From: an uncultured delta proteobacterium
GTDB lineage: Bacteria > Myxococcota > Myxococcia > Myxococcales > 40CM-4-68-19
Length of the DNA: 64,000 bases
Direction of reading: 5' to 3'
Assembly: GCA_903911145.1 (NCBI GenBank)
Contig: CAIWCD010000016.1
Span: forward strand, 1 to 64,000
In this document: in pieces, positions 1 to 64,000 of the stretch
Numbering within the stretch: position 1 is the stretch's first letter
Layout: each line of letters begins with the position of its first letter
Made by a program: the position numbers and the translations under genes
The notes under the pieces: model-generated
Databases searched by the model: none
What the model was told of the DNA's origin: nothing
The model's input: only the letters and a program-made list of their open reading frames with translations

Positions 1-485
1 CAGCCGGGTCGCCCGTCTCATCCGCCAGCGCTCTCGAGCCTCGGCGCGCTGGCTACGCGAGGCTACTTTTCCGCCGCCGCGCCGCGTGTCACCCCGCGCT
101 CAGGATGATCGCTCCGCCGCGGTTTGCGATGATCGCTTCCAATTCCATCGGCACGACCTCTGCCGGCCCCTTGGTCCACCCCCCACGGGCGGGCCCCTGC
201 TGGGCCGTCTTTATTTCAGCAACGAGAATCTACCGGACTGGGGCGACATGCCCTAGCCAGATCGTCCCGAACGCCACAGCGCTGACGAGCGCAGCAGGCA
301 CGTTTAGCTCTGCTTGCTTAGCCCGGTCGGTCAGCCGTTGGTCCGCAGCCACCGTCGAGTATGCGCGGCCTCAACCGGGACGCCGTCATCGACACGCGGC
401 TTGACGATGATTCGCCATGAGGCTATATGGCCATCTAAACGAATCTTCGTTTTAGTGTTGGATTCATCACAATGAGGCATCGAAC
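1..485. other. No supportable gene; interior of the integrated element
   Basis: I see no convincing gene here. A 99-codon open frame at 105-404 (+) has no recognisable motif, no clear ribosome-binding site and a composition dominated by Ala, Pro and Arg, as expected for chance frames in GC-rich DNA. The stretch 60-480 is somewhat richer in A/T than the genes to its right. It lies upstream of a methyltransferase-transglycosylase-excisionase-integrase run, so I infer it belongs to the mobile element whose tRNA end is at about 3.6 kb. Confidence 0.5.
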
Positions 486-1460
486 ATGGCAGTGAATCAC
501 ATCAGCACTGTTCTTGATTCCGAAGCTCTCCATCACAGGCACCGGGCGCCAACAGAAGGGACGTCTCGTTCTGGCTCCAGCCTGCCTCTCAGAATCACCG
601 AGCCATTCGGTGAGCGCCGTCCCGCGCACCTCTTTCGCTGGCCAGGCGCAAAGTGGCACCTCTGCGCCGCGCTCGCGCCGCGGCTGCGGGCCCATCTCGC
701 CGACACGGGCGGGTGCTTGCTCTCGCTCTTTCACGGGACCGGGGCTCTCGAGCAAACGATCGATGCGCCGGTTCTGATCGCGGCAGATGCGAACCCCGAC
801 CTGCGCGCGCTCCACGCCGAACTTCGGCGTGACGGCGGCGCGGAGGTGTTCCATGAACTCGTTCTCCTCCACGGCGCTGGAGCACCGCGTGCGCGCGCGG
901 AGTACGAGCGCGTTCGCGTTCTCGGTCCTCTCGCTCTCTCAAGCCCCGCGCGCGCAGCACGATTCCTCTGGCTCTCCGGTCTCGCCTTCAACGGCATCTG
1001 GAGGGTCAACCGCGCGGGCGCGCTCAACGTGCCGCCCGACCCTCGTCGCCTCTCTCACGCGTGGCCGTTTCCACTCCGCTCGGAACTTGCCTCCGCAGGT
1101 CGTCAGCTCCCTGCGCAGCCACTCTTCGACGACTGGCGGGGCGTGATCGAGCAGGCCCGGCCGGGCGATCTCATCCTCTCCGATCCACCATACCTCAGCG
1201 GATTCGATGCCTATACCGGTGCGCGTTTCTCCCTCGCGGAGCATCACGCGCTCGCGGACGGTCTGCGTCTCTGCGCGCTGCGCGGATGCGCCGTCGTCGC
1301 GTTCAATTCGGCCGACGCGCGCTCGCTCTACCAGCCCTGGGCCGATCTGGAGACCGCCTTTCGGCCCGGTCGAATGAACTGTCGTCCCGATCGGCGCGGG
1401 CCCGTCGGCGAGATGCTGGCGTTCGCGGGGCTGCGCATGGCTACTTCGGCAGCGCCATGA
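486..1460 (+). CDS. Dam-type (D12 class) adenine-specific DNA methyltransferase
   Basis: Predicted 324-residue N6-adenine DNA methyltransferase of the Dam/D12 family, which transfers methyl from S-adenosylmethionine to adenine in duplex DNA. Seen in the sequence: RWPGAKWHL (about 51-59), matching the family's K-W-x-G-x-K-type N-terminal SAM motif; FHGTGAL (82-88), the F-x-G-S/T-G motif I; a FNG-x-W/Y-R-V-N-x-x-G-x-x-N-V-P segment (168-183) typical of Dam enzymes; and the catalytic DPPY (233-236). The first ~45 residues precede the conserved core and may be lineage-specific, or the start may be later. Its stop overlaps the ATG of the next gene (ATGA), indicating translational coupling. Placement near an integrase suggests a phage or ICE-type orphan methylase. 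I see no cognate restriction gene nearby. The recognition site cannot be read from the sequence. Confidence 0.85.
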   Translation: MAVNHISTVLDSEALHHRHRAPTEGTSRSGSSLPLRITEPFGERRPAHLFRWPGAKWHLCAALAPRLRAHLADTGGCLLSLFHGTGALEQTIDAPVLIAADANPDLRALHAELRRDGGAEVFHELVLLHGAGAPRARAEYERVRVLGPLALSSPARAARFLWLSGLAFNGIWRVNRAGALNVPPDPRRLSHAWPFPLRSELASAGRQLPAQPLFDDWRGVIEQARPGDLILSDPPYLSGFDAYTGARFSLAEHHALADGLRLCALRGCAVVAFNSADARSLYQPWADLETAFRPGRMNCRPDRRGPVGEMLAFAGLRMATSAAP

Positions 1461-1900
1461 TCATCGCGCCGCTCGCTGTAGCGCTCCTGCTCGCCGCTCC
1501 GAAAGCCGAGCACCGATTCGACGCCGAGATCGCGCGCGCGGTCGCGAGCACGCATGATGTGTTCGCGGTGCCACCTGCGCTGGTGCGCGCGATCATCCAG
1601 CAGGAGAGCAGCTTCAATCCGCTTGCGCTTTCGCCCGTCGGCGCACGCGGCCTGATGCAGGTGATGCCCGCGAACGCCACCCGCCTCGGCGTGACACCCG
1701 ACGATCTCTGGGATCCCGCGAAGAACATCCTCGCCGGTGTGCGGCTCCTCGCGGTCCTGCTCGATCACTACCGGGGCGACGTGATCAGCGCGCTGGTCGC
1801 CTACAACGCGCGCCCTCGCCGCCTGTTCGCGCCGCTCCCGCGCAACCACGAGACGCCTCGCTACGTCCTGAACGTGCTCGCCCATTACGAAGCCAATTGA
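1457..1900 (+). CDS. Small lytic transglycosylase (SLT domain)
   Basis: A 147-residue protein with a hydrophobic N-terminus (residues 2-15, probable signal peptide) followed by a compact SLT lytic transglycosylase domain. Visible motifs: the catalytic glutamate in QQESSF (E50), the G-L-M-Q-V-M-P motif (~65-71), a long NIxxG helix and a Y-N-A-R-P variant of the usual Y-N-A-G-P. Such enzymes cut peptidoglycan with 1,6-anhydromuramic acid formation, and small ones often accompany conjugation or phage machinery to open the wall locally. The start was chosen at the ATG that overlaps the methyltransferase stop (ATGA), not an upstream in-frame codon, because the hydrophobic leader begins there. Next in line is the excisionase-like gene, so it is probably element cargo. 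Confidence 0.85.
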   Translation: MIIAPLAVALLLAAPKAEHRFDAEIARAVASTHDVFAVPPALVRAIIQQESSFNPLALSPVGARGLMQVMPANATRLGVTPDDLWDPAKNILAGVRLLAVLLDHYRGDVISALVAYNARPRRLFAPLPRNHETPRYVLNVLAHYEAN

Positions 1901-1912
1901 AGGAGAGGCCAA

Positions 1913-2281
1913 ATGTCCGCATCAAGAAAAGCCAGCATGAGTGTCGTTCGATTCGTGCGCACCGCCATCGACGCCACGGCGGAGCGCGAAACGATCGAAG
2001 TCCCCAAGGCTGGATTGCTGCGCGTAGCAGCCGAGCTGGGACGTCTTTCGTCGATTCTCGAGGAAGACCGGCTCTGGGACCCTCTCGACGTGGCCCGCTT
2101 CTTCGGCGTCAGCCGCAACTCCGTCTACGCGCAGGTCGACGCCGGCAAGCTCCCGTGCGTGCGCATTGGCGGCTTGCTCAAGTTCGATCCGATCAAGATC
2201 CGTGCGATCGGCCGTGGCGAGCAGCGCGCTGAAGGTCGCGGACGTGTCGCTGCGCTGCCTGTCGTCGGACGAGGGGAGTAG
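1913..2281 (+). CDS. Excisionase-like helix-turn-helix protein
   Basis: A 122-residue protein with a MerR/excisionase-type winged helix-turn-helix (about residues 54-92: L-W-D-P-L-D-V-A-R-F-F-G-V-S, then K-L-P-C-V-R-I-G-G and a K-F-D-P strand), the pattern of the Xis/AlpA 'helix-turn-helix domain 17' group. A good ribosome-binding site (GGAGAG) precedes the ATG. It ends 8 bp before the integrase start, the usual xis-int arrangement, so a role as recombination directionality factor is likely. The residues after ~95 are basic and low in complexity. A simple transcriptional regulator of the element is the alternative. Confidence 0.75.
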   Translation: MSASRKASMSVVRFVRTAIDATAERETIEVPKAGLLRVAAELGRLSSILEEDRLWDPLDVARFFGVSRNSVYAQVDAGKLPCVRIGGLLKFDPIKIRAIGRGEQRAEGRGRVAALPVVGRGE

Positions 2282-2289
2282 AAGAAGCC

Positions 2290-3723
2290 ATGGCGTATCC
2301 AATCGAGCGGAATGGCAAGTGGTACGTCGCCTACAAGGAGCACAACGGGCGTCGGAAGCGGCAGGTGACGACCGCGACAACCAAGCGCGAATGCCAACGC
2401 CTCGCTGACGAATTCGAGAACCAAGCGTGGCGGCGGCGCACTGGCCTCGAGGCGGTTCCGACTGACTGCACGTTGACCCTGCAGGAAGCCTGCAACTGGT
2501 GGCTCAGCGAGCGGTGCCCAGCGCCCTCCGTGAGTCGCGAGAAGTCTCGCTTGCAGACGCACGTGATGGACCACCAGCTCGCGACCCGGAGAGTTGCGGA
2601 CATCGATCACGCCGCGATCGATTCGCTCCTGCGCGAGCTCGAGAAGGGAGGACAGGCGCCCGGCTCGATCAACAAGCTGCGCGCGACGCTCTCGACTGTC
2701 TTTGCGAATGCGATCGACGCCCAGAAGTGGTCGGGCAAGAACCCCGTTCACGAGGTGAAGGCGCGGCGGGTTCCGAAGCGGGTGTTCGAGACACTCCGCG
2801 CAGAGGAAGTGCCGCTCGTCCTTGCGAACGCGACCGACGCGTGGCGCGATCTGTTCGCGACCGCACTCTATCTCGGACTCCGCAAGGGCGAGCTGTTCGG
2901 CCTGCGCAAGGCCGACGTGCGGCTCGAGGAGCGCAGCCTGGTCGTGCGGCACTCGCACGAGCGCGAGGGGACCAAGGGCGGCGACGAGGCGCTCCTGCCA
3001 ATCCCCGAGCCGCTTGCGAACTATCTAAAGAACGCGCTCGACACCGCGCCCGGCCCCCTGCTCTTCCCGCGCGCGGATGGAAAGGCGCGCAAGCCGAGCA
3101 CGAGCGTGGAGAAGGTTCTGCGCCGGGCGCTCGCGCGCGCCAAGCTGGTCACTGGCTATCGCCATACGTGCCGGAGCTGCGCGGCCAAGAAGCGGCCATA
3201 CAGCGCGGAGTATGCGGATGGGGAGCTGCGGCGCTGTCCGCAGATCGACGAAGCCACGGGGAAGCTCTGCAACGCGAAGCTCTGGCCGACGATGCTGCCG
3301 CGCTGGATGCGCTTTCACGATCTCCGGCACACGACCGCGACGCTGCTGCTCAAGGCGCGCGTGCCCATGTACATCGTGCAGAAGATCCTGCGGCACGCGG
3401 ATATCAAGACGACGGTCGGGATCTACGGGCACCTCGATATCGAGGATTCCCGCGAAGCCCTCAAGTCGCTGCCCGACGCGCCGATGCGCGAGCGCGGATC
3501 AGAATTCAGCTCTGGGGCGGCGATTGGAACACGCAGTCGTGTCCCATCTGTGTCCCAAGAAACCGAAGAGGCCGGAAAAGAAGAAAGCCCCGGACCAGAG
3601 AATGTCTCTGAATCCGGGGCTTTAGATTGGAGCGGAACACCAGGTTCGAACTGGCGACCTTCGCCTTGGCAAGGCGACGCTCTACCAACTGAGCTAGTTC
3701 CGCAAAATCGGCGGCCCTTCTAG
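2290..3723 (+). CDS. Tyrosine recombinase (integrase), reading into tRNA-Gly
   Basis: Phage-type tyrosine recombinase, 477 residues. N-terminal arm-binding region (~1-55), core-binding SAM-like domain (~60-160) and a catalytic domain with R198 (G-L-R-K-G-E-L), H343 and R346 (HDLRH), H369 (L-R-H-A-D) and nucleophile Y379 (T-V-G-I-Y-G-H). An insert between box I and box II carries four cysteines (C294, C297, C316, C327) spaced like a zinc ribbon, which is not standard in this family. The last ~30 codons are simply the antisense of the tRNA-Gly gene and its terminator, so the gene ends inside the attachment site. This places one attachment end of the element in the tRNA 3' part. The functional protein probably ends in effect soon after residue 400. 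The preceding HTH gene is the likely excisionase. Confidence 0.9.
   Translation: MAYPIERNGKWYVAYKEHNGRRKRQVTTATTKRECQRLADEFENQAWRRRTGLEAVPTDCTLTLQEACNWWLSERCPAPSVSREKSRLQTHVMDHQLATRRVADIDHAAIDSLLRELEKGGQAPGSINKLRATLSTVFANAIDAQKWSGKNPVHEVKARRVPKRVFETLRAEEVPLVLANATDAWRDLFATALYLGLRKGELFGLRKADVRLEERSLVVRHSHEREGTKGGDEALLPIPEPLANYLKNALDTAPGPLLFPRADGKARKPSTSVEKVLRRALARAKLVTGYRHTCRSCAAKKRPYSAEYADGELRRCPQIDEATGKLCNAKLWPTMLPRWMRFHDLRHTTATLLLKARVPMYIVQKILRHADIKTTVGIYGHLDIEDSREALKSLPDAPMRERGSEFSSGAAIGTRSRVPSVSQETEEAGKEESPGPENVSESGALDWSGTPGSNWRPSPWQGDALPTELVPQNRRPF
3584..3623 (-). terminator. Rho-independent terminator of tRNA-Gly(GCC)
   Basis: Inverted repeat with 11-bp perfect arms (AAAGCCCCGGA at 3584-3594, TCCGGGGCTTT at 3613-3623) and a second inner pairing (CAGAG/CTCTG). 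On the minus strand it lies 5 bases after the encoded CCA end of the tRNA and is followed by a T-rich run, the classic layout. It is also coding sequence for the integrase tail on the other strand. Confidence 0.85.
3628..3703 (-). tRNA. tRNA-Gly(GCC), CCA encoded
   Basis: A complete 76-nt cloverleaf reads on the minus strand: 7-bp acceptor GCGGAAC/GTTCCGC, D-arm with AGTTGGTA loop, anticodon loop TTGCCAA (anticodon GCC, glycine), T-arm with TTCGAAC, discriminator T, and CCA encoded at 3630-3628. The tyrosine-recombinase gene runs convergently into it, so the tRNA is the probable integration target and its 3' part the crossover core. The gene is intact, as expected when the element restores the 3' end. 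Confidence 0.97.
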
Positions 3724-3741
3724 ACCCACTCCCCGCCCCTG

Positions 3742-4407
3742 TCAAGCCGCATCGACACGCTCCCGTTGCGCCCCATCGAGCGTGTAGTAACCGCGCACGT
3801 ACTCGGCCGCGCTCGCGAGGCTGGGCACGAGAGAGAGATAGAGCAGCGTCAATCCGACGACATGGAAATCGGTCTGCAACCGCACGACAAACCAGTCCAT
3901 CGCATAGTGGTAGTGGACCATCAGCGCGATGATTCCCGTGAGCTGCAGCGAGGTCTTCCACTTGCCGCCCTGGCTCGCGGAAATCACCAGGCCCTCGCCA
4001 GCTGCGAGCGTGCGCAGTCCGCTGATGAGCAGCTCACGCGCGAGGATCAGCACCACCACCCAGGTCGGAACGCGGCCGACGCGGATGAGCATGATGAGGC
4101 CCGACAGCACGATCAGCTTGTCGGCGAGCGGGTCGAGGAATTTTCCGAGCGTCGTGATCTTGTTTGAGATGCGCGCGATCCAACCGTCGATCCAGTCGCT
4201 CGCGGCGGCGAACGAGAAGATGATCGCGGCCCAGAAGCTGTTGTGCCGATTCTCGTAGGCGAGGAACGTCAGATAGACGGGAATCAGCGCCATTCGCGAG
4301 ATGGTGATCAGATTGGGCGCGTTGAGCAGCTCTTCGCGCAGCCGCTCCCTCCTCGTTCGCGGGCGCACGGCGGGGACCGAGGATGGTGCAGGTTGAGTCG
4401 GAGTCAT
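3742..4407 (-). CDS. pgsA: CDP-diacylglycerol--glycerol-3-phosphate 3-phosphatidyltransferase
   Basis: Integral-membrane CDP-alcohol phosphotransferase of 221 residues that makes phosphatidylglycerol phosphate from CDP-diacylglycerol and glycerol 3-phosphate, the committed step to phosphatidylglycerol and cardiolipin. The family signature D-G-x2-A-R-x8-G-x3-D-x3-D is present (D-W-I-D-G-W-I-A-R ... G-K-F-L-D-P-L-A-D), preceded by the usual N-A-P-N-L-I-T-I-S-R-M start of the first membrane segment. Several further hydrophobic helices follow. The start was set at the ATG at 4407; longer in-frame starts would add Arg/Ser-rich sequence not found in the family. It is divergent from the glycosidase gene across a 94-bp gap. 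Among CDP-alcohol transferases, PgsA fits the length and the N-terminal motif best. Confidence 0.9.
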   Translation of the reverse strand: MTPTQPAPSSVPAVRPRTRRERLREELLNAPNLITISRMALIPVYLTFLAYENRHNSFWAAIIFSFAAASDWIDGWIARISNKITTLGKFLDPLADKLIVLSGLIMLIRVGRVPTWVVVLILARELLISGLRTLAAGEGLVISASQGGKWKTSLQLTGIIALMVHYHYAMDWFVVRLQTDFHVVGLTLLYLSLVPSLASAAEYVRGYYTLDGAQRERVDAA

Positions 4408-4501
4408 CGCGGGCGCGCAGCGTAGCAGAGGTTTTGAGCGGTGCGACAGCGATCTGCAATTCACGCGTCCGGGCTCTCGACGCGGGATAGTCTGGTGCGG
4501 C

Positions 4502-6097
4502 ATGCGGAAATTCGAACTCCATTTCAATGAAGCGCAGGCCCGCGCGCTGGCCGACCGAATCGAGCCTGCCCGGTTGTCATCGCTTTCGCTCGGCGTCGCC
4601 ACTGCGGGGTTTCAATGCGAGGGCGGATACAACGGTGCGGGCGAGCCGCTCAACAACTGGAATGGATGGGAAGGCCGCGACGGCTTCGTCCCGAGCGGTG
4701 GCGCGTGCGGATTCTGGGAGCGATATGCCGAAGACGCGGCGCTGATGGCGGAGCATGGCCTGCGCACGTTTCGTCTCTCTCTCGAATGGGCGCGCGTGCA
4801 ACCGGTGCGCACGGCCGACGCGACTTCACCCGAACTCGACGACGCAGCGATCAATCATTACGCGCGCATTCTCTCGACCTTCCAGCGCGCGGGTATCGAG
4901 CCGCTCTGCACCCTCTATCACTGGACCCATCCCGCGCATCTGGGGCCCGACTTCTGGCTGAACGAAGATTCACCGGTGCGTTTTGCGGCATATCTGCGCG
5001 CATTCCTGCCGCGACTCCTCGACGCGCTCGACCGCGCTGGCGGCGCTCCGCTTCATCGATATATCACGCTGAATGAACCGAATATGTATGCCCTGGCGAC
5101 CTATATCGCCGGGCGGTTTCCCCACCAGCAGAAGGGGCCGCGGGCAGCGCGCAGGTGTATTGAGAACCAGCTGCTCGCGCATCTCTCTGCAACCGCGGTC
5201 GTGCGTGAACTTCATGCTGCGCGCGGGATTCCGCCGCCCGCGATCTCGTTCAACAACAACTTCTCGGCCCTCTATCGCGCCGACGCGCTCTTCGTTGATC
5301 TCCTGCTCGCCCCCGCGGCCGGAATCCCACGCAACTCGCTCGCCGAACATCTGCACGAGCGCGAGCGGGCCTTTACGCGGGCGATGCTTGAAAGTGAGGG
5401 AGAGCTCGCGGTGCCGCGTCTAATCCTGCGCTGGGGAGTGCGGGCCGTGGAAGGGATCCTGCGTCGCGGCACGCATCCCCACCAGCTCTCCCGACTCGTC
5501 GACGCGGCTTATGCGCAGGAAAGTCCGGCGCTCGATTACCTCGCGTTTGATTACTACGATCCGTTTCCCTGGAATGTCGTCGGACGCTCGACGCCGGGGA
5601 GTGATCGCGGGGTCGGGCCAATCGTCGACGAATGGGATTGGAAGCCACATCCGCGCGGACTTTCGGCCGCACTCGCCCTGTATTCGCAAGCCTCACCGCA
5701 TACCCCGATCTGGCTCGCTGAGAATGGAATGGCGATTCGCGCCGTCGGTGGGCGCGACTACCCGCGAAGCGACGGGGCGCGCCGCGATACCTTTATCCAG
5801 GCGCATCTCTATGAACTCCTGCGCGCCGTGGCCGATGGAATTCCCGTGCAGGGATATCTGCACTGGTCGCTCTGGGATAATTACGAATGGGGCAGTTACC
5901 AGCCCCGGTTTGGCTTGATTGGACTCGACGCGGCCGCGGGACAGATCGCGCGCACGCCGCTCGACGCGCAAGGAGTGCCTGCACTGGCGGCCTTCGGGGA
6001 ATTATCGCGCGCGCTCTCAGAAGGAGACCGAGCAGCGCTCGCCCGCTCATTAACAAATCGTCGTCCGACGGCCAACGAGGACAGTTCGGCTGATTAA
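4502..6097 (+). CDS. Glycoside hydrolase family 1 (beta-glucosidase-like)
   Basis: A 531-residue retaining beta-glycosidase of family GH1. Conserved parts: substrate-site A-G-F-Q-C-E-G (~35-41), W-A-R-V-Q strand (~96-100), acid/base glutamate in T-L-N-E-P-N (E192), nucleophile glutamate in W-L-A-E-N-G (E407), and the C-terminal G-Y-L-H-W-S-L-W-D-N-Y-E-W motif. No signal peptide is visible, so it is probably cytoplasmic. It has extra sequence compared with ~450-residue bacterial family members. The gene converges on a GT21 ceramide-glucosyltransferase-like gene with a 4-bp overlap of stop codons. A link to glucosylated lipids, for example deglucosylation, is only an inference from this pairing. 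The natural substrate is unknown. Confidence 0.9.
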   Translation: MRKFELHFNEAQARALADRIEPARLSSLSLGVATAGFQCEGGYNGAGEPLNNWNGWEGRDGFVPSGGACGFWERYAEDAALMAEHGLRTFRLSLEWARVQPVRTADATSPELDDAAINHYARILSTFQRAGIEPLCTLYHWTHPAHLGPDFWLNEDSPVRFAAYLRAFLPRLLDALDRAGGAPLHRYITLNEPNMYALATYIAGRFPHQQKGPRAARRCIENQLLAHLSATAVVRELHAARGIPPPAISFNNNFSALYRADALFVDLLLAPAAGIPRNSLAEHLHERERAFTRAMLESEGELAVPRLILRWGVRAVEGILRRGTHPHQLSRLVDAAYAQESPALDYLAFDYYDPFPWNVVGRSTPGSDRGVGPIVDEWDWKPHPRGLSAALALYSQASPHTPIWLAENGMAIRAVGGRDYPRSDGARRDTFIQAHLYELLRAVADGIPVQGYLHWSLWDNYEWGSYQPRFGLIGLDAAAGQIARTPLDAQGVPALAAFGELSRALSEGDRAALARSLTNRRPTANEDSSAD

Positions 6098-7317
6098 GCG
6101 GGCTCCTGCCCGACCTGCGCCGAAACTTCCGGGTCCATTGCAAACAGGCGGCTCGCGCGGCCAATGCGCAAAGGGTTGCCGCGCCAATCGAGCGTGCGGC
6201 GGACCGCAGCAACCGGCCAGATGGCGGCAATCAGGATGTCCTTGAGTGGAATCCAGGCCGAGTCAAAGAGCGAAAGCGGCGTCTTGCGCAACCGGCGCAG
6301 CAGACTCATATCCAACGCGCATTTGATTGCAATTGCACCCAGTGAAGTCGCAATCGCCCGCGCCCATGGCGAACCAGCGGCGTCGATTGAATCCTGGGAC
6401 AACAGCGCGGCGACCCTGAACCCAAGCGCGACAAGGATCAGCGGAATGGGATTCAGCAGCGGTTCGCCAAGATAAGCCGCGAGCGAAATACGCCGGCGCA
6501 TCTGGCCCCAACGGATATGTCGATTGCAGAAGCGCTCGAGCGTCCAACTCTCATTCACCGTCTGGACGGGATGCGGCGAGAGCGCAACGCGATATCCCGC
6601 CAATTCGAATTTACGCCCGAGCAGGTAATCCTCGGCGAGGAGGTTTCGCACCGAGCGCAGACCACCGACGGCATGAAGCGCGCGACTATCAAGCAGCATC
6701 GACTTGCCGATAACGCAGGCCCGATCTGCCAATACGCGAGGCAGAGCGATTGCGCCGAGCACAAAGGAGCCGAGGTGGAGATTCTCGAAGAGCGCACCGA
6801 GGCTCTCGACGTCAGACGGCATCGGGGCGATCGGGTTGGTCACGAGTGCAACGCGCGTATCGCTCATCTCTGCTGCGGTATCGCGCAACCACGACGAATC
6901 AACCCGGACATTGGAATCGGAGATCAACCAGTGGCGATATTGCGCCTTCGCAGCGAGCGACTGCAGGCTGCGCACCTTCGGGTTCTTACCTCGATATCCA
7001 CGGCATTGCATGACGGTGATGCGCGCCGCGGGAAACTCGCGCTGGACGCGGCGCGCGACATCAAGAGAGGGATCACCTGCGTCCTCGGCACCGAGGATGA
7101 CCTCATATTCCGGATAATCAAGCTGCGCGAAGGAGACGAGGTTGAGATAGAGGCCATCGTCGACGCCCTTTAATGGCTTCAAGATTGAGATTGGAGGCGT
7201 TGACCCCTGCGTGGGGATTCTGCGAGAGAGCACGCGCCAGGAGCAGAGATTGGCGACGAGCGCGGTGCAGAGCGAGCAGAACGCGAGCGCGGCGAAGATC
7301 GGCCAGAGAGACTCCAT
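6094..7317 (-). CDS. GT21 glycosyltransferase (ceramide glucosyltransferase-like)
   Basis: A 407-residue membrane glycosyltransferase of family GT21. It shows an N-terminal membrane anchor (about residues 4-25), the S-I-L-K-P-L-K-G-V-D nucleotide-sugar motif, a D-S-N-V-R-V-D (DxD-like) motif, an E-D-Y-L-L-G acceptor motif and a (Q/R)xxRW-type motif (R-H-I-R-W-G-Q-M-R), followed by two or three C-terminal membrane segments. Known relatives are ceramide glucosyltransferases and HpnI-type hopanoid glycosyltransferases. No hopanoid gene is nearby, so glycosylation of a sphingolipid is the more likely reading. The start at 7317 was chosen because GAGGAG lies just upstream and the anchor begins there. 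It is convergent with the GH1 glycosidase. Confidence 0.8.
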   Translation of the reverse strand: MESLWPIFAALAFCSLCTALVANLCSWRVLSRRIPTQGSTPPISILKPLKGVDDGLYLNLVSFAQLDYPEYEVILGAEDAGDPSLDVARRVQREFPAARITVMQCRGYRGKNPKVRSLQSLAAKAQYRHWLISDSNVRVDSSWLRDTAAEMSDTRVALVTNPIAPMPSDVESLGALFENLHLGSFVLGAIALPRVLADRACVIGKSMLLDSRALHAVGGLRSVRNLLAEDYLLGRKFELAGYRVALSPHPVQTVNESWTLERFCNRHIRWGQMRRRISLAAYLGEPLLNPIPLILVALGFRVAALLSQDSIDAAGSPWARAIATSLGAIAIKCALDMSLLRRLRKTPLSLFDSAWIPLKDILIAAIWPVAAVRRTLDWRGNPLRIGRASRLFAMDPEVSAQVGQEPA

Positions 7318-7516
7318 CGGGAACTCCTCAGTGGGTGCGTTTCGCGGACGAGACTGATCGGGCCCGATGACAATCAGGAGGCGAACCGGAAAGCAGCGCG
7401 CGACACGACCGCCGCCGCGCAATCGTCACGTGATTGCCGTGGATCGCATTCAATTCGCCGCGATCTTGCCGCGCGGCCTGCGCACTATCCCGGGCAATGA
7501 AACTGCGAGGGGACAG

Positions 7517-8962
7517 GTGACGCAGGCGCGCGATTACAACCTATTGGTATTGAGCGATCTCCACCTCGGCTGCGACGTGAAGAGGACTGCGCCGCTCGGA
7601 GATCCGGCACGAACAGGCCTCGACCGCGCGCTGGTGCACTTTCTCGATCACCATGCCGCGCGTCGCGCCGGAGGCCGCCGCTGGCGCTTGCTGCTCGCGG
7701 GAGATGTGTTCGACTTCGTCGCAGTGACGGCGATGCCGGCGCCCCGATTAACCGCGCGCTTCTCCGTGCGCGACGAGGAGCAGCGCTATGGCCTCGCGCC
7801 CGAGGAGGAGAAGTGCGTCTGGAAACTGCGCCGCATCGCCGCTCGGCACGAAGAGGTCTTCCACGCACTCGCCCGATTTCTCATCGCCGGGCATGACGTG
7901 CAGTTCATCCGCGGCAATCACGATGCGGAGCTGCAATTCCCGTCGGTGCAGCGCGAATTGGTGCGGCTGCTCTCGCGGCGAGCAGGCGTCGAAGGAGACG
8001 CGCTGCGTGCGCTGGAGGAGCGCATTCGATTTCACGCCTGGTTCTATCTCGAGCCGGGGCTGCTCTATCTCGAGCATGGCAACGCGCACGATCGGTATTG
8101 CCTGCAGACCGGCTTCTTCGATGAGCGGCCCTGCGACGCTTCGCTCGAGTTGCCGATGAGCTCGAAGGTCCTGCGCTACTTCGCCAATCGATGGGCGAAA
8201 GACCAGGAGGATCTCGACAGCGCTGACCAGATGTCGGTGCGAGAATATCTCGCCTGGGTTCTGCGGATGGGAAATCCGCTGCATATCGCCGCCGACTATT
8301 TCGCGATGGTATTGCGCGTGCTGTTGCCGATCGCGAAGGAGACGCTTCGCGGGACACTGCAGCCGGGCGCGATGACGCGGAGAGCCGGTCTGGTGGCTGC
8401 TGAGACGCGACGCAGCCGTGTGCGCGCGTGGCTTTCCCGCTTTCTTCCCGCGAGCCGCGAGCAAGCCGATCAACTCTTTGCCGCCGCGTCGAAGCCCGCG
8501 GAACAGAGTTTCTTCGCAACGGCCCAACTCTTCTATGTCGATCGAATGGCGCTGCTCGCGTTGCTCATCGCGGCTGGCCTCGCAGGCCTCGTCGCAGGTC
8601 ACGGCGCCACTCGCCTGCTGCCTGCGCTGCTCGCCTCTGCCCTCTTCGCGATCCTCAATCCGTGGCTCGCGCGCCAACGTCAATGCGACGCGAATCTGCT
8701 GCTGCACGACGCCGCCTCACGCGTCGCCGACATCCTCGACGTCCGGTATGTCGTCATGGGGCACAGCCACCAGCGCGTCGATGCGGCACTGTCCGCGAAT
8801 ACGAGATATCTGAATCTCGGCGCGTGGACGCAGCAGGAGCACGAGCTTCCGCATCTCGCGCTCATCGACGAGCGCGCCGAGCTGCGCAGATACGCTGCGC
8901 CGCCTGCGCGTGTCTCAACTCTCGTCGGGCACGTCGACCAGCGCCATGCCCTCGCCGGATAG
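7517..8962 (+). CDS. Calcineurin-like metallophosphoesterase with membrane segment
   Basis: A 481-residue protein with the complete metallophosphoesterase signature: S-D-L-H-L-G, G-D-V-F-D, R-G-N-H-D and, near the C-terminus, M-G-H-S-H. Between the third and last motif is a long insert with two hydrophobic segments (L-L-I-A-A-G-L-A-G-L-V-A-G and L-L-P-A-L-L-A-S-A-L-F-A-I), so the enzyme is probably tied to the inner membrane. UDP-2,3-diacylglucosamine pyrophosphatase (LpxH) belongs to this superfamily but is about half as long; the substrate here is open. A GTG start with GAGGGGAC upstream was preferred to an ATG at 7367, which would leave only 49 bp to the divergent glycosyltransferase. Its 3' end overlaps the convergent TPR gene by 48 bp. 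Confidence 0.75.
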   Translation: MTQARDYNLLVLSDLHLGCDVKRTAPLGDPARTGLDRALVHFLDHHAARRAGGRRWRLLLAGDVFDFVAVTAMPAPRLTARFSVRDEEQRYGLAPEEEKCVWKLRRIAARHEEVFHALARFLIAGHDVQFIRGNHDAELQFPSVQRELVRLLSRRAGVEGDALRALEERIRFHAWFYLEPGLLYLEHGNAHDRYCLQTGFFDERPCDASLELPMSSKVLRYFANRWAKDQEDLDSADQMSVREYLAWVLRMGNPLHIAADYFAMVLRVLLPIAKETLRGTLQPGAMTRRAGLVAAETRRSRVRAWLSRFLPASREQADQLFAAASKPAEQSFFATAQLFYVDRMALLALLIAAGLAGLVAGHGATRLLPALLASALFAILNPWLARQRQCDANLLLHDAASRVADILDVRYVVMGHSHQRVDAALSANTRYLNLGAWTQQEHELPHLALIDERAELRRYAAPPARVSTLVGHVDQRHALAG

Positions 8963-10594
8963 CTCGAGCGCGACGCCCAACTCAGGTGCATCCTCGACGA
9001 TCGAGACCAGGCGTGGCTGCAGCGTCGCGCCGTGCCATCCGACCAGCTGATCGAGCGGAATGCGGAGCGGCTGCGCGCTGTGGACTTCGACCGCGTGCGG
9101 CGCTCCGTGCGTCACCAGCAGCAGCTGTCCGCGTCCGCGCAGGTGGACGAGATGGAGGTCTTGGCCGGTCTTGCTCGGCACGCGGCCGTTCTCGAAGGTA
9201 AGCGAGTCCGCGAACGAGAAGAGGACCTCTTCGCGAAAGTAGGCCGGCTCGTCCGCGAGCTCGAGCGGCGTGAAGACGCGACCGGCCGTGGCGATCACAT
9301 ACCGGCCCTCGCCCGAGGCCCGCAGCATGCGACGCGCGCCTTCGCCGAATGACTTCTCGGTCGGCTTGCCGCGGAAGCGCTTGAGCTCCGCGGTGAGCGT
9401 GGCCGAGCCGAAGCTGGCGACCATGCCGTCGAGGCGCGTGAGCAGCTCGCCGCGCACCTGAACAACCAGCGACGCAGGGCCAATCGAGTAGCAGCCTCTG
9501 GCCGGCTCGGTGGCGATCTGGCGCGCTGCGGAGAAGTCGACCAGCGACTCCGGAGCACTCTGCGAGCCGCGCCCAGAGCGGATTTGCGCGATCGTCTCGG
9601 AAGCGGCCGGCGGGTTCGTGCTGTTCGTCGCGACGGTCGAGAAGTCGATCTTCGCGTGCTCCGCGGTGTCGGCGCGATCGTCGTCGTGGATGTCGCTCTC
9701 TTCCATCCGGCTGAGCGCCGACTCGATGGAGCCCGACGATGCTGGGCCTGCGACCGGACTTGCGCTCGACGCGGGCGCCGCTGGCGAAGACGCAACCCGA
9801 GAGGCCGGCGGAAGAGAGGGTTCGGTGTCGAGGCTGTGCACGGCCGCCTCTTCAGCTCGCGCGACTGGCACAGCGCCGTACGCGCCGGTCTGCGTGATCA
9901 CCTTCATCCCGAACGGCTGCGTCGATCCAGTCGCGCTGAAGGCATCTTTCGGCGGGTCGCTGCGGCGGGAAAACTCCGACGTGATCGAAGCCTCCGCGGG
10001 GCTCATCGACGGGGTCGACACGGGCGCTTCGTTCGCGACCCTCCGTGGGACGGGCGTGTGCTCCTGCGTGCTGTGGGCGCGGTCCGCCGACGCGAGCTCC
10101 TCCATCCGCTCGGCCATCGCGGCGTTCCCCGAGCGCAGAAACCAGACGCGAGCCTGCGCGTGATCGCCCTTCTGCGCGAGCGCGAGCCCGAGATAGTTCT
10201 GCGCCTTGACGTGCTCCGGCTGCAGCTCGATCGCCGTCGTGAAACAGCGCGCCGCCTCGTTGGAAGCGCCGAGCTTGAGGAAGACCAGCCCGAGATTCAC
10301 CCGCAGCGTCGGGTCGGCAGGATGGTCGTCGATCAGCGCGCGATAGATCGTCTCCGCGCGAACCAGATCGCCGAGCTTGAACAGAGTCAGGCCGAGCAGG
10401 TTGCGGGCACGCTGATCGCTCGGGACATGGCGCAGGGCCTGATCGAGCAGCGCCCGCGCCGTCACCGAATCACCGGCCGCCTGCGACTCCTGCGCCGCGG
10501 CGAGCTCCTGATCAAACCGGTTGCGCCGCACCTGCTCCTCCTCGGCGGTGCGGCCCGGATCCGAACCTCGTGACGAACCAAACCGATCGCTCAC
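8915..10594 (-). CDS. TPR protein with C-terminal AIM24-like domain
   Basis: A 559-residue protein in three parts: an N-terminal TPR array (about residues 25-170, with repeated A-x3-L-G-L-x3-K-L-G and A-x-x-Y/F-x-A-I-x-L-x-P units); a low-complexity Ser/Ala/Pro-rich linker (~170-350); and a C-terminal beta-rich domain resembling the AIM24 family (G-P-A-S-L-V-V-Q-V-R-G-E-L-L ... R-G-K-P-T-E-K ... G-R-V-F-T-P-L-E-L). AIM24-type domains are found as stand-alone bacterial proteins and in a mitochondrial inner-membrane protein; their biochemistry is poorly known. The GTG start overlaps the stop of the upstream transglycosylase gene (GTGA), so the two are translationally coupled, suggesting an envelope role. 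No signal peptide is seen. Confidence 0.75.
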   Translation of the reverse strand: MSDRFGSSRGSDPGRTAEEEQVRRNRFDQELAAAQESQAAGDSVTARALLDQALRHVPSDQRARNLLGLTLFKLGDLVRAETIYRALIDDHPADPTLRVNLGLVFLKLGASNEAARCFTTAIELQPEHVKAQNYLGLALAQKGDHAQARVWFLRSGNAAMAERMEELASADRAHSTQEHTPVPRRVANEAPVSTPSMSPAEASITSEFSRRSDPPKDAFSATGSTQPFGMKVITQTGAYGAVPVARAEEAAVHSLDTEPSLPPASRVASSPAAPASSASPVAGPASSGSIESALSRMEESDIHDDDRADTAEHAKIDFSTVATNSTNPPAASETIAQIRSGRGSQSAPESLVDFSAARQIATEPARGCYSIGPASLVVQVRGELLTRLDGMVASFGSATLTAELKRFRGKPTEKSFGEGARRMLRASGEGRYVIATAGRVFTPLELADEPAYFREEVLFSFADSLTFENGRVPSKTGQDLHLVHLRGRGQLLLVTHGAPHAVEVHSAQPLRIPLDQLVGWHGATLQPRLVSIVEDAPELGVALELSGEGMALVDVPDES

Positions 10595-11280
10595 TGTGCT
10601 GCTCCCGGCCTTGCCGCATTGGCGGGACTTGCGGGCGCAGCGGGCTGGGCCGCAGATGCAACGGACGCGTGCATGGCGTTCTCGTGCTTGAGTTCGTTGT
10701 AGTGGGAGAGCACTTTGCGCACGTATTCGCGCGTCTCATCGAACGGCGGGACCCCGTGGTGCTTGCGCACCGCCTCGGGACCCGCGTTGTAGGCGGCGAG
10801 CATGAGCATCATGTCGCCGTTGAACTCGTTCGCCAGCTCGCGCAGGTAGCGAGTGCCGCCCTGGATGTTCTGCGCGGGGTCGACCGGATCCTCGACGAAG
10901 ACATGACCGGCCGTCCGCGGCATCAACTGCATGAGGCCCTTCGCGCCCGTTCGGGAGACAGCCGCCGTGTCGCCCGCGCTCTCGACAGAGATGACGGCGC
11001 GGATGAGCTCGGCGGGGATGTTGTACCTGCCCGCCGCGCGATCGATCTCGTCGGGCGGTGCATCGGTGGCGCGCTCCCACCAGTGCGTCGCACGCGCTCC
11101 GTGCGCGGGTTTGCGCGCGCCCTGCGAATTTCCCCGACGCGGCGGAACGCGGCCAGGCAGAGGGTCCTCGATGTGCACGACGCCATCCGCATCGGTCCAG
11201 ACGTGCAGCGGCTCGCGCGCGGAAGCAGCGCTGGCGAGTGCGGCAACCAGAAGCAGAGGCGTGGCGAGGAATCTGCGCAT
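10591..11280 (-). CDS. Lytic transglycosylase with DUF4124-like N-terminus
   Basis: A 229-residue exported protein: signal peptide (M-R-R-F-L-A-T-P-L-L-L-V-A-A-L-A-S-A-A-S-A), a short DUF4124-like strand pair (V-W-T-D-A-D-G-V-V-H-I-E-D), then an SLT domain with the catalytic glutamate in I-S-V-E-S-A-G-D, K-G-L-M-Q-L-M-P, and L-A-A-Y-N-A-G-P. It cleaves peptidoglycan glycan strands in the periplasm. A conserved P-P-F-D-E-T-R-E-Y-V-R-K motif closes the domain, and an Ala/Pro-rich tail follows. The start at 11280 was chosen for the signal peptide. It is upstream of and coupled to the TPR-AIM24 gene. Confidence 0.9.
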   Translation of the reverse strand: MRRFLATPLLLVAALASAASAREPLHVWTDADGVVHIEDPLPGRVPPRRGNSQGARKPAHGARATHWWERATDAPPDEIDRAAGRYNIPAELIRAVISVESAGDTAAVSRTGAKGLMQLMPRTAGHVFVEDPVDPAQNIQGGTRYLRELANEFNGDMMLMLAAYNAGPEAVRKHHGVPPFDETREYVRKVLSHYNELKHENAMHASVASAAQPAAPASPANAARPGAAQ

Positions 11281-11397
11281 ACGGGTTCGCAAGATACCAA
11301 CGCGCGCGCACCTGCGGCAAATCCTCAGATCAACCATTTCGCCCACGCGTCGCCCGACCGACACGCACGGAGGCGATTGAGGTTAGGGTTCGCCCCC

Positions 11398-13059
11398 ATG
11401 CGCTACACCCACGATTTCCTCGTCATCGGCGGCGGCGTCGCCGGCCTCACCTGCGCATTGCGCCTCGCCGAGTTCGGCACCGTCGCGGTGCTCGTCAAGA
11501 GGGGCCGCGCCGAGTCGAGCACCAACTACGCACAGGGCGGAATCGCAGCCGTCTCCGGTCCGGGCGACTCGTTCGACCAGCACGTCGCGGATACGCTCGA
11601 GGCGGGCGCAGGTCTCTGCCGGGAAGAGGCCGTGCGCGTCACGGTCGAGGAGGGCCCGACCCGCGTGCGCGAGTTGATCGAACTCGGCGCCGAGTTCACG
11701 CGCGATCAATCACCGTCTGGATTCCACCTCACCCGCGAGGGTGGCCACTCGCAGCGCCGCATCCTCCACGCCGCCGATCTCACCGGCCGGGAAGTCGAGC
11801 GCGCGCTACTCAACGCCATCGCCGAAGCGAAGATCCCCATCTTCGAAGATCACGCCGCCGTCGATCTGATCACCGTGTCGAAGCTGCGCACGTCCGCATC
11901 GAAAAGCAGCAAGACCGCGCCCATCAAGGCCGAGGACGATCGCGTGCTCGGCTGCTACGTGCTCGCGCCCGACGGACAGGTGCACGCCTTTCTCGCCAAG
12001 GCCGTCATCCTCGCCACCGGCGGCGCTGGCAAGGTCTACCTCTACACAACCAATCCCGACGTCGCGACCGGCGACGGCATCGCGATGGCCCACCGCGCGG
12101 GCGCCGCGATCGCAAACATGGAGTTCATCCAGTTCCACCCGACCTGCCTCTTTCATCCGCAGGCCAAGAGCTTCCTCATCTCGGAGGCGCTGCGCGGCGA
12201 GGGCGGCATTCTGCGCAACAAGGCGGGCGAGGCGTTCATGATCCGCTACGACGCGCGGAAGGAACTCGCGCCGCGAGACATCGTCGCGCGCTCGATCGAC
12301 AGCGAACTCAAGAGGAGAGGCGACGACTGCGTCTTCCTCGACATGACGCATCTGCCGAAGGCGTTTCTCCTCGAGCACTTCCCGAACATCTACGCCAACT
12401 GCCACGCGTTCGGGATCGACATGGCGGTGCAGCCGATCCCGGTCGTGCCCGGCACGCACTACACGTGCGGAGGGGTCGCGACCGACCTGCACGGACAGAC
12501 GACGCTGCCCGGACTTCTCGCGATCGGCGAGACCGCCTGCACGGGACTGCACGGCGCGAATCGGCTCGCGTCAAACTCGCTGCTTGAGGGGCTCGTCTTC
12601 GGACATCGCGCGGCGGATCGCGCAGTCGAGGTCGCGCGCGCAGCGACGCCTGCTCTTTTCGAGACGATCCCCGATTGGGATCCGGGCGCCGCGGTCACGC
12701 CGGACGAGGGCGTGGTCGTCAAGCAGAACTGGGACGAGGTGCGCAACCTCATGTGGAACTACGTCGGCATCGTGCGCACCGACAAGCGGCTCGCCCGCGC
12801 GGAGCACCGCCTCGACAATCTGCTCGGTGAAATCGAAGAGTACTACTGGGGCTATCTGGTGACGCGTGATCTGATCGAGCTGCGCAACATCGCCGACGTG
12901 GCACGGCTGATCGTCGCCTGCGCGCAGGAGCGAAAAGAGAGCCGGGGGCTGCACTCGACGCTGAGCCATCCCGATCGCGACGACGCGCATTGCCTGCACG
13001 ACACGGTGCTCGTGCGCGGACGGCCAGCTCCGCAAGCCTGGCCGCGCCCATCTCGATAG
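11398..13059 (+). CDS. nadB: L-aspartate oxidase
   Basis: FAD-dependent L-aspartate oxidase, 553 residues, which oxidises aspartate to iminoaspartate for quinolinate and NAD synthesis in the cytoplasm. Seen: the Rossmann V-I-G-G-G-V-A-G-L FAD motif at the N-terminus, the family-typical N-Y-A-Q-G-G-I-A-A-V, A-T-G-G-A-G, I-Q-F-H-P-T, H-Y-T-C-G-G-V and G-L-H-G-A-N-R-L-A-S-N-S-L-L-E-G-L-V-F-G signatures, and a C-terminal helical domain with E-S-R-G-L-H. These separate it from succinate dehydrogenase flavoproteins. The ATG at 11398 begins right at the FAD fold. A charged insert (~residues 160-180, K-S-S-K-T-A-P-I-K) is a small local expansion. nadA and nadC are not in the window. Confidence 0.96.
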   Translation: MRYTHDFLVIGGGVAGLTCALRLAEFGTVAVLVKRGRAESSTNYAQGGIAAVSGPGDSFDQHVADTLEAGAGLCREEAVRVTVEEGPTRVRELIELGAEFTRDQSPSGFHLTREGGHSQRRILHAADLTGREVERALLNAIAEAKIPIFEDHAAVDLITVSKLRTSASKSSKTAPIKAEDDRVLGCYVLAPDGQVHAFLAKAVILATGGAGKVYLYTTNPDVATGDGIAMAHRAGAAIANMEFIQFHPTCLFHPQAKSFLISEALRGEGGILRNKAGEAFMIRYDARKELAPRDIVARSIDSELKRRGDDCVFLDMTHLPKAFLLEHFPNIYANCHAFGIDMAVQPIPVVPGTHYTCGGVATDLHGQTTLPGLLAIGETACTGLHGANRLASNSLLEGLVFGHRAADRAVEVARAATPALFETIPDWDPGAAVTPDEGVVVKQNWDEVRNLMWNYVGIVRTDKRLARAEHRLDNLLGEIEEYYWGYLVTRDLIELRNIADVARLIVACAQERKESRGLHSTLSHPDRDDAHCLHDTVLVRGRPAPQAWPRPSR

Positions 13060-13085
13060 GCGAATATCGCGCGACGGCTCGGACG

Positions 13086-14732
13086 CTACTTCGGCACGCG
13101 CACCGTCAGGTACTCGACCGCGGTGCCGCGCCGCACGCGCAGCAGCGCCGTGTCACCGGGCTTGATGCCCTTGCTCGCCTTCTTGTAGTCACCCAGCGAC
13201 GCGACGGCGGTGCGATTGAGCTCGATGATCACGTCCCCCTCCTCGAGCGACGCCTCGGCCGCGGGCGAGTCTGGCACTACGTCCGTGATGATCGCACCCT
13301 TCGTGTTCGCCTCGACGTGCGCCCGCCGCGCGAGCTCAGGTGTCAGAGCCTCGACGACCAGCCCGAGCGGATCTCCGCTCTGTGCCGCGGGTCCCTGCGC
13401 ATCGACCGCGGACTCCTCCGCCTCCTCCGGCCGCTCCTTCAGATCGACGGTGAGCGTCTTCTCTTTTCCGTCGCGCACCAGCGTCAACTTGATCTGCTTG
13501 CCCGGCGGGATCGAGCCGACCTCGCGCGTGAGCATATTGTTGTCAAAGACAACCTTTCCGTTGACCTGCGTGATGACGTCTCCCGCGTGCACGCCCGCCT
13601 TCTCCGCGCCGCCATCCTTCACCACGTCGGCCACCAGCGCGCCCTGCGTGTTCTTCAGGCCCAACTGCTCAGCCGTGTCCTGCGTGAGCGCCTGCAACGC
13701 GACGCCGAGGAAGCCGCGCACCACGTGCCCCTTCTCGCGCAACTGCGGGAGGATCTGCTTGACGACGGAGATGGGGATCGCGAAGCCGATCGTGTTCGCG
13801 CCCGAGATGATCGCGCTGTTCACGCCGACGACTTCGCCGCGCAGGTTGAAGAGCGGCCCACCCGAGTTGCCCGGATTGATCGACGCGTCCGTCTGCAGAT
13901 AGTCGCTGTACGGCCCGCCGAACTGCGAGCGCTCCTTCGCGCTGACGATGCCGGCCGTGACCGTGGCCTGAAGACCGAACGGCTCGCCAATTGCGACGAC
14001 GTAGTCGCCGACTTCGAGCGCATCCGAATCGCCAAGCTGCGCGCCGATGAGCGCCTTCGCGCGCGGATCATCGATGCGCAACAGCGCGATGTCGCTCTTC
14101 GGATCGGCGCCGACGAGCTTCGCTGTGTACTCGTGCGTGCCGCCGCCCGCGAGGTCGTCGGTGATGATCTTGATCTCATCCATCGGCCGGAACTTCCCGC
14201 CCTGCGAATCCTGCACCTGCACGACGTGGTTGTTGGTGATCACAAGGCCCTCGCCGATGAGGAAACCCGAGCCGAGTCCCGAGCGCGGCGCGTTGTCCTG
14301 CGGCATCTGCCCGTGCGGCCCGAAGTAGCGGAAGAAGCGCTGCATCGGATCCTGGTCCGACTGCCCATTCTGATCGTTCTGCTCTTCGTCGTTGCCGTCG
14401 GGATTCTGCGGTGTGTGCGGCACCCGACTCAGCCCCCCGCGGCGCTGCGGGCGCGGCCGGAACTTGGAGTTGATGTTCACGACCACCGGACGCAATCGCT
14501 TCACGAGCGGCGCGAGCGAGGGCAGCGGAGCGAGCAACTCTCCCGTCGATGGCGCAGCGAGCACGGGTGCGGCGACGACAGGCGCAGAAATCACCGGAGC
14601 CGCCACCAGCGCGGGCGCGAGCGACGAGGCCTGCGCCTCGCTGGCAAAGATCGAACCCCCATCACGCGAGCAGGCGCAGAGCGCGAGCGGCAGAGAGAGC
14701 GCAACGACGAACGAACGAATCGAGCAGTGCAT
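13086..14732 (-). CDS. DegP/HtrA-type serine endoprotease with two PDZ domains
   Basis: A 548-residue envelope protease of the DegP/DegQ (Do) family for periplasmic protein quality control. The trypsin-like domain has the triad H169 (T-N-N-H-V), D214 (S-D-I-A-L-L) and S290 (P-G-N-S-G-G-P); two PDZ domains follow (about 330-430 and 440-545). The leader ends in L-A-L-C-A-C, a possible lipobox, so it may be lipid-anchored, unlike classical soluble DegP. A long Ala/Pro- and then Asn/Gln/Asp-rich spacer (30-130) separates the leader from the protease, and the first PDZ domain contains an E-E-A-E-E-S insertion. The start at 14732 has GGAGGC three bases upstream. Convergent with nadB across 26 bp. 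Confidence 0.92.
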   Translation of the reverse strand: MHCSIRSFVVALSLPLALCACSRDGGSIFASEAQASSLAPALVAAPVISAPVVAAPVLAAPSTGELLAPLPSLAPLVKRLRPVVVNINSKFRPRPQRRGGLSRVPHTPQNPDGNDEEQNDQNGQSDQDPMQRFFRYFGPHGQMPQDNAPRSGLGSGFLIGEGLVITNNHVVQVQDSQGGKFRPMDEIKIITDDLAGGGTHEYTAKLVGADPKSDIALLRIDDPRAKALIGAQLGDSDALEVGDYVVAIGEPFGLQATVTAGIVSAKERSQFGGPYSDYLQTDASINPGNSGGPLFNLRGEVVGVNSAIISGANTIGFAIPISVVKQILPQLREKGHVVRGFLGVALQALTQDTAEQLGLKNTQGALVADVVKDGGAEKAGVHAGDVITQVNGKVVFDNNMLTREVGSIPPGKQIKLTLVRDGKEKTLTVDLKERPEEAEESAVDAQGPAAQSGDPLGLVVEALTPELARRAHVEANTKGAIITDVVPDSPAAEASLEEGDVIIELNRTAVASLGDYKKASKGIKPGDTALLRVRRGTAVEYLTVRVPK

Positions 14733-14894
14733 GAAGCCTCCAGGAACAGTCCCGCGAACCGATCGCGTACGAGAACAACGCAGCCCACCCCGACTATTTC
14801 GCGTCGAGACGGGCCCGCAACGTAAGTCCACCGACACCCACGTCAAGAGGTGCATCTGCGCCTCCGTTCCCATCCTGTTTTACAGAGGAGCGTT

Positions 14895-15013
14895 CGGGGC
14901 GGGGGCGAGCGGCGGGGCAACATTTCGCTCCGGCAATCACGCTCCAGTTTCGCCGGGAACGCAGTCACGCTCGCGTCGGAGAACCGTATCCCGAACGAGG
15001 CGCCCCCGCCCCG
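14895..15013. repeat. 13-bp perfect inverted repeat in the htrA-Nudix gap
   Basis: CGGGGCGGGGGCG at 14895-14907 is matched by its exact reverse complement at 15001-15013, with a 93-nt loop; the outer bases (GTTCG/CGAAC at a slightly different spacing) extend the similarity. It lies in the 289-bp spacer between the htrA start and the end of the Nudix gene. It could be a transcript-end structure of the Nudix gene or part of a structured leader of htrA. In GC-rich DNA such arms can also arise by chance. Confidence 0.5.
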
Positions 15014-15021
15014 GACTGGAG

Positions 15022-15447
15022 CTAGTGCAATCCCAACAACTGCGCGAGCGTCTTCTCGTCCGCCGGCGGAAACTGGTACTTGTCGAGCTCCGTCCACTTC
15101 ACCCAGCGATGATCGTGCACGCGGCCGTGCTTCACCTCGCCGCTCTTGAGCGTGCAGCGATAGACGGCGAAGTCGATCTCGTAGGCCGAGTAGACGTGAT
15201 GCACCTGGATCGCGCGCTCGCCCACCTCGACCTCGATGCCCATCTCTTCGCGCAGCTCGCGCGCGAGCGCCTGCGCGTCGGTCTCGCCCTCCTCGACGCG
15301 GCCGCCGGGAAATTCCCAAAGCAGCGGCAGCGACCCGCCCGGACGGCGCTGGGTGATGAGGTACTGGCCATCCTTTTCGAGCATGGCGGCGACGACGCGG
15401 ATGCACTGGGGCATGCGCGGCGGAACATAGCAGGACAAAAGCTCCAT
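15022..15447 (-). CDS. Nudix hydrolase, MutT (8-oxo-dGTP diphosphatase)-like
   Basis: A 141-residue Nudix protein. The Nudix box G-x5-E-x7-R-E-x2-E-E-x-G is complete (G-G-R-V-E-E-G-E-T-D-A-Q-A-L-A-R-E-L-R-E-E-M-G-I), preceded by Y-L-I-T-Q-R-R-P-G-G and L-L-W-E-F-P-G-G, a combination typical of MutT enzymes that clean 8-oxo-dGTP from the nucleotide pool. The C-terminal W-x-E-L-D-K-Y-x-F-P-P-A-D also fits MutT. The start is uncertain: ATG at 15447 has a weak GGGGAG upstream, while ATG at 15414 (M-P-Q-C-I-R-V-V-A-A-M-L) coincides with where the family usually begins. Divergent from the trypsin-like protease gene. Confidence 0.88.
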   Translation of the reverse strand: MELLSCYVPPRMPQCIRVVAAMLEKDGQYLITQRRPGGSLPLLWEFPGGRVEEGETDAQALARELREEMGIEVEVGERAIQVHHVYSAYEIDFAVYRCTLKSGEVKHGRVHDHRWVKWTELDKYQFPPADEKTLAQLLGLH

Positions 15448-15482
15448 TGCGCGGCGAACCGCTCCCCGCCATCCTTCAGAGC

Positions 15483-17174
15483 GTGATCGCAAGCGCCCTG
15501 CCCGCTCTCGCTGCACTGCTCCTCGCTGCGCCCGGCGTGCCCGACGCGCCGCCCGCCACGCCGCCACCAGCGGCCTCGAACTCCGCGACGTCACCGAGCG
15601 CAGCGCATGCGCCCGCAAAGTCTCGCGCAGCCGGAAAGGGGACCCGCTCGCAGGGGAAGTCGACGCCGCTCGCAGCGCCGGCACCAGCGCCGCTCTGCAC
15701 CGGAGACTATGCGGACGCTCTTCCCCCGGAGATCGCAGCCCGCGCGGCAGACGAAGAGGGAGCGAAGTCGCCGTTCGTCTTCGCGGTTCGCTCGATTGCG
15801 ACGTACGAGCACGTCTACTACGGACGCGATGGAAAGCTGCACAAGCAGTACCTGCGCGCGGTCGCGCATGGGACCGGGTTCGCGTGGAAGGTCATCAACG
15901 GCGAGACCTATCTGGTGACGAACGAACACGTCGCGAGCCGGCCTGATGTCACCGACGATGATCACACCGTCGAGGGAATTCCCTCCGGCAGCAAGAAGGT
16001 GCGCGAGCAGCTGAAGATCGTGAAGGACGAGAGCGACGACTACGAGCCGGGGCACATCGCGCTCACCAAGGTGCTCTCGGATCCGGCCGCGGATATCGCG
16101 GTGCTCAAAGCGAAGAAGGTGCTGCCGCTGATGCCGTTCCGCTTCGGCCGCTCGAGTGCGCTGCGCGCGGGCAATCTCGTGCAGGTGCGCGGCTTCCCTC
16201 TGGGCGTGTTCACGGCGCTCTCTGGCGGCAAGGTGGTCAACCCCTACGCGCAGGATTCCGACAAGGCGTGGAACCACGTCGACTTCGTCATCGATGCGCT
16301 GCTCTCGAGCGGCAACAGCGGCTCGCCCGTGTTCGCCATCTCGTGCCACACGGGAGAGCCGGAGCTCGTTGGCGTCTTTCATGCGGGATACACGGACGCC
16401 GCTGCGCTCAATGTGGTGGTCGGCATCGATCAGCTGAAAGAAGAGTTCGAGACGTTTCGCGTGCCCAAGCGCGAACCGGTGGGACTGCGCGCAGAGCTGA
16501 CGGCCGCCGATCGCGATCGCATGGTGCAGGCGCTTTTCGCGGAGCCGTCCCGCTCTCTGACCATCCCGTTCGCCTCCCGCGCGGTCCGCGTGCAGCTCGT
16601 CGATCCGGAGACGCTGCGCTTTTCGATTCTCACCGAGGAGTATCCGCTGCTGGTTCAGGAGGCGATGGCGGTGATCGATCACTCGCGCGCCGGACTCGGG
16701 ATCCTCGACCAGGTCGGTCTGCCCGCAAACGACCAGATCGTCGACCTGCCGGCGAGCGCCCTTGATGAGGATGCGCGTGAGCATTTCGAGCGGTTGCAGG
16801 ATCTGCTCTGGCGGCAGCTCGTGGCGGTGGTCGAGTATCGGCAGCTCGCCGCGAAGGCCCACAGCTCGGCAGAGGCGTTCTCGTCCGCGCAGGAGCTGGC
16901 CACGCGCATCAAGCGGCGCGTCGGAGATCAGAAGGATCTGCTCGGACTCTGCGCGTACGACGCGGATCAGGCGGGAGTGCCGGCAGCGAAGGCGACCACG
17001 GTTGGAACGGCGGCGAGCGGAGACGCGATCGCGATCCCGACCGCTCCTGGCGCGGGGGCGAGCGCCGGAGCGCCCGACACGGGAGAGTCTGCGCATTCTG
17101 CCGGCCGCACAACTTCGCCCGTACCCGCCACCGGGACGACAGCCAACGCAGCCGCGCACTCGAGCGAACACTGA
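15483..17174 (+). CDS. Exported trypsin-like serine protease with helical C-terminal region
   Basis: A 563-residue protein: hydrophobic leader (A-L-P-A-L-A-A-L-L-L-A-A-P), a Pro/Ala/Ser-rich spacer to ~70, then a chymotrypsin-fold protease domain with H149 (T-N-E-H-V), D204 (A-D-I-A-V-L) and S279 (S-G-N-S-G-S-P). After the protease comes a region without a recognised fold (~330-510) and a low-complexity Ala/Thr/Gly tail. No PDZ domain is visible, so it is HtrA-like only in the catalytic domain. The start is uncertain: GTG at 15483 places the leader at the N-terminus; a TTG at 15447 is the alternative. Its stop overlaps the next reading frame (CTGA at 17171-17174). The substrate is unknown. 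Confidence 0.75.
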   Translation: MIASALPALAALLLAAPGVPDAPPATPPPAASNSATSPSAAHAPAKSRAAGKGTRSQGKSTPLAAPAPAPLCTGDYADALPPEIAARAADEEGAKSPFVFAVRSIATYEHVYYGRDGKLHKQYLRAVAHGTGFAWKVINGETYLVTNEHVASRPDVTDDDHTVEGIPSGSKKVREQLKIVKDESDDYEPGHIALTKVLSDPAADIAVLKAKKVLPLMPFRFGRSSALRAGNLVQVRGFPLGVFTALSGGKVVNPYAQDSDKAWNHVDFVIDALLSSGNSGSPVFAISCHTGEPELVGVFHAGYTDAAALNVVVGIDQLKEEFETFRVPKREPVGLRAELTAADRDRMVQALFAEPSRSLTIPFASRAVRVQLVDPETLRFSILTEEYPLLVQEAMAVIDHSRAGLGILDQVGLPANDQIVDLPASALDEDAREHFERLQDLLWRQLVAVVEYRQLAAKAHSSAEAFSSAQELATRIKRRVGDQKDLLGLCAYDADQAGVPAAKATTVGTAASGDAIAIPTAPGAGASAGAPDTGESAHSAGRTTSPVPATGTTANAAAHSSEH

Positions 17175-17977
17175 GCGCAGACGAGGCCACCTTCGCGCAG
17201 CGACTCGCCGACACGAGGCCGCTGCTGCTCGACGCAGCGATGGGAACGGCGCTGCTCGCGCGCGGGCTCGCGCTCTCGCAGGAAGACGCGATCTCGTGGA
17301 CGCTCACACATCCCGACGAGGTCGCGGCGGTGCACCGCTCGCACGTGGAGGCCGGAGCGGAACTGCTGCTCGCAAACACGTTCGGCGCGCGCGCTCCGAC
17401 GGGTGAAGAAGCAAGAGCAGCGGTCCACCTCGCAAGAGAAAGTGGCGCGCGCTGGGTCGCGGTTGCGCTGTGGCCAGGATTGCGCGAGACCGCTCTGGGA
17501 GCGGCCGTGCGCGTTTCTGCGGATTGCGGTGCCGACGCGATCTGGTTGGAGACGGCGATGAGTTCCGCGCACGCCGAGCGCGCGTTGCAGATCGCGCGCG
17601 AGGAGACGTCGCTGCCCGTCGCAGTCTCGTTCGCCTTCGCCGCGTTCTCTGGCGCGCCTGACCTCGTCGCGTCCGCACCTGCGCAACTCGCGCGGCTCGC
17701 GGACGCCGGCGCCGCGATCGTCGGCATCAACTGCGGACCATGGGACGCTCCGTCTGCGCCCTCGCTCGCTGCGCTCACACGAGAGATCGCAAGTCAGATG
17801 TCTGTTCCCTTCGCGCTCAAACCGGACAGCGGATCGTGCGCAAGTCCGCTCTGGGCACGGCTCATCGCCTCATGCGTGGAGAGCGGCGCGCGGCTTGTCG
17901 GCGGCTGTTGCGCAACCCGCGCGGAGCATCTGCGCGCCCTGAACTCTGCCCTGTTCGCCGAGAATCCTCGCGCCTAG
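17171..17977 (+). CDS. Homocysteine S-methyltransferase-family protein, probable non-ATG start
   Basis: A TIM-barrel protein of the homocysteine S-methyltransferase (Pfam S-methyl_trans) family, which in relatives moves a methyl group to homocysteine to give methionine. The zinc-binding cysteines are present: V-G-I-N-C and the pair in V-G-G-C-C-A-T. The first canonical start is ATG at 17240, but the family's N-terminal L-L-L-D-A-A-M-G-T lies across that point; the residues before the ATG (R-P-L-L-L-D-A-A) fit the family and are in frame. No ATG, GTG or TTG occurs upstream in this frame; a CTG at 17171 overlaps the previous stop (CTGA) and is my choice. Length is then 268 residues, short for the family (~300). 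Confidence 0.65.
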   Translation: MSADEATFAQRLADTRPLLLDAAMGTALLARGLALSQEDAISWTLTHPDEVAAVHRSHVEAGAELLLANTFGARAPTGEEARAAVHLARESGARWVAVALWPGLRETALGAAVRVSADCGADAIWLETAMSSAHAERALQIAREETSLPVAVSFAFAAFSGAPDLVASAPAQLARLADAGAAIVGINCGPWDAPSAPSLAALTREIASQMSVPFALKPDSGSCASPLWARLIASCVESGARLVGGCCATRAEHLRALNSALFAENPRA

Positions 17978-17995
17978 CACCAGGCAGAAGCGCCC

Positions 17996-18457
17996 TTACG
18001 GCAGCTCGAGCGGAACGATGGAGAGTTGCGCGGGCGCCTGCTCCGGCGGGCCTTGCGCGCAGTGGTACATGTCGAGAAAGAGCGTCCGATCGCCATCGCC
18101 GCAGGAAACGATCACCGCCTCGACGATGTGAAAGTCTGGCTCGCCACGAGCCAGCGGCCGCCCCGGATCAAGCTGCTGCAGTTGTCGCGGATCGTCATCC
18201 GACGCAGGCTCACTGCGCGCCCCCGCCGCCGAGCGGGAAACGATGCGCACGGGTGAGCCATCCGGACAGCGCAGACGGCTGAGCCAGAGCTGCTCGCCCG
18301 GTGGCATGCAGACCTCGACGGCGTCCGATCGTTGGAGTGCAAACGATCTGTTCACGACGCCCGCAGGCACATGCGCGCACGACGGGAGCAGCGCAAGCGC
18401 AAGCGCGACGCCAGTGCGCGCGGAGGCGGCCGCGCTATCCGACAATATCTTCTCCAC
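17996..18457 (-). CDS. Putative lipoprotein of unknown function
   Basis: A 153-residue protein not recognised by family. After a short charged start there is a hydrophobic stretch ending in L-L-P-S-C-A, a plausible lipobox, so it is probably a small lipoprotein. Two or three further cysteines (V-C-M-P-P-G, L-R-C-P-D-G, V-S-C-G-D-G, Y-H-C) could form disulfides. It carries one copy of the TTKG-N4-CMAA dyad element, read as S-F-A-L-Q-R-S. Its 5' end overlaps the 3' end of the upstream reductase gene by 23 bp, so co-expression is likely. Confidence 0.55.
   Translation of the reverse strand: MEKILSDSAAASARTGVALALALLPSCAHVPAGVVNRSFALQRSDAVEVCMPPGEQLWLSRLRCPDGSPVRIVSRSAAGARSEPASDDDPRQLQQLDPGRPLARGEPDFHIVEAVIVSCGDGDRTLFLDMYHCAQGPPEQAPAQLSIVPLELP
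18327..18348. repeat. Dyad element, single unit (copy at 18.3 kb)
   Basis: GATCGTTGG-AGTG-CAAACGATC: 9-bp arms around a 4-base centre, 8 of 9 positions complementary. It matches the arms and centre of the arrays at 21.3, 26.1, 57.8 and 60.3 kb. Here it is inside the small lipoprotein gene, in a different reading frame from the copies in lpxK and the PPC-domain lipoprotein. Confidence 0.75.
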
Positions 18458-19250
18458 CGTCGACGCCGAGCGTGTTGCCCGTCAGCCACGCGGCCCGCGG
18501 ATCGGTCAGCAGCGCGAGCAGGCGCGCAACGTCCTCGGGCGTCGTCAGTCGTCCGCTCGGATTGCGGCCCTTCGCGAGCTCGATCATCTTCTCGTTCCCG
18601 GGGATCTTGCGCAGCGCCGGCGTGTCGGTCACCCCCGCGCGCACGGCGTTCACCGCAATCCCGCGTGGCGCCAACTCGAGCGCCAGCTGGCGGCAATGAG
18701 ATTCCAGAGCAGCCTTCGCGGCCGAGACTGCGCCGTACGACGGCCAGACGCGCGTGCTGCCACTCGAGGTCATCGCGAAGACGCGGCCGCCCTGCCCGAG
18801 CAGTCCACGCATCACCAGATCGCGCGTCCAGTAGACGAGGCTGTTGGCCATCACATCGAGCGTCATCTCAAACTGCGCCCGCGTCAGGTTCTCCTCGGGC
18901 TTGTCGCTGGCGAAGGACTTGAGCGCACCAAACGCGAGCGAGTGCAGCAGCAGTCCCACTGCGGGAGCTGCTTCCTTTTCGGAAGTATCTTTCTTCTGGG
19001 AAGTGACTTCCTTTTCGATCTCCGCGAGCACCTCCGCCCGTGCTTCATCAGACGCGGCGTTGACGTTGAAGAAGACCGCGCGCCCGCCTGCCTGCTCGAT
19101 CCCCCGCTTTGCCGAGGCGACGAGCTCGTGCGTACTCCGCCGATCGAGGTGCACTCCGAAGATGTCGAAGCCTGCACGCGCGAGCTCCGCGCCGCACGCC
19201 GCACCAAAGCCGCTCGATGCACCGAGGATGACCGCCCACGGACGCGACAT
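18435..19250 (-). CDS. Short-chain dehydrogenase, enoyl-ACP reductase (FabL/FabI)-like
   Basis: A 271-residue NAD(P)H-dependent short-chain dehydrogenase. It has an N-terminal G-A-S-S-G-F-G nucleotide motif and a catalytic tyrosine and lysine separated by six residues (Y-G-A-V-S-A-A-K), the Y-x6-K spacing of enoyl-ACP reductases, not the Y-x3-K of most SDRs; V-D-G-G near the end is also typical. The likely role is the last reduction of fatty-acid elongation, FabL being the closest type by motif. An 18-residue hydrophilic insert (about 78-96, E-K-E-V-T-S / Q-K-K-D-T-S / E-K-E-A-A-P) is an in-frame tandem repeat foreign to the fold. The start at 19250 has GAGGAG upstream. Followed by the small lipoprotein gene. 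Confidence 0.8.
   Translation of the reverse strand: MSRPWAVILGASSGFGAACGAELARAGFDIFGVHLDRRSTHELVASAKRGIEQAGGRAVFFNVNAASDEARAEVLAEIEKEVTSQKKDTSEKEAAPAVGLLLHSLAFGALKSFASDKPEENLTRAQFEMTLDVMANSLVYWTRDLVMRGLLGQGGRVFAMTSSGSTRVWPSYGAVSAAKAALESHCRQLALELAPRGIAVNAVRAGVTDTPALRKIPGNEKMIELAKGRNPSGRLTTPEDVARLLALLTDPRAAWLTGNTLGVDGGEDIVG
18963..19016. repeat. Three 18-bp palindromic units inside the enoyl reductase gene
   Basis: Three consecutive 18-bp units (18963-18980, 18981-18998, 18999-19016), each a dyad GGRAG-N3-CTTYC plus a 5-base T/C-rich spacer; the third has a perfect 13-bp palindrome GGAAGTGACTTCC. The stretch is much richer in A/T than the gene around it and translates on the minus strand to three related hexapeptides. 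A single similar palindrome (GGAAGTTGCTTCC) occurs at 49837-49849 in the MAPEG gene. Confidence 0.75.
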
Positions 19251-19406
19251 GAATTGCTCCTCTCGAAAAGGGACGCCTCTGTAACAAAGGCCGGCGCGCG
19301 CCTCAAGGCGGGCCGCAAGAGAAGAGAGTGAACAGAGACAAAGTTCATGCATAGTGCGCCGCGCTCGGAGCGCCTCTTTGACGTGCGCGAGAGGGAGAGA
19401 AGATCG

Positions 19407-21329
19407 ATGTCGACGACGATGCGCTGGAAGATGCTCACGCTCGCGACCGCGCTGGTGGCGGCCTGCAGCGATTCGACTCCGAAGGTTGTGCCTGTACCCG
19501 AGTGGACGCCGCTCACCTCGTCGTGCGGCGGAACCGATGAGCCGCGCTGCATGCTGCCCTGGCCGTCGAGCGCATTTCTCACCACCGACACGACCACCGA
19601 GACCGGCTTTCGCGTCAACGTCGAGACCGCCGCCACTCCCCAACCGGACGATCCGAGCAGCCTCAACCGGGCCGACGGCTTCTCACGCCTGACGCCGCTC
19701 GCAACAGGCTTCACCTCGGATGTCGATCCCGCCACCGTCGGCGACGGCCTCGCGCGGGTCTTCAATGCGCAACCCGGCTCCATGTTCGGCAATGAGATCC
19801 CGGTCGGCATCCGCCTCGTGCGCGGAGTGAACAACGGCGTCAAGGAGGCGATGCTGGTGATCACGCCCAAGCGCGTGCTCGCCGCTGCATCGATCCACCT
19901 CGCGGTCGTCGTCGACTCGGTCCGCCGGCCCGATGGCACGAGCTTTCAAGCGTCGCGCACGACGCTGGTTTCGCTCGGCCTCGCAGCGCCGACGACGCCG
20001 GCCGAGACAGCGCTCTTCGCGCACTACACCAATGCCCGCGAACTGCTGGCGATGCAGAAAATCGATCCCGCTCACGTGCTGCGCCTCTGGGATTTCGTTA
20101 CGCGCTCAACGATGGACGCGACCAATCGGCTGCTCCCGATGCGCGCCGCCGCCGAGGCCGCGGTGAGGGCCGGCACGGTCGGCGTGGTCATCGATTCGAC
20201 GGGCGGGAGTACCGCGAACATCGCGGTGGTCGTGCTCGGACACCTCACGGGCATGCCGAACTTCCTCTCTGCCGAGGATCAGACCGGACACCTGACCTAC
20301 GACTCGAGCGGCGTTCCGGTTGCGCATGGCGTTCGCGATGTTCCGTTCCGCGTCATGCTGCCGCGTGCGACGCGCGACTATCCACTCGTCATCTACGGCC
20401 ACGGCACCGGCGGCGACTACAACGATGACTCCTTCGACGACGGCCTCGCCGGCGCGGGAATCGCGAAGATCGGATTCGATTTCCTCGGCTGGACGGGCAA
20501 CTCGATCATCGCGACAGTGATCGGCCTCTTGCGCACCATCGAGGGCTCCGACCACTCGACCGCCCACTTGCTGCAGGCCCACGCGAACATCGCCGCGATC
20601 GAGGCGATCCTTCCGGGGGCCTTGAGCGACGCGCTCGCGCAGGCCCTCACGACGGCTGTGCCGGGAACGCCCGCGCTCAAGCCGAACATGACGCAGCTTC
20701 TGTATGCGGGCGGCTCGCTCGGCGGAACGATGGGACTCGTGCATGTCAGCGTCGATCGCGCGCGCATCCGCGCGGGCGTGCTCAATGTGCCGGGCACCGC
20801 GTGGACACAGTTCATCGCGCTCTCCGACATCGTCAATCTCGCGCGGGATGCGTGGCCGAGCGCGAAGGGCGGCGCGGTCAACCTCGACCTCCAGCTCGCC
20901 ACCTCGCAGACCGCTTGGGACGACGTCGATGGCGCGAACTGGGTCGATGCGCTGCCGACGCCGGTGCCGCCGTGCCTCATCCAGGAAGACATCGGCGATC
21001 CGGTGCTGCCCAACATCGGCAACGAACTCGTCGCTGTCTCGCTCGGCGCAGTACAGGTGGGCGTGCCGCTGCGTGTGCTGCCGGGCCTTGCGCACGTCGA
21101 GGAGGCGGTCGCGCAGTCCGGCCTGCAGCAGTTCCACGACACCTGCGGCGTCGACGATTGCCTGCACCGATTCGCGCAGAGCAATTCGCTCGCGGGTCAG
21201 GCCGCGCGAGAGCAGATCGGGACGTTTCTCGTCACGTCGCTGCTCGGGATCCCGCGCGTGATCGTTCCGTCGATCTGCACGGCCAATGTGCCCGACGGGA
21301 GCTGCGACTTCTCGCGCGCGCCGTTCTAG
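19407..21329 (+). CDS. Lipoprotein with alpha/beta-hydrolase domain
   Basis: A 640-residue exported protein. The leader ends in L-V-A-A-C-S, a lipobox, so the protein is probably a lipoprotein. The middle and C-terminal part reads as an alpha/beta-hydrolase: P-L-V-I-Y-G-H-G-T-G-G (oxyanion loop), a nucleophile elbow G-G-S-L-G-G (GxSxG), and a late histidine in L-A-H-V-E-E; an aspartate in D-I-G-D-P-V is a candidate acid. The N-terminal ~270 residues resemble the large exported hydrolase-like lipoproteins common in myxobacteria (C-M-L-P-W-P-S-S-A-F at the start). The substrate is unknown. The ATG at 19407 follows a purine-rich GGGAGAGAAG. The stop codon lies at the edge of a dyad array. Confidence 0.7.
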   Translation: MSTTMRWKMLTLATALVAACSDSTPKVVPVPEWTPLTSSCGGTDEPRCMLPWPSSAFLTTDTTTETGFRVNVETAATPQPDDPSSLNRADGFSRLTPLATGFTSDVDPATVGDGLARVFNAQPGSMFGNEIPVGIRLVRGVNNGVKEAMLVITPKRVLAAASIHLAVVVDSVRRPDGTSFQASRTTLVSLGLAAPTTPAETALFAHYTNARELLAMQKIDPAHVLRLWDFVTRSTMDATNRLLPMRAAAEAAVRAGTVGVVIDSTGGSTANIAVVVLGHLTGMPNFLSAEDQTGHLTYDSSGVPVAHGVRDVPFRVMLPRATRDYPLVIYGHGTGGDYNDDSFDDGLAGAGIAKIGFDFLGWTGNSIIATVIGLLRTIEGSDHSTAHLLQAHANIAAIEAILPGALSDALAQALTTAVPGTPALKPNMTQLLYAGGSLGGTMGLVHVSVDRARIRAGVLNVPGTAWTQFIALSDIVNLARDAWPSAKGGAVNLDLQLATSQTAWDDVDGANWVDALPTPVPPCLIQEDIGDPVLPNIGNELVAVSLGAVQVGVPLRVLPGLAHVEEAVAQSGLQQFHDTCGVDDCLHRFAQSNSLAGQAAREQIGTFLVTSLLGIPRVIVPSICTANVPDGSCDFSRAPF

Positions 21330-21366
21330 ATCGTTTGAGTGCCAATGATTTGAGTGCAAACTATCT
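21328..21366. repeat. Dyad array, two units, filling a convergent gene gap
   Basis: Two TTTG-AGTG-CMAA dyads exactly 15 bp apart (21334 and 21349), with outer arms AGATCG and CTATCT. The array occupies all 31 bp between the hydrolase stop (21327-21329) and the TlpA-like gene stop (21361-21363, minus strand); both TAG stops sit on its edges. Candidate roles are a bidirectional terminator or protein-binding site; T-runs are absent. Confidence 0.8.
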
Positions 21367-21933
21367 GGCGGCGAGAGCTTCGTCGAGCACGCGACGCAGC
21401 TCGCGCTCTTCGCTCGCATCAAGCACGCCGACGCGGCGCCAGATGATGCGCCTGTCCCGGCCCACCACCAGCATGGTCGGGAGGGACTCGACGTGGAACG
21501 CATCCTGCGCGCCGCCGTTGTCGAGCGCGACCGGGAACGAGAGCTGGTTCTGCAGCAGGAACTCCTGCACCTGCGGCTCGCGATTGGCGTCGTCGTTGTC
21601 CGTGTCGATGGAGAAGAGCTCGACACCGCGCGAAGAGTAGTCGCGCAACACGTGCTGTACGCGCGGCATGCTCGCGCGACAGGGCGCGCACCAGGTGGCC
21701 CAGAAGTCGACGATGGTGATCGTGTTGTCCTTCAGCTCCTGCTTCGTCTTGCCATCGAGCAGCGGCAGCATCACTTGCGGCGCGCGGTCGAGCGCCCCCT
21801 TGCGATGGTCCTTGTAGAGCGCAAGCCCGAGGATGATCGCAGCGGACGCGATGATGAGCGCCCAGAACGGGACGGGCGGCGAAGAGGATTCGGGCACGGC
21901 GCGCACGATGGGCAAGAGGCCGCGCGGCGTCAA
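21361..21933 (-). CDS. TlpA/ResA-like membrane-anchored thioredoxin
   Basis: A 190-residue protein with one N-terminal membrane segment (about 22-39, F-W-A-L-I-I-A-S-A-A-I-I-L-G-L-A-L-Y) and a periplasmic thioredoxin-fold domain. The redox motif is W-C-A-P-C in V-D-F-W-A-T-W-C-A-P-C, and the cis-proline is in L-P-T-M-L-V-V-G. The family works in disulfide reduction, for instance in cytochrome c maturation; no ccm or ccs genes are seen here, so its partner is unknown. It lies 36 bp downstream of a small membrane-anchored protein gene on the same strand, possibly an operon. Confidence 0.85.
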   Translation of the reverse strand: MTPRGLLPIVRAVPESSSPPVPFWALIIASAAIILGLALYKDHRKGALDRAPQVMLPLLDGKTKQELKDNTITIVDFWATWCAPCRASMPRVQHVLRDYSSRGVELFSIDTDNDDANREPQVQEFLLQNQLSFPVALDNGGAQDAFHVESLPTMLVVGRDRRIIWRRVGVLDASEERELRRVLDEALAAR

Positions 21934-21969
21934 GACATCGCGCGCTGCATTCGGCGACGCGAGGCGAAC

Positions 21970-22476
21970 TCAGCGGCCGTGCGCACGGCCCGCGATGAGA
22001 CGGTCGAGGCTCTGGCGCTCGCCATTCGTCAGCTGCTCGGCCGGCGGTGCGGCGACGATGTGGTCGTGAGCGGCGGCCGGATGTGCTGGCGCAACGCGCT
22101 GGATCGGGGAGACAGCTGCGGGTTCGGCACCGCTGGCATCGTTCGTCGCAGAATCGCTGCCGACCGCGCCAGGAGCGGCTGCACCGTTGCGGTAGCGCGC
22201 CTCGCCCAGGCGGGAGTTCGCGGATGCAGAGGGAGCGTGGGCGACCTCTTTGTGCGTGCCCTTGCGCAGCGACGGGCTCTCCGCCTCGCCTGCGTGCGCT
22301 CGTTTCTCCTCTGCCCACCGAAGCGCGGCGTGCGCGCTGCCAGAGACGGCGCGCGCTGCCGACTGCGGCAAGCCTTTCGCCTGCGCGCGCTGCCAGAGCG
22401 TGCGTCCGCTGAACGGGACCACGAAGAGCGCGGCGAACAGCGCGCCAGAGAGCGCCAGGGCGATGATGAGCTTCAT
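21970..22476 (-). CDS. Membrane-anchored hypothetical protein
   Basis: A 168-residue protein I do not recognise. It has one N-terminal hydrophobic segment (M-K-L-I-I-A-L-A-L-S-G-A-L-F-A-A-L-F) that could be a signal anchor, followed by an Ala/Ser/His-rich, low-complexity region and a short helical end (E-Q-L-T-N-G-E-R-Q-S-L-D-R-L-I). The start at 22476 was chosen because the hydrophobic segment begins there. It precedes the TlpA-like gene on the same strand and may be expressed with it. Divergent from mvaA. Confidence 0.5.
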   Translation of the reverse strand: MKLIIALALSGALFAALFVVPFSGRTLWQRAQAKGLPQSAARAVSGSAHAALRWAEEKRAHAGEAESPSLRKGTHKEVAHAPSASANSRLGEARYRNGAAAPGAVGSDSATNDASGAEPAAVSPIQRVAPAHPAAAHDHIVAAPPAEQLTNGERQSLDRLIAGRAHGR

Positions 22477-22620
22477 GCGCGCGAGGCTGGCACGCCGCGG
22501 CTTCCACCTCCACTTTCCGGCCGCGCCCGTTCTTCCCGCAAACTTCATCAACCCGGGCATCGCAGGCGGATACTCTCCATCACAGTGACTGCGCGCGTGC
22601 AGACGCCGCGAGGAGAATCG

Positions 22621-23961
22621 ATGGCCAAGGGGTCCCGACTTCCCGGCTTTCACAAGGCGAAGCTCTCTGAGCGTCTGCGGCGCCTCGCGGATGCGATCGA
22701 CTGCGACGAAGACGATCTCGCCGGTCTCGCCGAGAGTGCTTCCCTTCCCCTCGAGAACGCCGACGCGATGATCGAGAACGCGGTGGGCGTGCTCGGCCTG
22801 CCCGTCGGCATCGGTCTCAACTTCGTCATCGACGGCGAGGAGTTGCTCGTGCCGATGGCGGTCGAGGAGCCGTCGGTGATCGCGGCGGTGAGCCTCGCGG
22901 CCAAACTCGCGCGCGAAGGCGGCGGCTTCTTCACCGAGAGCGAAGCACCGCTGATGATCGGACAGGTCCAGATCACTCAATTGGCGAATCCGGACGAGGC
23001 GCGCAGCGCTCTGCTCGCGGCCAAGGAGCGGATCCTCACCGCGGCCAACGCGCTCCATCCCGCGATGCGCGCGCGCGGCGGAGGCGCGAAGGATCTCGAG
23101 GTGCGGCTGCTCGAGGTGCCGGAGCAGGTCGAGAAGACCAGTTTTCAAACGCAACTGATTGCCCACCTGCTCGTCGATACGCAGGAGGCGATGGGCGCGA
23201 ACCTCGTCAACACCATGTGCGAGGGGATCGCGCCGCTCTGCGAAAAGATCACAGGCGGCCGAGTGCGGCTGCGCATCCTCAGCAACCTCGCGGATCGGCG
23301 CCTGACGCGGGCGCGCGTGCGCATTCCCGTCGAGGCGCTCGCCGACTTCGGACTGACCGGAGCCGAGGTCGCACTCGGCATTTCCGAGGCGAGCCGCTTC
23401 GCCGATGCCGATCCCTATCGGGCCTGCACGCACAACAAGGGCGTGATGAACGGCGTCGACGCGGTGGCGATCGCGACGGGCAACGACTGGCGCGCGATCG
23501 AAGCGGGCGCGCACGCCTGGGCTGCGCGCTCGGGACACTACGCGCCTCTCTCACGCTGGTGGGTCGAGCCCGCTTCGGGCACGACCAGCGCGGCACTCAT
23601 CGGTTCCATCGAGTTGCCTCTGCAACTCGGCACGGTGGGCGGCGCCGTGAAGACGAATCCGCTCGTGCCCGTGCTCTTGCGGCTGCTGGGAAATCCGCCG
23701 GTGCGCAAGCTCTCGGGCGTGCTCGCCGCAGTTGGCCTCGCGCAGAATCTCGCAGCGCTGCGCGCACTCGGGACGGTCGGAATCCAGCGCGGACATATGG
23801 CGCTGCATGCGCGCAACCTCGCAGTCACCGCCGGTGCGCGCGGACGAGCAGTCGATGAGGTCGCGCGGCAGCTCGTCGCGTCGGGCGAGATCAAGCTTCA
23901 CCGCGCCGAGGAGATCGTCGCGAGTCTCGGGCGCGAATGGTCGGCCGCTGAGGGGCTCTGA
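22621..23961 (+). CDS. mvaA: Hydroxymethylglutaryl-CoA reductase, class II type
   Basis: A 446-residue HMG-CoA reductase. Class II features: the N-terminal G-F-H-K-x-S/K-x-x-E-R-L start, E-N-A-V-G-V-L-G-L-P-V-G-I-G-L-N-F with the catalytic glutamate, E-A-M-G-A-N-L-V-N-T-M, the lysine/aspartate region (A-T-G-N-D-W-R-A-I-E-A-G), and the late catalytic histidine in R-G-H-M-A-L-H-A-R-N-L. Class II enzymes were first known as mevalonate-degrading, but many bacteria use them for mevalonate synthesis. Here the next gene, 13 bp downstream, is a polyprenyl diphosphate synthase, so a biosynthetic role in isoprenoid supply is more likely. The ATG follows GAGGAG. Confidence 0.93.
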   Translation: MAKGSRLPGFHKAKLSERLRRLADAIDCDEDDLAGLAESASLPLENADAMIENAVGVLGLPVGIGLNFVIDGEELLVPMAVEEPSVIAAVSLAAKLAREGGGFFTESEAPLMIGQVQITQLANPDEARSALLAAKERILTAANALHPAMRARGGGAKDLEVRLLEVPEQVEKTSFQTQLIAHLLVDTQEAMGANLVNTMCEGIAPLCEKITGGRVRLRILSNLADRRLTRARVRIPVEALADFGLTGAEVALGISEASRFADADPYRACTHNKGVMNGVDAVAIATGNDWRAIEAGAHAWAARSGHYAPLSRWWVEPASGTTSAALIGSIELPLQLGTVGGAVKTNPLVPVLLRLLGNPPVRKLSGVLAAVGLAQNLAALRALGTVGIQRGHMALHARNLAVTAGARGRAVDEVARQLVASGEIKLHRAEEIVASLGREWSAAEGL

Positions 23962-23963
23962 CC

Positions 23964-23978
23964 TTGGTGTACGAATGA
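23964..23978. repeat. Possible degenerate dyad unit before the polyprenyl synthase start
   Basis: TTGG-TGTA-CGAATGA matches the unit at 26.06 kb in 13 of 15 positions. It fills the mvaA-polyprenyl synthase gap, and the ATG start of the latter lies within its right arm. With one arm mismatched it is a weak member of the family and could be chance. Confidence 0.35.
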
Positions 23979-25078
23979 CACGAACCTCCGTCGCGCCCAC
24001 GTCTCTGCTCGAGTTCGCACGAGAGTCGGACCCGGTGCTTCGCGCTCTCCTCGAGGAGAAGGTCTCGGCCGCGGCCAAGCTGCCGGTCGATCTGACACCT
24101 GCTTTCGGCGCTCTTCGCGACTACGTCCTGCGCGGCGGCAAGCGTCTGCGCGGTGCGCTCTGCCTGCTCGGTTGTGCAGCCGGAGGCGGCGCGCGCCACG
24201 AAGCGTTCACGGCGGCGATCGGGCTTGAGCTCTTCCACGCCTACCTGCTCGTGCACGACGACTTCATGGACCGCGACGAGGAGCGCCGAGGAGGACCGAC
24301 GCTTCACGTCTCGTTCGCGCGGCCCGAAGGCGTGACGCGCGCGGCGAAGACGGTGAGTGACGTTTCGGTGGCGACCGCGAGCGCGCACGCGGCAGGAAGT
24401 CTCGCCATCCTCTTCGGCAGCCTCTGCCAGGCCTGGGCGCTTGAGCAGATTCTCGCCGCTCCCGTCGCGCCCCCTCGCGCGCTCGCCGCATCCAGACTGG
24501 TCGCGCGCGCGCTCGCCGAGGTCACGCTCGGGCAGGCGCTCGATGTTGCCGCGCCACTCGCCCACTCGCTCGCGCGCGACGCGGCGCTGCGGATCGAAGA
24601 ACTCAAGACAGGCAGCTACACCTTCGCGCTTCCGCTGGAGCTCGGCGCGCTGCTTGCCGGTGCGAGCGATGCAACACGTGGTGCGCTGGCGAACTACGCG
24701 CTCCCGCTCGGCAAGGCCTTCCAGATCGCAGACGATCTTCTCGGGACATTCGGCGCGCCTGAGCAGACCGGGAAGTCGGCGGGAAACGATCTGCGCGAGG
24801 GGAAGCGCACGCTGCTCGTCCTGCATGCGCTTGAGTTCGCGACGCCTGCGGATCGCGCGCTGCTCCTCTCCGGCCTCGGCAAGCACGACCTCGATGAGGC
24901 GGGCATCGAAGCGCTGCGGGGCGTGCTCCGGCGCTCGGGTGCTGAGGAGTTTGCGCGCGCGGAATCGGAGCGACTCTGCGCACAGGCCGAGGCAGCGCTC
25001 GAGAGTAAATCGATCCCGACCGCAGTGGGCGCGGAGTTGCGCGCGATCGCCCGCTACTCAGTTCGACGCGCGAGCTGA
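23975..25078 (+). CDS. Polyprenyl (farnesyl/geranylgeranyl-type) diphosphate synthase
   Basis: A 367-residue trans-isoprenyl diphosphate synthase that condenses isopentenyl diphosphate with an allylic primer. Seen: G-G-K-R-L-R-G (primer/IPP binding), first aspartate-rich motif L-V-H-D-D-F-M-D-R-D (DDxxD), the K-T-G-S-Y-T-F region, and the second motif Q-I-A-D-D-L-L-G, where the usual final D is changed to G or displaced. Product length cannot be read safely; two bulky/small residues before the first motif (H-A-Y-L-L) would need modelling. The start is just after mvaA, suggesting an isoprenoid operon. Its 3' end overlaps the convergent lpxL-type gene by 25 bp. Confidence 0.9.
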   Translation: MTRTSVAPTSLLEFARESDPVLRALLEEKVSAAAKLPVDLTPAFGALRDYVLRGGKRLRGALCLLGCAAGGGARHEAFTAAIGLELFHAYLLVHDDFMDRDEERRGGPTLHVSFARPEGVTRAAKTVSDVSVATASAHAAGSLAILFGSLCQAWALEQILAAPVAPPRALAASRLVARALAEVTLGQALDVAAPLAHSLARDAALRIEELKTGSYTFALPLELGALLAGASDATRGALANYALPLGKAFQIADDLLGTFGAPEQTGKSAGNDLREGKRTLLVLHALEFATPADRALLLSGLGKHDLDEAGIEALRGVLRRSGAEEFARAESERLCAQAEAALESKSIPTAVGAELRAIARYSVRRAS

Positions 25079-25977
25079 TCGGTCTGCGCCTTCACGGGCG
25101 CGCGCGGCTGCGTCTTCCAGCGCCGATGCAGCCAGTACCACTGCTCCGGATGCGCACGTACGATCGCCTCGACTGCGCGCGTGAGTTCCTGCGTCAGCGC
25201 CTGGATCGCTGCGTGCCCACGCAGTTCGGGCGGCGCGACGAACGGACCTTGCACGAGGACGCGGTGGCTTCCATCCGGCTGCCGCACGGGAAAGGCTGCG
25301 ATGATCGGCGCGCCCGCGCGCAGCGCGTAGACGGCAGCAGCGGGCGTCGTGCAGGCCGGGTGCGAAAAGAAGTCGACGAAGATGCCGCGCTTCTCCCTCA
25401 TGTTCTGATCGACCGCGATCGCGAGCACGCCGTTGCGCCGCAGCAGCGCGAGCGCGTCGGCCGTCGCGCCGCGATCAGGAAGTTGCGCAAGTCCGCTCCC
25501 CGCGCGGGCCGCAGCGATCCTGCGATTCGCCCAGCCGTTCATCTTGCGGGTGATCGTCGCGAGTTGGACACCGCGTTTCGCGCAGGCCCGACCCAGCAAC
25601 TCCCAGTTGCCGAAGTGCGCGATCACGACCACCACGCCGTGCCCCTCGGCGGCGGCCTGCTCGTAACGCTCGAAGCCGTCGAACGAGACCCAGTCGGCGA
25701 GCTCGCCATCTGAGATTGTGCGCGACAGGAGAATCTCGCCGAGGCCCGTGCCGAGCGATGCGTAGCTCGACCGGGCGAGCGTGCGGCGCGCCGCTTCATC
25801 GAGGGAGGGAAAGGCGCGCGCGAGATTTTCCAGCACCACACGGCGACGAATTCTCAAGAGCCACGCAAGACCGCCGAGCGCGCGACCGAACGCGATCCAG
25901 AGGCGGCCGGAGAGTCGCTGGTTGGGCAACCGCACGGGGCCCGTGCCGCGCGGGCGCGGAGACGTCGCGACCGTCAC
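25054..25977 (-). CDS. LpxL/HtrB-type lipid A acyltransferase
   Basis: A 307-residue lysophospholipid/lipid A acyltransferase of the LpxL-LpxM family, which adds a secondary acyl chain to Kdo-lipid A at the inner membrane. The catalytic H-x4-E motif is present as H-F-G-N-W-E; the V-D-Q-N-M-R motif and C-terminal H-P-E-Q-W-Y-W-L-H-R-R-W also match. A hydrophobic, basic N-terminus anchors it in the membrane. The GTG start overlaps the lpxK stop (GTGA). It is last in a marC - outer-membrane protein - waaA - lpxK - lpxL run, which supports a lipid A role. LpxL cannot be told from LpxM here. Confidence 0.9.
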   Translation of the reverse strand: MTVATSPRPRGTGPVRLPNQRLSGRLWIAFGRALGGLAWLLRIRRRVVLENLARAFPSLDEAARRTLARSSYASLGTGLGEILLSRTISDGELADWVSFDGFERYEQAAAEGHGVVVVIAHFGNWELLGRACAKRGVQLATITRKMNGWANRRIAAARAGSGLAQLPDRGATADALALLRRNGVLAIAVDQNMREKRGIFVDFFSHPACTTPAAAVYALRAGAPIIAAFPVRQPDGSHRVLVQGPFVAPPELRGHAAIQALTQELTRAVEAIVRAHPEQWYWLHRRWKTQPRAPVKAQTDQLARRTE

Positions 25978-27074
25978 GCGCTCTTCTCCAACAAGGTGTC
26001 GAGTGCGGCCGTGAGCAGCTCTTCTCCAGAGAGAATTTCCAGCTCGATGGGGAGCGCCGAGATCGTTGGTGTACCAATCATCTCCGTTGCCGGGATCCGC
26101 GCGGCGTCTTTCTCTGTGGTCACGATGCGCGTCGCGCCCGCGCCCAGAGCGGCCTTGCGCACGTTCGCCAATTGCGTCGCCGTGAACGGGTGATGGTCGG
26201 CGAAGAAGCGCGAACCGCGAATCTCCGCGCCGAGAGCGCGCACGGTCTCGGCGAATCTCTCCGGGCGCGCGATGCCTGCGAGCAGATAGACGGGCACGCC
26301 GCGCAATGAAGCAGAACCGTCGAGCGGCGAGGGCATGCTGCTGTCAGCGGGGCCCTGCGCGATGGTGGCGCTCCGGACCGGGCCGCGAAGTCCGGCCTGC
26401 CGCGCGGCATCGAGGAGAGTTCGCATCGACTCGTTCTCCTCCACGTCACGCGCGTTGCTCAACCAGAGAAGTCCGCGGCTGCCGACGCGAGCGAAGGCCT
26501 CCGCGCCCTCTCGCAGCGGTCCTCGCGGCAAGCGCCGATCATTGCCCAGCAACGCCTTGGCGTCGATCACGATCACGTCGAGATCGCGGGCGAGGGCATG
26601 GTGCTGCAGGCCATCGTCGAGAACCAGCACGTCGGCACCGCGCCGCTGCGCCTCCTGCGCCAGCAGCGCGCGATCGGCGCCCACGAGCACGGTCAGCCAC
26701 GGGCAGCGACGCGCCACCAGGAGCGGTTCATCTCCGGCTGCACGCGCATCGAGCAGAGGCCCGCTCCCCTCGCAGACCACCGACAGAGGCGCGCCGTTGC
26801 GGCGGCCATATCCGCGCGAGAGAAACGCCGGCCGATGCCCGCGCGCGCGCAGTTGCTCGCAGAGCAGCATCGCTACCGGGCTCTTCCCCGCGCCGCCGAC
26901 CGCGAGATTTCCGACCGAGATGACCTTCGCGCGCGCCCGCTGCGGCGAGGCCAGCTTCGCGTGCATCGCTGCGCCGGCGCGGAAGAACAGAGACAACAAC
27001 GAGAGCGGCCAGAGCAGCGCCTCCGCCCACACCGGCTCATCGCGCCTCCACCAGATGCGCTCGAGCGCTCGCAT
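25974..27074 (-). CDS. lpxK: Tetraacyldisaccharide 4'-kinase
   Basis: Lipid A 4'-kinase, 366 residues, which phosphorylates the tetraacyl disaccharide precursor at the inner membrane. Conserved: membrane-proximal N-terminus (L-L-W-P-L-S-L-L-S-L-F-F-R), Walker A in V-G-N-L-A-V-G-G-A-G-K-S-P, S-R-G-Y-G-R, D-D-G-L-Q-H, and A-G-I-A-R-P with the C-terminal D-H-H-P-F and T-T-E-K-D-A-A-R-I. Near the C-terminus the family-unrelated I-G-T-P-T-I is encoded by a dyad element. A GTG at 27077 is an alternative start three bases upstream; the ATG at 27074 overlaps the waaA stop. Confidence 0.95.
   Translation of the reverse strand: MRALERIWWRRDEPVWAEALLWPLSLLSLFFRAGAAMHAKLASPQRARAKVISVGNLAVGGAGKSPVAMLLCEQLRARGHRPAFLSRGYGRRNGAPLSVVCEGSGPLLDARAAGDEPLLVARRCPWLTVLVGADRALLAQEAQRRGADVLVLDDGLQHHALARDLDVIVIDAKALLGNDRRLPRGPLREGAEAFARVGSRGLLWLSNARDVEENESMRTLLDAARQAGLRGPVRSATIAQGPADSSMPSPLDGSASLRGVPVYLLAGIARPERFAETVRALGAEIRGSRFFADHHPFTATQLANVRKAALGAGATRIVTTEKDAARIPATEMIGTPTISALPIELEILSGEELLTAALDTLLEKSA
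26059..26084. repeat. Dyad element, single unit, inside lpxK
   Basis: GAGATCGTTGG-TGTA and CCAATCATCTC: 11-bp arms with 9 complementary positions and a TGTA centre. On the coding (minus) strand it reads M-I-G-T-P-T-I-S, the same frame as the I-G-T-P repeats of the copy at 57.8 kb. It sits in a linker near the LpxK C-terminus and does not disturb the frame. Confidence 0.75.
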
Positions 27075-28363
27075 CACACCGCTCCCGGATTCGCTGGCGG
27101 CAACAGCTGCACGATCAGCTTCGCATCGCGCGCGCTCGCGCCCCGCACGGCCGCCGTTGCCTCGCGCGCCATCTGCCCGAGATTCGCGAGTTCATCCGGC
27201 CGCGCCAGCAACTCGCGCAGCAGCTTCTCGAGCGCACGCGGCGTTGCGACCTGAAGTCCGCCGCGTCCGAGGAGCACCTGCACGCTGTCGACGAAGTTCT
27301 CCATCCGCGGTCCGAACAGCACCGGCTTGGCGCAGGCTGCGGGCTCGAGAATGTTCTGTCCGCCTCTGCGGCCAAAGCTGCCGCCCACAAACACGATCGT
27401 CGCGAGCGCGTAGGCGCGCACCAGTTCGCCGATCGTGTCGAGGACGATCACCTGCTCGGCGCCACCCGGCTGCGAGCGCAGACGCGCCGAGAGCCCACGC
27501 TCGCGCGCCATCGCGAGGACACGCGGCGCACGCTCGATGTAGCGCGGCGCGAGCAGCAGCCTCAGCCCGGGAAACTCGGTGCGCAGTTGCGCGAAGACCG
27601 CGAGCAGCGGCCCTTCCTCTCCGTCATGCGTCGAGCCGCAGACCCAGAGCCGCTCACCTGCGCAGCCGAGCGCTTCGGCGAACTGCGGATCCGGCCCCGG
27701 CGGAACACTGACCGCGAGCGCGTCAAACTTCGTGTTCCCCGTGATCGCGATCGTGCTCTTGTCCGCGCCCAGCAAGAGCGCGCGCTCCGCCTCTTCTTCG
27801 GCGCGCATCAGCAGCAGCGTAAATTTCTGCAGCAGATTTCCCGTCAGGCGGAAGAGCAGTTGGTAGCGCCCGACGTTGCGCGGCCCGATGCGTCCATTGG
27901 TCAGCACCAGCTTCGCGCCACACGCTTGCGCCGCGTTGATCAACTGCGGCCAGAGTTCCGTGTACTCGAGCACCAGCACGTCGGGGCGCAAGGCGCGCAT
28001 CGTCCGCGCGCAGGCCTGCGGCAGATCCCACGGCACGAACGTGACGAGCTCGCAGAGCCCGGTACTCTTGAGCCGCTGCTCCGCCATCGCGGCGCCCGAG
28101 TCGGTCATCGCAGAAATCATGATGCGCGCGTCGGGCCTGAGCGCCTTGAGTTCGCGCACGATCGGCACCAGACCGAGGATGTCGCCGGCCGATGCGCCAT
28201 GCAGCCAGATGCGCGGACCCGCGCCAGGAGCGGGCGGGAGAGGATCTCCTCGATACCTGCCAAAGCGTGCGCGCTGGCCTCGCCTGGTGCGCGGATGGAA
28301 GATCAGGAACGGCGCGGCGAGGAAGAATGCGAACCACGCGATGGCGGCGGCCAGGAAAGGCAT
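27074..28363 (-). CDS. waaA: 3-deoxy-D-manno-octulosonic acid transferase
   Basis: Kdo transferase (WaaA/KdtA, family GT30), 429 residues, which adds Kdo from CMP-Kdo to lipid IVA. N-terminal membrane anchor (residues 4-22), the W-L-H-G-A-S-A-G-D motif near the start of the acceptor domain, E-Y-T-E-L-W-P, T-N-G-R-I, and in the donor domain G-S-T-H-D-G-E-E and F-V-G-G-S-F ... G-G-Q-N-I-L-E-P-A, all typical. Six bp downstream of the outer-membrane protein gene and overlapping lpxK. Number of Kdo units added cannot be inferred. Confidence 0.95.
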   Translation of the reverse strand: MPFLAAAIAWFAFFLAAPFLIFHPRTRRGQRARFGRYRGDPLPPAPGAGPRIWLHGASAGDILGLVPIVRELKALRPDARIMISAMTDSGAAMAEQRLKSTGLCELVTFVPWDLPQACARTMRALRPDVLVLEYTELWPQLINAAQACGAKLVLTNGRIGPRNVGRYQLLFRLTGNLLQKFTLLLMRAEEEAERALLLGADKSTIAITGNTKFDALAVSVPPGPDPQFAEALGCAGERLWVCGSTHDGEEGPLLAVFAQLRTEFPGLRLLLAPRYIERAPRVLAMARERGLSARLRSQPGGAEQVIVLDTIGELVRAYALATIVFVGGSFGRRGGQNILEPAACAKPVLFGPRMENFVDSVQVLLGRGGLQVATPRALEKLLRELLARPDELANLGQMAREATAAVRGASARDAKLIVQLLPPANPGAV

Positions 28364-28369
28364 GCGTCG

Positions 28370-29188
28370 TCACCAGCGATAGCCGACCGCGAGGCCGGGT
28401 TCGACGAGGAGCTGCTGCGGTGCGTTCGGGCCGGCGCGCGCCGCCAGTTCGAGCGCAACGCCCGGAGACAGTTCGAGCGCCCCGAAATCGATCGCCACCG
28501 AGAGACCAAGCCCGCCCGAGATCACCGGCGTCCATTGCAGACGGCTGGTTTGCGTGGTCGCGTTGCTCGCGATCACATCGTGCCACGCGCGGATGAGGTA
28601 GCCGCGCGCGAAGGGCGAAGCGGTCAGCGCCAGCTCTCGCCGAAGCCGCCAGGTCACCACCAACGGCAACTCCGCGCCCAGCGCACGATAGGTCCAGCGA
28701 TCGGTCTGCGAACGCGTGCCGGACGTCTGCGTCACCTCCTCCTCCGCGCGCACGCCGACGAAGCGCGGACCGAGTTCGATCGACAGCCCGCGATCCCCTT
28801 CCCTCTTGAGCAGACGCACGCGTGCACCGATCGCACCGCCCACTCCATCGATGGTGAACGGGTCGATCGGGTTGGTCACCTTGAGCTGCGCTTCGACGAG
28901 AACACGGTCGCTTGGCGCCCAGTCGAACGAGATATCCGAGGCGACCCACGTGTCGGTGACCCACTTCTGCGCAGGCACCGGAGTGCTTCCTGCCGTCAGA
29001 TCGAGATCCGACGGCGTCGAGAGCACGCGCCCCACTTCGAGAGAAACGCTGGCGCGGAAATCGCCGCGATTCAGATCTCCCGCGGGGAGAAAACTGTTCG
29101 CGCTCACCACGGGAAGCGCGCAGGCCGCGGAGAGAAGAGCGAGCATCGCGACCGCGCCAGCAGCGGGCGAGAGCGCGATCGACTTCAC
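28370..29188 (-). CDS. Outer-membrane/lipoprotein of unknown function
   Basis: A 272-residue exported protein I do not recognise. Its leader ends L-S-A-A-C-A-L, a possible lipobox, and the rest is a regular alternation of hydrophobic and polar residues with many short strands (R-A-S-V-S-L-E-V-G-R, D-R-V-L-V-E-A-Q-L, L-S-I-E-L-G-P-R-F) ending in G-L-A-V-G-Y-R-W, an aromatic end like that of outer-membrane beta-barrels. It starts inside the marC stop (ATGA) and lies upstream of waaA, so a role in the outer membrane or LPS assembly is plausible but unproven. Confidence 0.6.
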   Translation of the reverse strand: MKSIALSPAAGAVAMLALLSAACALPVVSANSFLPAGDLNRGDFRASVSLEVGRVLSTPSDLDLTAGSTPVPAQKWVTDTWVASDISFDWAPSDRVLVEAQLKVTNPIDPFTIDGVGGAIGARVRLLKREGDRGLSIELGPRFVGVRAEEEVTQTSGTRSQTDRWTYRALGAELPLVVTWRLRRELALTASPFARGYLIRAWHDVIASNATTQTSRLQWTPVISGGLGLSVAIDFGALELSPGVALELAARAGPNAPQQLLVEPGLAVGYRW

Positions 29189-29835
29189 TTCAGCAGCCTC
29201 GGGAACGCATCCGAGAGGCCGTCGAAAACGAACTGCACAGCGAGCGCGCCGATGATCAGGCCGATGACGCGATTGAGCACCGTCATCCCTGTCACGCCGA
29301 GCAGGCGCGAGATGCGCACGGCCGCGCGCAGCATGAGGTAGCTCACGAAGCAGGTGACGGCGATCGCGATCACGACAGGCACCGCATAGACAGCGCGGCC
29401 TGCGCGAGCCATCAGCGCGGTCACCGTCGCGATCGACCCCGGTCCAGCGAGCAGCGGAATCGCCAGAGGGAAGATCGCGACGTCCTCTTTCTCTTCACCC
29501 TCCTGCTCCTCTTCCTTCGTGCTGCGCGTGCGCGTCTTCTGGCCCGTGAGCATTTCGATCGACGTGATCAAGAGCAGAATTCCGCCGGCCACCTTGAACG
29601 CCGAGAGCGTGACGCCGAGGACGCGGAAGACGAACGCCCCCGCGAGCGCGAACGACGTGAGGATCGCGAACGCGGTGATCGACGCACGCTTGGCCATCGC
29701 GCGCTTCTTCTCTTCGCTGTCGGTGCGGGTCATCCCGACGAAGATCGGAACCACCGCGATCGGATCGACGACGAAGAAGATCGCCGAGAGCGAGAGCAGG
29801 GAGAACTTGAGCAAGTCGGCGAGGTCGAGGTGCAC
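29185..29835 (-). CDS. MarC-family integral membrane protein
   Basis: A 216-residue polytopic membrane protein of the MarC/YchE family, with about six hydrophobic segments and the family's typical start (L-L-K-F-S-L-L-S-L-S-A-I-F-F-V-V-D-P-I-A-V-V-P), S-I-T-A-F-A-I, F-K-V-A-G-G-I-L-L, and F-P-L-A-I-P-L-L-A-G-P-G-S-I. The function of the family is not settled. A strongly charged loop (about 100-115, T-K-E-E-E-Q-E-G-E-E-K-E-D) interrupts the middle. GTG start. First gene of the run leading to waaA-lpxK-lpxL. Confidence 0.88.
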   Translation of the reverse strand: MHLDLADLLKFSLLSLSAIFFVVDPIAVVPIFVGMTRTDSEEKKRAMAKRASITAFAILTSFALAGAFVFRVLGVTLSAFKVAGGILLLITSIEMLTGQKTRTRSTKEEEQEGEEKEDVAIFPLAIPLLAGPGSIATVTALMARAGRAVYAVPVVIAIAVTCFVSYLMLRAAVRISRLLGVTGMTVLNRVIGLIIGALAVQFVFDGLSDAFPRLLK

Positions 29836-29916
29836 GGGGGCGGCAGTATCGCCGAAAAGTGAAGCGCAGTGGCGGCCGTCAACGCATCCGCGTGAACCCG
29901 TCGCGCAAGCGCACGA

Positions 29917-31101
29917 TCAGATTGCCGTTGCGAACCGCGCGCGAGCCCGCGTCCAGCCTGACTTTGCGGCATCGAGCGCGGGACCGACGAGGTACGCGAG
30001 CGCGATCATGGCCGCGTAGAGAACAGAGAGCGCGAGCACCGCGTGCGCGAGTGAAACCTTCCCGCGATACGGCCAGGTGAGCCACCCGTAGACGATCTCG
30101 ATGTGTACCCAGTAGATGATGAGGGAATGCTGCCCGAGCGCCACCAGCGGGCCCGGGCGCACCCAGTGCAGGCGCGCACGCAGCGGAGCGATGGCCTGCT
30201 CGACCAACCAGGCCGCGCCGAGAAGCCAGAGCATCGAGATGCAGCGCAGGAGGAAATAGGCGGGCGAGGTGCGCCACCAGTCGAGATGCGCGTAGAGGTG
30301 AAACGGCAGATTGTCGACGCGCAGGATGACGAACCAGAGCAGCGTCCCGGCGGCGGTCCAGAGGGCGAGCACGTTCCGCTCGGCGCTCGCGGAGTCAGGC
30401 TGGGAGCGGGTTTGCGCGAGATGCAGGCCGAGGAGCGCTCCGGCGAATGCGTAGGCGATCCAGGGAAAGATCGGGAAGAGCGCGCGCGGCGGCGAACCTC
30501 GCAGGTAGTCGAAGAGCAACTGCGGCAGGCCGGGGAATTCTGAATCCCAGACGAGCGGTGCAGCGAGCACGATGCCCGCACACGCGACGGCGAAGAGGAG
30601 CGCGCGCAGGCGAAGCGAATTGGAGAGCGAGGCGCCGATTCCCCAGATCAGCGCGGTGAGTATCAGCGCGAGGCCGATGCAGTTGAGCACGTCGATGCGC
30701 AGCATCGTCCACGCTGGCGACGCCCCCATCGCCAACGCCCACTCCTGAAAGCGGAAGAGGTAGGCGCCGAGAAAAATCCATCCACCTCGCCGGGCCGCGA
30801 GCAGCGCGGATGCGCGAGCAGAGAGGCCGCGCGCGAGGCCACCCTCCATCATCATCACCATCGCCGTGCCCGCAAGGAAGAGGAACGCCGGGGCTGCGAC
30901 TCCACCCATGAAGCGGAAGAAGTGATCGAGCGGCGTGCCGTGGAAGCTGTCGGGCATGAACGCGTCGAAGAGGTGGTGCTCGATCATGCAGAGGACGGCG
31001 AAGCCGCGCGCGAGATCGATGAAGGCGCGACGTGCCCGCTTCGTCGGCGCGGCCTTGCTGGGCGCGGGCGCGCGCGATTCGTTTGTCGAATCAGGAATCA
31101 T
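29917..31101 (-). CDS. DUF1624-type polytopic membrane protein (heparan-glucosaminide acetyltransferase-like)
   Basis: A ~394-residue membrane protein with 9-10 hydrophobic segments. The N-terminal R-R-A-F-I-D-L-A-R-G-F-A-V-L-C-M-I-E-H-H matches the DUF1624/YeiB-like group, related to heparan-alpha-glucosaminide N-acetyltransferases, which move acyl groups across membranes; the histidine pair at the first membrane segment is the candidate active site. Other conserved-looking parts are G-G-V-A-A-P-A-F-L-F-L-A-G and, late, G-Q-H-S-L-I-I-Y-W-V-H. The substrate is unknown. The start is uncertain: ATG at 31101 was chosen, GTG at 31152 adds a Ser/Pro-rich extension. Divergent from the GGDEF-EAL gene. 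Confidence 0.7.
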   Translation of the reverse strand: MIPDSTNESRAPAPSKAAPTKRARRAFIDLARGFAVLCMIEHHLFDAFMPDSFHGTPLDHFFRFMGGVAAPAFLFLAGTAMVMMMEGGLARGLSARASALLAARRGGWIFLGAYLFRFQEWALAMGASPAWTMLRIDVLNCIGLALILTALIWGIGASLSNSLRLRALLFAVACAGIVLAAPLVWDSEFPGLPQLLFDYLRGSPPRALFPIFPWIAYAFAGALLGLHLAQTRSQPDSASAERNVLALWTAAGTLLWFVILRVDNLPFHLYAHLDWWRTSPAYFLLRCISMLWLLGAAWLVEQAIAPLRARLHWVRPGPLVALGQHSLIIYWVHIEIVYGWLTWPYRGKVSLAHAVLALSVLYAAMIALAYLVGPALDAAKSGWTRARARFATAI

Positions 31102-31257
31102 CGCGGAGGAGGAGTCACGGGAGGGCGCGGGCACGGACGGGCCACTTATCACGCAGCCGCGAGGGCGCGATCACGAAGGCGCCCGGAGGCGTTTCCACTG
31201 TGCGTCACTTGTCCGAGTTGGCACGCCCTTCCCCTTTTGCCATCGTGCGCGCCCTTC

Positions 31258-33378
31258 ATGAGCCAGCGGCATCCGCAGCCCCAGTCGACGACGACCGAAG
31301 CGCCCTCGATCGGCGTCGCCGATCGCTATCGGCTGCTCGTCGAGCAGTCGCTCGCGGGGATGTACGTGATCGAGGGCGATCGATTCGTCTACTGCAACGA
31401 ACGCTTCGCCCAGATGTTCGGCTACTCGGTCGGCGAGATCCTGCACGGACTCACGCCGCTCATGCTCGTGCACGAGAGCACGCGCGACGTCGTCAGCGAG
31501 AGCCTGCGACGCCGGCTTGAGGGGGAGACGCTCTCCGATCACTATAACTTCCGCGGGCAGCGCAAGGGCGGCGAGCGCATCGACATCGAGACGCTCGGGA
31601 CGCGCGCGGTGATCGACGGGAAGTCGCTGGTGATCGGAACGGTGCTCGACGTCACGGAGCGGCGCCGGGCTGACGAGGCGATCCGCGAGAGCGAGGAGCG
31701 CTACGCGCTGGCGGCCGAGGGCGCGACCGACGGCCTCTGGGACTGGGACGTGCGGGCCGGAACGATCTACTTCTCGCCACGCTGGCGCGCACAGATCGGC
31801 CTCGCTATCAGCGACGCACCCGAGCGCGATCCGAAGCGGTGGCTGCTGCGCGTTCACCACGACGATCGCGATCGTCTGAACTCGGCGCTCAAGCTGCACC
31901 TCTCCGCACGCACGCCACACTTTGAGTGCGAATATCGCGCGCTGCACGAGGACGGCACCTACCGCTGGATGCTCGCGCGCGGGCAGGCTGTGCGCGACGA
32001 GCGCGGTCTCGCGACTCGCCTGGCCGGCTCGCAGACCGACATCACCGAGCGAAAACTCTCCGAGGAGAAACTTGCGCACGACGCGCTCCACGACGCGCTG
32101 ACGGGGCTGCCCAACCGCTCGCTCTTCATGGATCGGTTGAGCCAGGCGATGGCCTTCCAGCGCCGCCGCGCCGACTCGCGCTACGCCTGCGTCTTCCTCG
32201 ATCTCGATCGCTTCAAGGCGATCAACGAAAGTCTCGGACACGTGGTCGGCGATCGGCTCATCTCCAGCGTGGGCCAGCGCCTGATCGCGAGCGTGCGCCC
32301 GGGCGACACCGTGGCGCGGCTCGGCGGAGATGAGTTCTGCGTGCTCTTCGAGGAGTACGCGAATGACGCCGAACCGCTCAAGCTCGTCGAGAAGCTGCAG
32401 CGCGCTCTGCTTCCCGCGCACAAGATCGACGGCACCGAACTGTTCTCGCAGGCGAGCGCTGGCATCGCGCTCGGCAACGCGCGCTATTCACGCCCCGAGG
32501 AGATCGTGCGCGACGCGGAGATCGCGATGTACCGCGCGAAGGACGAAGGCCGCGGCGGCGTCGCCGTGTTTCAGGAGAGCATGCACGCGGTCGCGCAGGC
32601 CCGCCTCCAGATGGAGACCGACCTGCGGCGCGCGCTCGAGCGAGGCGAGCTGCGGCTGGCCTACCAGCCGGTGGTCTCGCTCGGCACCGGACGGATCGTC
32701 GGCTGCGAGGCGCTCTGCAACTGGGAGCATCCGCAGCGCGGAAACATCCCGCCGGCCGAGTTCATCCCCATCGCCGAGGAGACGGGACTGATCGTTCCGA
32801 TCGGCGCGTGGGCGCTTCGCGAGGCGTGCTCCGCTGCGGCCGCGCTCTCGAAGCAGAGTGCGCACGAGCTGACCGTCGCGGTGAATCTCTCGGCGCGCCA
32901 GTTCGAGCCGGAGCTGATCGATCACGTCCGCGCAGCGCTTGCCGAGAGTGGCCTGCCCGCGCACCAGCTGCAGCTTGAGATCACCGAGAGTCTGCTGATG
33001 GAGCACGCGGGGCCGGCAGCGCCGATCCTCGCGCAGCTCAAGAACGAGAACGTCCATCTGCTGCTCGATGATTTCGGGACCGGGTACTCAAGCCTCGGCT
33101 ACCTGCACGACTTCCGCTTCGACGCGCTCAAGATCGATCGCTCGTTCGTTGCGCGCGCGGGCATGGGCAACCGCGCGGAGCTCGTCAACGTGATCGTCTC
33201 GCTCGCGCGCACGCTCTCGATGGACGTGATCGCCGAAGGAGTGGAGACCGCGAAGCAGGCGGCGCAGCTGCAGGCGCTCGGCTGCCAGTTCGCGCAGGGC
33301 TTCTACTTCTCGCGCGCGATCACCGCCGAGGCCTTCGCACAGATGGTGCGCGAGGACCGCGTCTTCTCCTGGCGCTAG
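31258..33378 (+). CDS. PAS-PAS-GGDEF-EAL cyclic-di-GMP protein
   Basis: A 706-residue cytoplasmic signalling protein: two PAS domains (about 20-140 and 145-270, both ending in D-V/I-T-E-R), a GGDEF domain with intact G-G-D-E-F and an upstream R-P-G-D inhibitory (RxxD) site five residues before it, and an EAL domain with E-A-L-C-N-W, D-D-F-G-T-G-Y-S-S-L and K-I-D-R-S-F. Both catalytic signatures look complete, so it may be a bifunctional diguanylate cyclase/phosphodiesterase switched by its PAS sensors. The ATG at 31258 was chosen because the PAS domain follows soon after; a longer frame upstream overlaps the divergent membrane-protein gene. Confidence 0.93.
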   Translation: MSQRHPQPQSTTTEAPSIGVADRYRLLVEQSLAGMYVIEGDRFVYCNERFAQMFGYSVGEILHGLTPLMLVHESTRDVVSESLRRRLEGETLSDHYNFRGQRKGGERIDIETLGTRAVIDGKSLVIGTVLDVTERRRADEAIRESEERYALAAEGATDGLWDWDVRAGTIYFSPRWRAQIGLAISDAPERDPKRWLLRVHHDDRDRLNSALKLHLSARTPHFECEYRALHEDGTYRWMLARGQAVRDERGLATRLAGSQTDITERKLSEEKLAHDALHDALTGLPNRSLFMDRLSQAMAFQRRRADSRYACVFLDLDRFKAINESLGHVVGDRLISSVGQRLIASVRPGDTVARLGGDEFCVLFEEYANDAEPLKLVEKLQRALLPAHKIDGTELFSQASAGIALGNARYSRPEEIVRDAEIAMYRAKDEGRGGVAVFQESMHAVAQARLQMETDLRRALERGELRLAYQPVVSLGTGRIVGCEALCNWEHPQRGNIPPAEFIPIAEETGLIVPIGAWALREACSAAAALSKQSAHELTVAVNLSARQFEPELIDHVRAALAESGLPAHQLQLEITESLLMEHAGPAAPILAQLKNENVHLLLDDFGTGYSSLGYLHDFRFDALKIDRSFVARAGMGNRAELVNVIVSLARTLSMDVIAEGVETAKQAAQLQALGCQFAQGFYFSRAITAEAFAQMVREDRVFSWR

Positions 33379-33408
33379 CGACGCAGCGCCGCCGGGCGAC
33401 GGCGAGCG

Positions 33409-33750
33409 CTAGAGCCAGACGTCGACAGCGCTCGCTTCGCTCGCACTCTCGTTTCGCGCCGGCGTCGAGTCGCCCGCCACGCTGCCGTGCGGGGTCACGG
33501 CGGTCACTGCATGCGGCGACACGGGGGAGCGCGCCGGAACTCTCGCCTGCACCATCGCCATCTCGAGCTGCTGCTTCGAAGCCTCGAGTTCAGCGAGCTG
33601 CTCCGATTTCATCTGCGGCGAAACCTGCGCGGCCTTCTCGAGCGCGGCGATCTGTTTCTGCAGCGAGCGGGCCTGGCTTTCCATCTCCTGATCGTCGCCG
33701 TGCGAGGGATAGGTTGCCTGAGACGCCGGTGCGATTGCGCTGATGGCCAT
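33409..33750 (-). CDS. Small coiled-coil protein, FlxA-like
   Basis: A 113-residue protein. Residues ~22-70 form a heptad-rich coiled coil (Q-A-R-S-L-Q-K-Q-I-A-A-L-E-K-A ... L-A-E-L-E-A-S-K-Q-Q-L-E-M-A), resembling the FlxA-like family, whose role is not well defined; the rest is Pro/Ser/Ala-rich and ends in V-D-V-W-L. The ATG at 33750 has GGGAG upstream. It is downstream of the large dual-kinase gene's end (which ends at 33866) on the same strand. Function unknown. Confidence 0.6.
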   Translation of the reverse strand: MAISAIAPASQATYPSHGDDQEMESQARSLQKQIAALEKAAQVSPQMKSEQLAELEASKQQLEMAMVQARVPARSPVSPHAVTAVTPHGSVAGDSTPARNESASEASAVDVWL

Positions 33751-33865
33751 GGCTGACTCCCACGAGACAGCGGTGAAAGAGTTCGCCGCTACACCCTGCT
33801 TGTCGGCTCGCGAGCGGCCTGTCGATAAGTGCAGGTACGACTTGCCGCAGCGCCCGTTCGAGTGG

Positions 33866-36646
33866 TCAGCCCTGAAACGGATAGGGAACGGCGGCGCGCA
33901 CACGGGTGCCGCGACCGAGTTCACTCTCAATTGTCAGCTGTCCGCCCAGACTCGCGGCGCGCTCGCGCATGCCCGGCAGGCCGACTCCGTGCTCGGTGCG
34001 CTCCGGGATGAACCCGACGCCATCATCTTCGACCTCGAGCACGAGCAGCCCCGCCTCGACGAAGAGGCGCACCGTGCATCGGGCCGCGTGGCCATGCCGG
34101 ACAGCGTTGGTGAGCGCGGCCTGCGAGATGCGGAAGAGGCCAAGCGCCGTGCCATCCGGCAGCGCGACAGGAAGTTCGGGAACCAGTTGCGTCACCACTG
34201 CCGTGCGCTCCCCGCTGAACTGCTCGGCGAGCGTCTGCAGAGTCTGGACGAGTCCGTGCTGCGCGAGCGCGGGCGGATGGAGATCGCGCGTGACAGCGCG
34301 AAGATCCGAGAGGGCCTGGCCGGCCAGCAGCCGCACGCGAGAGAGCGCTTCGCGCGGACCGAGCGCGCGCATTTCGAGGTCGAGATGCAGCAGCGCGGCG
34401 ACGAGCGTCTGGCCTGGCCCGTCGTGCAGATCGAGCGCGAGACGACGACGCTCGGAGTCCTGTCCCAACAGGATCGCGGACGAGAGCCGCTGCTTCTCAT
34501 CGGCAAACTGCGCGAGCGTTCCGACGCTGCGCTCCCGCTCCAGCATGACCGCCGCGCAGGACGCCGCCGCGGAGACGATCTCCATCTCGTCGGCACGCAG
34601 GGCGCGCTGTTTGATTGAAATGAAGACGAGCGCGCCTCGAGGAGTCGACGCGACCGGCGCGCTGATGGCGCCCCAGACAGACGCGATCGCGGCGGGCGCG
34701 TCGCTGCGCCCCGAGAGCAGACTCGCCGCGTTCTCCCTCACCCACGGCGCCTCCGCAGATCCCCAGTCACCGACGAACGGACTCTCCGGACCGCCGCTCG
34801 CCGAGACGTGCAGCAGTCCGTCCTCTCCGGGCAGCAGCAGCACGGTGGCGTCATACCCAAGCGCGAGCGCCATCCCCTGGCAGAACGCGCGCAGCACCTG
34901 CGTGCCCTGCCCCGCCTCATCGCGGCGCCGCTTGAGGCGCAGGAGCGCCTCGGCGCGCGCCCGCAGCATTCCTGCGTCGAACGGCTTGGCCATCGTGTCG
35001 TCGGCACCCGCTTGCAGGCCGGCAAGTATGTGCTCGCGCTCAGCGAGCGCACTCAGCAGCAGAATCGGGATCGCGTTGGTCGAAACGTCCGAGCGAAGGG
35101 CGCGGCAGACGTCGAGCCCGTCGAGCTTCGGCAAGAGCACATCGCAGATGATCAGATCGGGCCGCGATGCTTTCGCCGCCGCGATCCCCGACTCGCCATC
35201 GTGGACGAGCACGACGTTCATGGCCGCGCCCAGACTGATCGCGATGCGCTCTGCCAGATCGCGATGGTCCTCGATCACCAGCACGCGCGGAGCACCGGGC
35301 AGCGCGCTGCTTGGGGCCCGCGCGACCGCCAGTTCGCCATCGAGCGCAGCCGCAACCGCCTCGATCACGCGGGGCGCGGGCGAGCGCAGCACCGCCACTT
35401 TCTCCTTCGAGCGCGGCCAGCGCGCGCGGAATGTCGTGCCCGCCCCGAGCGTGCTCTCGCAGACGATGTGGCCGCCGTAGAGCTCCGTCACTTCGCGCGC
35501 GATCGAGAGGCCTACGCCGACGCCCGGAGATCCCGCGCGGCTCTCCACGCGCACGAACCGCTCGAAGATGCGCGCCTGATCTTCGCGAGCGATCCCCGGC
35601 CCGTCGTCCTCGACCGATAGCTCGACGTCCTCTCCGCGCGCATCTACGCGCACGATCACGCGGCCTCCGCTGGGCGTGTATTTGAGCGCGTTGCCGATCA
35701 AATTGACTGCGACGCGCTCGAGCGCTTCCGCGCTGATCTGCACGGGCATTGCTTCGCCCGGCAACTCCGCAAGCAGCCGCAAGCCCTTGCCCGTGAAGCC
35801 GCTGGAGAACTCGACGACGATGCCGCGAATCGCCTCGACCACGTCGATGATCTCGTCGCTCGCGCGCCCGGCTCCCGCATCGATGCGCGCAAGCTGGAGC
35901 AGCTCGTCAACCAGCTTCTGCAGCCGATGCAGCGGACGGACCGCGGCCTTCGCGTCGCCCACGTTTCCCTCGAGAGCCAGCAGCGCTGTCGTCAGCGGCG
36001 TGCGCAGCTCGTGCGAGACATCGGTAAAGAACTGGTCCTTCACGCGCCGCGCTTCGACGAGCTTCTCGTTCGCCACCGCGAGTGCGCGTCGCGCGAGAAA
36101 CTCTCCCCGCGCGTATTTCTCCGTCATGCGCACGGCCACCACGCCCGTGATGCGCGCTGCGAGCAGATTGCCGCCGTGCTTGATGATCAGCGCGACCGGC
36201 CAGAGGTGCGCCGCCAGATTCACTGTGAAGAACGCGCCGGCAAAGATCATCGCCATCAGGATTGCGCGTCGCTGCGGCAGAGGAAGGTAGGCGCAATAGA
36301 AGAGCAGCGCGGGGAAGAATCCAACGTTCTCCGCAGGAGGAAGCCAGAGACCAGTCACCGCGAGCTGAAGCGCCTGCGCGGCGGCGAGCACGAGCACGAG
36401 TGCCTGCGGCGAGCGCTGCCCCAGCGAACGGCTCGCCAGCGCACCGATGAGAAGAAACAGAGGCGCGAAGAGAACGCGGCTCAGCGTTCGATAGAAGAGC
36501 ACATCGCCCTGCACCACCAGAACGTCCACGAGCGCGAATGAGCCGCACACCGCAAAGGTCGTCAGCGCCGCTACGCGAAGGCGCCACGGCAGCAGACTGT
36601 CGAGCTGTCGACGAAACGCCTGCTCGCCGAAATCTTCGTCTGCCAA
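33866..36646 (-). CDS. Dual-module sensor kinase: HisKA/HATPase - receiver - GAF - NarX-type HisKA_3/HATPase
   Basis: A 926-residue membrane kinase. Six or so N-terminal membrane segments (22-175); a classical kinase core with H212 in D-V-S-H-E-L-R-T-P-L and an ATPase domain (N-L-I-G-N-A, E-D-D-G-P-G-I-A, G-V-G-L-S-I); a receiver with D502 in I-I-C-D-V-L-L-P; a GAF-like sensor (~580-700); and a second, NarX/DesK-type kinase with H741 in L-D-L-H-D-G-P-G-Q-T-L and its own ATPase domain to the end. Two different histidine-kinase classes in one chain, with a receiver between them, is unusual. The divergent neighbour is a NarL-type regulator, the natural partner of the second module. All expected phospho-residues are present. 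Confidence 0.92.
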   Translation of the reverse strand: MADEDFGEQAFRRQLDSLLPWRLRVAALTTFAVCGSFALVDVLVVQGDVLFYRTLSRVLFAPLFLLIGALASRSLGQRSPQALVLVLAAAQALQLAVTGLWLPPAENVGFFPALLFYCAYLPLPQRRAILMAMIFAGAFFTVNLAAHLWPVALIIKHGGNLLAARITGVVAVRMTEKYARGEFLARRALAVANEKLVEARRVKDQFFTDVSHELRTPLTTALLALEGNVGDAKAAVRPLHRLQKLVDELLQLARIDAGAGRASDEIIDVVEAIRGIVVEFSSGFTGKGLRLLAELPGEAMPVQISAEALERVAVNLIGNALKYTPSGGRVIVRVDARGEDVELSVEDDGPGIAREDQARIFERFVRVESRAGSPGVGVGLSIAREVTELYGGHIVCESTLGAGTTFRARWPRSKEKVAVLRSPAPRVIEAVAAALDGELAVARAPSSALPGAPRVLVIEDHRDLAERIAISLGAAMNVVLVHDGESGIAAAKASRPDLIICDVLLPKLDGLDVCRALRSDVSTNAIPILLLSALAEREHILAGLQAGADDTMAKPFDAGMLRARAEALLRLKRRRDEAGQGTQVLRAFCQGMALALGYDATVLLLPGEDGLLHVSASGGPESPFVGDWGSAEAPWVRENAASLLSGRSDAPAAIASVWGAISAPVASTPRGALVFISIKQRALRADEMEIVSAAASCAAVMLERERSVGTLAQFADEKQRLSSAILLGQDSERRRLALDLHDGPGQTLVAALLHLDLEMRALGPREALSRVRLLAGQALSDLRAVTRDLHPPALAQHGLVQTLQTLAEQFSGERTAVVTQLVPELPVALPDGTALGLFRISQAALTNAVRHGHAARCTVRLFVEAGLLVLEVEDDGVGFIPERTEHGVGLPGMRERAASLGGQLTIESELGRGTRVRAAVPYPFQG

Positions 36647-36760
36647 CTCGTCCTGTTGCGGGCTTGTTTGCGTGGCCAGAAACGTCGCTTTCTTCGTTCA
36701 GTTTTTTCGCCGCTGCCGAGCAGCTGCGTGTAGATACGCACCGTACACGAGGGAGAGTTG

Positions 36761-37399
36761 ATGCGTCTGCTGCTTGCTGATGATCACCCGGTGGTTCGCA
36801 CCGGCCTGCGTGCGGTTCTCGCTGGCGAAGCCGACATGCAGGTGGTCGGCGAAGAGGCCGACGGTCTACGCGCGCTCGAAGAGATCCGACGCCTCCAGCC
36901 CGACGTGGCAATCCTCGATATCCAGATGCCCGGCCTCTCCGGAATTGAAGTCGCGCGCCGCCTGCAGAGTGAGCCCGCCAACAAGAGCAAGCTGGTCGTT
37001 CTTTCGCTTCATAAGGAGGAAGTCGATCTCCACTCCGCGCTCGACGCAGGCGTCAGCGCATATGTCGTCAAGGATGACGCGGCCACCGAGCTCGTCGAGG
37101 CGATCCGCGCGTCAATGCGCGGCGAGATGTATGTCTCGCCCCGGTTGACCAGCTCGCTCGTCCGCGCGCTGCGCAAGGGCGATGCAACTCCAGCAGGTAC
37201 GCTGACCCAGCGCGAGCGAGAGGTGCTCCAGCTTCTCGCCGACGGAATGCGCAGCAAGGAGATCGCGGCGCAGCTTGGCCTCTCAACCAAGACCGTCGAG
37301 AGTTATCGCGGCACCTTGATGGAGAAGCTGGGCATCCGCTCGGTCGCGGGTCTGGTGAAGTACGCGCTCAAGCACCGGCTGACGACGCTCGAGAAGTAG
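36761..37399 (+). CDS. NarL/FixJ-type response regulator
   Basis: A 212-residue two-domain regulator. The receiver has A-D-D-H-P acidic residues, the phospho-acceptor aspartate in A-I-L-D-I-Q-M-P-G and a conserved lysine in V-V-K-D-D; the C-terminal LuxR-type HTH has L-T-Q-R-E-R-E-V-L-Q-L-L-A-D-G ... S-K-E-I-A-A-Q-L-G-L-S-T-K-T-V-E-S-Y-R. The ATG at 36761 was chosen after GGGAGAG; a TTG three bases earlier is possible. Divergent from the dual kinase over 114 bp, so the two probably form a two-component system and may be co-regulated from the shared gap. Confidence 0.95.
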   Translation: MRLLLADDHPVVRTGLRAVLAGEADMQVVGEEADGLRALEEIRRLQPDVAILDIQMPGLSGIEVARRLQSEPANKSKLVVLSLHKEEVDLHSALDAGVSAYVVKDDAATELVEAIRASMRGEMYVSPRLTSSLVRALRKGDATPAGTLTQREREVLQLLADGMRSKEIAAQLGLSTKTVESYRGTLMEKLGIRSVAGLVKYALKHRLTTLEK

Positions 37400-37445
37400 G
37401 GCGCAACCCGGCACTGCCCGCGCAACGACGCTGCAGTTGATTTGA

Positions 37446-39281
37446 TTAATTCGCCGGCAGGGGAATGCAGACCAGCGGCTCTGCGAGATTCACCTGGCCC
37501 GCGCCCACGTAGGACTTTGCGAAGATCTGTCCGAGCACCGCGCCGGAGTTGAGCGCGACGTCTGCATTGGGCGCGAGAACGGTACCGACGAGCCCGACTC
37601 CACGCAGAGCCAGGTTGGTCGCCTGCGGAAAATTCAAGACCAGTTGATTCGCGCGGAGCCCACCCGGATTAAACCCGATATCTGCAATCTGCACATTCGT
37701 CCCCGCGATATTGATGATTGCAATCGCGGTTGAAGGTATCGAGATATCAATTGCCGACGCGCCAGCGAGCAGCGTGCTGGTGAGATGAAAGACGTTCACC
37801 ACCGGATCACTTCCCGTCAGCACGACGTCGCCGAGAGCGGAGATGGCGCCGCGCGCGGGCAGCGCTGCCAAACGCGCGGAGAGTGCGAGCAGTTGTGTCT
37901 GGGTGGCATTGAAATCGAGGCCATTGGTACCGACGTGCAGCGTCCCGCCGATATCCGACGATTCGGAAACAGTGCCTGCAACCCACGCATCACCAAAGAT
38001 GCGCGACGCGCTGCTCTTGAGATTGCCAGCCGTGACCAGCGCCGCCGATTGCCCCGCCGCCGACAGGCTCGCGCCGACCGCATAGTTGCTGAACGAGATA
38101 TCTCCGCCGGCAGCGAGCGCGCCTTCGATATCAGAACCGGTCGCCGTGAAGGTATTGAAGACGAAGACTGAATAGTTCGCGGATTCACCCACCGCCGCGC
38201 CATTGCAGACTCCGCCACCGCCCGCGGAGCCGCCACCAGAGCCACCCGCAGCTCCGCCGCCAGATCCGCCGCCTGCTCCACCACCTGAACCGCCGCCACT
38301 TCCAATCCCGTCGCATTGAATCGCGATGGAGGCCTCGGTATTCACAGAGGAGAGCGCCGCGAGATCCGTGAGCGTTGCGGTGCCGTTGGCAATACAGGTC
38401 GCGGCCCCGGAGACATTGAGCGTGCTCACGGTTCCCGCGTTCCCGGTGGCGCTCGCGGTAAAGGAGAGCTGCGCCCCGCCCGCGCTCTGCGTCAGCTGTC
38501 CTGGCGTCAGCGACGGCGAGTTCGAGGTGGCAACAAATCCCCCGAGTGAAGCAATCGGCGAAGAGAGCGCGGAGAGCGTTTCGGTCAACGTTTCGGGCTG
38601 CGCCGCGCAGCTATCGAGCGAGAATCCGCTGCAGGCCTTGACCGCGCGGACACCGCCGCCATTGGCATAGCAACCCGGCGGTAATGATATCGCCGCCTGG
38701 GCATATGCGACGCACGGTTGAATCCGCACGTCATCACCCGGATGAATCAATCCCTGGCTCAGATTCCAGCTCGCGTTGAGCGTGAGGTTTCTCTCGGCAC
38801 CCGCGGCGAGCGTCAAGAGCGGCGCCGTCGTCGAGATCGGCGCGCCCGCGGAATCCTGCGCCGACAGCGTCATCGAACTTGCGACATATGGGCAACCACA
38901 CGCCGACGAAGTATCGCCGATTGCTGCGCTCGCCACGGTCGTATATCCGCCGCTGCCATTCCCCTTCTGGATACTCAGAAAGATCGCCGCGATCTCCGTC
39001 CCGCTCGCCATCATTCCATTGAGCGTAATCACATCGGAGACCTTGAGCACACGCGAGGTCGGGCCTTCGGTTACCGTGATTTGATAGGCGGCGTTGCTAT
39101 TGTCCGGATTGTTCAACTGCGGCGTCAGCGCCTGATCCTGAACGCTCCAGGCCGTCCGGGTATCGCACTGCGCATTCTCGACTTCGGAGCAGAGACCGAG
39201 CAGCGTCGAATCGGCCGCGGCCGGCAATGCGGCAAAGAGGCCGAAGGCGAGCAGCGCGAAGAGAGTGCGTGCGCGCGTCAT
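37446..39281 (-). CDS. Exported protein with choice-of-anchor A domain
   Basis: A 611-residue secreted protein. Signal peptide (residues 1-23, ending A-L-P-A-A-A-D). An N-terminal region of ~320 residues with several cysteine pairs and no recognised family; a Gly/Ser linker (about 325-355, repeats of S-G-G-G); then a C-terminal choice-of-anchor A-type domain (N-Y-S-V-F-V-F-N-T-F-T-A ... G-A-L-A-A-G-G-D-I-S ... G-T-V-L-A-P-N-A-D-V), a beta-helical surface adhesion-type fold. Its ATG overlaps the stop of the preceding lipoprotein gene (ATGA). It is last of three coupled genes (40468, 39278, 37446), so it may be the surface component assembled with the two lipoproteins. Confidence 0.75.
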   Translation of the reverse strand: MTRARTLFALLAFGLFAALPAAADSTLLGLCSEVENAQCDTRTAWSVQDQALTPQLNNPDNSNAAYQITVTEGPTSRVLKVSDVITLNGMMASGTEIAAIFLSIQKGNGSGGYTTVASAAIGDTSSACGCPYVASSMTLSAQDSAGAPISTTAPLLTLAAGAERNLTLNASWNLSQGLIHPGDDVRIQPCVAYAQAAISLPPGCYANGGGVRAVKACSGFSLDSCAAQPETLTETLSALSSPIASLGGFVATSNSPSLTPGQLTQSAGGAQLSFTASATGNAGTVSTLNVSGAATCIANGTATLTDLAALSSVNTEASIAIQCDGIGSGGGSGGGAGGGSGGGAAGGSGGGSAGGGGVCNGAAVGESANYSVFVFNTFTATGSDIEGALAAGGDISFSNYAVGASLSAAGQSAALVTAGNLKSSASRIFGDAWVAGTVSESSDIGGTLHVGTNGLDFNATQTQLLALSARLAALPARGAISALGDVVLTGSDPVVNVFHLTSTLLAGASAIDISIPSTAIAIINIAGTNVQIADIGFNPGGLRANQLVLNFPQATNLALRGVGLVGTVLAPNADVALNSGAVLGQIFAKSYVGAGQVNLAEPLVCIPLPAN

Positions 39282-40471
39282 GAGAGCGGCACCGCGGCGG
39301 AGCAGTTGATCTGCGGCGTTCCATCATTCGCACGCACGGCCGTGCAAACCGCGCGCTGGGATGCAATTCCACCAGCGTCGGTCGATAGGAGCACATCGGC
39401 CGAGGCCGCATCGCGTAGCCGCACATCGATCACCGAAAGGCCCGGCCACAATTGCGTCCCGAGAACCGGCACATCGCACGCGCCGAATCGGGTCAATGAA
39501 GTGGCGCTTGCGCCTGCCGGGGAATTGCGCACCGCGAGAAGCTGCTGCGGCAGGTCTCCCCCAATCGATTGCGCAGGCAGCGTCAGGATGGCCGCGAAAT
39601 CCGCCGTGCGCTGCGTCGCGATCGCGCTCTGATTCACGCCTTGCACGCGCGAGAGCGTCGCGGTCGGCGTCTGCACGTTCGAATAGACCATTAACGTGCC
39701 AGTCGAATCGGTTAATGACGGATCCGCCGCGGGAAGAGATAACTGCGGCAAGGCGGAGATGCCGAACGTCCAGCTCCCATCTCCGGGAGGAACCGCGAAC
39801 TGCGCGTTGGCGACGAAGCTGATCATCGTCCAATCCGACGGCGCCCCGCAGGCCCAGAACGACGGCGCGCCGCCCCCGACCATCTGGCACTGGTTCTCGA
39901 AGAGGAACGCCGCTTCGGAATCTCCGCAGGAGGAGTTGCCGCAGACCGCCAGCCACTCGTCGCCCTTCCAATCCACGCGTGAGTTGCAGCTCACGCCCGT
40001 GACCAACGCGCCGAGATCACCGAAGCCGCTATTGAGCGGCAATTGAACCGATATGACGATATTGATTGGAACATCGAGGCTGCGCGAGCAGGTGAAGAGC
40101 GCCGTTCCCGTTCCCTGCACGGGCTTGGTCTGACCGGAAAACCAGAGCTGCGCGACCGCCTTCACCTGGTTGGTTCCGGTGCCTGAATCATCGGTAATGC
40201 ACGGCAGCGTCGGGCTGACGTGTCCGCCCTGCGCTGTCGAGGAAACCTTGTATTCGTTGTATTGCTTCGCCGGCGTCGCGCCGAGATACCAGAATGTGAA
40301 ATCCCAATCGACCGAGAGCAGATTCGGCATTGAAATCGATTGCAGATCGACGTGACGATTCACCAGGTTCGGACTGGCTGGCGCAGCGCGATGGCACGAC
40401 GCGAGCGCAAAAGAGCAGGCGAGCAGCGCAATGGCGGCCCCCTTCCCTTCGCTGCGCATGCGGTCGATCAT
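39278..40471 (-). CDS. Lipoprotein of unknown family (member 1 of a three-gene family)
   Basis: A 397-residue probable lipoprotein (leader ending F-A-L-A-S-C-H). Not recognised as a known family. A segment around residues 120-175 (F-T-C-S-R-S-L-D-V-P-I-N-I ... S-G-F-G-D-L-G-A-L-V-T-G-V-S-C-N) aligns by eye with segments of the next two upstream proteins: same order of C, L/I-D/N, hydrophobic strand, SGY/F, D-L/I-x3-V, and a closing cysteine. Many cysteines suggest disulfides in an exported domain. Translationally coupled on both sides (ATGA overlaps), so it is produced with its neighbours. Confidence 0.65.
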   Translation of the reverse strand: MIDRMRSEGKGAAIALLACSFALASCHRAAPASPNLVNRHVDLQSISMPNLLSVDWDFTFWYLGATPAKQYNEYKVSSTAQGGHVSPTLPCITDDSGTGTNQVKAVAQLWFSGQTKPVQGTGTALFTCSRSLDVPINIVISVQLPLNSGFGDLGALVTGVSCNSRVDWKGDEWLAVCGNSSCGDSEAAFLFENQCQMVGGGAPSFWACGAPSDWTMISFVANAQFAVPPGDGSWTFGISALPQLSLPAADPSLTDSTGTLMVYSNVQTPTATLSRVQGVNQSAIATQRTADFAAILTLPAQSIGGDLPQQLLAVRNSPAGASATSLTRFGACDVPVLGTQLWPGLSVIDVRLRDAASADVLLSTDAGGIASQRAVCTAVRANDGTPQINCSAAVPLS

Positions 40472-41901
40472 TCGTCTCGCCTCCGAACCGCTGCATCATG
40501 TGCAGAAGCGCGCGGAGGGGGAGAATCGGTCGGTTGCCGCGAAATATGAGCTTGGGAAATCGGCACGCAACCTGGCGTGATCGGCGAGAGCAGCGCGGCC
40601 TGTTGCGCGGCGGAAAGCGCCGAGATTGGGGTCGGGTTCTGCGCGCTCCATTTGCCGGATTGGTCCTGCGCCACTGTCGAGACCAGTAGCCCAGCACTGG
40701 TTTCAATCGCCACCAGCAGCGTGCCCGGATTGTGCAGATCGAGATTGACCGCAACGATCGTCGCGCCGGCGCCAAACGAGACCGCTGCGCTCTCTGTCTC
40801 GGCATTCCAGGCAGTCGTCGCCGGAGAGACGGTCGCGTCTGAAAGCGTCGTCGTGCCACCCGAGCGAATCAGCAGCGTCGACGGATCTGATTCGATATCC
40901 GCAAACAACCAGAGGGCATTCGGAACCAGCAGCAGCGCGGATGAGAGCATTGCCAACGTGGATATCTCGCCAGTCTGGGATATGCGCGTATCGCAGGCAA
41001 GACTGCCGGTCGCGGCATAGACGCTGCCGGCTGCGCACTGCTGCGCGAACGTCTGCACGACCTCCCACGAACCGCGCGTCGAACCCGTCGGCAATTGCGT
41101 CTGGTCGAGATGCCCCGTGAAGTATGCGCCGCTATTCGCCGAGGGCGGCAATTGGCTGACACCAGCCGCCTGCTCGACCGCTCCTGGCGCGGCCGGGAGC
41201 GCGTTTCCACTCTGCGCGTCGATATATCCAATTGCCGTAAAGCCGGCGGGCGTGGAGGCGGCCAGCGGGTTGAACGCTCCGATTTCAGCGAAATGCAGTT
41301 GCCCATCCTGCTGCCCGAGATCGGCCTGCTTGCAGCCGATATAGACCAGCGAGGTATCAACCTGCGCGGATAGATCGACATATCCGACCGAGTCGGGAAC
41401 CGTCACCGACACCGGGATATCAAACTGCGCGTTGATATCGTGATCGGGGATGCACACCAGCTCGACGTCGAGGAAGACGGTATGCGGATAGACATTGGCC
41501 AGCGTCCCCGCGTCGGCGTCGTTGCAATCGAAGAAATCGGTCGCAGTTCCCTGATAGCCCCAATTATATCCCAGACCGTAACTATCCCCGGCGATACATC
41601 CCTCAATCGGGCCTGACTGGGCCGCGGCGGAGGTTCCGCCCGCGATGAAGGTAATCGGGGGCTGCCCCGGATCGGTAAAGACGACGTGGCCGTTCGCATC
41701 GGGCGCATAGGGCCGCAGCGATACGTGGGCACAAAGATTTAATGAAGAGGTGGCGCCTGGCGCCGTGGTGATCCGGGTCGACGCACCGAACTGGATCGTC
41801 CCTTTGCCGCCCGATTGAGCTGGCGGGCCCGCTTTCGCGCACGCAAGAGCGGCGCAGGCGGCGAGCAAACAAAGAGGGAGATATCCGCGACGCATGCGCA
41901 C
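40468..41901 (-). CDS. Lipoprotein of unknown family (member 2)
   Basis: A 477-residue probable lipoprotein (leader ending A-L-A-C-A-K). Residues ~35-190 align by eye with the N-terminal domain of the 794-residue protein encoded upstream: shared C-x-x-x-x-L-R-P-Y, P-I-E-G-C-I, N-W-G-Y-x-G-T-x-x-D, D-C-N, A-N-V-x-P, and the C ... SGY ... C-K-x-A-D block. The rest has no recognised domain; the C-terminal 25 residues are Pro/Arg-rich. I know no named family with this pattern. The gene starts 108 bp after the end of the larger paralogue, across a hairpin terminator, and overlaps the next gene (ATGA). Confidence 0.65.
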   Translation of the reverse strand: MRMRRGYLPLCLLAACAALACAKAGPPAQSGGKGTIQFGASTRITTAPGATSSLNLCAHVSLRPYAPDANGHVVFTDPGQPPITFIAGGTSAAAQSGPIEGCIAGDSYGLGYNWGYQGTATDFFDCNDADAGTLANVYPHTVFLDVELVCIPDHDINAQFDIPVSVTVPDSVGYVDLSAQVDTSLVYIGCKQADLGQQDGQLHFAEIGAFNPLAASTPAGFTAIGYIDAQSGNALPAAPGAVEQAAGVSQLPPSANSGAYFTGHLDQTQLPTGSTRGSWEVVQTFAQQCAAGSVYAATGSLACDTRISQTGEISTLAMLSSALLLVPNALWLFADIESDPSTLLIRSGGTTTLSDATVSPATTAWNAETESAAVSFGAGATIVAVNLDLHNPGTLLVAIETSAGLLVSTVAQDQSGKWSAQNPTPISALSAAQQAALLSPITPGCVPISQAHISRQPTDSPPPRASAHDAAVRRRDE

Positions 41902-41955
41902 CCGTGCTTAGTGGATTGTCAGCGTGCTCGGCAACAACTTCCCTTCAACTGCAAA

Positions 41956-41988
41956 GCGGCGGCGCGCTTGATCGTGCGCGCCGCCGCC
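41956..41988 (-). terminator. GC-rich hairpin after the 794-residue lipoprotein gene
   Basis: Perfect 10-bp arms GGCGGCGCGC (41958-41967) and GCGCGCCGCC (41976-41985) with an 8-base loop, followed on the minus strand by CTTTGCAGTT. It lies between two paralogous lipoprotein genes on the same strand. The T-run is weak, so termination may be partial. Confidence 0.65.
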
Positions 41989-42009
41989 TCTTGCTGCAGG
42001 TGCTTCGAA

Positions 42010-44394
42010 CTACGGGTTGGTAATGCAGCTGGTCGGGTCGATGGCCGGGCAGCTCGAGCCGTCGTTGCCACACGCCGCCGGCGTCGCCATGCCCTTGTCG
42101 CAGTGGCCCATGCAGGCGATGTACGCCGTCACGTACGCCTCGTACGCCGTGGTCAGCGCCGCCGGGTCCGTCGAGCAGAAGCCCGACGGGAACGCGAAGC
42201 CGCTGTTGGACACGAACTCACCGCTGTCGCCGCAGTAGGCCGACGAGGAGATCGTGGTGGCGAGCGTCGTCTCGTCCGTGTTGGTGAACACGCAGCTCGC
42301 CTGCTCGCAGCCGGCCGGCAAGGTCATGCCGGTGCACGTCCCGCTGCAGTCGAGATACGCCGCCGCGTAGTTGCCGTACGAGGTGACGAAGTCGGCCTGC
42401 TCGATGTCGCTCATCGAGCAGTAGTCGGTCGGGATGGCGAGGGAGAGCGACGAGTTGTGCGTCGCGCAGTTCGCGTTCACGTCAGAGAGCATGCCGGCGA
42501 CGTCCGACGACGAGGACGTGTCGCAGGGCAGCGGAACGGAGCAGTTGGTGCGCGCCTTGAGATCCTCGGCCGTCATGCAGCCGTTGATCTCGCCGGTCAG
42601 GCCGCGGCACTGGGCCTCGGCGAGCGTCGGGTACTGGGCGATAGCCTGGCGGGCATGGGTGTCGCCGACCGCGACCTTCTTCGCGATCTGCTCGGCAACG
42701 ATCCTCTTGTAGACCATGTTCAGGTCCCAGAAGGTCCCGACACGCGAGCCGTTCATGGAGAGCGTGATGTAGCCGAAGCGGTTGGACGCGTTGTGCTTCA
42801 CGATCACGTAGAGGTTGCCGTAGTTGTCGCCGTCGAGCGCCGCCACGATGCTGACCGCCGAGAAGATACCCGCCTCGACGCCGAGCAGTGCGGTGAGCGA
42901 AACGAACTCGCGGCTGAACTCGTTCGTCGCGCGGTAGGCCACGCCCTGGGCCATCGCCTGGTAGTCGCGGAGGTTCGCGAAGTTCGTGCTCTGCGAGGTC
43001 GCGATGGTGATGGTGTCCGCGTCGATGATCTGCGCGTTCGCGTAGCCCTTGCCCGGGATCACGAAGGTCGTCGCGAGGCTCGGTGTTGTGCCCCTCGCGT
43101 CGCCAGTGAAGGCGGTCGTGCTGCACTGAGCCTGCGCGTTGTTGACGTAGAGCGCCGTTGCCTTGCCCGGCCCCTGGAACGTGCCAGTCGAGTCAAACTG
43201 GTCGGGGTTCACGCAGCTCGGGAAGGTCTGGAGGAGCGTCTCGCTCGGGAGGGCCACCGTCGTCGGCGCGGTCTGGTAGAACGTGCCCGCGAAGGCGATG
43301 TCGCTCGTCGTTCCGTTCGAGACCTTGCTGACGAACACGGCGTCGAGATCGCGGCCGTCCTTGATCGCGATGAGGGCCTGCTCATCGCCGATCGTGGCGC
43401 CGAGCTCGCTGGTGGCGTCGGCCTCGAAGGACGTGCCGACATAGCTCTCGATGGTGTCGTAGTAGAATGCGGCCGAGCTGTCGCCGATCGCGACCGGCTG
43501 GCTCGAGTCGATCATCGACAGCTCCGCGATCTTCTTCTGCGCACGTTGGACGAGCGAGATGGTCGTGACCAGGTTCAACTCCTGGATCTGCTTCATCCGC
43601 TCGACGAGGTTCGCCAGCGTCTCAGACGAGTCGAGGCCGATGTAGAAGTCGGTCTGACTGATGAGCGGAGCGTTGCGGGCGACCGCGGCGAACACCAAGC
43701 TCTTCTCGATGCTCGCGATCTTGTACTTGATCGTCAGAAAGTCGCCGGGAGCCACGTTGGCGTCCTTCAGCCCGATCGTGCGCTTGGTGATCAGGTTGGT
43801 CTGGTCGGCATACTTGCAGGCGGCAACAACCGGCGTCGCCTCGACCGTGGTCCCGATGTTCGCGTACCCCGACGAGTCGCTCGCCACGAGCGAGACGCGC
43901 GCGGTGATGTTCGCGGCGTTGTCGAGATTCGCCTTGCACATGAACCAGGTCTGGACCTGAACGCCGCCCGTCGGGACGACATTGGCGAGCGCCGCACCGG
44001 TGTTGCAGTCGGTGTAGTCGCTGAACGTCCCCATGTAGCCCCAGTTCGAGTTCGTCGCCGGATCGATCGGGCTCGAGGAGATGCAGCCTTCAATCGGCTG
44101 CGCCAGCGGGTCGGGGATGCCCGCGCCCGTGGTGAACGTGATCGTGCCGTCGTTGTTCTTGTCGGCCGGCGTCGGGAGGCCCGTGATTGCGTCGAAGTAG
44201 TACGGGCGGAGCGTGAACTTGCCGCAAACCTCCGTGCCCGTGGTGCTGACCGTAATATCGGTCGAGATCTTGTTGTTGATGCGGACCTTCGCGTCGGTCT
44301 TGCCGATCGGCGAGGTGCTGGACTTCTGTCCACCACAGGCGTTCGCGAGAATCAGCGCTCCGGTGAGCGCGAGGTTTTGCAGGTTCAGCTTCAT
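42010..44394 (-). CDS. Large lipoprotein of unknown family (member 3)
   Basis: A 794-residue probable lipoprotein (leader ending L-I-L-A-N-A-C-G-G). The N-terminal ~175 residues share the domain described for its two neighbours (C-G-K-F-T-L-R-P-Y, P-I-E-G-C-I, N-W-G-Y-M-G-T, D-C-N, S-G-Y-A-N-I, C-K-Y-A-D). The middle (~180-550) includes a helical segment (L-V-E-R-M-K-Q-I-Q-E-L-N-L-V-T) and a beta-rich region; the C-terminal ~200 residues are rich in cysteine with C-x-T-A-E-D-L, D-C-S-G-T-C-T and H-C-D-K-G motifs. No enzyme signature is visible. AAAGGA precedes the ATG. Upstream lies the tandem non-coding repeat, which may contain its promoter or leader. Confidence 0.7.
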   Translation of the reverse strand: MKLNLQNLALTGALILANACGGQKSSTSPIGKTDAKVRINNKISTDITVSTTGTEVCGKFTLRPYYFDAITGLPTPADKNNDGTITFTTGAGIPDPLAQPIEGCISSSPIDPATNSNWGYMGTFSDYTDCNTGAALANVVPTGGVQVQTWFMCKANLDNAANITARVSLVASDSSGYANIGTTVEATPVVAACKYADQTNLITKRTIGLKDANVAPGDFLTIKYKIASIEKSLVFAAVARNAPLISQTDFYIGLDSSETLANLVERMKQIQELNLVTTISLVQRAQKKIAELSMIDSSQPVAIGDSSAAFYYDTIESYVGTSFEADATSELGATIGDEQALIAIKDGRDLDAVFVSKVSNGTTSDIAFAGTFYQTAPTTVALPSETLLQTFPSCVNPDQFDSTGTFQGPGKATALYVNNAQAQCSTTAFTGDARGTTPSLATTFVIPGKGYANAQIIDADTITIATSQSTNFANLRDYQAMAQGVAYRATNEFSREFVSLTALLGVEAGIFSAVSIVAALDGDNYGNLYVIVKHNASNRFGYITLSMNGSRVGTFWDLNMVYKRIVAEQIAKKVAVGDTHARQAIAQYPTLAEAQCRGLTGEINGCMTAEDLKARTNCSVPLPCDTSSSSDVAGMLSDVNANCATHNSSLSLAIPTDYCSMSDIEQADFVTSYGNYAAAYLDCSGTCTGMTLPAGCEQASCVFTNTDETTLATTISSSAYCGDSGEFVSNSGFAFPSGFCSTDPAALTTAYEAYVTAYIACMGHCDKGMATPAACGNDGSSCPAIDPTSCITNP

Positions 44395-44490
44395 GGGTTG
44401 GGCGTCCTTTGGAAGAGTTGAACTTCTGGAGGGGTGCAGATGTATGTACATGTGCCGAAAAAAGGGAGGGCAGCGCAGATGCTGTCCGGG

Positions 44491-44899
44491 CAGAGAAGAA
44501 CCACAGCAAGGCACTCCCCTGCATCGGCAGAAGCGATCTCGATCGCGGGAATAAAGACGATCGAACGGCACGGGCTTGTCTGGTTTCTGGTCAGGTAGAA
44601 ACCCGATAGTCGATTTTTCTCTGCTGTTTTTCATGAATCAAACCGGCACATTGCAAACAGTGTTGTTTGGGATCCTGGAAGGAGTATTCCGGCATACGAC
44701 ACGTGGAGGAGGACCGAGGCTCTGCGACCCGGATCAACCCAGAAGACCTCAATTGCGTTCGATCTACGGGATGGTTTGCGAGGCGGGCAGGGGCCAGACC
44801 AGTCCGTTCTGACCCAAACTTGTGTTCAGGTAGGTGGACCGGTCGACTGGATGGGCTCGACGATGCTCGTCGAGCAGCGAAGCGCAGTGACTTTCCGCG
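44491..44899. repeat. First unit of the tandem ~405-bp non-coding repeat
   Basis: Begins at CAGAGAAGAACCACAG and runs to the start of the second unit. It contains a 9-bp perfect hairpin near its end (GCTCGACGA at 44855-44863, TCGTCGAGC at 44867-44875, loop TGC). Sequence between the conserved blocks is diverged from the second unit, but block spacing is kept, which argues for a spacing-sensitive function. Confidence 0.65.
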
Positions 44900-45304
44900 C
44901 AGAGCAGAACCACAGGCACGCACCCGCATCGGCAGAAGCGCCCGCGGTCTGAGAAAAAACGACGACCGAGAGGGAAGGCCTTGTCTGGTCTCGGGATGCG
45001 TAAAAACCCGATTTTCGAGATCTGTCGTCAGCTTTTATTGAGCAAGTTCAGCGGACTGAATAGGCCCGCTTCCAGGGTTTTCTTAGCAGTGCTCCGGCAT
45101 ACGACACGTGGAGGAGGACCTGGGCTCGGCGAACGCGAGCAGTCCGAAAGGTCCCACCTGTTTTCGATCTGCTAGACTTTCCGGGCGCTGCGCACGGTCC
45201 TGGATGGACCTCTCTGTCCCGAACTTGCGTTCAGGCACACGCGCGCGATCGACTGCGTGGCCTTGGAGGACCAGCTGCGGCCGTGGCCGCAAGCCGGGAG
45301 AGGG
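44900..45304. repeat. Second unit of the tandem ~405-bp non-coding repeat
   Basis: Begins at CAGAGCAGAACCACAG and ends at the stop of the diguanylate cyclase gene. Its terminal hairpin is TGCGGCC (45276-45282) and GGCCGCA (45285-45291), different in sequence from that of the first unit but at nearly the same place. Contains a six-A run after GGTCTGAG (44954-44959). Confidence 0.65.
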
Positions 45305-45919
45305 CTATGCCGCGAACGAGGCCCGGGGCCGAAGAGGGATGACGGCGTGGCGCGCGCGTTTGTCCTCGTACATCGAGGCGTCGGCGCGCGCGATCAGCTC
45401 TCCGGGAGAGTCGGGCCGCCTCGAGGTGGCGCAGCCGATCGAGAAGCCGACTGCCGCCTCTCCGCGCGTTCGACAGGCGTCAAGCTGGGTGCTGAGGTTC
45501 TGCGCAAGAGTGGCGCAGCCCTCGGCCGTCGTGTCGGGCAGGAGCAGCACGAACTCGTCTCCGCCAAAGCGGCAGCAGGGGTCGCTGAATCTGACGTGGG
45601 CCCGCAGAAACTCCGCGACCCAGATGAGCACGCGATCGCCCGCAGCGTGGCCGAACGTGTCGTTGACGTGTTTGAAGCCGTCGAGGTCGATGACCATCAG
45701 CGAGAGCGAGAGCGACCCCACTCTGCGCAGGCGCGCCATCTCCTCCTCGAGCCGCTCGTCGAAGTACCGGCGATTGCGCAGGCCGGTGAGCGGATCCCGA
45801 TAGGCAAGCCCAGCCATGCGCTGGAGCGAGCTCTTGAGCTGCTCGTTCTCCTCGCGCAGCCGAGCCAGCTCTTCGGTGACGCTGGTCTGCGGCTCTGTCG
45901 AATTGAGTTGTCGCTCCAT
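45305..45919 (-). CDS. Diguanylate cyclase (GGDEF domain)
   Basis: A 204-residue protein made of an N-terminal coiled coil (E-L-A-R-L-R-E-E-N-E-Q-L-K-S-S-L-Q-R) and a GGDEF domain (D-P-L-T-G-L-R-N-R-R, D-L-D-G-F-K-H-V-N-D, R-F-G-G-D-E-F). The R-F-S-D motif five residues before GGDEF is an intact inhibitory site. Both catalytic and feedback sites look functional, so it should make cyclic di-GMP as a coiled-coil dimer. No sensor domain is visible. The adjacent upstream DNA on this strand contains the 12-C tract. Confidence 0.93.
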   Translation of the reverse strand: MERQLNSTEPQTSVTEELARLREENEQLKSSLQRMAGLAYRDPLTGLRNRRYFDERLEEEMARLRRVGSLSLSLMVIDLDGFKHVNDTFGHAAGDRVLIWVAEFLRAHVRFSDPCCRFGGDEFVLLLPDTTAEGCATLAQNLSTQLDACRTRGEAAVGFSIGCATSRRPDSPGELIARADASMYEDKRARHAVIPLRPRASFAA

Positions 45920-46072
45920 GAGATGCCCTCGTGCCGGATTTCGATGTGGCGGCTGCTGCAGGGGCTATCGGTGCGTTTCGGGGGTGCGTTAAGGCCCGCA
46001 GCGGGGAGTGCGAGGGAAAATCTGTTTCTTTTCGCGGGGACTTATCGAGACGCGGGTCTGTGCCGAGGTAGG

Positions 46073-46084
46073 CCCCCCCCCCCC
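46073..46084. repeat. Run of 12 cytosines
   Basis: Twelve consecutive C residues in the 256-bp gap between the divergent diguanylate cyclase (start 45919) and small-protein (start 46176) genes. It is the longest homopolymer I noticed in the window. Runs of this kind can vary in length by slipped replication and so change promoter spacing. Confidence 0.9.
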
Positions 46085-46175
46085 TTACTTTCCCCGCTTG
46101 CGCAGCTGCGACGATTTGTCCTAGACGTCCGCGCTCGGGCTGCATTGCGCGGCCTTCTCAGAGGATTCAACCGAT

Positions 46176-46475
46176 ATGCGCATGATGCTGAAAGTGACGA
46201 TTCCGACGGAAGCGGGAAACAAGGCCATCCTCGACGGCTCGCTGCCGAAGACGATGATGGGTTTCGCCGAGCAGTTCAAGCCGGAGGCGGCCTACTTCTC
46301 CTCCGACAACGGCGACCGCGCGGCGTTCTTCTTCTTCGACATGACCGACGCGACGCAGATGCCCGCGGTGTGCGAGTCGTTCTTTCTCCACCTCAACGCG
46401 AAGATCCAGCTCTCGCCGGCGATGTCGCCTGCCGACATGCAGGCCGGAATCGCGAAGGCGATGAAGCACAGCTAG
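46176..46475 (+). CDS. Small conserved-looking protein (DUF3303-like)
   Basis: A 99-residue protein with a compact alpha/beta pattern: M-L-K-V-T-I-P-T-E-A-G-N-K-A-I at the start, Y-F-S-S-D-N-G-D-R-A-A-F-F-F-F-D-M in the middle, and a C-terminal helix A-G-I-A-K-A-M-K. It resembles small ferredoxin-like/DUF3303-type domains, function unknown. GAGGA precedes the ATG. A hairpin terminator follows at once. Next to the poly-C tract upstream. Confidence 0.7.
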   Translation: MRMMLKVTIPTEAGNKAILDGSLPKTMMGFAEQFKPEAAYFSSDNGDRAAFFFFDMTDATQMPAVCESFFLHLNAKIQLSPAMSPADMQAGIAKAMKHS

Positions 46476-46503
46476 TCCAGGCTGCACAGCGCGCTTCGCC
46501 GCG

Positions 46504-46540
46504 AAGCCCGGCCCGTTGAATCAGGGTCGGGCTTTCTTAT
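46504..46540. terminator. Hairpin terminator, probably bidirectional
   Basis: AAGCCCGGCCC (46504-46514) pairs with GGGTCGGGCTT (46524-46534), one G-T pair, followed on the plus strand by TCTTATT and, on the minus strand, flanked by GCGGCG. It lies between the convergent small-protein gene and hybrid kinase gene and can serve both, best the plus-strand one. Confidence 0.75.
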
Positions 46541-48708
46541 TCTCGCGGCCGCAGGCAGGCGTCGATCATGACGACCAGCGCTTCGAAGTTCAGCGGCTTC
46601 GCCATGTAATCGTTCATCCCCGCGGAGAGGCAGCGTTCGCGATCCTCTGCTGAGGCGCTCGCGGTCACGGCGATGATGGGGATCGTCGGCGCGGACGAGA
46701 GAGTCTGGCTCGCGCGGATGCGACGCGCCGTCTCGTAACCGTCCATCACCCGCATCTGGCAATCCATGATGACGAGATCATAGCTGCGCTGCTCAAGCGC
46801 GCTGAGCGCCCGCGTGCCGTCCTCTGCGACGTCGACCGAGTAGCCGTAATATTCGAGCGCGCGCTGCGCGACCAGTTGGTTGAACGCGTTGTCCTCAACC
46901 AGCAGCAGCTTCCCGACGTGCGCTCCGCGCTGCGGCGCAGGCTGTGCGGCTCCGGTCCCGTCCGTCGTGCGCTCTGGAACCAGCGGACGCACCAGAGGGA
47001 GCGGCAGCTCGAACCAGAACGTGCTCCCCTGCCCTGGTTGGCTCTCCACGCCGATCGATCCGCCCATCATCTCGATGAGCTTCTTGCTGATGGAAAGCCC
47101 GAGTCCCGTGCCGCCGAAGCGTCGCGTCGTCGATTGGTCGGCCTGGCTGAATGGAGTGAACAGCCGCTCGCGCGCCGCGCTGTCGATCCCGATTCCCGTG
47201 TCGCGAATCTCGCAGCGAATCGACGCCTGCTGCTGGTCGCATCGCAGCAGCTCGATCCGCGCGGAGACGCTGCCGGCCTGGGTAAACTTAATCGCGTTAT
47301 TCATTAAATTCAGCAGCACCTGCATCAGCCGACTCGGGTCGCCTTTTAATGAGCGCGGGATCTCCTCGGCGCACGCGGTCGTGAAGGCCAGCCCCTTTTC
47401 CTGCGCGGAGAGCTGCAGAACTTTTCGCGCTCGCTGGAGCAGGTCCGCGAGATCGAACTCGACCTCCTCGAGTTCCAACTTGCCAGCCTCGATCTTCGAG
47501 AAATCGAGGATGTCACTGATGATGGTCAGCAGGGCATCTGCCGAGAGCTTCACGATCACGAGATTCTGGCGCTGCGCCTCAGTCAGCTCGGTATTCAGCG
47601 TTAATCGCGTCATCCCGAGAATCGCATTCAGCGGCGTGCGGATCTCGTGGCTCATCGTCGAGAGAAACTCCGACTTCGCACGCGTCGCACTCTCCGCCTG
47701 GTCGCGCGCGCGGAGGAATTCGGTTCGATCGGTAAACGTGGTCAGGACCTGTCGCCGACCGCCGTCGCGCTGCGACGAGAGGGGAATGGCATTGGCGACG
47801 ATTGAATAGATCGAGCCGTCCGCGCGCTGCACGCGCAAGGAGACATCGAGCTGCGGCAGCCCGGTCTTGAGCGCAACGGCCCAGTAGACTTCGTCGTCAC
47901 TGAGCTTAACCCCATCGGGAGCGAAGAAGCGCAGACCCATCTCGCGTGCGGTCTTTCCATCAGCCCACATGGGCCCCAGTCCCGCGACCTCGCGCGCCGC
48001 CCGGTTGCTCAGGATGATCTTTCCGTCTGCGTCGCGCAGCGCGATCCCCTCCGACATGCTCTCAAAGAGCGCATTGAGCTGGTTGGTCTGGTCCTGCAGC
48101 GCAACGAGCGTCGCGCTCACCGTGGCATCGGCGCGCCTGCGCGTGGCTTCATAAAGGCTCGCGACCAGCCCCGAGAACCAGACGGAGAGAAGGCAGACGA
48201 TCACCCAGCCGACATCCGAACCCGGGGACGGCGGAGTTTCGAGGAGGCCGGCGGATTGAACCGCATAGAGCGCGAGAACGCCGACGGTAGCGAGGATGCA
48301 CGTTCTGAGCGCACGGATCCGGCCACCGGTGAAGTTCGCCACCAGCGGGTGCGCGCTGAGCCAGAAGAGCGAGCGCGAGCCAACGCCTCCGTCGAATCCT
48401 GCGGTAATTAGAAAATTGGTTAATGAGACCGTCACCAGCAGGTCGGAAGTGAATCCCCTCGACCCGGTCTGCCAGAGGACGATCAACAGCGATGTGCGCA
48501 GCGCCATGCCCGCGAACGCAGCCAGCGTGCTGTGCGCCCAGCCGGCGAGAAGATAACGGGCGGTGCCCGCGAGCACGGAGAAGAGCGCGGCATAGACGAG
48601 CACGCCGACAAGCAGGCGGTAGCGGCTCAGTTCACCGGGGTCCTCCTTGCTGCGCGCCGGGATGAATCGATCGAGGAATCGGTTGTGCCACTCGATCAGC
48701 GCGTTCAC
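46537..48708 (-). CDS. Hybrid sensor kinase (membrane - PAS - HisKA/HATPase - receiver)
   Basis: A 723-residue protein: N-terminal membrane domain of about six segments (30-190), PAS domain (~205-330), kinase core with H354 in S-T-M-S-H-E-I-R-T-P-L-N-A, ATPase domain (N-L-M-N-N-A-I-K-F-T, D-T-G-I-G-I, G-T-G-L-G-L-S-I), and a C-terminal receiver with D649 in D-L-V-I-M-D-C-Q-M. All phospho-residues are present. No partner regulator is adjacent; a phosphorelay through a separate Hpt protein is likely for this architecture. The ATG overlaps the stop of the CBS-domain gene (ATGA), so the CBS protein and kinase are made together. Confidence 0.94.
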   Translation of the reverse strand: MNALIEWHNRFLDRFIPARSKEDPGELSRYRLLVGVLVYAALFSVLAGTARYLLAGWAHSTLAAFAGMALRTSLLIVLWQTGSRGFTSDLLVTVSLTNFLITAGFDGGVGSRSLFWLSAHPLVANFTGGRIRALRTCILATVGVLALYAVQSAGLLETPPSPGSDVGWVIVCLLSVWFSGLVASLYEATRRRADATVSATLVALQDQTNQLNALFESMSEGIALRDADGKIILSNRAAREVAGLGPMWADGKTAREMGLRFFAPDGVKLSDDEVYWAVALKTGLPQLDVSLRVQRADGSIYSIVANAIPLSSQRDGGRRQVLTTFTDRTEFLRARDQAESATRAKSEFLSTMSHEIRTPLNAILGMTRLTLNTELTEAQRQNLVIVKLSADALLTIISDILDFSKIEAGKLELEEVEFDLADLLQRARKVLQLSAQEKGLAFTTACAEEIPRSLKGDPSRLMQVLLNLMNNAIKFTQAGSVSARIELLRCDQQQASIRCEIRDTGIGIDSAARERLFTPFSQADQSTTRRFGGTGLGLSISKKLIEMMGGSIGVESQPGQGSTFWFELPLPLVRPLVPERTTDGTGAAQPAPQRGAHVGKLLLVEDNAFNQLVAQRALEYYGYSVDVAEDGTRALSALEQRSYDLVIMDCQMRVMDGYETARRIRASQTLSSAPTIPIIAVTASASAEDRERCLSAGMNDYMAKPLNFEALVVMIDACLRPRE

Positions 48709-49118
48709 AGCGTTTGATTGGTCTGGCAGGCGCGCAGCAGATCGCGCCAGGTGACGATGCCCAGAAGCATTCCCGAGGAAGAGACGACCGGCAGTGCCGT
48801 GACCTTCTTCTCAAGCAAGAGCGCAATCGCGGTCTGAACAGTCGTATCCGGCGCAACCGTCACCGGCGCACGCGTCATGATCTGGTGGGCCTTCTTGCGC
48901 ATCGTCGCGACATCGAGGGGCCGCTCGGCTGCTGTCGCCACGAAGGGACTCAGCGCGCGCAGCAGGTCGCGATCGGAGATGATCCCCTGCAGCTTTCCCG
49001 CCTCGATGACGAGAAGATGATGGAACCCGGCGCGCTCGAACACCTCCTTGAGCGACTTCAGATCGTCGTCCGGCTTCGCCGAGACGATGCTCCGGGTCAT
49101 GATCGATTCAATCAGCAT
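48705..49118 (-). CDS. CBS-domain pair protein
   Basis: A 137-residue protein of two CBS domains (about 7-62 and 72-130: D-D-L-K-S-L-K-E-V-F, L-Q-G-I-I-S-D-R-D-L-L, V-Q-T-A-I-A-L-L-L-E-K, L-L-G-I-V-T-W-R-D-L-L), which in relatives bind adenine nucleotides and sense energy or signal state. The ATG at 49118 follows GGAGGCGA. It is upstream of and coupled to the hybrid kinase; a regulatory effect on the kinase is a reasonable inference only. Confidence 0.92.
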   Translation of the reverse strand: MLIESIMTRSIVSAKPDDDLKSLKEVFERAGFHHLLVIEAGKLQGIISDRDLLRALSPFVATAAERPLDVATMRKKAHQIMTRAPVTVAPDTTVQTAIALLLEKKVTALPVVSSSGMLLGIVTWRDLLRACQTNQTL

Positions 49119-49405
49119 CCAATCGCCTCCTGGTGACGTTCTGACAGCATATGTCACATTGGAATGAATTCAATTCGCGTTTGCTCCGATCGACCCCGAT
49201 TGAATCAAGCAGCGGCACCGCGCGCAGCTCTCCGGGCCACCACTGGCGCACGAGCAGGCCAGCGGCGACGAAACCTGACATGCGACCGAGCGCCCAACTT
49301 TTCGATGGGTGTGCGCGAAAGAGTTTGGAATCGCGATACCGGACCGCTACGGTCTGCGCCCCGGAGACAATTCGACTCCGCCACACAACCATCGGGGGAA
49401 CGTCT

Positions 49406-49864
49406 ATGACGACACTGCTCGCCCAGCCTGCATTCCAACTCTACGCGCTCTGCTCGGCCGTTCTGGTCGTGATTCTCTACGCGCTTGGATTCATCACCGC
49501 GAAGACGCGCGCCGAGAGCCTCAAGCTCATCAATCCCGAAGACGTCGGCGTCAACCCGAAAGGAGCCGTCGTCGTCGAGGTGGAATCCGCGGCGGTCCAG
49601 CGGGTGAAGCGTGCACACCAGAACGCGCTGGAAAATGCCGTACCGTTCTTTGTGATCGGCCTTCTCTATACCCAGACCAACCCGAGCATGATGTGGCTGC
49701 GCATCTTCTTCTTCACGTTCCTGGCCGTTCGCACAGCGCACGCCGCGTTCTACCTGACTGCGAAGCAACCGTTCCGCACCCTCTCGTTTGGAATCGGCGC
49801 GGTCATCAATCTCGCCATGGCCGTTCAGGTGATCAGGGAAGTTGCTTCCAGTCTGATGGCCTAG
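49406..49864 (+). CDS. MAPEG-family membrane protein
   Basis: A 152-residue integral membrane protein with four hydrophobic segments, of the MAPEG group (membrane-associated eicosanoid/glutathione metabolism). Seen: N-terminal Y-A-L-C-S-A-V-L-V-V-I-L-Y segment, the R-A-H-Q-N-A-L-E-N-A-V-P-F-F motif (characteristic R-x-x-R/H-x-N-x-x-E-N), and R-T-A-H-A-A-F-Y (corresponding to the R-x-x-H/Y element). Substrate unknown; some bacterial members conjugate glutathione. Preceded by GGGGGAA at 6 bp. The 3' end contains one GGAAGT-type palindrome and is followed by the palindrome cluster. Confidence 0.88.
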   Translation: MTTLLAQPAFQLYALCSAVLVVILYALGFITAKTRAESLKLINPEDVGVNPKGAVVVEVESAAVQRVKRAHQNALENAVPFFVIGLLYTQTNPSMMWLRIFFFTFLAVRTAHAAFYLTAKQPFRTLSFGIGAVINLAMAVQVIREVASSLMA

Positions 49865-50204
49865 GGGATGTCTGAGATCTCAGGACTCTCAGAGATCTCA
49901 GACTCTGAGAGTCTGAGATTCTGAGCCGGGCGCGACATCGAGATCACCGCGGACAGGGAACAACTCGATGCCTGCGTCGGCAACGGCGCGTCTGCGCGTG
50001 GTGAGCGCAGGGCGGGGAATTTCAGAACCGGGTTTGCAGCTCACTGCGGCGAAGTCCGTCGCGAAAACGACACAGAGCAGCCACTGGCGGCGCGATCTCG
50101 TGTCGTGATCGCGCTTCATCGCGTATCGGCGGGATACCAGCGGACTGTTTCACCCGGTAGAGATCCAAGCCCTCGCTGGGGTCCCTTCCGAAAGAGGTCT
50201 GCAC
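49865..50204. other. Gap with palindrome cluster; otherwise nothing recognised
   Basis: 340 bp between the MAPEG gene and the outer-membrane protein gene on the same strand. The first 60 bp are the palindrome cluster (separate entry). From ~49930 on I see no gene: a 73-codon minus-strand frame (49898-50119) has no motif and no clear ribosome-binding site. The end carries GAAAGAGG, the ribosome-binding site of the next gene. Confidence 0.5.
49871..49925. repeat. Cluster of overlapping palindromes (TCTGAGA motif)
   Basis: An 11-bp perfect inverted repeat GACTCTCAGAG (49884-49894)/CTCTGAGAGTC (49903-49913) with an 8-base loop, next to a perfect 12-bp palindrome CTGAGATCTCAG (49872-49883). The stretch is built from repeats of TCTGAGA and its complement. 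It begins just 6 bases after the MAPEG stop codon; a terminator is possible, but no T-run follows. Confidence 0.8.
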
Positions 50205-51254
50205 ATGGGCGCGTTGGTGTCTCGTTCCTCCCTCTCCTTCCTCGCCTTGGCGTTGGGCATGCTCGTCTGCGGCGCGGCCCCAGCGCAGTCGGCCGGCGGA
50301 TTCAGCGCAGGACCGGGCCTCGAGGCCGCACAGCAGCACGAGACGCTGGTCACGCAACCGGCGAGCGGCGAGGCAACACCTTCTGTCGATGCAGGCGTAC
50401 CGGCGGCGGAGGGCAAGACGGAAGCGGCAGCGAGCGAGAGCGACAAGGGCAGCGATTACGAAACCAACGTCACCACGTTCAAGCCATCGCCGAAGTACAC
50501 GCAGGTTCGCGAGTTCACCACCACGCGGCTCTGGGTCATCGACCCTGGACAGGTCACTGTCGAGCAGTGGTGGAATGGCGGCTTCGGCGCTCCGCGTGCG
50601 CAGCCCGGGCCGAACCAGGGAAGCCAGTTCTTCCAGTCGGAAATCGAGCTGGGTATCTATAAGCACCTGCAGCTCGACCTCTACGCGAACTATCAGTTTG
50701 GACAGATGTCAGACGGCACGTACCACATTGCTCCGGGCGGCCACACGGGCATTGCCGCAGAGCTGCGCATCGCGCTGGGAAGCTATTGGGGTCAGTATTG
50801 GGGTAACCCGACGCTCTATTTCGAGTTGACGAGCCAGTATTACAATTCTCCGCGCGCTGAGGTTCGACTTCTCCTCGGAGGAACCGTCTTCACCTCGAAG
50901 CTGCTCGCGGCGCTCAACCTCTGCTTTGAGCGGAATATCTTCCGCGATAGCTCGAGCGGTATCGATTACGAGATCAAGGCGGCATATGGCCTGAACTATG
51001 AGATCGTTCCGGATATCTTCCGCATCGGAGTCGAAGGAGTGATCGGATTCGATAGCCACGGAATCCTCGACCCGAATGCGCCCGGCGGCGTCGCGCTTGG
51101 CGGGCAGGAGATTTTTCCCGTCGCGGAGATCGGCCCGAGCATCGTCCTGATGGAGCCGCATCGGCGCATCAAGGTGCTGGCGGCGATGCTCTTTGGTCTC
51201 GCGCAGTATGATCAGCCGTGGCAGCCGACGGTGATCGTGAGCAGCGCATTCTAA
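50205..51254 (+). CDS. Outer-membrane beta-barrel-like protein
   Basis: A 349-residue exported protein: signal peptide (to about A-P-A-Q-S-A at 27-32), a 60-residue Ala/Glu/Ser-rich linker, then a domain of alternating strands with many aromatic residues (L-G-I-Y-K-H-L-Q-L-D-L-Y-A-N-Y-Q-F-G, L-Y-F-E-L-T-S-Q-Y-Y, Y-G-L-N-Y-E-I-V-P-D-I-F) and a C-terminal phenylalanine (V-I-V-S-S-A-F), the usual mark of an outer-membrane barrel. Function unknown. A TonB-like gene starts 31 bp downstream. Confidence 0.7.
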   Translation: MGALVSRSSLSFLALALGMLVCGAAPAQSAGGFSAGPGLEAAQQHETLVTQPASGEATPSVDAGVPAAEGKTEAAASESDKGSDYETNVTTFKPSPKYTQVREFTTTRLWVIDPGQVTVEQWWNGGFGAPRAQPGPNQGSQFFQSEIELGIYKHLQLDLYANYQFGQMSDGTYHIAPGGHTGIAAELRIALGSYWGQYWGNPTLYFELTSQYYNSPRAEVRLLLGGTVFTSKLLAALNLCFERNIFRDSSSGIDYEIKAAYGLNYEIVPDIFRIGVEGVIGFDSHGILDPNAPGGVALGGQEIFPVAEIGPSIVLMEPHRRIKVLAAMLFGLAQYDQPWQPTVIVSSAF

Positions 51255-51285
51255 TCGATGTCGTGAGGGGTGGAGGCGTTTCACG

Positions 51286-52011
51286 GTGAGAGCGTTTGGC
51301 TTCGCGGCAACGCTCTCGCTCGTCGCGCACGGCGGGCTCTACCTCGCGCTGCACAGCGCTCCCGCCGTATCTCGGGCACCACAGGAAGCGAACGTTGCCA
51401 TCGAGGTGGCGATCGTCACTCCTGCAGCAAAAGCTCCGCCGCCGGTGCAGGAGAAACCTCCGCCGCCCGCGCGCAAGCAGCTCAAGCGGCGACCCGTGAA
51501 GAAGCCGCCGGAGCCGGAGTCTGAGATCCCAATCGTAGCTGCTGAGAGAGAGAAGCCGCCCGTCGCGGACGCTCCCGCAGCGGTTGCGCGCGTTGGGATC
51601 ACGGAAGAGTCGACGGCGGCGACCGCAACCACCAGTGTTGCGGTCGGTTCGACGCTGCTGGGAAATCCGGGCGAAGGAACGGCAGCGCAGACCCTCATTG
51701 GCCGACCGCCGCGTCCGGAGAATTTCGTGCCTCCATCGCAAGTCGACGAGATGCCCGTTCTGCTCGAGGAGGTTCTCGCGCCATACCCGCGCGCGGCCCG
51801 CGAAGCGGGGATTGCGGGAAAGGTCGTGCTGTTGCTGACAATCGATATGTCTGGCGCGGTCGTCGAGGCTCGACGAATCTCCGGTCCGGGCCATGGACTC
51901 GACGAAGCGGCGATTGAGGCAGTGAAACGATTTCGCTTCAGTCCGGCCCGCAGCAAAGGCAATGCGGTCGCTACGACGATCCGATACGCCTATTCGTTTT
52001 CGATCCAATAG
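51286..52011 (+). CDS. TonB-family energy transducer
   Basis: A 241-residue protein with an N-terminal membrane anchor (residues 3-20, A-T-L-S-L-V-A-H-G-G-L-Y-L-A-L), a Pro/Lys/Glu-rich periplasm-spanning region (50-110), and a TonB C-terminal domain (P-Y-P-R-A-A-R-E-A-G-I-A-G-K-V-V-L ... A-V-K-R-F-R-F-S-P-A). The S-L-x-x-H motif in the anchor is what contacts ExbD in TonB. GTG start after GGAGGCG. No exbB/exbD in the window; the upstream outer-membrane protein lacks a visible TonB box, so the partner is open. Confidence 0.92.
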   Translation: MRAFGFAATLSLVAHGGLYLALHSAPAVSRAPQEANVAIEVAIVTPAAKAPPPVQEKPPPPARKQLKRRPVKKPPEPESEIPIVAAEREKPPVADAPAAVARVGITEESTAATATTSVAVGSTLLGNPGEGTAAQTLIGRPPRPENFVPPSQVDEMPVLLEEVLAPYPRAAREAGIAGKVVLLLTIDMSGAVVEARRISGPGHGLDEAAIEAVKRFRFSPARSKGNAVATTIRYAYSFSIQ

Positions 52012-52095
52012 CTCAGCGGGAGAGGAGCACCAGCGCGGCCGTGCCGGCGCCCGCTGAGCGAGTCTCCTCGAGATATGCAGTCTCGGTTGCGCGCC

Positions 52096-55000
52096 TCAAG
52101 GATCGGTCGATTGCCGCTCATATGATCCGATATCGCAATTGGCGTTGGTATCGCCCGGCCGCGCAGAGCCGCGCGCGTCGGTGGTGACTGCATTCCCGCT
52201 GAGGTCAATACAGGCCGCCGGGGGAATGGCGTTCACACCTGCGCCGCCCGCGGAGACGTTGATCGTCGGCACCGTCCCTCCATGGTTGGCATATGTCCCC
52301 AGGCCCGCAGAAGCGCCATAGATATCTCCCGTGCCTCCCGAGTATGCGATGCCGTTGACGCTCCCGATCAGATTGTATCCGCCGGAGGAGAAGCTGCCTC
52401 CTCCGGAATAGACACCCAGGTCTCCGCCGGTGTTGCCCGAGACGATGCTGTTCGACATCGAAATTGAGGCAAGCTGAGAATAGACCGCTCCGTAGTTCGC
52501 CGCATCCGTCGACGTCGTGACCGTCACGAACGAAAGCGATGCGAATGAGGCCGAAGGAGGGGTTGCCGAGTCGTAGGCGTAGAAGGCACCACCGCTTTGC
52601 GATGAGTTCCCCGCGAACGTGCTGTTCGTGACTGTCGCCGGCGACCGCGTGTAGACCGCGCCTCCCCAGATCTGTGACGAGTTGGCGGAGAACGAGCAAC
52701 CGCTGATCGTGAGCGAGGAACCAGTGCAACCGAGGTTGATCGCACCGCCTCCGTAGTTGGACGCATTGGAGGTGAAGGCATCGCCGACCAGCCTGGTTAC
52801 CCCGCACGCAGAGATCGCGCCTCCGGTCAGCCCTCCCGACAAGGCTGTGCTGTTTCCAGTGAAGGTGCTGTTGGTCACGGTCAGAGGGCCAGAAGCGGAA
52901 ATCGCACCGCCCGCCCCCCCTGCCGCGTAGTTGTTATTAAAGACGGAGCTATCGACGGTCAGCGTCGTTGCGGCCGGCCCCGCCACGATTGCCGCGCCTC
53001 CGCCCGCGGCATACCCGTGGTTAAAGGTGAAGCCGCTTAGGGTGGACGAGGCCTTGATATTGAACATCTGGACCGTCCCGCCGCCATCAATCGTGAAGTT
53101 CGACGCGCCCGGTCCCACGATGGTCATCTTGACGGGAACAATGATCGTCGAAACCAGCGCGAGCGTCTGCCCATTGAGGGCCGGGTCGAAGGTAATGGTG
53201 GTATTCGCCGGCACGACATTAACCAGGCTGCGCAACGTGCCTGCACCAGAGTCCGCCGAACTGGTCACGATCGCGCTCGGCATGACGTTAACCAGGAAGG
53301 TCATCGCAGTCTGGGCGTTCTGCGAATCCGTGACGGTCAGTGTGATGTTCGTCGAGGTGACCGCCGCGGTCGGCGCCGCAGTAAACGTGACGGTGCGCGC
53401 GGTGCCAGTGCCAGCCACCGTGATGTTGGAGAGCACGCCGGCTACGCTGGACGAGGCCGAGAGATTGAGCGTCGTGGCCGCATCCTCTGCGTCGCCGATC
53501 GTGACCGCACGAGTTGGCGACGTCGAGCCGCCATAGATGGTCTGCGCCGCAATCTGGTTAATCGTCGGCGCGGTATTGCTCGACGCATAGGTAATGCCGA
53601 TGGCTCCTGAGCCACCTGCCGAAATCGAAGCCGGCGATCCGCTCATCGTCGGCGTATAGGCCAATCCGTTGAAGATCGTCTTGGCGGCCGTCGCGCTATA
53701 GGAACCCGGCACTAGACCGGAGAGCGTCTCGCTTGCGCTAATCACGTTGGTATAACCATTCGGACCATTCATGGTCACCGTCGCGTTGCTCGGGTTACCC
53801 GTCAGTGTGACGGCCAGGCTCGCAGTTGAGACGAGCACTTCGACAGATGCGCTGCCCACGGCCGCACTGCCTGTCGACGGATCGGTCACCGTGCAACCCA
53901 GAACCAGCGGAGTCCCTGCGCTGCCCGCCGTATAGATGATCGCGTTGGTGCCCTGCCCGCTCGTGATCGTGCCGTTCGCGATCGTCCAGAGATAGGAATC
54001 ACCCGACTGCGCAACGACGCTCGCCGCGACGCTGGTCTGACCAGTGAAGACCGTTGCCGCCGTCGTGATGGTCGCCACCGGTGCAGCGACGACCGAGACG
54101 TTCGCGGAGCCGCTCTGGTGGCCGACGGGATTGCGCACGTCGCAGGAGAGAGCCAGCGTGCCGATCGCGCCCGCGGTGAACTGGATGGTCGGACTGCCCG
54201 CGCCCGAAGTGATGGTTCCACCAGTGATTGTCCACGTGTAGGTTGCGCCGCTCTGCAGATCGACCGAGGCGACGAGGCCGGTGCTGCCGGTGGTGACGGT
54301 CGCGGGCGCAGTGAGGACGGGACTGGTCGGCGGTGCAACGACCGGGATCAACAGCGACGACGTCGCGGAGGTGCCGGCCGCATTCGTCACCGTGCAGGCA
54401 ATCGATGCATTGCCCGCGCTGCCTGCCGTGAAGACGATCGCGCTCGTGCCCGCGCCAGACGTGATTGCTCCGTTCGTGACCGACCAGAGATACGTGACGC
54501 CACTGGCGCTCGGCACCGAGGCCGCAAGTCCTGTCTGGCCAACCGCGCCGACATTTGGTGCCGTCAGCGTTGCATCCGGCGCAGCGACGACCGCGACGTC
54601 GAGCGTGCCTCTCGTGGTCGTCGAGCCCACTGTGACGCTGCACGTGAGCGTCAGCGTCCCGACCGCGCCTGCAGTGAACGTCAAGGAAGGCGAACCCGTG
54701 CCACCTGCGGTGATCGTCCCGCCGACGATGGTCCACACGTAGCTCGCGCCCGCCTGCGTGGCGACCGATGCCGTCCAGCCTGCGGTGTTTGTCGTCACGT
54801 TTCTCGGCGCGACGATCGACGCGATCGGTGTCGCGGTGACGATGATGCTCGCGCCGCCGCTCACTGCCGTTCCTGCCGCGTTCGTCACTGTGCAGTCGAG
54901 CACCAGCAGCCCGATGGAGCCTGCCGTGAACGTGATCGCGTTCGTGCCGTCGCCGCCCGTGATCGTCCCGTTCGTGATCGTCCAAGCGTAGCTTGAGCCG

Positions 55001-56307
55001 TCCTGCGCAGGGACCGATGCGGTGAGTCCCGTCGCGCCAACCGTCGCGATCCCGGGCGCAGTGAGAGCGGCCACGGGCGCGGCGATCACCGCGATGGACG
55101 CAGAGCCGGTGGCGTTGCCGACCGGGTTGGTGATCTCGCAGGAGATCGTGAGTGTGCCGACTGCTCCCGCGGAGAAGGTCACGGTCGCATCGTGCGTCGA
55201 CGAGGTGATCGTGCCGCCGCTGATCGTCCACGCGCAGCCCTCGCCTGCATGCAGCGCGACCGAGGCAGAAAGTCCGCTGCTTCCGGTCGTCACCGTCGAG
55301 GGCGCGGAGACGATTGGTGTGCCGGGAGTTGCGATGATGATGAACGATGCAGTCGAGGTCGCGCTGGTTCCCGCGGCATTCGTCACGGTGCATGTAATCA
55401 ATGCGCTCCCCGCGCTCCCCGCAGTGAAGACGATCGCGCTCGTGCCCGCGCCGGACGTGATCGATCCGTTCGCGATCGACCAGACATACGTGGCGCCATC
55501 TGCGCTCGGTACAGACGCGGTCAGGCCGGTCTGACCGACCGCCGCGAACTCAGGCACGGACAACGTAGCGACGGGAGCCGCCACCACCGCGATGTCGGCC
55601 GAGCCGCTGATCGAATCCGTGCCGAGAGACACCTGGCAATAGAGAGTCAACGTGCCGACCGCGCCTGCTGTGAACGTGACTGCATTCGCGTCCGCACTCG
55701 AAGTGATCGTTCCACCGCTGATGGTCCACGCGTAGGTCGCTGCGGCCTGCGCGGGAACAGAGGCAGTCAGCCCCGCCGCGCCCGTCGTCGCCGCCGTCGG
55801 CGCAGAGATCGACACCACCGGATCTGCCGTGACGATCACCCCGACACTCCCGGTCGCTGAGACACCCGCGGAGTTGCGCACCGTGCACACCAGCTGCATC
55901 GCTCCAACGGCGCCGGCGGTGAACGTGATCTGATTTGTTCCCGCGCCATCCGTAATCGTCCCGCCGCTGATCGTCCACGCATAGGTCGTGTCGAGCTGGC
56001 TGGGCACCGCCGCAACGAGGCCGGTTGCACCATTGGTCACGATGCTTGGCGCCGTCAGTGTCGCGATGGGCGCCGCGACAACGCCCCCATCACCACCAGT
56101 TCCTCCATCCGTGCCCGCATCCGACCCGGCATCCTGCAGCCCACCGTCGCTGCCTGCATCCGAGCCCGCGTCCTCAGGCCCGAGCGGGCGCGCCCCGTGG
56201 CAGGCCACCTGCGCAATGGAGAGCATCACCACCGCAAGCAATCTGGTCGTCGATTGAGTCGCCCCAACCCGGCGGGCTGCATTTGCGGCACGAGGAAGAA
56301 TGCGCAT
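52096..56307 (-). CDS. Giant surface lipoprotein: nine Ig-like repeats and a choice-of-anchor Q-type domain
   Basis: A 1403-residue exported protein. Leader ending I-A-Q-V-A-C-H (lipobox), an Asp/Gly-rich linker (G-S-D-A-G-S-D-G-G), then nine tandem ~88-residue Ig/PKD-like repeats (about 60-850), each with Y-A/V-W-T/S-I-x-x-G-x-I-T near the middle and a following F-T-A-G-A/S. One more beta domain follows (~850-960), then a cadherin-like segment and a right-handed beta-helix (~1080-1390) starting at I-V-T-S-S-A-D-S-G-A-G-T-L-R-S-L and ending in the choice-of-anchor Q-type C-I-D-L-S-G-N ... C-D-I-G-S-Y-E. AAAGGAG precedes the ATG. Adhesion or surface-layer role is inferred. Confidence 0.88.
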   Translation of the reverse strand: MRILPRAANAARRVGATQSTTRLLAVVMLSIAQVACHGARPLGPEDAGSDAGSDGGLQDAGSDAGTDGGTGGDGGVVAAPIATLTAPSIVTNGATGLVAAVPSQLDTTYAWTISGGTITDGAGTNQITFTAGAVGAMQLVCTVRNSAGVSATGSVGVIVTADPVVSISAPTAATTGAAGLTASVPAQAAATYAWTISGGTITSSADANAVTFTAGAVGTLTLYCQVSLGTDSISGSADIAVVAAPVATLSVPEFAAVGQTGLTASVPSADGATYVWSIANGSITSGAGTSAIVFTAGSAGSALITCTVTNAAGTSATSTASFIIIATPGTPIVSAPSTVTTGSSGLSASVALHAGEGCAWTISGGTITSSTHDATVTFSAGAVGTLTISCEITNPVGNATGSASIAVIAAPVAALTAPGIATVGATGLTASVPAQDGSSYAWTITNGTITGGDGTNAITFTAGSIGLLVLDCTVTNAAGTAVSGGASIIVTATPIASIVAPRNVTTNTAGWTASVATQAGASYVWTIVGGTITAGGTGSPSLTFTAGAVGTLTLTCSVTVGSTTTRGTLDVAVVAAPDATLTAPNVGAVGQTGLAASVPSASGVTYLWSVTNGAITSGAGTSAIVFTAGSAGNASIACTVTNAAGTSATSSLLIPVVAPPTSPVLTAPATVTTGSTGLVASVDLQSGATYTWTITGGTITSGAGSPTIQFTAGAIGTLALSCDVRNPVGHQSGSANVSVVAAPVATITTAATVFTGQTSVAASVVAQSGDSYLWTIANGTITSGQGTNAIIYTAGSAGTPLVLGCTVTDPSTGSAAVGSASVEVLVSTASLAVTLTGNPSNATVTMNGPNGYTNVISASETLSGLVPGSYSATAAKTIFNGLAYTPTMSGSPASISAGGSGAIGITYASSNTAPTINQIAAQTIYGGSTSPTRAVTIGDAEDAATTLNLSASSSVAGVLSNITVAGTGTARTVTFTAAPTAAVTSTNITLTVTDSQNAQTAMTFLVNVMPSAIVTSSADSGAGTLRSLVNVVPANTTITFDPALNGQTLALVSTIIVPVKMTIVGPGASNFTIDGGGTVQMFNIKASSTLSGFTFNHGYAAGGGAAIVAGPAATTLTVDSSVFNNNYAAGGAGGAISASGPLTVTNSTFTGNSTALSGGLTGGAISACGVTRLVGDAFTSNASNYGGGAINLGCTGSSLTISGCSFSANSSQIWGGAVYTRSPATVTNSTFAGNSSQSGGAFYAYDSATPPSASFASLSFVTVTTSTDAANYGAVYSQLASISMSNSIVSGNTGGDLGVYSGGGSFSSGGYNLIGSVNGIAYSGGTGDIYGASAGLGTYANHGGTVPTINVSAGGAGVNAIPPAACIDLSGNAVTTDARGSARPGDTNANCDIGSYERQSTDP

Positions 56308-56546
56308 TGGGTCTCCTTTGATGAACGGATACGCGACTGGCGGCCTGCTCTCTGCCGCAGACGGAATCGCGAGGCACGGCTCTGTGCGTCACTCCGGACG
56401 CATCCGTGTAAGCGAATATGAATTGGATCGGGCCTCGCCAACTTCATTCGTGCGGTGCGCGGCGAATCCAACGATCGAAACGAGCTCAACGTCATTCCGC
56501 GCTGCGAGCAGCGGATGGCGTCGACTCAGAAATTCAGAGGGTGAAT

Positions 56547-56622
56547 TGGAGCGGGAAACCGGGTTCGAACCGGCGACCCTCAGCTTGGGAAGCTGATGCT
56601 CTACCAACTGAGCTATTCCCGC
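56547..56622 (-). tRNA. tRNA-Gly(CCC), CCA encoded
   Basis: A complete 76-nt cloverleaf on the minus strand: acceptor GCGGGAA/TTCCCGC, D-loop AGTTGGTA, anticodon loop TTCCCAA (anticodon CCC, glycine), T-loop TTCGAAC, discriminator T and encoded CCA at 56549-56547. It is very similar to the tRNA-Gly at 3.6 kb except in the anticodon arm. No integrase lies next to it. Short frames on the plus strand that end in it are antisense artefacts. Confidence 0.97.
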
Positions 56623-56714
56623 TCAATACGCGCCAACTCATAGTCGTGCGGCGGCGCTGGCGTCAAGGCACAACGCACGCAGCTAGCAACGTCGGCGAAT
56701 GGCCCCCGCGCGCG

Positions 56715-58442
56715 CTACTCGGCTGAGAGCAGATAGGTCTGCGTCGCGCTGCCCTCGCGACGCGGGCTGGCGACCTCGATGGCGTAGTCGCCCGGCTTGA
56801 ACGGCACGGAGAGGATCATCTCCGGTCCTTCTGCGTGCACGGCGTCGGAGGTGCCGATCACTTCAGAGATCGTGCGCCCGTCCTTGCCTGGCTTGAGCTG
56901 GCGCAGCGTGAGCATCGTGTCGACGCCGCGCACCGCGGAGAGCCGGAAGCTCAAGCTGCGGGGCGCGTCGAGATGGAAGCGGAAGAGATCGACATCGCGG
57001 CGCGGCCAGAGGGCTCCGGTGATTCGCGCGGGAAGCGAGATGGGCTGCGCGCGATCGAGGTCATCGTTGGGCTCGCGCTCGATCGTCCCATCGTCGGCGG
57101 CGAGCGAGACGTTGACCACATACGACGCGCTGCGATCCTCGCAGTCGCGAACCTTCGCGCCTCCGACATCGTGCTGCGCGCACCCGACGAGAACGAGCGC
57201 GTCGCCATCGATGCCCACCGAGGGAAGCAGCTCGCCCTCCCCCGCGCCGCCTTCGTTCGCGCGCGCGAGCAGCTGCGGCTTCTCTCCCGGATTGGCAGAC
57301 GGCGCGTAGACGGCCAGCTCGAGATCGGCATGCGCCAACCCGCTGACCTCGGCGCGCAGCACGGACTTTCCTTCATTGCGCACGCGATACCAATCGGCAT
57401 CTCCGCTCGGCGAGAGGAAACCGGTGCGCGTCGAGGCGAGCCAGTTCGCGTGCTGCGCATCATCGTTCGGCTCCGCCTCGAGATCGCGCGCGCCCGCTTC
57501 CAGTGCGGTCGAGAGCGTATATGCAACCTCCGCGTTCGCGCCTCGCCGCGCCTTCTTCTCATTCGTCAGCGGCGCTGAACGGACGACCAGATAGAAGCCG
57601 GGAGGCTCGCTTGGCGGCGCAACGATGACCGCTGCAGCAGGCTCCACGACGCTCGGAGCAACATGGGCCGTGGAGTCGGAAGGAGCAGGAGGAGGCGGCG
57701 TCGTCGCGGCATCCGGCGGCTCCACAGCAGGTTCGGCAATCGTGTCCGGCGGCGCGGTCGCCGCTCCCGCGTCGCTCGCCGACGCGCCTGCATCCAGATC
57801 GACGGCCGCGGGAGAATTGCTTGGTGTACCAATATTTGGTGTGCCAATTGTTTGAGTGCCAACCATCTCGACGGCCGCGTCGGCGCCCGTTTCCGACGCG
57901 GCTTCGGCGTCGGCCCCGGCGTCTGAACTGTCCGAGCCGATCGCGCTCCCGCCCGCGTCTGGCGCGGCCGCGCGCAATTGAGGAGGAAGCGGCGCAGCGA
58001 GCTCTCCTGCGAGTGAGATGTCACGCAGCGAGATCCCCTCGCCCTCGCCCGGTGCGCGGAACGTCGCCAGGAGCGTGCCATCCGCGAGCGCGCGCAGCTC
58101 GAGTTGGGGCCGCACGCCCGGGACGCCGGAGAGATCGATGCGAAGGAACTGGCCCGGCTGCGCGACCGCGCTCAGCTTGAACCAGTCTTCATCTTCGGAA
58201 GTCGCCAGAGTCCCCTTGATGCTCCGTCCAGCAACGAGAGGGGTTGCGTCGGCCGCGCGATTGTTCGGCTCGATTTCGAGACCGATCTCCGCAGCCGCAA
58301 CCGGCGCCGCTTTGCTTGCCGACGACGCACCAGCAGTCGCCGAAGCCGCTCCTGGTGCACCCTCGCGCGATCTCTTGCACGACGCAGCGACGAGACAGCT
58401 CACGCCGATCACGAGCGGCGCGGCCCACCGTGCGGTGCGCAT
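56715..58442 (-). CDS. Lipoprotein with three PPC-like (pre-peptidase C-terminal) domains
   Basis: A 575-residue probable lipoprotein (leader ending V-A-A-S-C-K). Three beta-sandwich domains of the bacterial pre-peptidase C-terminal type, each opened by an E-P-N-N/D motif (about residues 58, 325, 448) and carrying D-x-D-W/L-F/Y (E-D-W-F-K-L, A-D-W-Y-R-V, V-D-L-F-R-F). Between the first and second is a long Asp/Ala/Pro-rich linker (~150-290) that contains the V-G-T-Q-T-I-G-T-P-N-I-G-T-P peptide, encoded by a three-unit dyad array. No catalytic domain is attached. Probably a structural or binding role in the envelope. Confidence 0.8.
   Translation of the reverse strand: MRTARWAAPLVIGVSCLVAASCKRSREGAPGAASATAGASSASKAAPVAAAEIGLEIEPNNRAADATPLVAGRSIKGTLATSEDEDWFKLSAVAQPGQFLRIDLSGVPGVRPQLELRALADGTLLATFRAPGEGEGISLRDISLAGELAAPLPPQLRAAAPDAGGSAIGSDSSDAGADAEAASETGADAAVEMVGTQTIGTPNIGTPSNSPAAVDLDAGASASDAGAATAPPDTIAEPAVEPPDAATTPPPPAPSDSTAHVAPSVVEPAAAVIVAPPSEPPGFYLVVRSAPLTNEKKARRGANAEVAYTLSTALEAGARDLEAEPNDDAQHANWLASTRTGFLSPSGDADWYRVRNEGKSVLRAEVSGLAHADLELAVYAPSANPGEKPQLLARANEGGAGEGELLPSVGIDGDALVLVGCAQHDVGGAKVRDCEDRSASYVVNVSLAADDGTIEREPNDDLDRAQPISLPARITGALWPRRDVDLFRFHLDAPRSLSFRLSAVRGVDTMLTLRQLKPGKDGRTISEVIGTSDAVHAEGPEMILSVPFKPGDYAIEVASPRREGSATQTYLLSAE
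57812..57869. repeat. Dyad array, three units, flanked by 12-bp direct repeats
   Basis: Three TTKG-N4-CCAA dyads exactly 15 bp apart (57821, 57836, 57851; centres TGTA, TGTG, AGTG) with outer GAGAA and CATCTC arms. TCGACGGCCGCG occurs on both sides (57799-57810 and 57868-57879). The flanks could be a target-site duplication; they also encode A-A-V-D/E, so a repeat in the protein linker is the alternative. In frame with the lipoprotein gene (minus). Confidence 0.85.
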
Positions 58443-58454
58443 GCTGCGGCCTGC

Positions 58455-58859
58455 CTAGCGCGCTGCGGGCTTGCTGTGCGCGCGCGCTGAGAACTCCCGA
58501 TAGAAGTCGACGATGCCGCTCTTGAGCTCGGCTGCCGTCTCGCCTTCCTTGGGAAAGTCCGCCCCCTCGAGCCAGATGCCGCCGCAGCTCTCGCAGGTCT
58601 CGTAGATCATCGGGTCGCGCTTGTGGCTGCTCTCGACCGCGAGGAGATTCACCGCGCACGAAGGGCAATCACCGACGTCCTCTTCCGGATTGGCGCGACC
58701 GCCCATCGCATCGAGCGTCGGCAGGCCTGCGTGAAGAAGAATGCGGTTCAGATCTGCAACGTCGAGGAAGAGACCGCCGCACTCGCCGCATCGGGTGAGG
58801 AGCTTGTCCTCACCTTCGGAGAGTTCGACCATCTCGACGTTGTCGCGCGGGCAATCCAT
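58455..58859 (-). CDS. Double zinc-ribbon protein (TFIIB-type zf)
   Basis: A 134-residue protein with two zinc-ribbon modules: C-P-R-D ... C-G-E-C-G-G-L-F-L (residues 3-30) and C-P-S-C ... C-E-S-C-G-G-I-W-L (~64-97). The layout is that of 'zf-TFIIB' (DUF-type) small bacterial proteins, often fused or next to membrane proteins; function unknown. The next gene upstream (murA) ends 135 bp away. Located after the PPC-domain lipoprotein gene start on the same strand, 12 bp apart (stop 58455, next start 58442), so it may be co-transcribed with that gene. Confidence 0.82.
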   Translation of the reverse strand: MDCPRDNVEMVELSEGEDKLLTRCGECGGLFLDVADLNRILLHAGLPTLDAMGGRANPEEDVGDCPSCAVNLLAVESSHKRDPMIYETCESCGGIWLEGADFPKEGETAAELKSGIVDFYREFSARAHSKPAAR

Positions 58860-58993
58860 GGGGGTGTCAGGCTCCTCACAGCTCGGTGAAGTCCAAGCTT
58901 GGACGCGAACCTAGCGCACCGTCGCAGCCGCAAGCAATCGGCGCGGTATGATCGCAACGTCGTAGGTCGATTCGTCGCATCGATTTTGACTGC

Positions 58994-60268
58994 CTAGGCT
59001 TCGCGAACGCGGACGATGCGAGCACCGAGTGCCGCGAGCTTCTTCTCGAGGCCGTCGTAGCCGCGATCGAGGTGGTAGACGCGCGAGACCGTCGTCGTTC
59101 CACTCGCGCGCAGTCCGGCGAGCACCAGCGATGCAGACGCGCGAAGATCGGTCGCCATCACCGGCGCGCCCTGCAGTTCCGGCTGGCCGCGCACGAGCGC
59201 CGTGTTGCCTTCGACCGCGATGTCTGCTCCGAGCCGCCGCAGCTCCTGCACGTGCATGAAGCGGTTCTCGAAGACGGTTTCGACAACGCGGCTCGCGCCT
59301 GTCGAGACGCAGAGGCAGGCCATCAGCTGCGCCTGAAGATCGGTCGGGTAGCCCGGATGCGGCGCGGTGATCACGTCGATCGGATTCGGACGAGCAGGCC
59401 CGACGACGCGCACGCCATCCGCCTCGACCGTCACCTTCGCACCCGCCTCGCGCAGCTTGGAGGTCAGCGCCTCGAGATGGGGCGCGGGCGCACGACGCAC
59501 GAGCACATCGCCGCCGGTGATCACGGCCGCAGCCATCAAGGTTCCCGCCTCGATCCGATCGGGAACGACCATCGAATCAACCGGACGCAGACTGCTGACG
59601 CCATCGATCGTGATCGTCGAGGAGCCAGCGCCGTGCACGCGCGCGCCCATCGCGTTGAGCATCGTCGCGAGGGCCTCTATCTCCGGCTCTCGCGCGCAGT
59701 TCTCGAGCACGGTCTGCCCCTCGGCGAGCGAGGCGGCCATCATCAGATTTTCCGTGCCCGTCACGGTCGGCAGATCGAAGTTGAAGTGGGTGCCGACAAG
59801 CCGGTCGGCACGCGCCTCGACGTAGCCATGAGCGAGCTCGATCTTCGCGCCCAGCGCGGTCAGACCCTTCAAGTGCTGGTCGATCGGCCGAGCCCCGATC
59901 GCGCATCCACCGGGGAGAGAAACGCGCGCGTGACCGAGACGAGCGACGAGCGGACCGAGAACCAGCACGGCCGCGCGCATCGTCTTGACCAGCTCGTACG
60001 GCGCCTCCGGATTGCCGATCGTGCTCGCGTCGATCGAAAGCGTCGTCCCCAGTCCTGGCGGCGCAGAGAGTGGATCGATCGACGCGCCCATGTGCGCGAG
60101 CAGCCGTCCCATCGTGCGCAGATCGGCGAGCGCGGGAACATCGAAGAAGCGCGACTGGCCCTTCGCGAGCAGTGCGGCACAGAGCATCGGCAGCGTCGCG
60201 TTCTTCGAGCCGGAGACTGTCACTTCGCCGACGAGTGGAGTGCCGCCCTGAATCTCGATCGCGTCCAT
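58994..60268 (-). CDS. murA: UDP-N-acetylglucosamine 1-carboxyvinyltransferase
   Basis: MurA, 424 residues, first committed enzyme of peptidoglycan precursor synthesis: transfers enolpyruvate from PEP to UDP-GlcNAc in the cytoplasm. Seen: [11 protein letters not shown] near the start, the catalytic-loop cysteine in G-G-C-A-I-G-A-R-P (~120), the inside-out barrel repeats, and [11 protein letters not shown] near 305. The cysteine is the fosfomycin target; here it is not replaced by Asp. Begins 73 bp downstream of the prmC gene, with a dyad array in the spacer. Confidence 0.97.
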
Positions 60269-60290
60269 CTAGCGCTCCTCGGCCTGATCT

Positions 60291-60331
60291 GAATTGGTTT
60301 GCATAGCAATCATTGGAACACCAACGATCTC
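60291..60331. repeat. Dyad array, two units, in the prmC-murA gap
   Basis: TTTG-CATA-GCAA (60298) and TTGG-AACA-CCAA (60313), exactly 15 bp apart, followed by CGATCTC. It occupies most of the 73-bp spacer between the prmC stop (60342) and the murA start (60268), ending about 22 bp before the murA ATG, so it lies where it could affect murA transcription or translation. Confidence 0.8.
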
Positions 60332-60341
60332 GAACGCTCGT

Positions 60342-61289
60342 TCACGGCGCCTGCGCGAGCAGAATGCGGGCGAGCCCCGCGAGATCCTTCTCGATGCGCG
60401 CCCCCACGAGCCCGGCCGCAGAGCAGAGCGCGATGGCGCTCTCTGCTTGCGAGGGATCGAGCTCGAGTGCGAGCAACCCGCCCGGCACAAGCCAGCGCGG
60501 AACCTCCACGACGATGCGCCGGATCAGATCGAGACCATCGTCGCCGGAGAAGAGCGCGAGGCGCGGCTCGTGTCGCGCAATCTCGGGCGCAAGCTCGTGA
60601 GCGTCGCGCAGAGGGATGTACGGCGGATTGGTCGCGACGGCGTCGTAGCGCGTGCCTGCAGAGAGAGGCGCGAACAGATCGCCGACCAGCACGCGCGTGC
60701 GCTCCGGCGCAATCGCCTGCGCATTCGCGCGCGTGACTTCCGCCGTCTCGGGAGAGAGTTCGACGAGATCGACGGTGAGGTCGGCACGCTCCGCCGCGAG
60801 CGTCGCGCCGATCGCGCCGCTGCCCGCGCAGAGATCGAGCACGCGCAGCGCGCCCGCCGCACCGATCTCCGGATGGCGCCGCGACAGGTCCGCGAGCAGC
60901 GCCTGCACCAGCAGCTCGGTCTCGGGGCGCGGGATGAAGGCGCGCTTGTCGACTGCGAACGGGCGTCCGTAGAACTCTTTGGTGCCGAGCAGATAAGCGA
61001 CCGGTTCGCGCTCGGCGCGCCGAAGGATGAGCGACTTGAAGCGGGCCAGCTCGCTGCCTTCGAGCGGCTTGTCGTGATCGACGTACAGCTTGATGCGCGC
61101 GACCTGCAGCGCGTTCGCCAGCAACAGCTCCGCGTCGAGGCGCGGATTTTCGATCCCCTTCTTCGCCAGCCAATCGCGCGACCAGGCGAGCATCGAGCGC
61201 ACCGTCCAGCGCGGCTCCGAAGCGCTCCCGCCTGCGCTGGGCGCGGTCGCCGCGCTTGCAGCAGACTGCGCGATCTTCTCTTCGCTCAC
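60342..61289 (-). CDS. prmC: Peptide chain release factor N(5)-glutamine methyltransferase
   Basis: PrmC/HemK, 315 residues. It methylates the glutamine of the GGQ motif of release factors. Conserved: N-terminal helical domain (~25-100), F-I-P-R-P-E-T-E-L-L-V, the SAM motif V-L-D-L-C-A-G-S-G-A-I-G, and the catalytic N-P-P-Y-I-P. The GTG start overlaps the stop of the preceding paralogue (GTGA). It follows prfA, its substrate gene, and the second copy in an operon. A 25-residue Ala/Ser-rich N-terminal extension precedes the domain. Confidence 0.93.
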   Translation of the reverse strand: MSEEKIAQSAASAATAPSAGGSASEPRWTVRSMLAWSRDWLAKKGIENPRLDAELLLANALQVARIKLYVDHDKPLEGSELARFKSLILRRAEREPVAYLLGTKEFYGRPFAVDKRAFIPRPETELLVQALLADLSRRHPEIGAAGALRVLDLCAGSGAIGATLAAERADLTVDLVELSPETAEVTRANAQAIAPERTRVLVGDLFAPLSAGTRYDAVATNPPYIPLRDAHELAPEIARHEPRLALFSGDDGLDLIRRIVVEVPRWLVPGGLLALELDPSQAESAIALCSAAGLVGARIEKDLAGLARILLAQAP

Positions 61290-62160
61290 GCGCGCACCGC
61301 GCTGACGACGCGCAGGACGCCCTCCGCATCCGCGTGCGCGCGGCCGTTGACGAGGCCCACGCCGCGAAGCAGCTCGAGCACCTTCGTGACCTGCGACGGA
61401 TCGCACTCCTGCGCGTAGATGCCCCCCGGTGCGAGCCACGAGCCCAGTTCGGAGATGATCCGCCGCACGAGATCGAGACCGTCGGGCCCGCCGAAGAAGG
61501 AGACGTTCGGTTCGTGATCGATCACCTCGTCGGGAAGCACCGTGCCATCCGGGACCCACGGAGGATTGGCGGTGATGACGATGTAGCTCCCGCGCCGATC
61601 CGCGGGCAGCGCGCCAAAGAGATCGCCCGACCAGCACGATGCACGGCCCGGGACGTGGAGCTCCGCGTTCTCGCGCGCAAGTTCGATCGCCTCCGGCGAG
61701 ACGTCCGCAAGATCGAGCAGCAGCCCCGGCCGCGCATGCGCGACGCAGATGCCTGCGGCACCGATGCCGCTGGCCAGATCGAGCGCGCGCCCCTTCGCCT
61801 CGAGCGGCACACCCGCGAGCCCCGCCTCGACGAGGACGGTGAGATCGAGTCTCGGGATGAAACCGCGACGATCGACCTTGAAGCGCAAGGGCCCGATCTC
61901 GACTCCGCCGACGATATAGGCGGTCGGCTCCGGAGAGAGTCGGCGCGAGAGAATTCCCAACAACGCACTGTGCTCGGCCTCGGTGATCCGCGATTCGATG
62001 CGCGCCTCGAGATCGCGCGGGAGCAGGCCCAGCGCGTGCGCGAGCAACTCCGCAGCTTCGTGACGCGGCCCTTCACTGTACATCTCGGGCGCGCGCATCC
62101 GCTCGGCCAGCGCAGCCCACAGCTCTCCGACGGTCGGTCTGGCACCTGGCGCGAACGGAC

Positions 62161-62164
<4 letters not shown>
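61286..62164 (-). CDS. Second PrmC/HemK-like methyltransferase
   Basis: A 292-residue paralogue of the neighbouring prm[17 protein letters not shown] motif and N-P-P-W instead of N-P-P-Y; the F-I-P-R-P-E-T-E region is changed to F-I-P-R-L-D-L-T. It is about equally long, and starts inside the prfA stop (ATGA). NPPW is found in some N5-glutamine and related methyltransferases, so it may be active, but on a different substrate (for example another release factor or ribosomal protein). Duplication with divergence is my reading; orthology to a named family is uncertain. Confidence 0.85.
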
Positions 62165-63243
<1,079 letters not shown>

Positions 63244-63573
63244 AGCGGTCCTGTCGTCGGCTCTGCGAAAAGGGCGCGGAACCTACTGTCGCGGTGGCGC
63301 CCTGTGCAAGTGCGGCGCGCGGGACGATGGTGCTGGCCGGCGACACGCACCTGTCGGTCTCGGGCGCGGCGAGTGAGCGAGGGGTCCTGTCAGCGCGGCG
63401 AGACGCTCGAGAGAAATGCGACATGTGCTGACGGTCGCGCTTGGGCGTCCCGGACGCCGGCGCTTGCGAAACGAGTGCGCGTGCTACGCGAGCGTCGAGC
63501 GTTTAGGTCGGGGCGAAATGTCGCCGGCCACCACCACCGCTCCCGCGCGCCGCCGTCTGGGGAAAAAGCTACG
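63244..63573. other. Gap without a recognised gene
   Basis: 330 bp between prfA and the phytochelatin-synthase-family gene, both on the minus strand. It should hold the prfA operon promoter. I see a short perfect palindrome (GGCGTC-CCG-GACGCC, 63444-63458) and no convincing open frame. Confidence 0.5.
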
Positions 63574-64000
63574 TCACGCTGCTCGCGGAAATTGCTTCGC
63601 GAGCTTCCTGCGCAGCAGAGAGCGGCCGACGAACGCGCCCACGGTTGCGCCGATGCAGAGGAGAATCGAGGAGGCGAGCAGGGCGTAGAGCTTCATGCGG
63701 TGGCGCAGGCTGGGGATCTCGATGCGGCCTGCGGCACCGGTGTGCGGCGTGACGAGGATGTAGCCGCGCTGCTTTCCCGAATCGAGATCGCGCGTGTTCA
63801 TCGCGGCGAAGAGATCTGCCGTGCGCGCCCAGTATGGCGGGTAGCGGAAGCGCGCGACGTCGAGGACGAGGAAGCGATCTTCCTTGGCGTTGTAGGCGGC
63901 GAGCGGCGACCAGTGCGCGCCCAGGTCCTGGCCGAGTTCGGGGCGCGAGAAATCGACGAGGACGTGGTGCGCAGATTTCGCGAGCGCGGCGCTGGCGTCG
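63574..64000 (-). CDS. Phytochelatin synthase-family cysteine peptidase, C-terminal part (cut by the window edge)
   Basis: The visible 141 residues (reading from 63999) match the C-terminal half of the phytochelatin synthase catalytic domain: a histidine in G-A-H-W-S-P-L-A-A-Y-N, an aspartate in L-V-L-D-V-A-R-F-R-Y-P-P-Y-W, and A-M-N-T-R-D-L-D-S-G-K-Q-R-G-Y-I-L-V, as in plant and cyanobacterial enzymes, whose triad is Cys-His-Asp. The catalytic Cys lies beyond the right edge. It ends with a hydrophobic segment (Y-A-L-L-A-S-S-I-L-L-C-I-G-A-T) and a basic tail, so it may be membrane-tethered, unlike the plant enzymes. Bacterial members often only hydrolyse glutathione. No stop or frameshift in the visible part. 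Confidence 0.8.
   Translation of the reverse strand, partial: DASAALAKSAHHVLVDFSRPELGQDLGAHWSPLAAYNAKEDRFLVLDVARFRYPPYWARTADLFAAMNTRDLDSGKQRGYILVTPHTGAAGRIEIPSLRHRMKLYALLASSILLCIGATVGAFVGRSLLRRKLAKQFPRAA

Follow-up and report, generated by a model that had tools for sequence, protein, structure and literature searches.

Iterated TTKG-N4-CMAA dyads dispersed through one bacterial genome as a candidate chromosome-wide set of protein recognition sites

The window analysed here (the whole stretch of DNA, 64,000 nucleotides in length) carries short arrays of the dyad TTKG-N4-CMAA both in gaps between genes and inside genes, and the question raised by these arrays is whether they are insertions of a mobile palindrome, iterated operators, or sites of some other kind. 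All of the copies listed in the initial annotation were recovered, and they are given here with the genes that carry or adjoin them.

18328..18347, no strand assigned: one dyad unit, core 18332-18343 TTGGAGTGCAAA, in the spacer between two convergent called genes
21330..21364, no strand assigned: two dyad units 15 bp apart, cores at 21334 and 21349, filling a convergent-gene gap and abutting or overlapping both gene ends
21361..21906, minus strand: AhpC/TSA-family gene, its 3' end inside the two-unit array
23966..23977, no strand assigned: degenerate dyad TTGGTGTACGAA, outside the matrix units, a doubtful member
25974..27077, minus strand: lpxK (PF02606, E 5e-78), carrying one unit
26062..26081, no strand assigned: one dyad unit, core 26066-26077 TTGGTGTACCAA, inside lpxK, minus-strand reading MIGTPTI
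56715..58442, minus strand: host gene of the three-unit array, largely low-complexity, with a weak PPC domain at the C-terminus
57817..57866, no strand assigned: three dyad units 15 bp apart, cores at 57821, 57836 and 57851, in an Ala/Asp-rich linker within the gene, read as MVGTQTIGTPNIGTPSN
60294..60328, no strand assigned: two dyad units 15 bp apart, cores at 60298 and 60313, in an intergenic gap flanked by an EPSP-synthase-family gene and a prmC-like gene

Eight exact matches to TTKGN4CMAA lie in the window, whereas 100 dinucleotide shuffles give an expectation of 0.89 and never more than 3, and the weight matrix described below finds nine units, the ninth being that at 60298 (TTTGCATAGCAA). 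The exact 15-bp steps reported for the multi-unit arrays hold at the core positions given above. The degenerate copy reported at 23964-23978 is present, but it is absent from the matrix units and may be a chance occurrence. The AhpC/TSA domain is complete, so the gene that ends inside the two-unit array has not been cut short by it. LpxK aligns with no gap to the homologue in genome G002 (same family), with a 1-aa gap to that of G001 (same genus) and with a 7-aa gap to that of G004 (same family), a mixed picture as regards insertion.

Abundance, restriction to one species and anatomy of the unit

The genome comprises 5.30 Mb in 53 contigs, with a GC content of about 66% in the sampled part. 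Its gene content, and the large genomes found in the order, point to a probable place in Myxococcota, order Polyangiales. TTKG-N4-CMAA occurs 364 times in it, as opposed to 47 times for the reversed pattern used as a control (an approximately 8-fold excess), and dimers at 15 bp (3-base spacer) number 48 versus 0 for the reversed control. The frequency is thus above that of the control and copies are found elsewhere in the genome, so the original observation stands: the dispersed iterated dyads are real, and they are more extensive than first described. Extrapolation gives roughly 300 units at roughly 200 places per genome, a density of about 1 place per 24 kb, and some identical 27-mers recur among the copies.

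No dimer was found in 39 relatives, one of them a same-genus genome (88% complete), and the spacer-restricted dimer was absent among 144 other genomes of the order. A search of 84,980 species genomes with the two-dyad pattern retrieved 35 contigs, all with single occurrences except for one tandem array, while the viral contigs searched for the motif gave no match. Contig C3 (163 kb) of the present genome carries very few units and has accessory-looking genes, being rich in FG-GAP, kinase and TPR proteins; this paucity could be a domain effect or reflect recent acquisition. A dif-like site was looked for in the genome and not found, and the GC skew was too weak for placing the terminus. We also considered an analogous motif in G004, AGCT-N8-AGCT, retrieved as exact dyads, and discarded it as an in-frame codon artefact; the exact-dyad search used there is too insensitive to recover even the known motif in its own genome.

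A 20-bp weight matrix (26.6 bits) derived from about 1.5 Mb of genome stretches gives the consensus of the full unit as ATSR-TTKG-HRYD-CMAA-YSAT, in which the degenerate positions are partly imposed by the seed pattern; a wider seed put R and Y at about 95% in the central pair of positions. Matches of at least 12 bits number 209 in these stretches, with 0 expected from order-3 Markov sequence, and the family member G004 has 1 such match in 0.4 Mb. Re-estimating the matrix yielded 222 units at 140 places in the same sample, of which 80 are single, 38 double and 22 triple. The step between neighbouring units is 15 bp in 66 cases and 21 bp in 13, with 3 exceptions, so the 15-bp step seen in the window arrays is not the sole step genome-wide. 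At 15 bp the neighbouring units share a TSA arm, and at 21 bp the arms are separate and about three A/T bases lie between the units. The spacers TGA, TCA and CTA all occur. The tendency towards outer arms GAGAT/ATCTC proved real in the form AGATSG/CSATCT (A 85% and T 92% at arm positions 1-2), and beyond these arms the aligned units show no conservation at any flanking position.

The copies vary class-wise (K, R, Y, M), which is not how the decay of a single master copy would look. The two halves of a dyad also differ in a systematic way: G-ending halves (TTTGAG, TTGGTG) are mostly paired with A-ending ones (TTGGCA, TTGGTA, TTTGCA). The commonest unit, TTTGAGTGCCAA, has mismatched arms (TTTG/CCAA), and perfect palindromic cores are avoided (2 seen among the 222 units versus 24.6 expected), which is odd for a homodimer site and counts against the explanation that we favour below. 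Neighbouring units hardly ever have their G-halves facing each other (1 in 37 oriented pairs).

Position relative to genes and the cost to coding sequence

The 140 places were assigned to genes and gaps with a simple gene caller on the roughly 1.5 Mb of stretches, which were partly chosen around dimers; this sampling biases densities, but the comparison among gap types should be less affected. Places inside genes number 85 against 125 expected, those in tandem gaps 30 against 7.6, those in convergent gaps 19 against 1.7 (11-fold enriched), and those in divergent gaps 3 against 3.9, with no enrichment. The stop codon of a called gene lies inside 22 places, with 3.0 expected. Taken together, these counts indicate that the units gather where sequence is free and not at promoters. 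No evident regulators were seen among the genes downstream of promoter-proximal units, which are ordinary housekeeping-like genes. Units inside genes run against the coding strand in 71 cases and with it in 21, a bias plausibly due to codon choice and stop avoidance (TGA in TTTGAG) and not to replication polarity.

The initial annotation had likened the element to the palindromic elements of Rickettsia that insert in genes, and had proposed comparing orthologous loci. We aligned the element-bearing proteins with their homologues in G001, G002 and G004; FabH, S41 protease, QueG, DeoB, GlnD, HrpB, MetG and FolC are names read off the sequences in the light of family knowledge. FabH, with a two-unit array read as LSANDLSAND, aligns without a gap in three relatives, and the S41 protease carries its unit inside the GTQTFGKGSVQ motif, again without a gap. 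QueG, DeoB, a response regulator, an alpha/beta hydrolase, an aminopeptidase-like protein and the protein encoded at L007:14553 likewise show no gap at the motif against at least one relative, and usually against all; for GlnD this holds in two of three relatives, and for HrpB in the same-genus homologue. Next to the motif, MetG is 4 residues longer than two homologues. For arrays in linkers and loops the outcome varies: the region at L011:3778 is shorter than in G001, those at L015:8132 and L050:8220 are about equal to some relatives, and at L047:8179 (about 20 aa), L016:8420 (about 26 aa), L021:14292, L054:8129 and FolC (L176:10079) the loop or region holding the array is longer than in relatives. 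The G001 homologue at L246:966-1095 has a GC-rich minisatellite of 24- to 30-bp repeats in the linker where the present genome has a two-unit array; its tandem peptide repeat was considered as a related element and set aside as an ordinary GC-rich minisatellite.

The comparison thus gave gap-free alignments for most copies in conserved proteins, but some multi-unit arrays lie in longer loops. Insertion of the Rickettsia type does not hold as a general explanation, because most of the single units examined, and the two-unit array of FabH, replace coding sequence with the length unchanged. Judging from these alignments, most of the in-gene copies that can be compared appear not to be insertions, and insertion or expansion is possible for some of the multi-unit arrays in longer loops.

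The replacement is visible in the codons. The geometric mean relative adaptiveness is 0.247 in units versus 0.625 in flanks, and the conserved G-T-Q of the S41 protease is written GGT ACT CAA here as opposed to GGC/GGG ACG CAG in relatives, with GTQTF kept. In-gene copies use all three reading frames. The use of three frames and of rare codons bears out the earlier suggestion that the constraint acts on DNA and not on the peptide. Gap-free proteins and rare-codon spelling are explained by in-place evolution under such a constraint, and are not explained by a transposing element, at any rate in the copies concerned.

A candidate binder and the rival explanations

In 25 of 35 loci from other genomes, a MarR-family domain lies 29-171 bp from the two-dyad match (a raw count, without a random-position control), and all 25 matches are upstream of the MarR gene, as expected for autoregulated operators. 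These MarR/OhrR-type operators (L077-L111, e.g. L083:4351, L086:5536 and L106:4322) come from Chloroflexota, Actinomycetota and others and comprise two to four dyads at the 15-bp step; several of them have three or four, with spacers such as TGA, TCA and CTA, which occur in the present genome as well. By likeness of pattern, then, the dyad design appears to be that of MarR-type operators. The earlier suggestion of an iterated operator is a good structural description, since the same design stands upstream of MarR genes elsewhere, but an ordinary promoter operator is not supported by the location of the units. Three two-dyad matches, in the ammonia-oxidising archaea Nitrosopumilus and relatives (L082:3241, L108:1576 and L111:6069), have no MarR domain within 400 bp, and those of L082 and L111 both have a GATCTC context downstream. 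The present genome has five MarR-type matches, and no unit was found in the loci of about 3.3 kb around all five. At L114 and L115 the recognition-helix region resembles that of some operator-bearing proteins, and L112 gave weak matches only, among those MarR loci of relatives that were sampled, a part of the whole.

We consider it somewhat probable that the dyads serve, in this one species and throughout its genome, as recognition sites for a MarR-type winged-helix protein that binds side by side, and that they make up a chromosome-wide marker or lattice of mostly in-place origin. The dyads would be recognised by a dimeric protein with sequence-specific DNA binding, most probably a winged-helix protein of the MarR type, with one dimer covering one 20-bp dyad and two or three dimers binding side by side, either at 15 bp, with shared arms and about 1.4 turns from dyad to dyad, or at 21 bp (2 turns). 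Base substitutions would have produced the units mostly in place, at points where the neighbouring sequence could accommodate them, favouring convergent gene ends and protein linkers, and in enzymes through synonymous or mild changes. The set may then work as a chromosome-wide marker or architectural lattice and not as promoter operators.

Several other explanations deserve to be weighed against this. A mobile miniature palindromic element (RPE-, MITE- or REP-like), inserting in gaps and genes and then decaying, would account for a dispersed and species-restricted distribution enriched in 3' gene ends and linkers, for the arrays in loops longer than those of relatives and for the recurring 27-mers. 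We nevertheless find it unlikely, given that most element-bearing conserved proteins (including FabH) align gap-free, that the flanks beyond the arms are unconserved, and that the copies differ class-wise and not as decayed master copies. A DUS/USS-like signal for DNA uptake or self-recognition, one that spread in place through transformation and biased uptake, agrees with in-place evolution, with the housekeeping genes concerned, with the restriction to one species and with the few or no units on C3. Known uptake sequences are short, polar and far denser than the one place per 24 kb seen here, however, and tandem 15-bp iteration is foreign to them, which makes this explanation rather improbable.

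A very large ordinary regulon, in which the units are promoter operators of a MarR-type transcription factor, draws on the finding that MarR genes of other phyla have this dyad design upstream. It is very unlikely, as more than half of the places are in genes, divergent regions are not enriched while convergent ones are, and the genes with units upstream are housekeeping-like. The spread through genes and housekeeping functions, the location counts and the lack of evident regulators downstream fit chromosome-wide sites like those of SlmA better than a regulon. Finally, a hairpin or other RNA-level element such as a terminator could be proposed from the enrichment at convergent gene ends and from some symmetric dimers that fold well (z -6.1 and -8.4). 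For the window arrays, folding is not clearly better than that of shuffles (z -1.9, -0.2 and +0.15), and direct unit order is as common as inverted, on which grounds we rejected a hairpin or terminator as a general property. Together with the mismatched arms of the commonest unit, this folding also indicates that the unlike halves are not a hairpin rule, and we regard an explanation of this kind as highly improbable.

Returning to the preferred reading of a recognition-site set, a more specific and more tentative version of it is that in one lineage a MarR-type protein turned into an architectural or self-marking protein, which lines up its dimers in short rows at hundreds of sites, and that coding sequences were rewritten with rare codons and amino-acid changes to suit. 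Known chromosome-wide site families tend to be common to related genera, which obscures how they began. The present family, with its hundreds of long iterated sites, occurs in one species and is absent from its genus mate and from the order's other genomes; any one site can be compared with relatives at the level of codons, so that the origin of a global DNA-binding code and its cost to proteins become directly testable.

Comparison with known systems

HIP1 of cyanobacteria is, like the dyads, a palindrome over-represented in the genome (PMC4390886), but it is 8 bp long, is possibly methyltransferase-linked, has far more copies and does not recur at a fixed step. The DNA uptake sequences of Neisseriaceae are likewise dispersed and come in dialects that differ between species (PMC3630211), a likeness to the species-specific form seen here, although those sequences are not iterated dyads. 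The Rickettsia palindromic elements are likewise palindromic and found in gaps and genes; they are insertions of about 150 bp with a conserved peptide (PMC10969869), whereas the arrays here are 26-62 bp, are read in three frames and are mostly length-neutral. Of what defines RPEs and MITEs, insertion relative to orthologues is not seen in the gap-free proteins, the arrays in variable loops being ambiguous on this point, and a conserved single-frame peptide is not seen, given the three frames; the stable stem-loop and extragenic position of REP/BIME elements are not found either, with most places in genes and folding not general.

The tandem MarR/OhrR operators of Chloroflexota and Actinomycetota match in dyad type, having the same 12-bp dyads, TSA spacer and 15-bp step with up to 3-4 dyads. 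They are isolated copies at a marR promoter, whereas here there are hundreds, mostly off promoters and none near the MarR genes checked, so the promoter- or regulator-adjacent location is lacking. SlmA is a protein of a transcription-factor (TetR) family whose sites lie mainly in coding regions (PMC3116907). Its sites and the matS sites of enterobacteria are palindromes for a dedicated protein dispersed over the chromosome, and the dyads are likewise dispersed and tolerated in coding regions. The SlmA sites of E. coli number about 50 and are avoided in Ter, as is the case in related genera too; the present set differs in its hundreds of units, its 15- and 21-bp iteration, its restriction to one species, its consensus and its still putative binder. 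The site set is nevertheless best read as closer to SlmA or matS sites than to operators or transposons.
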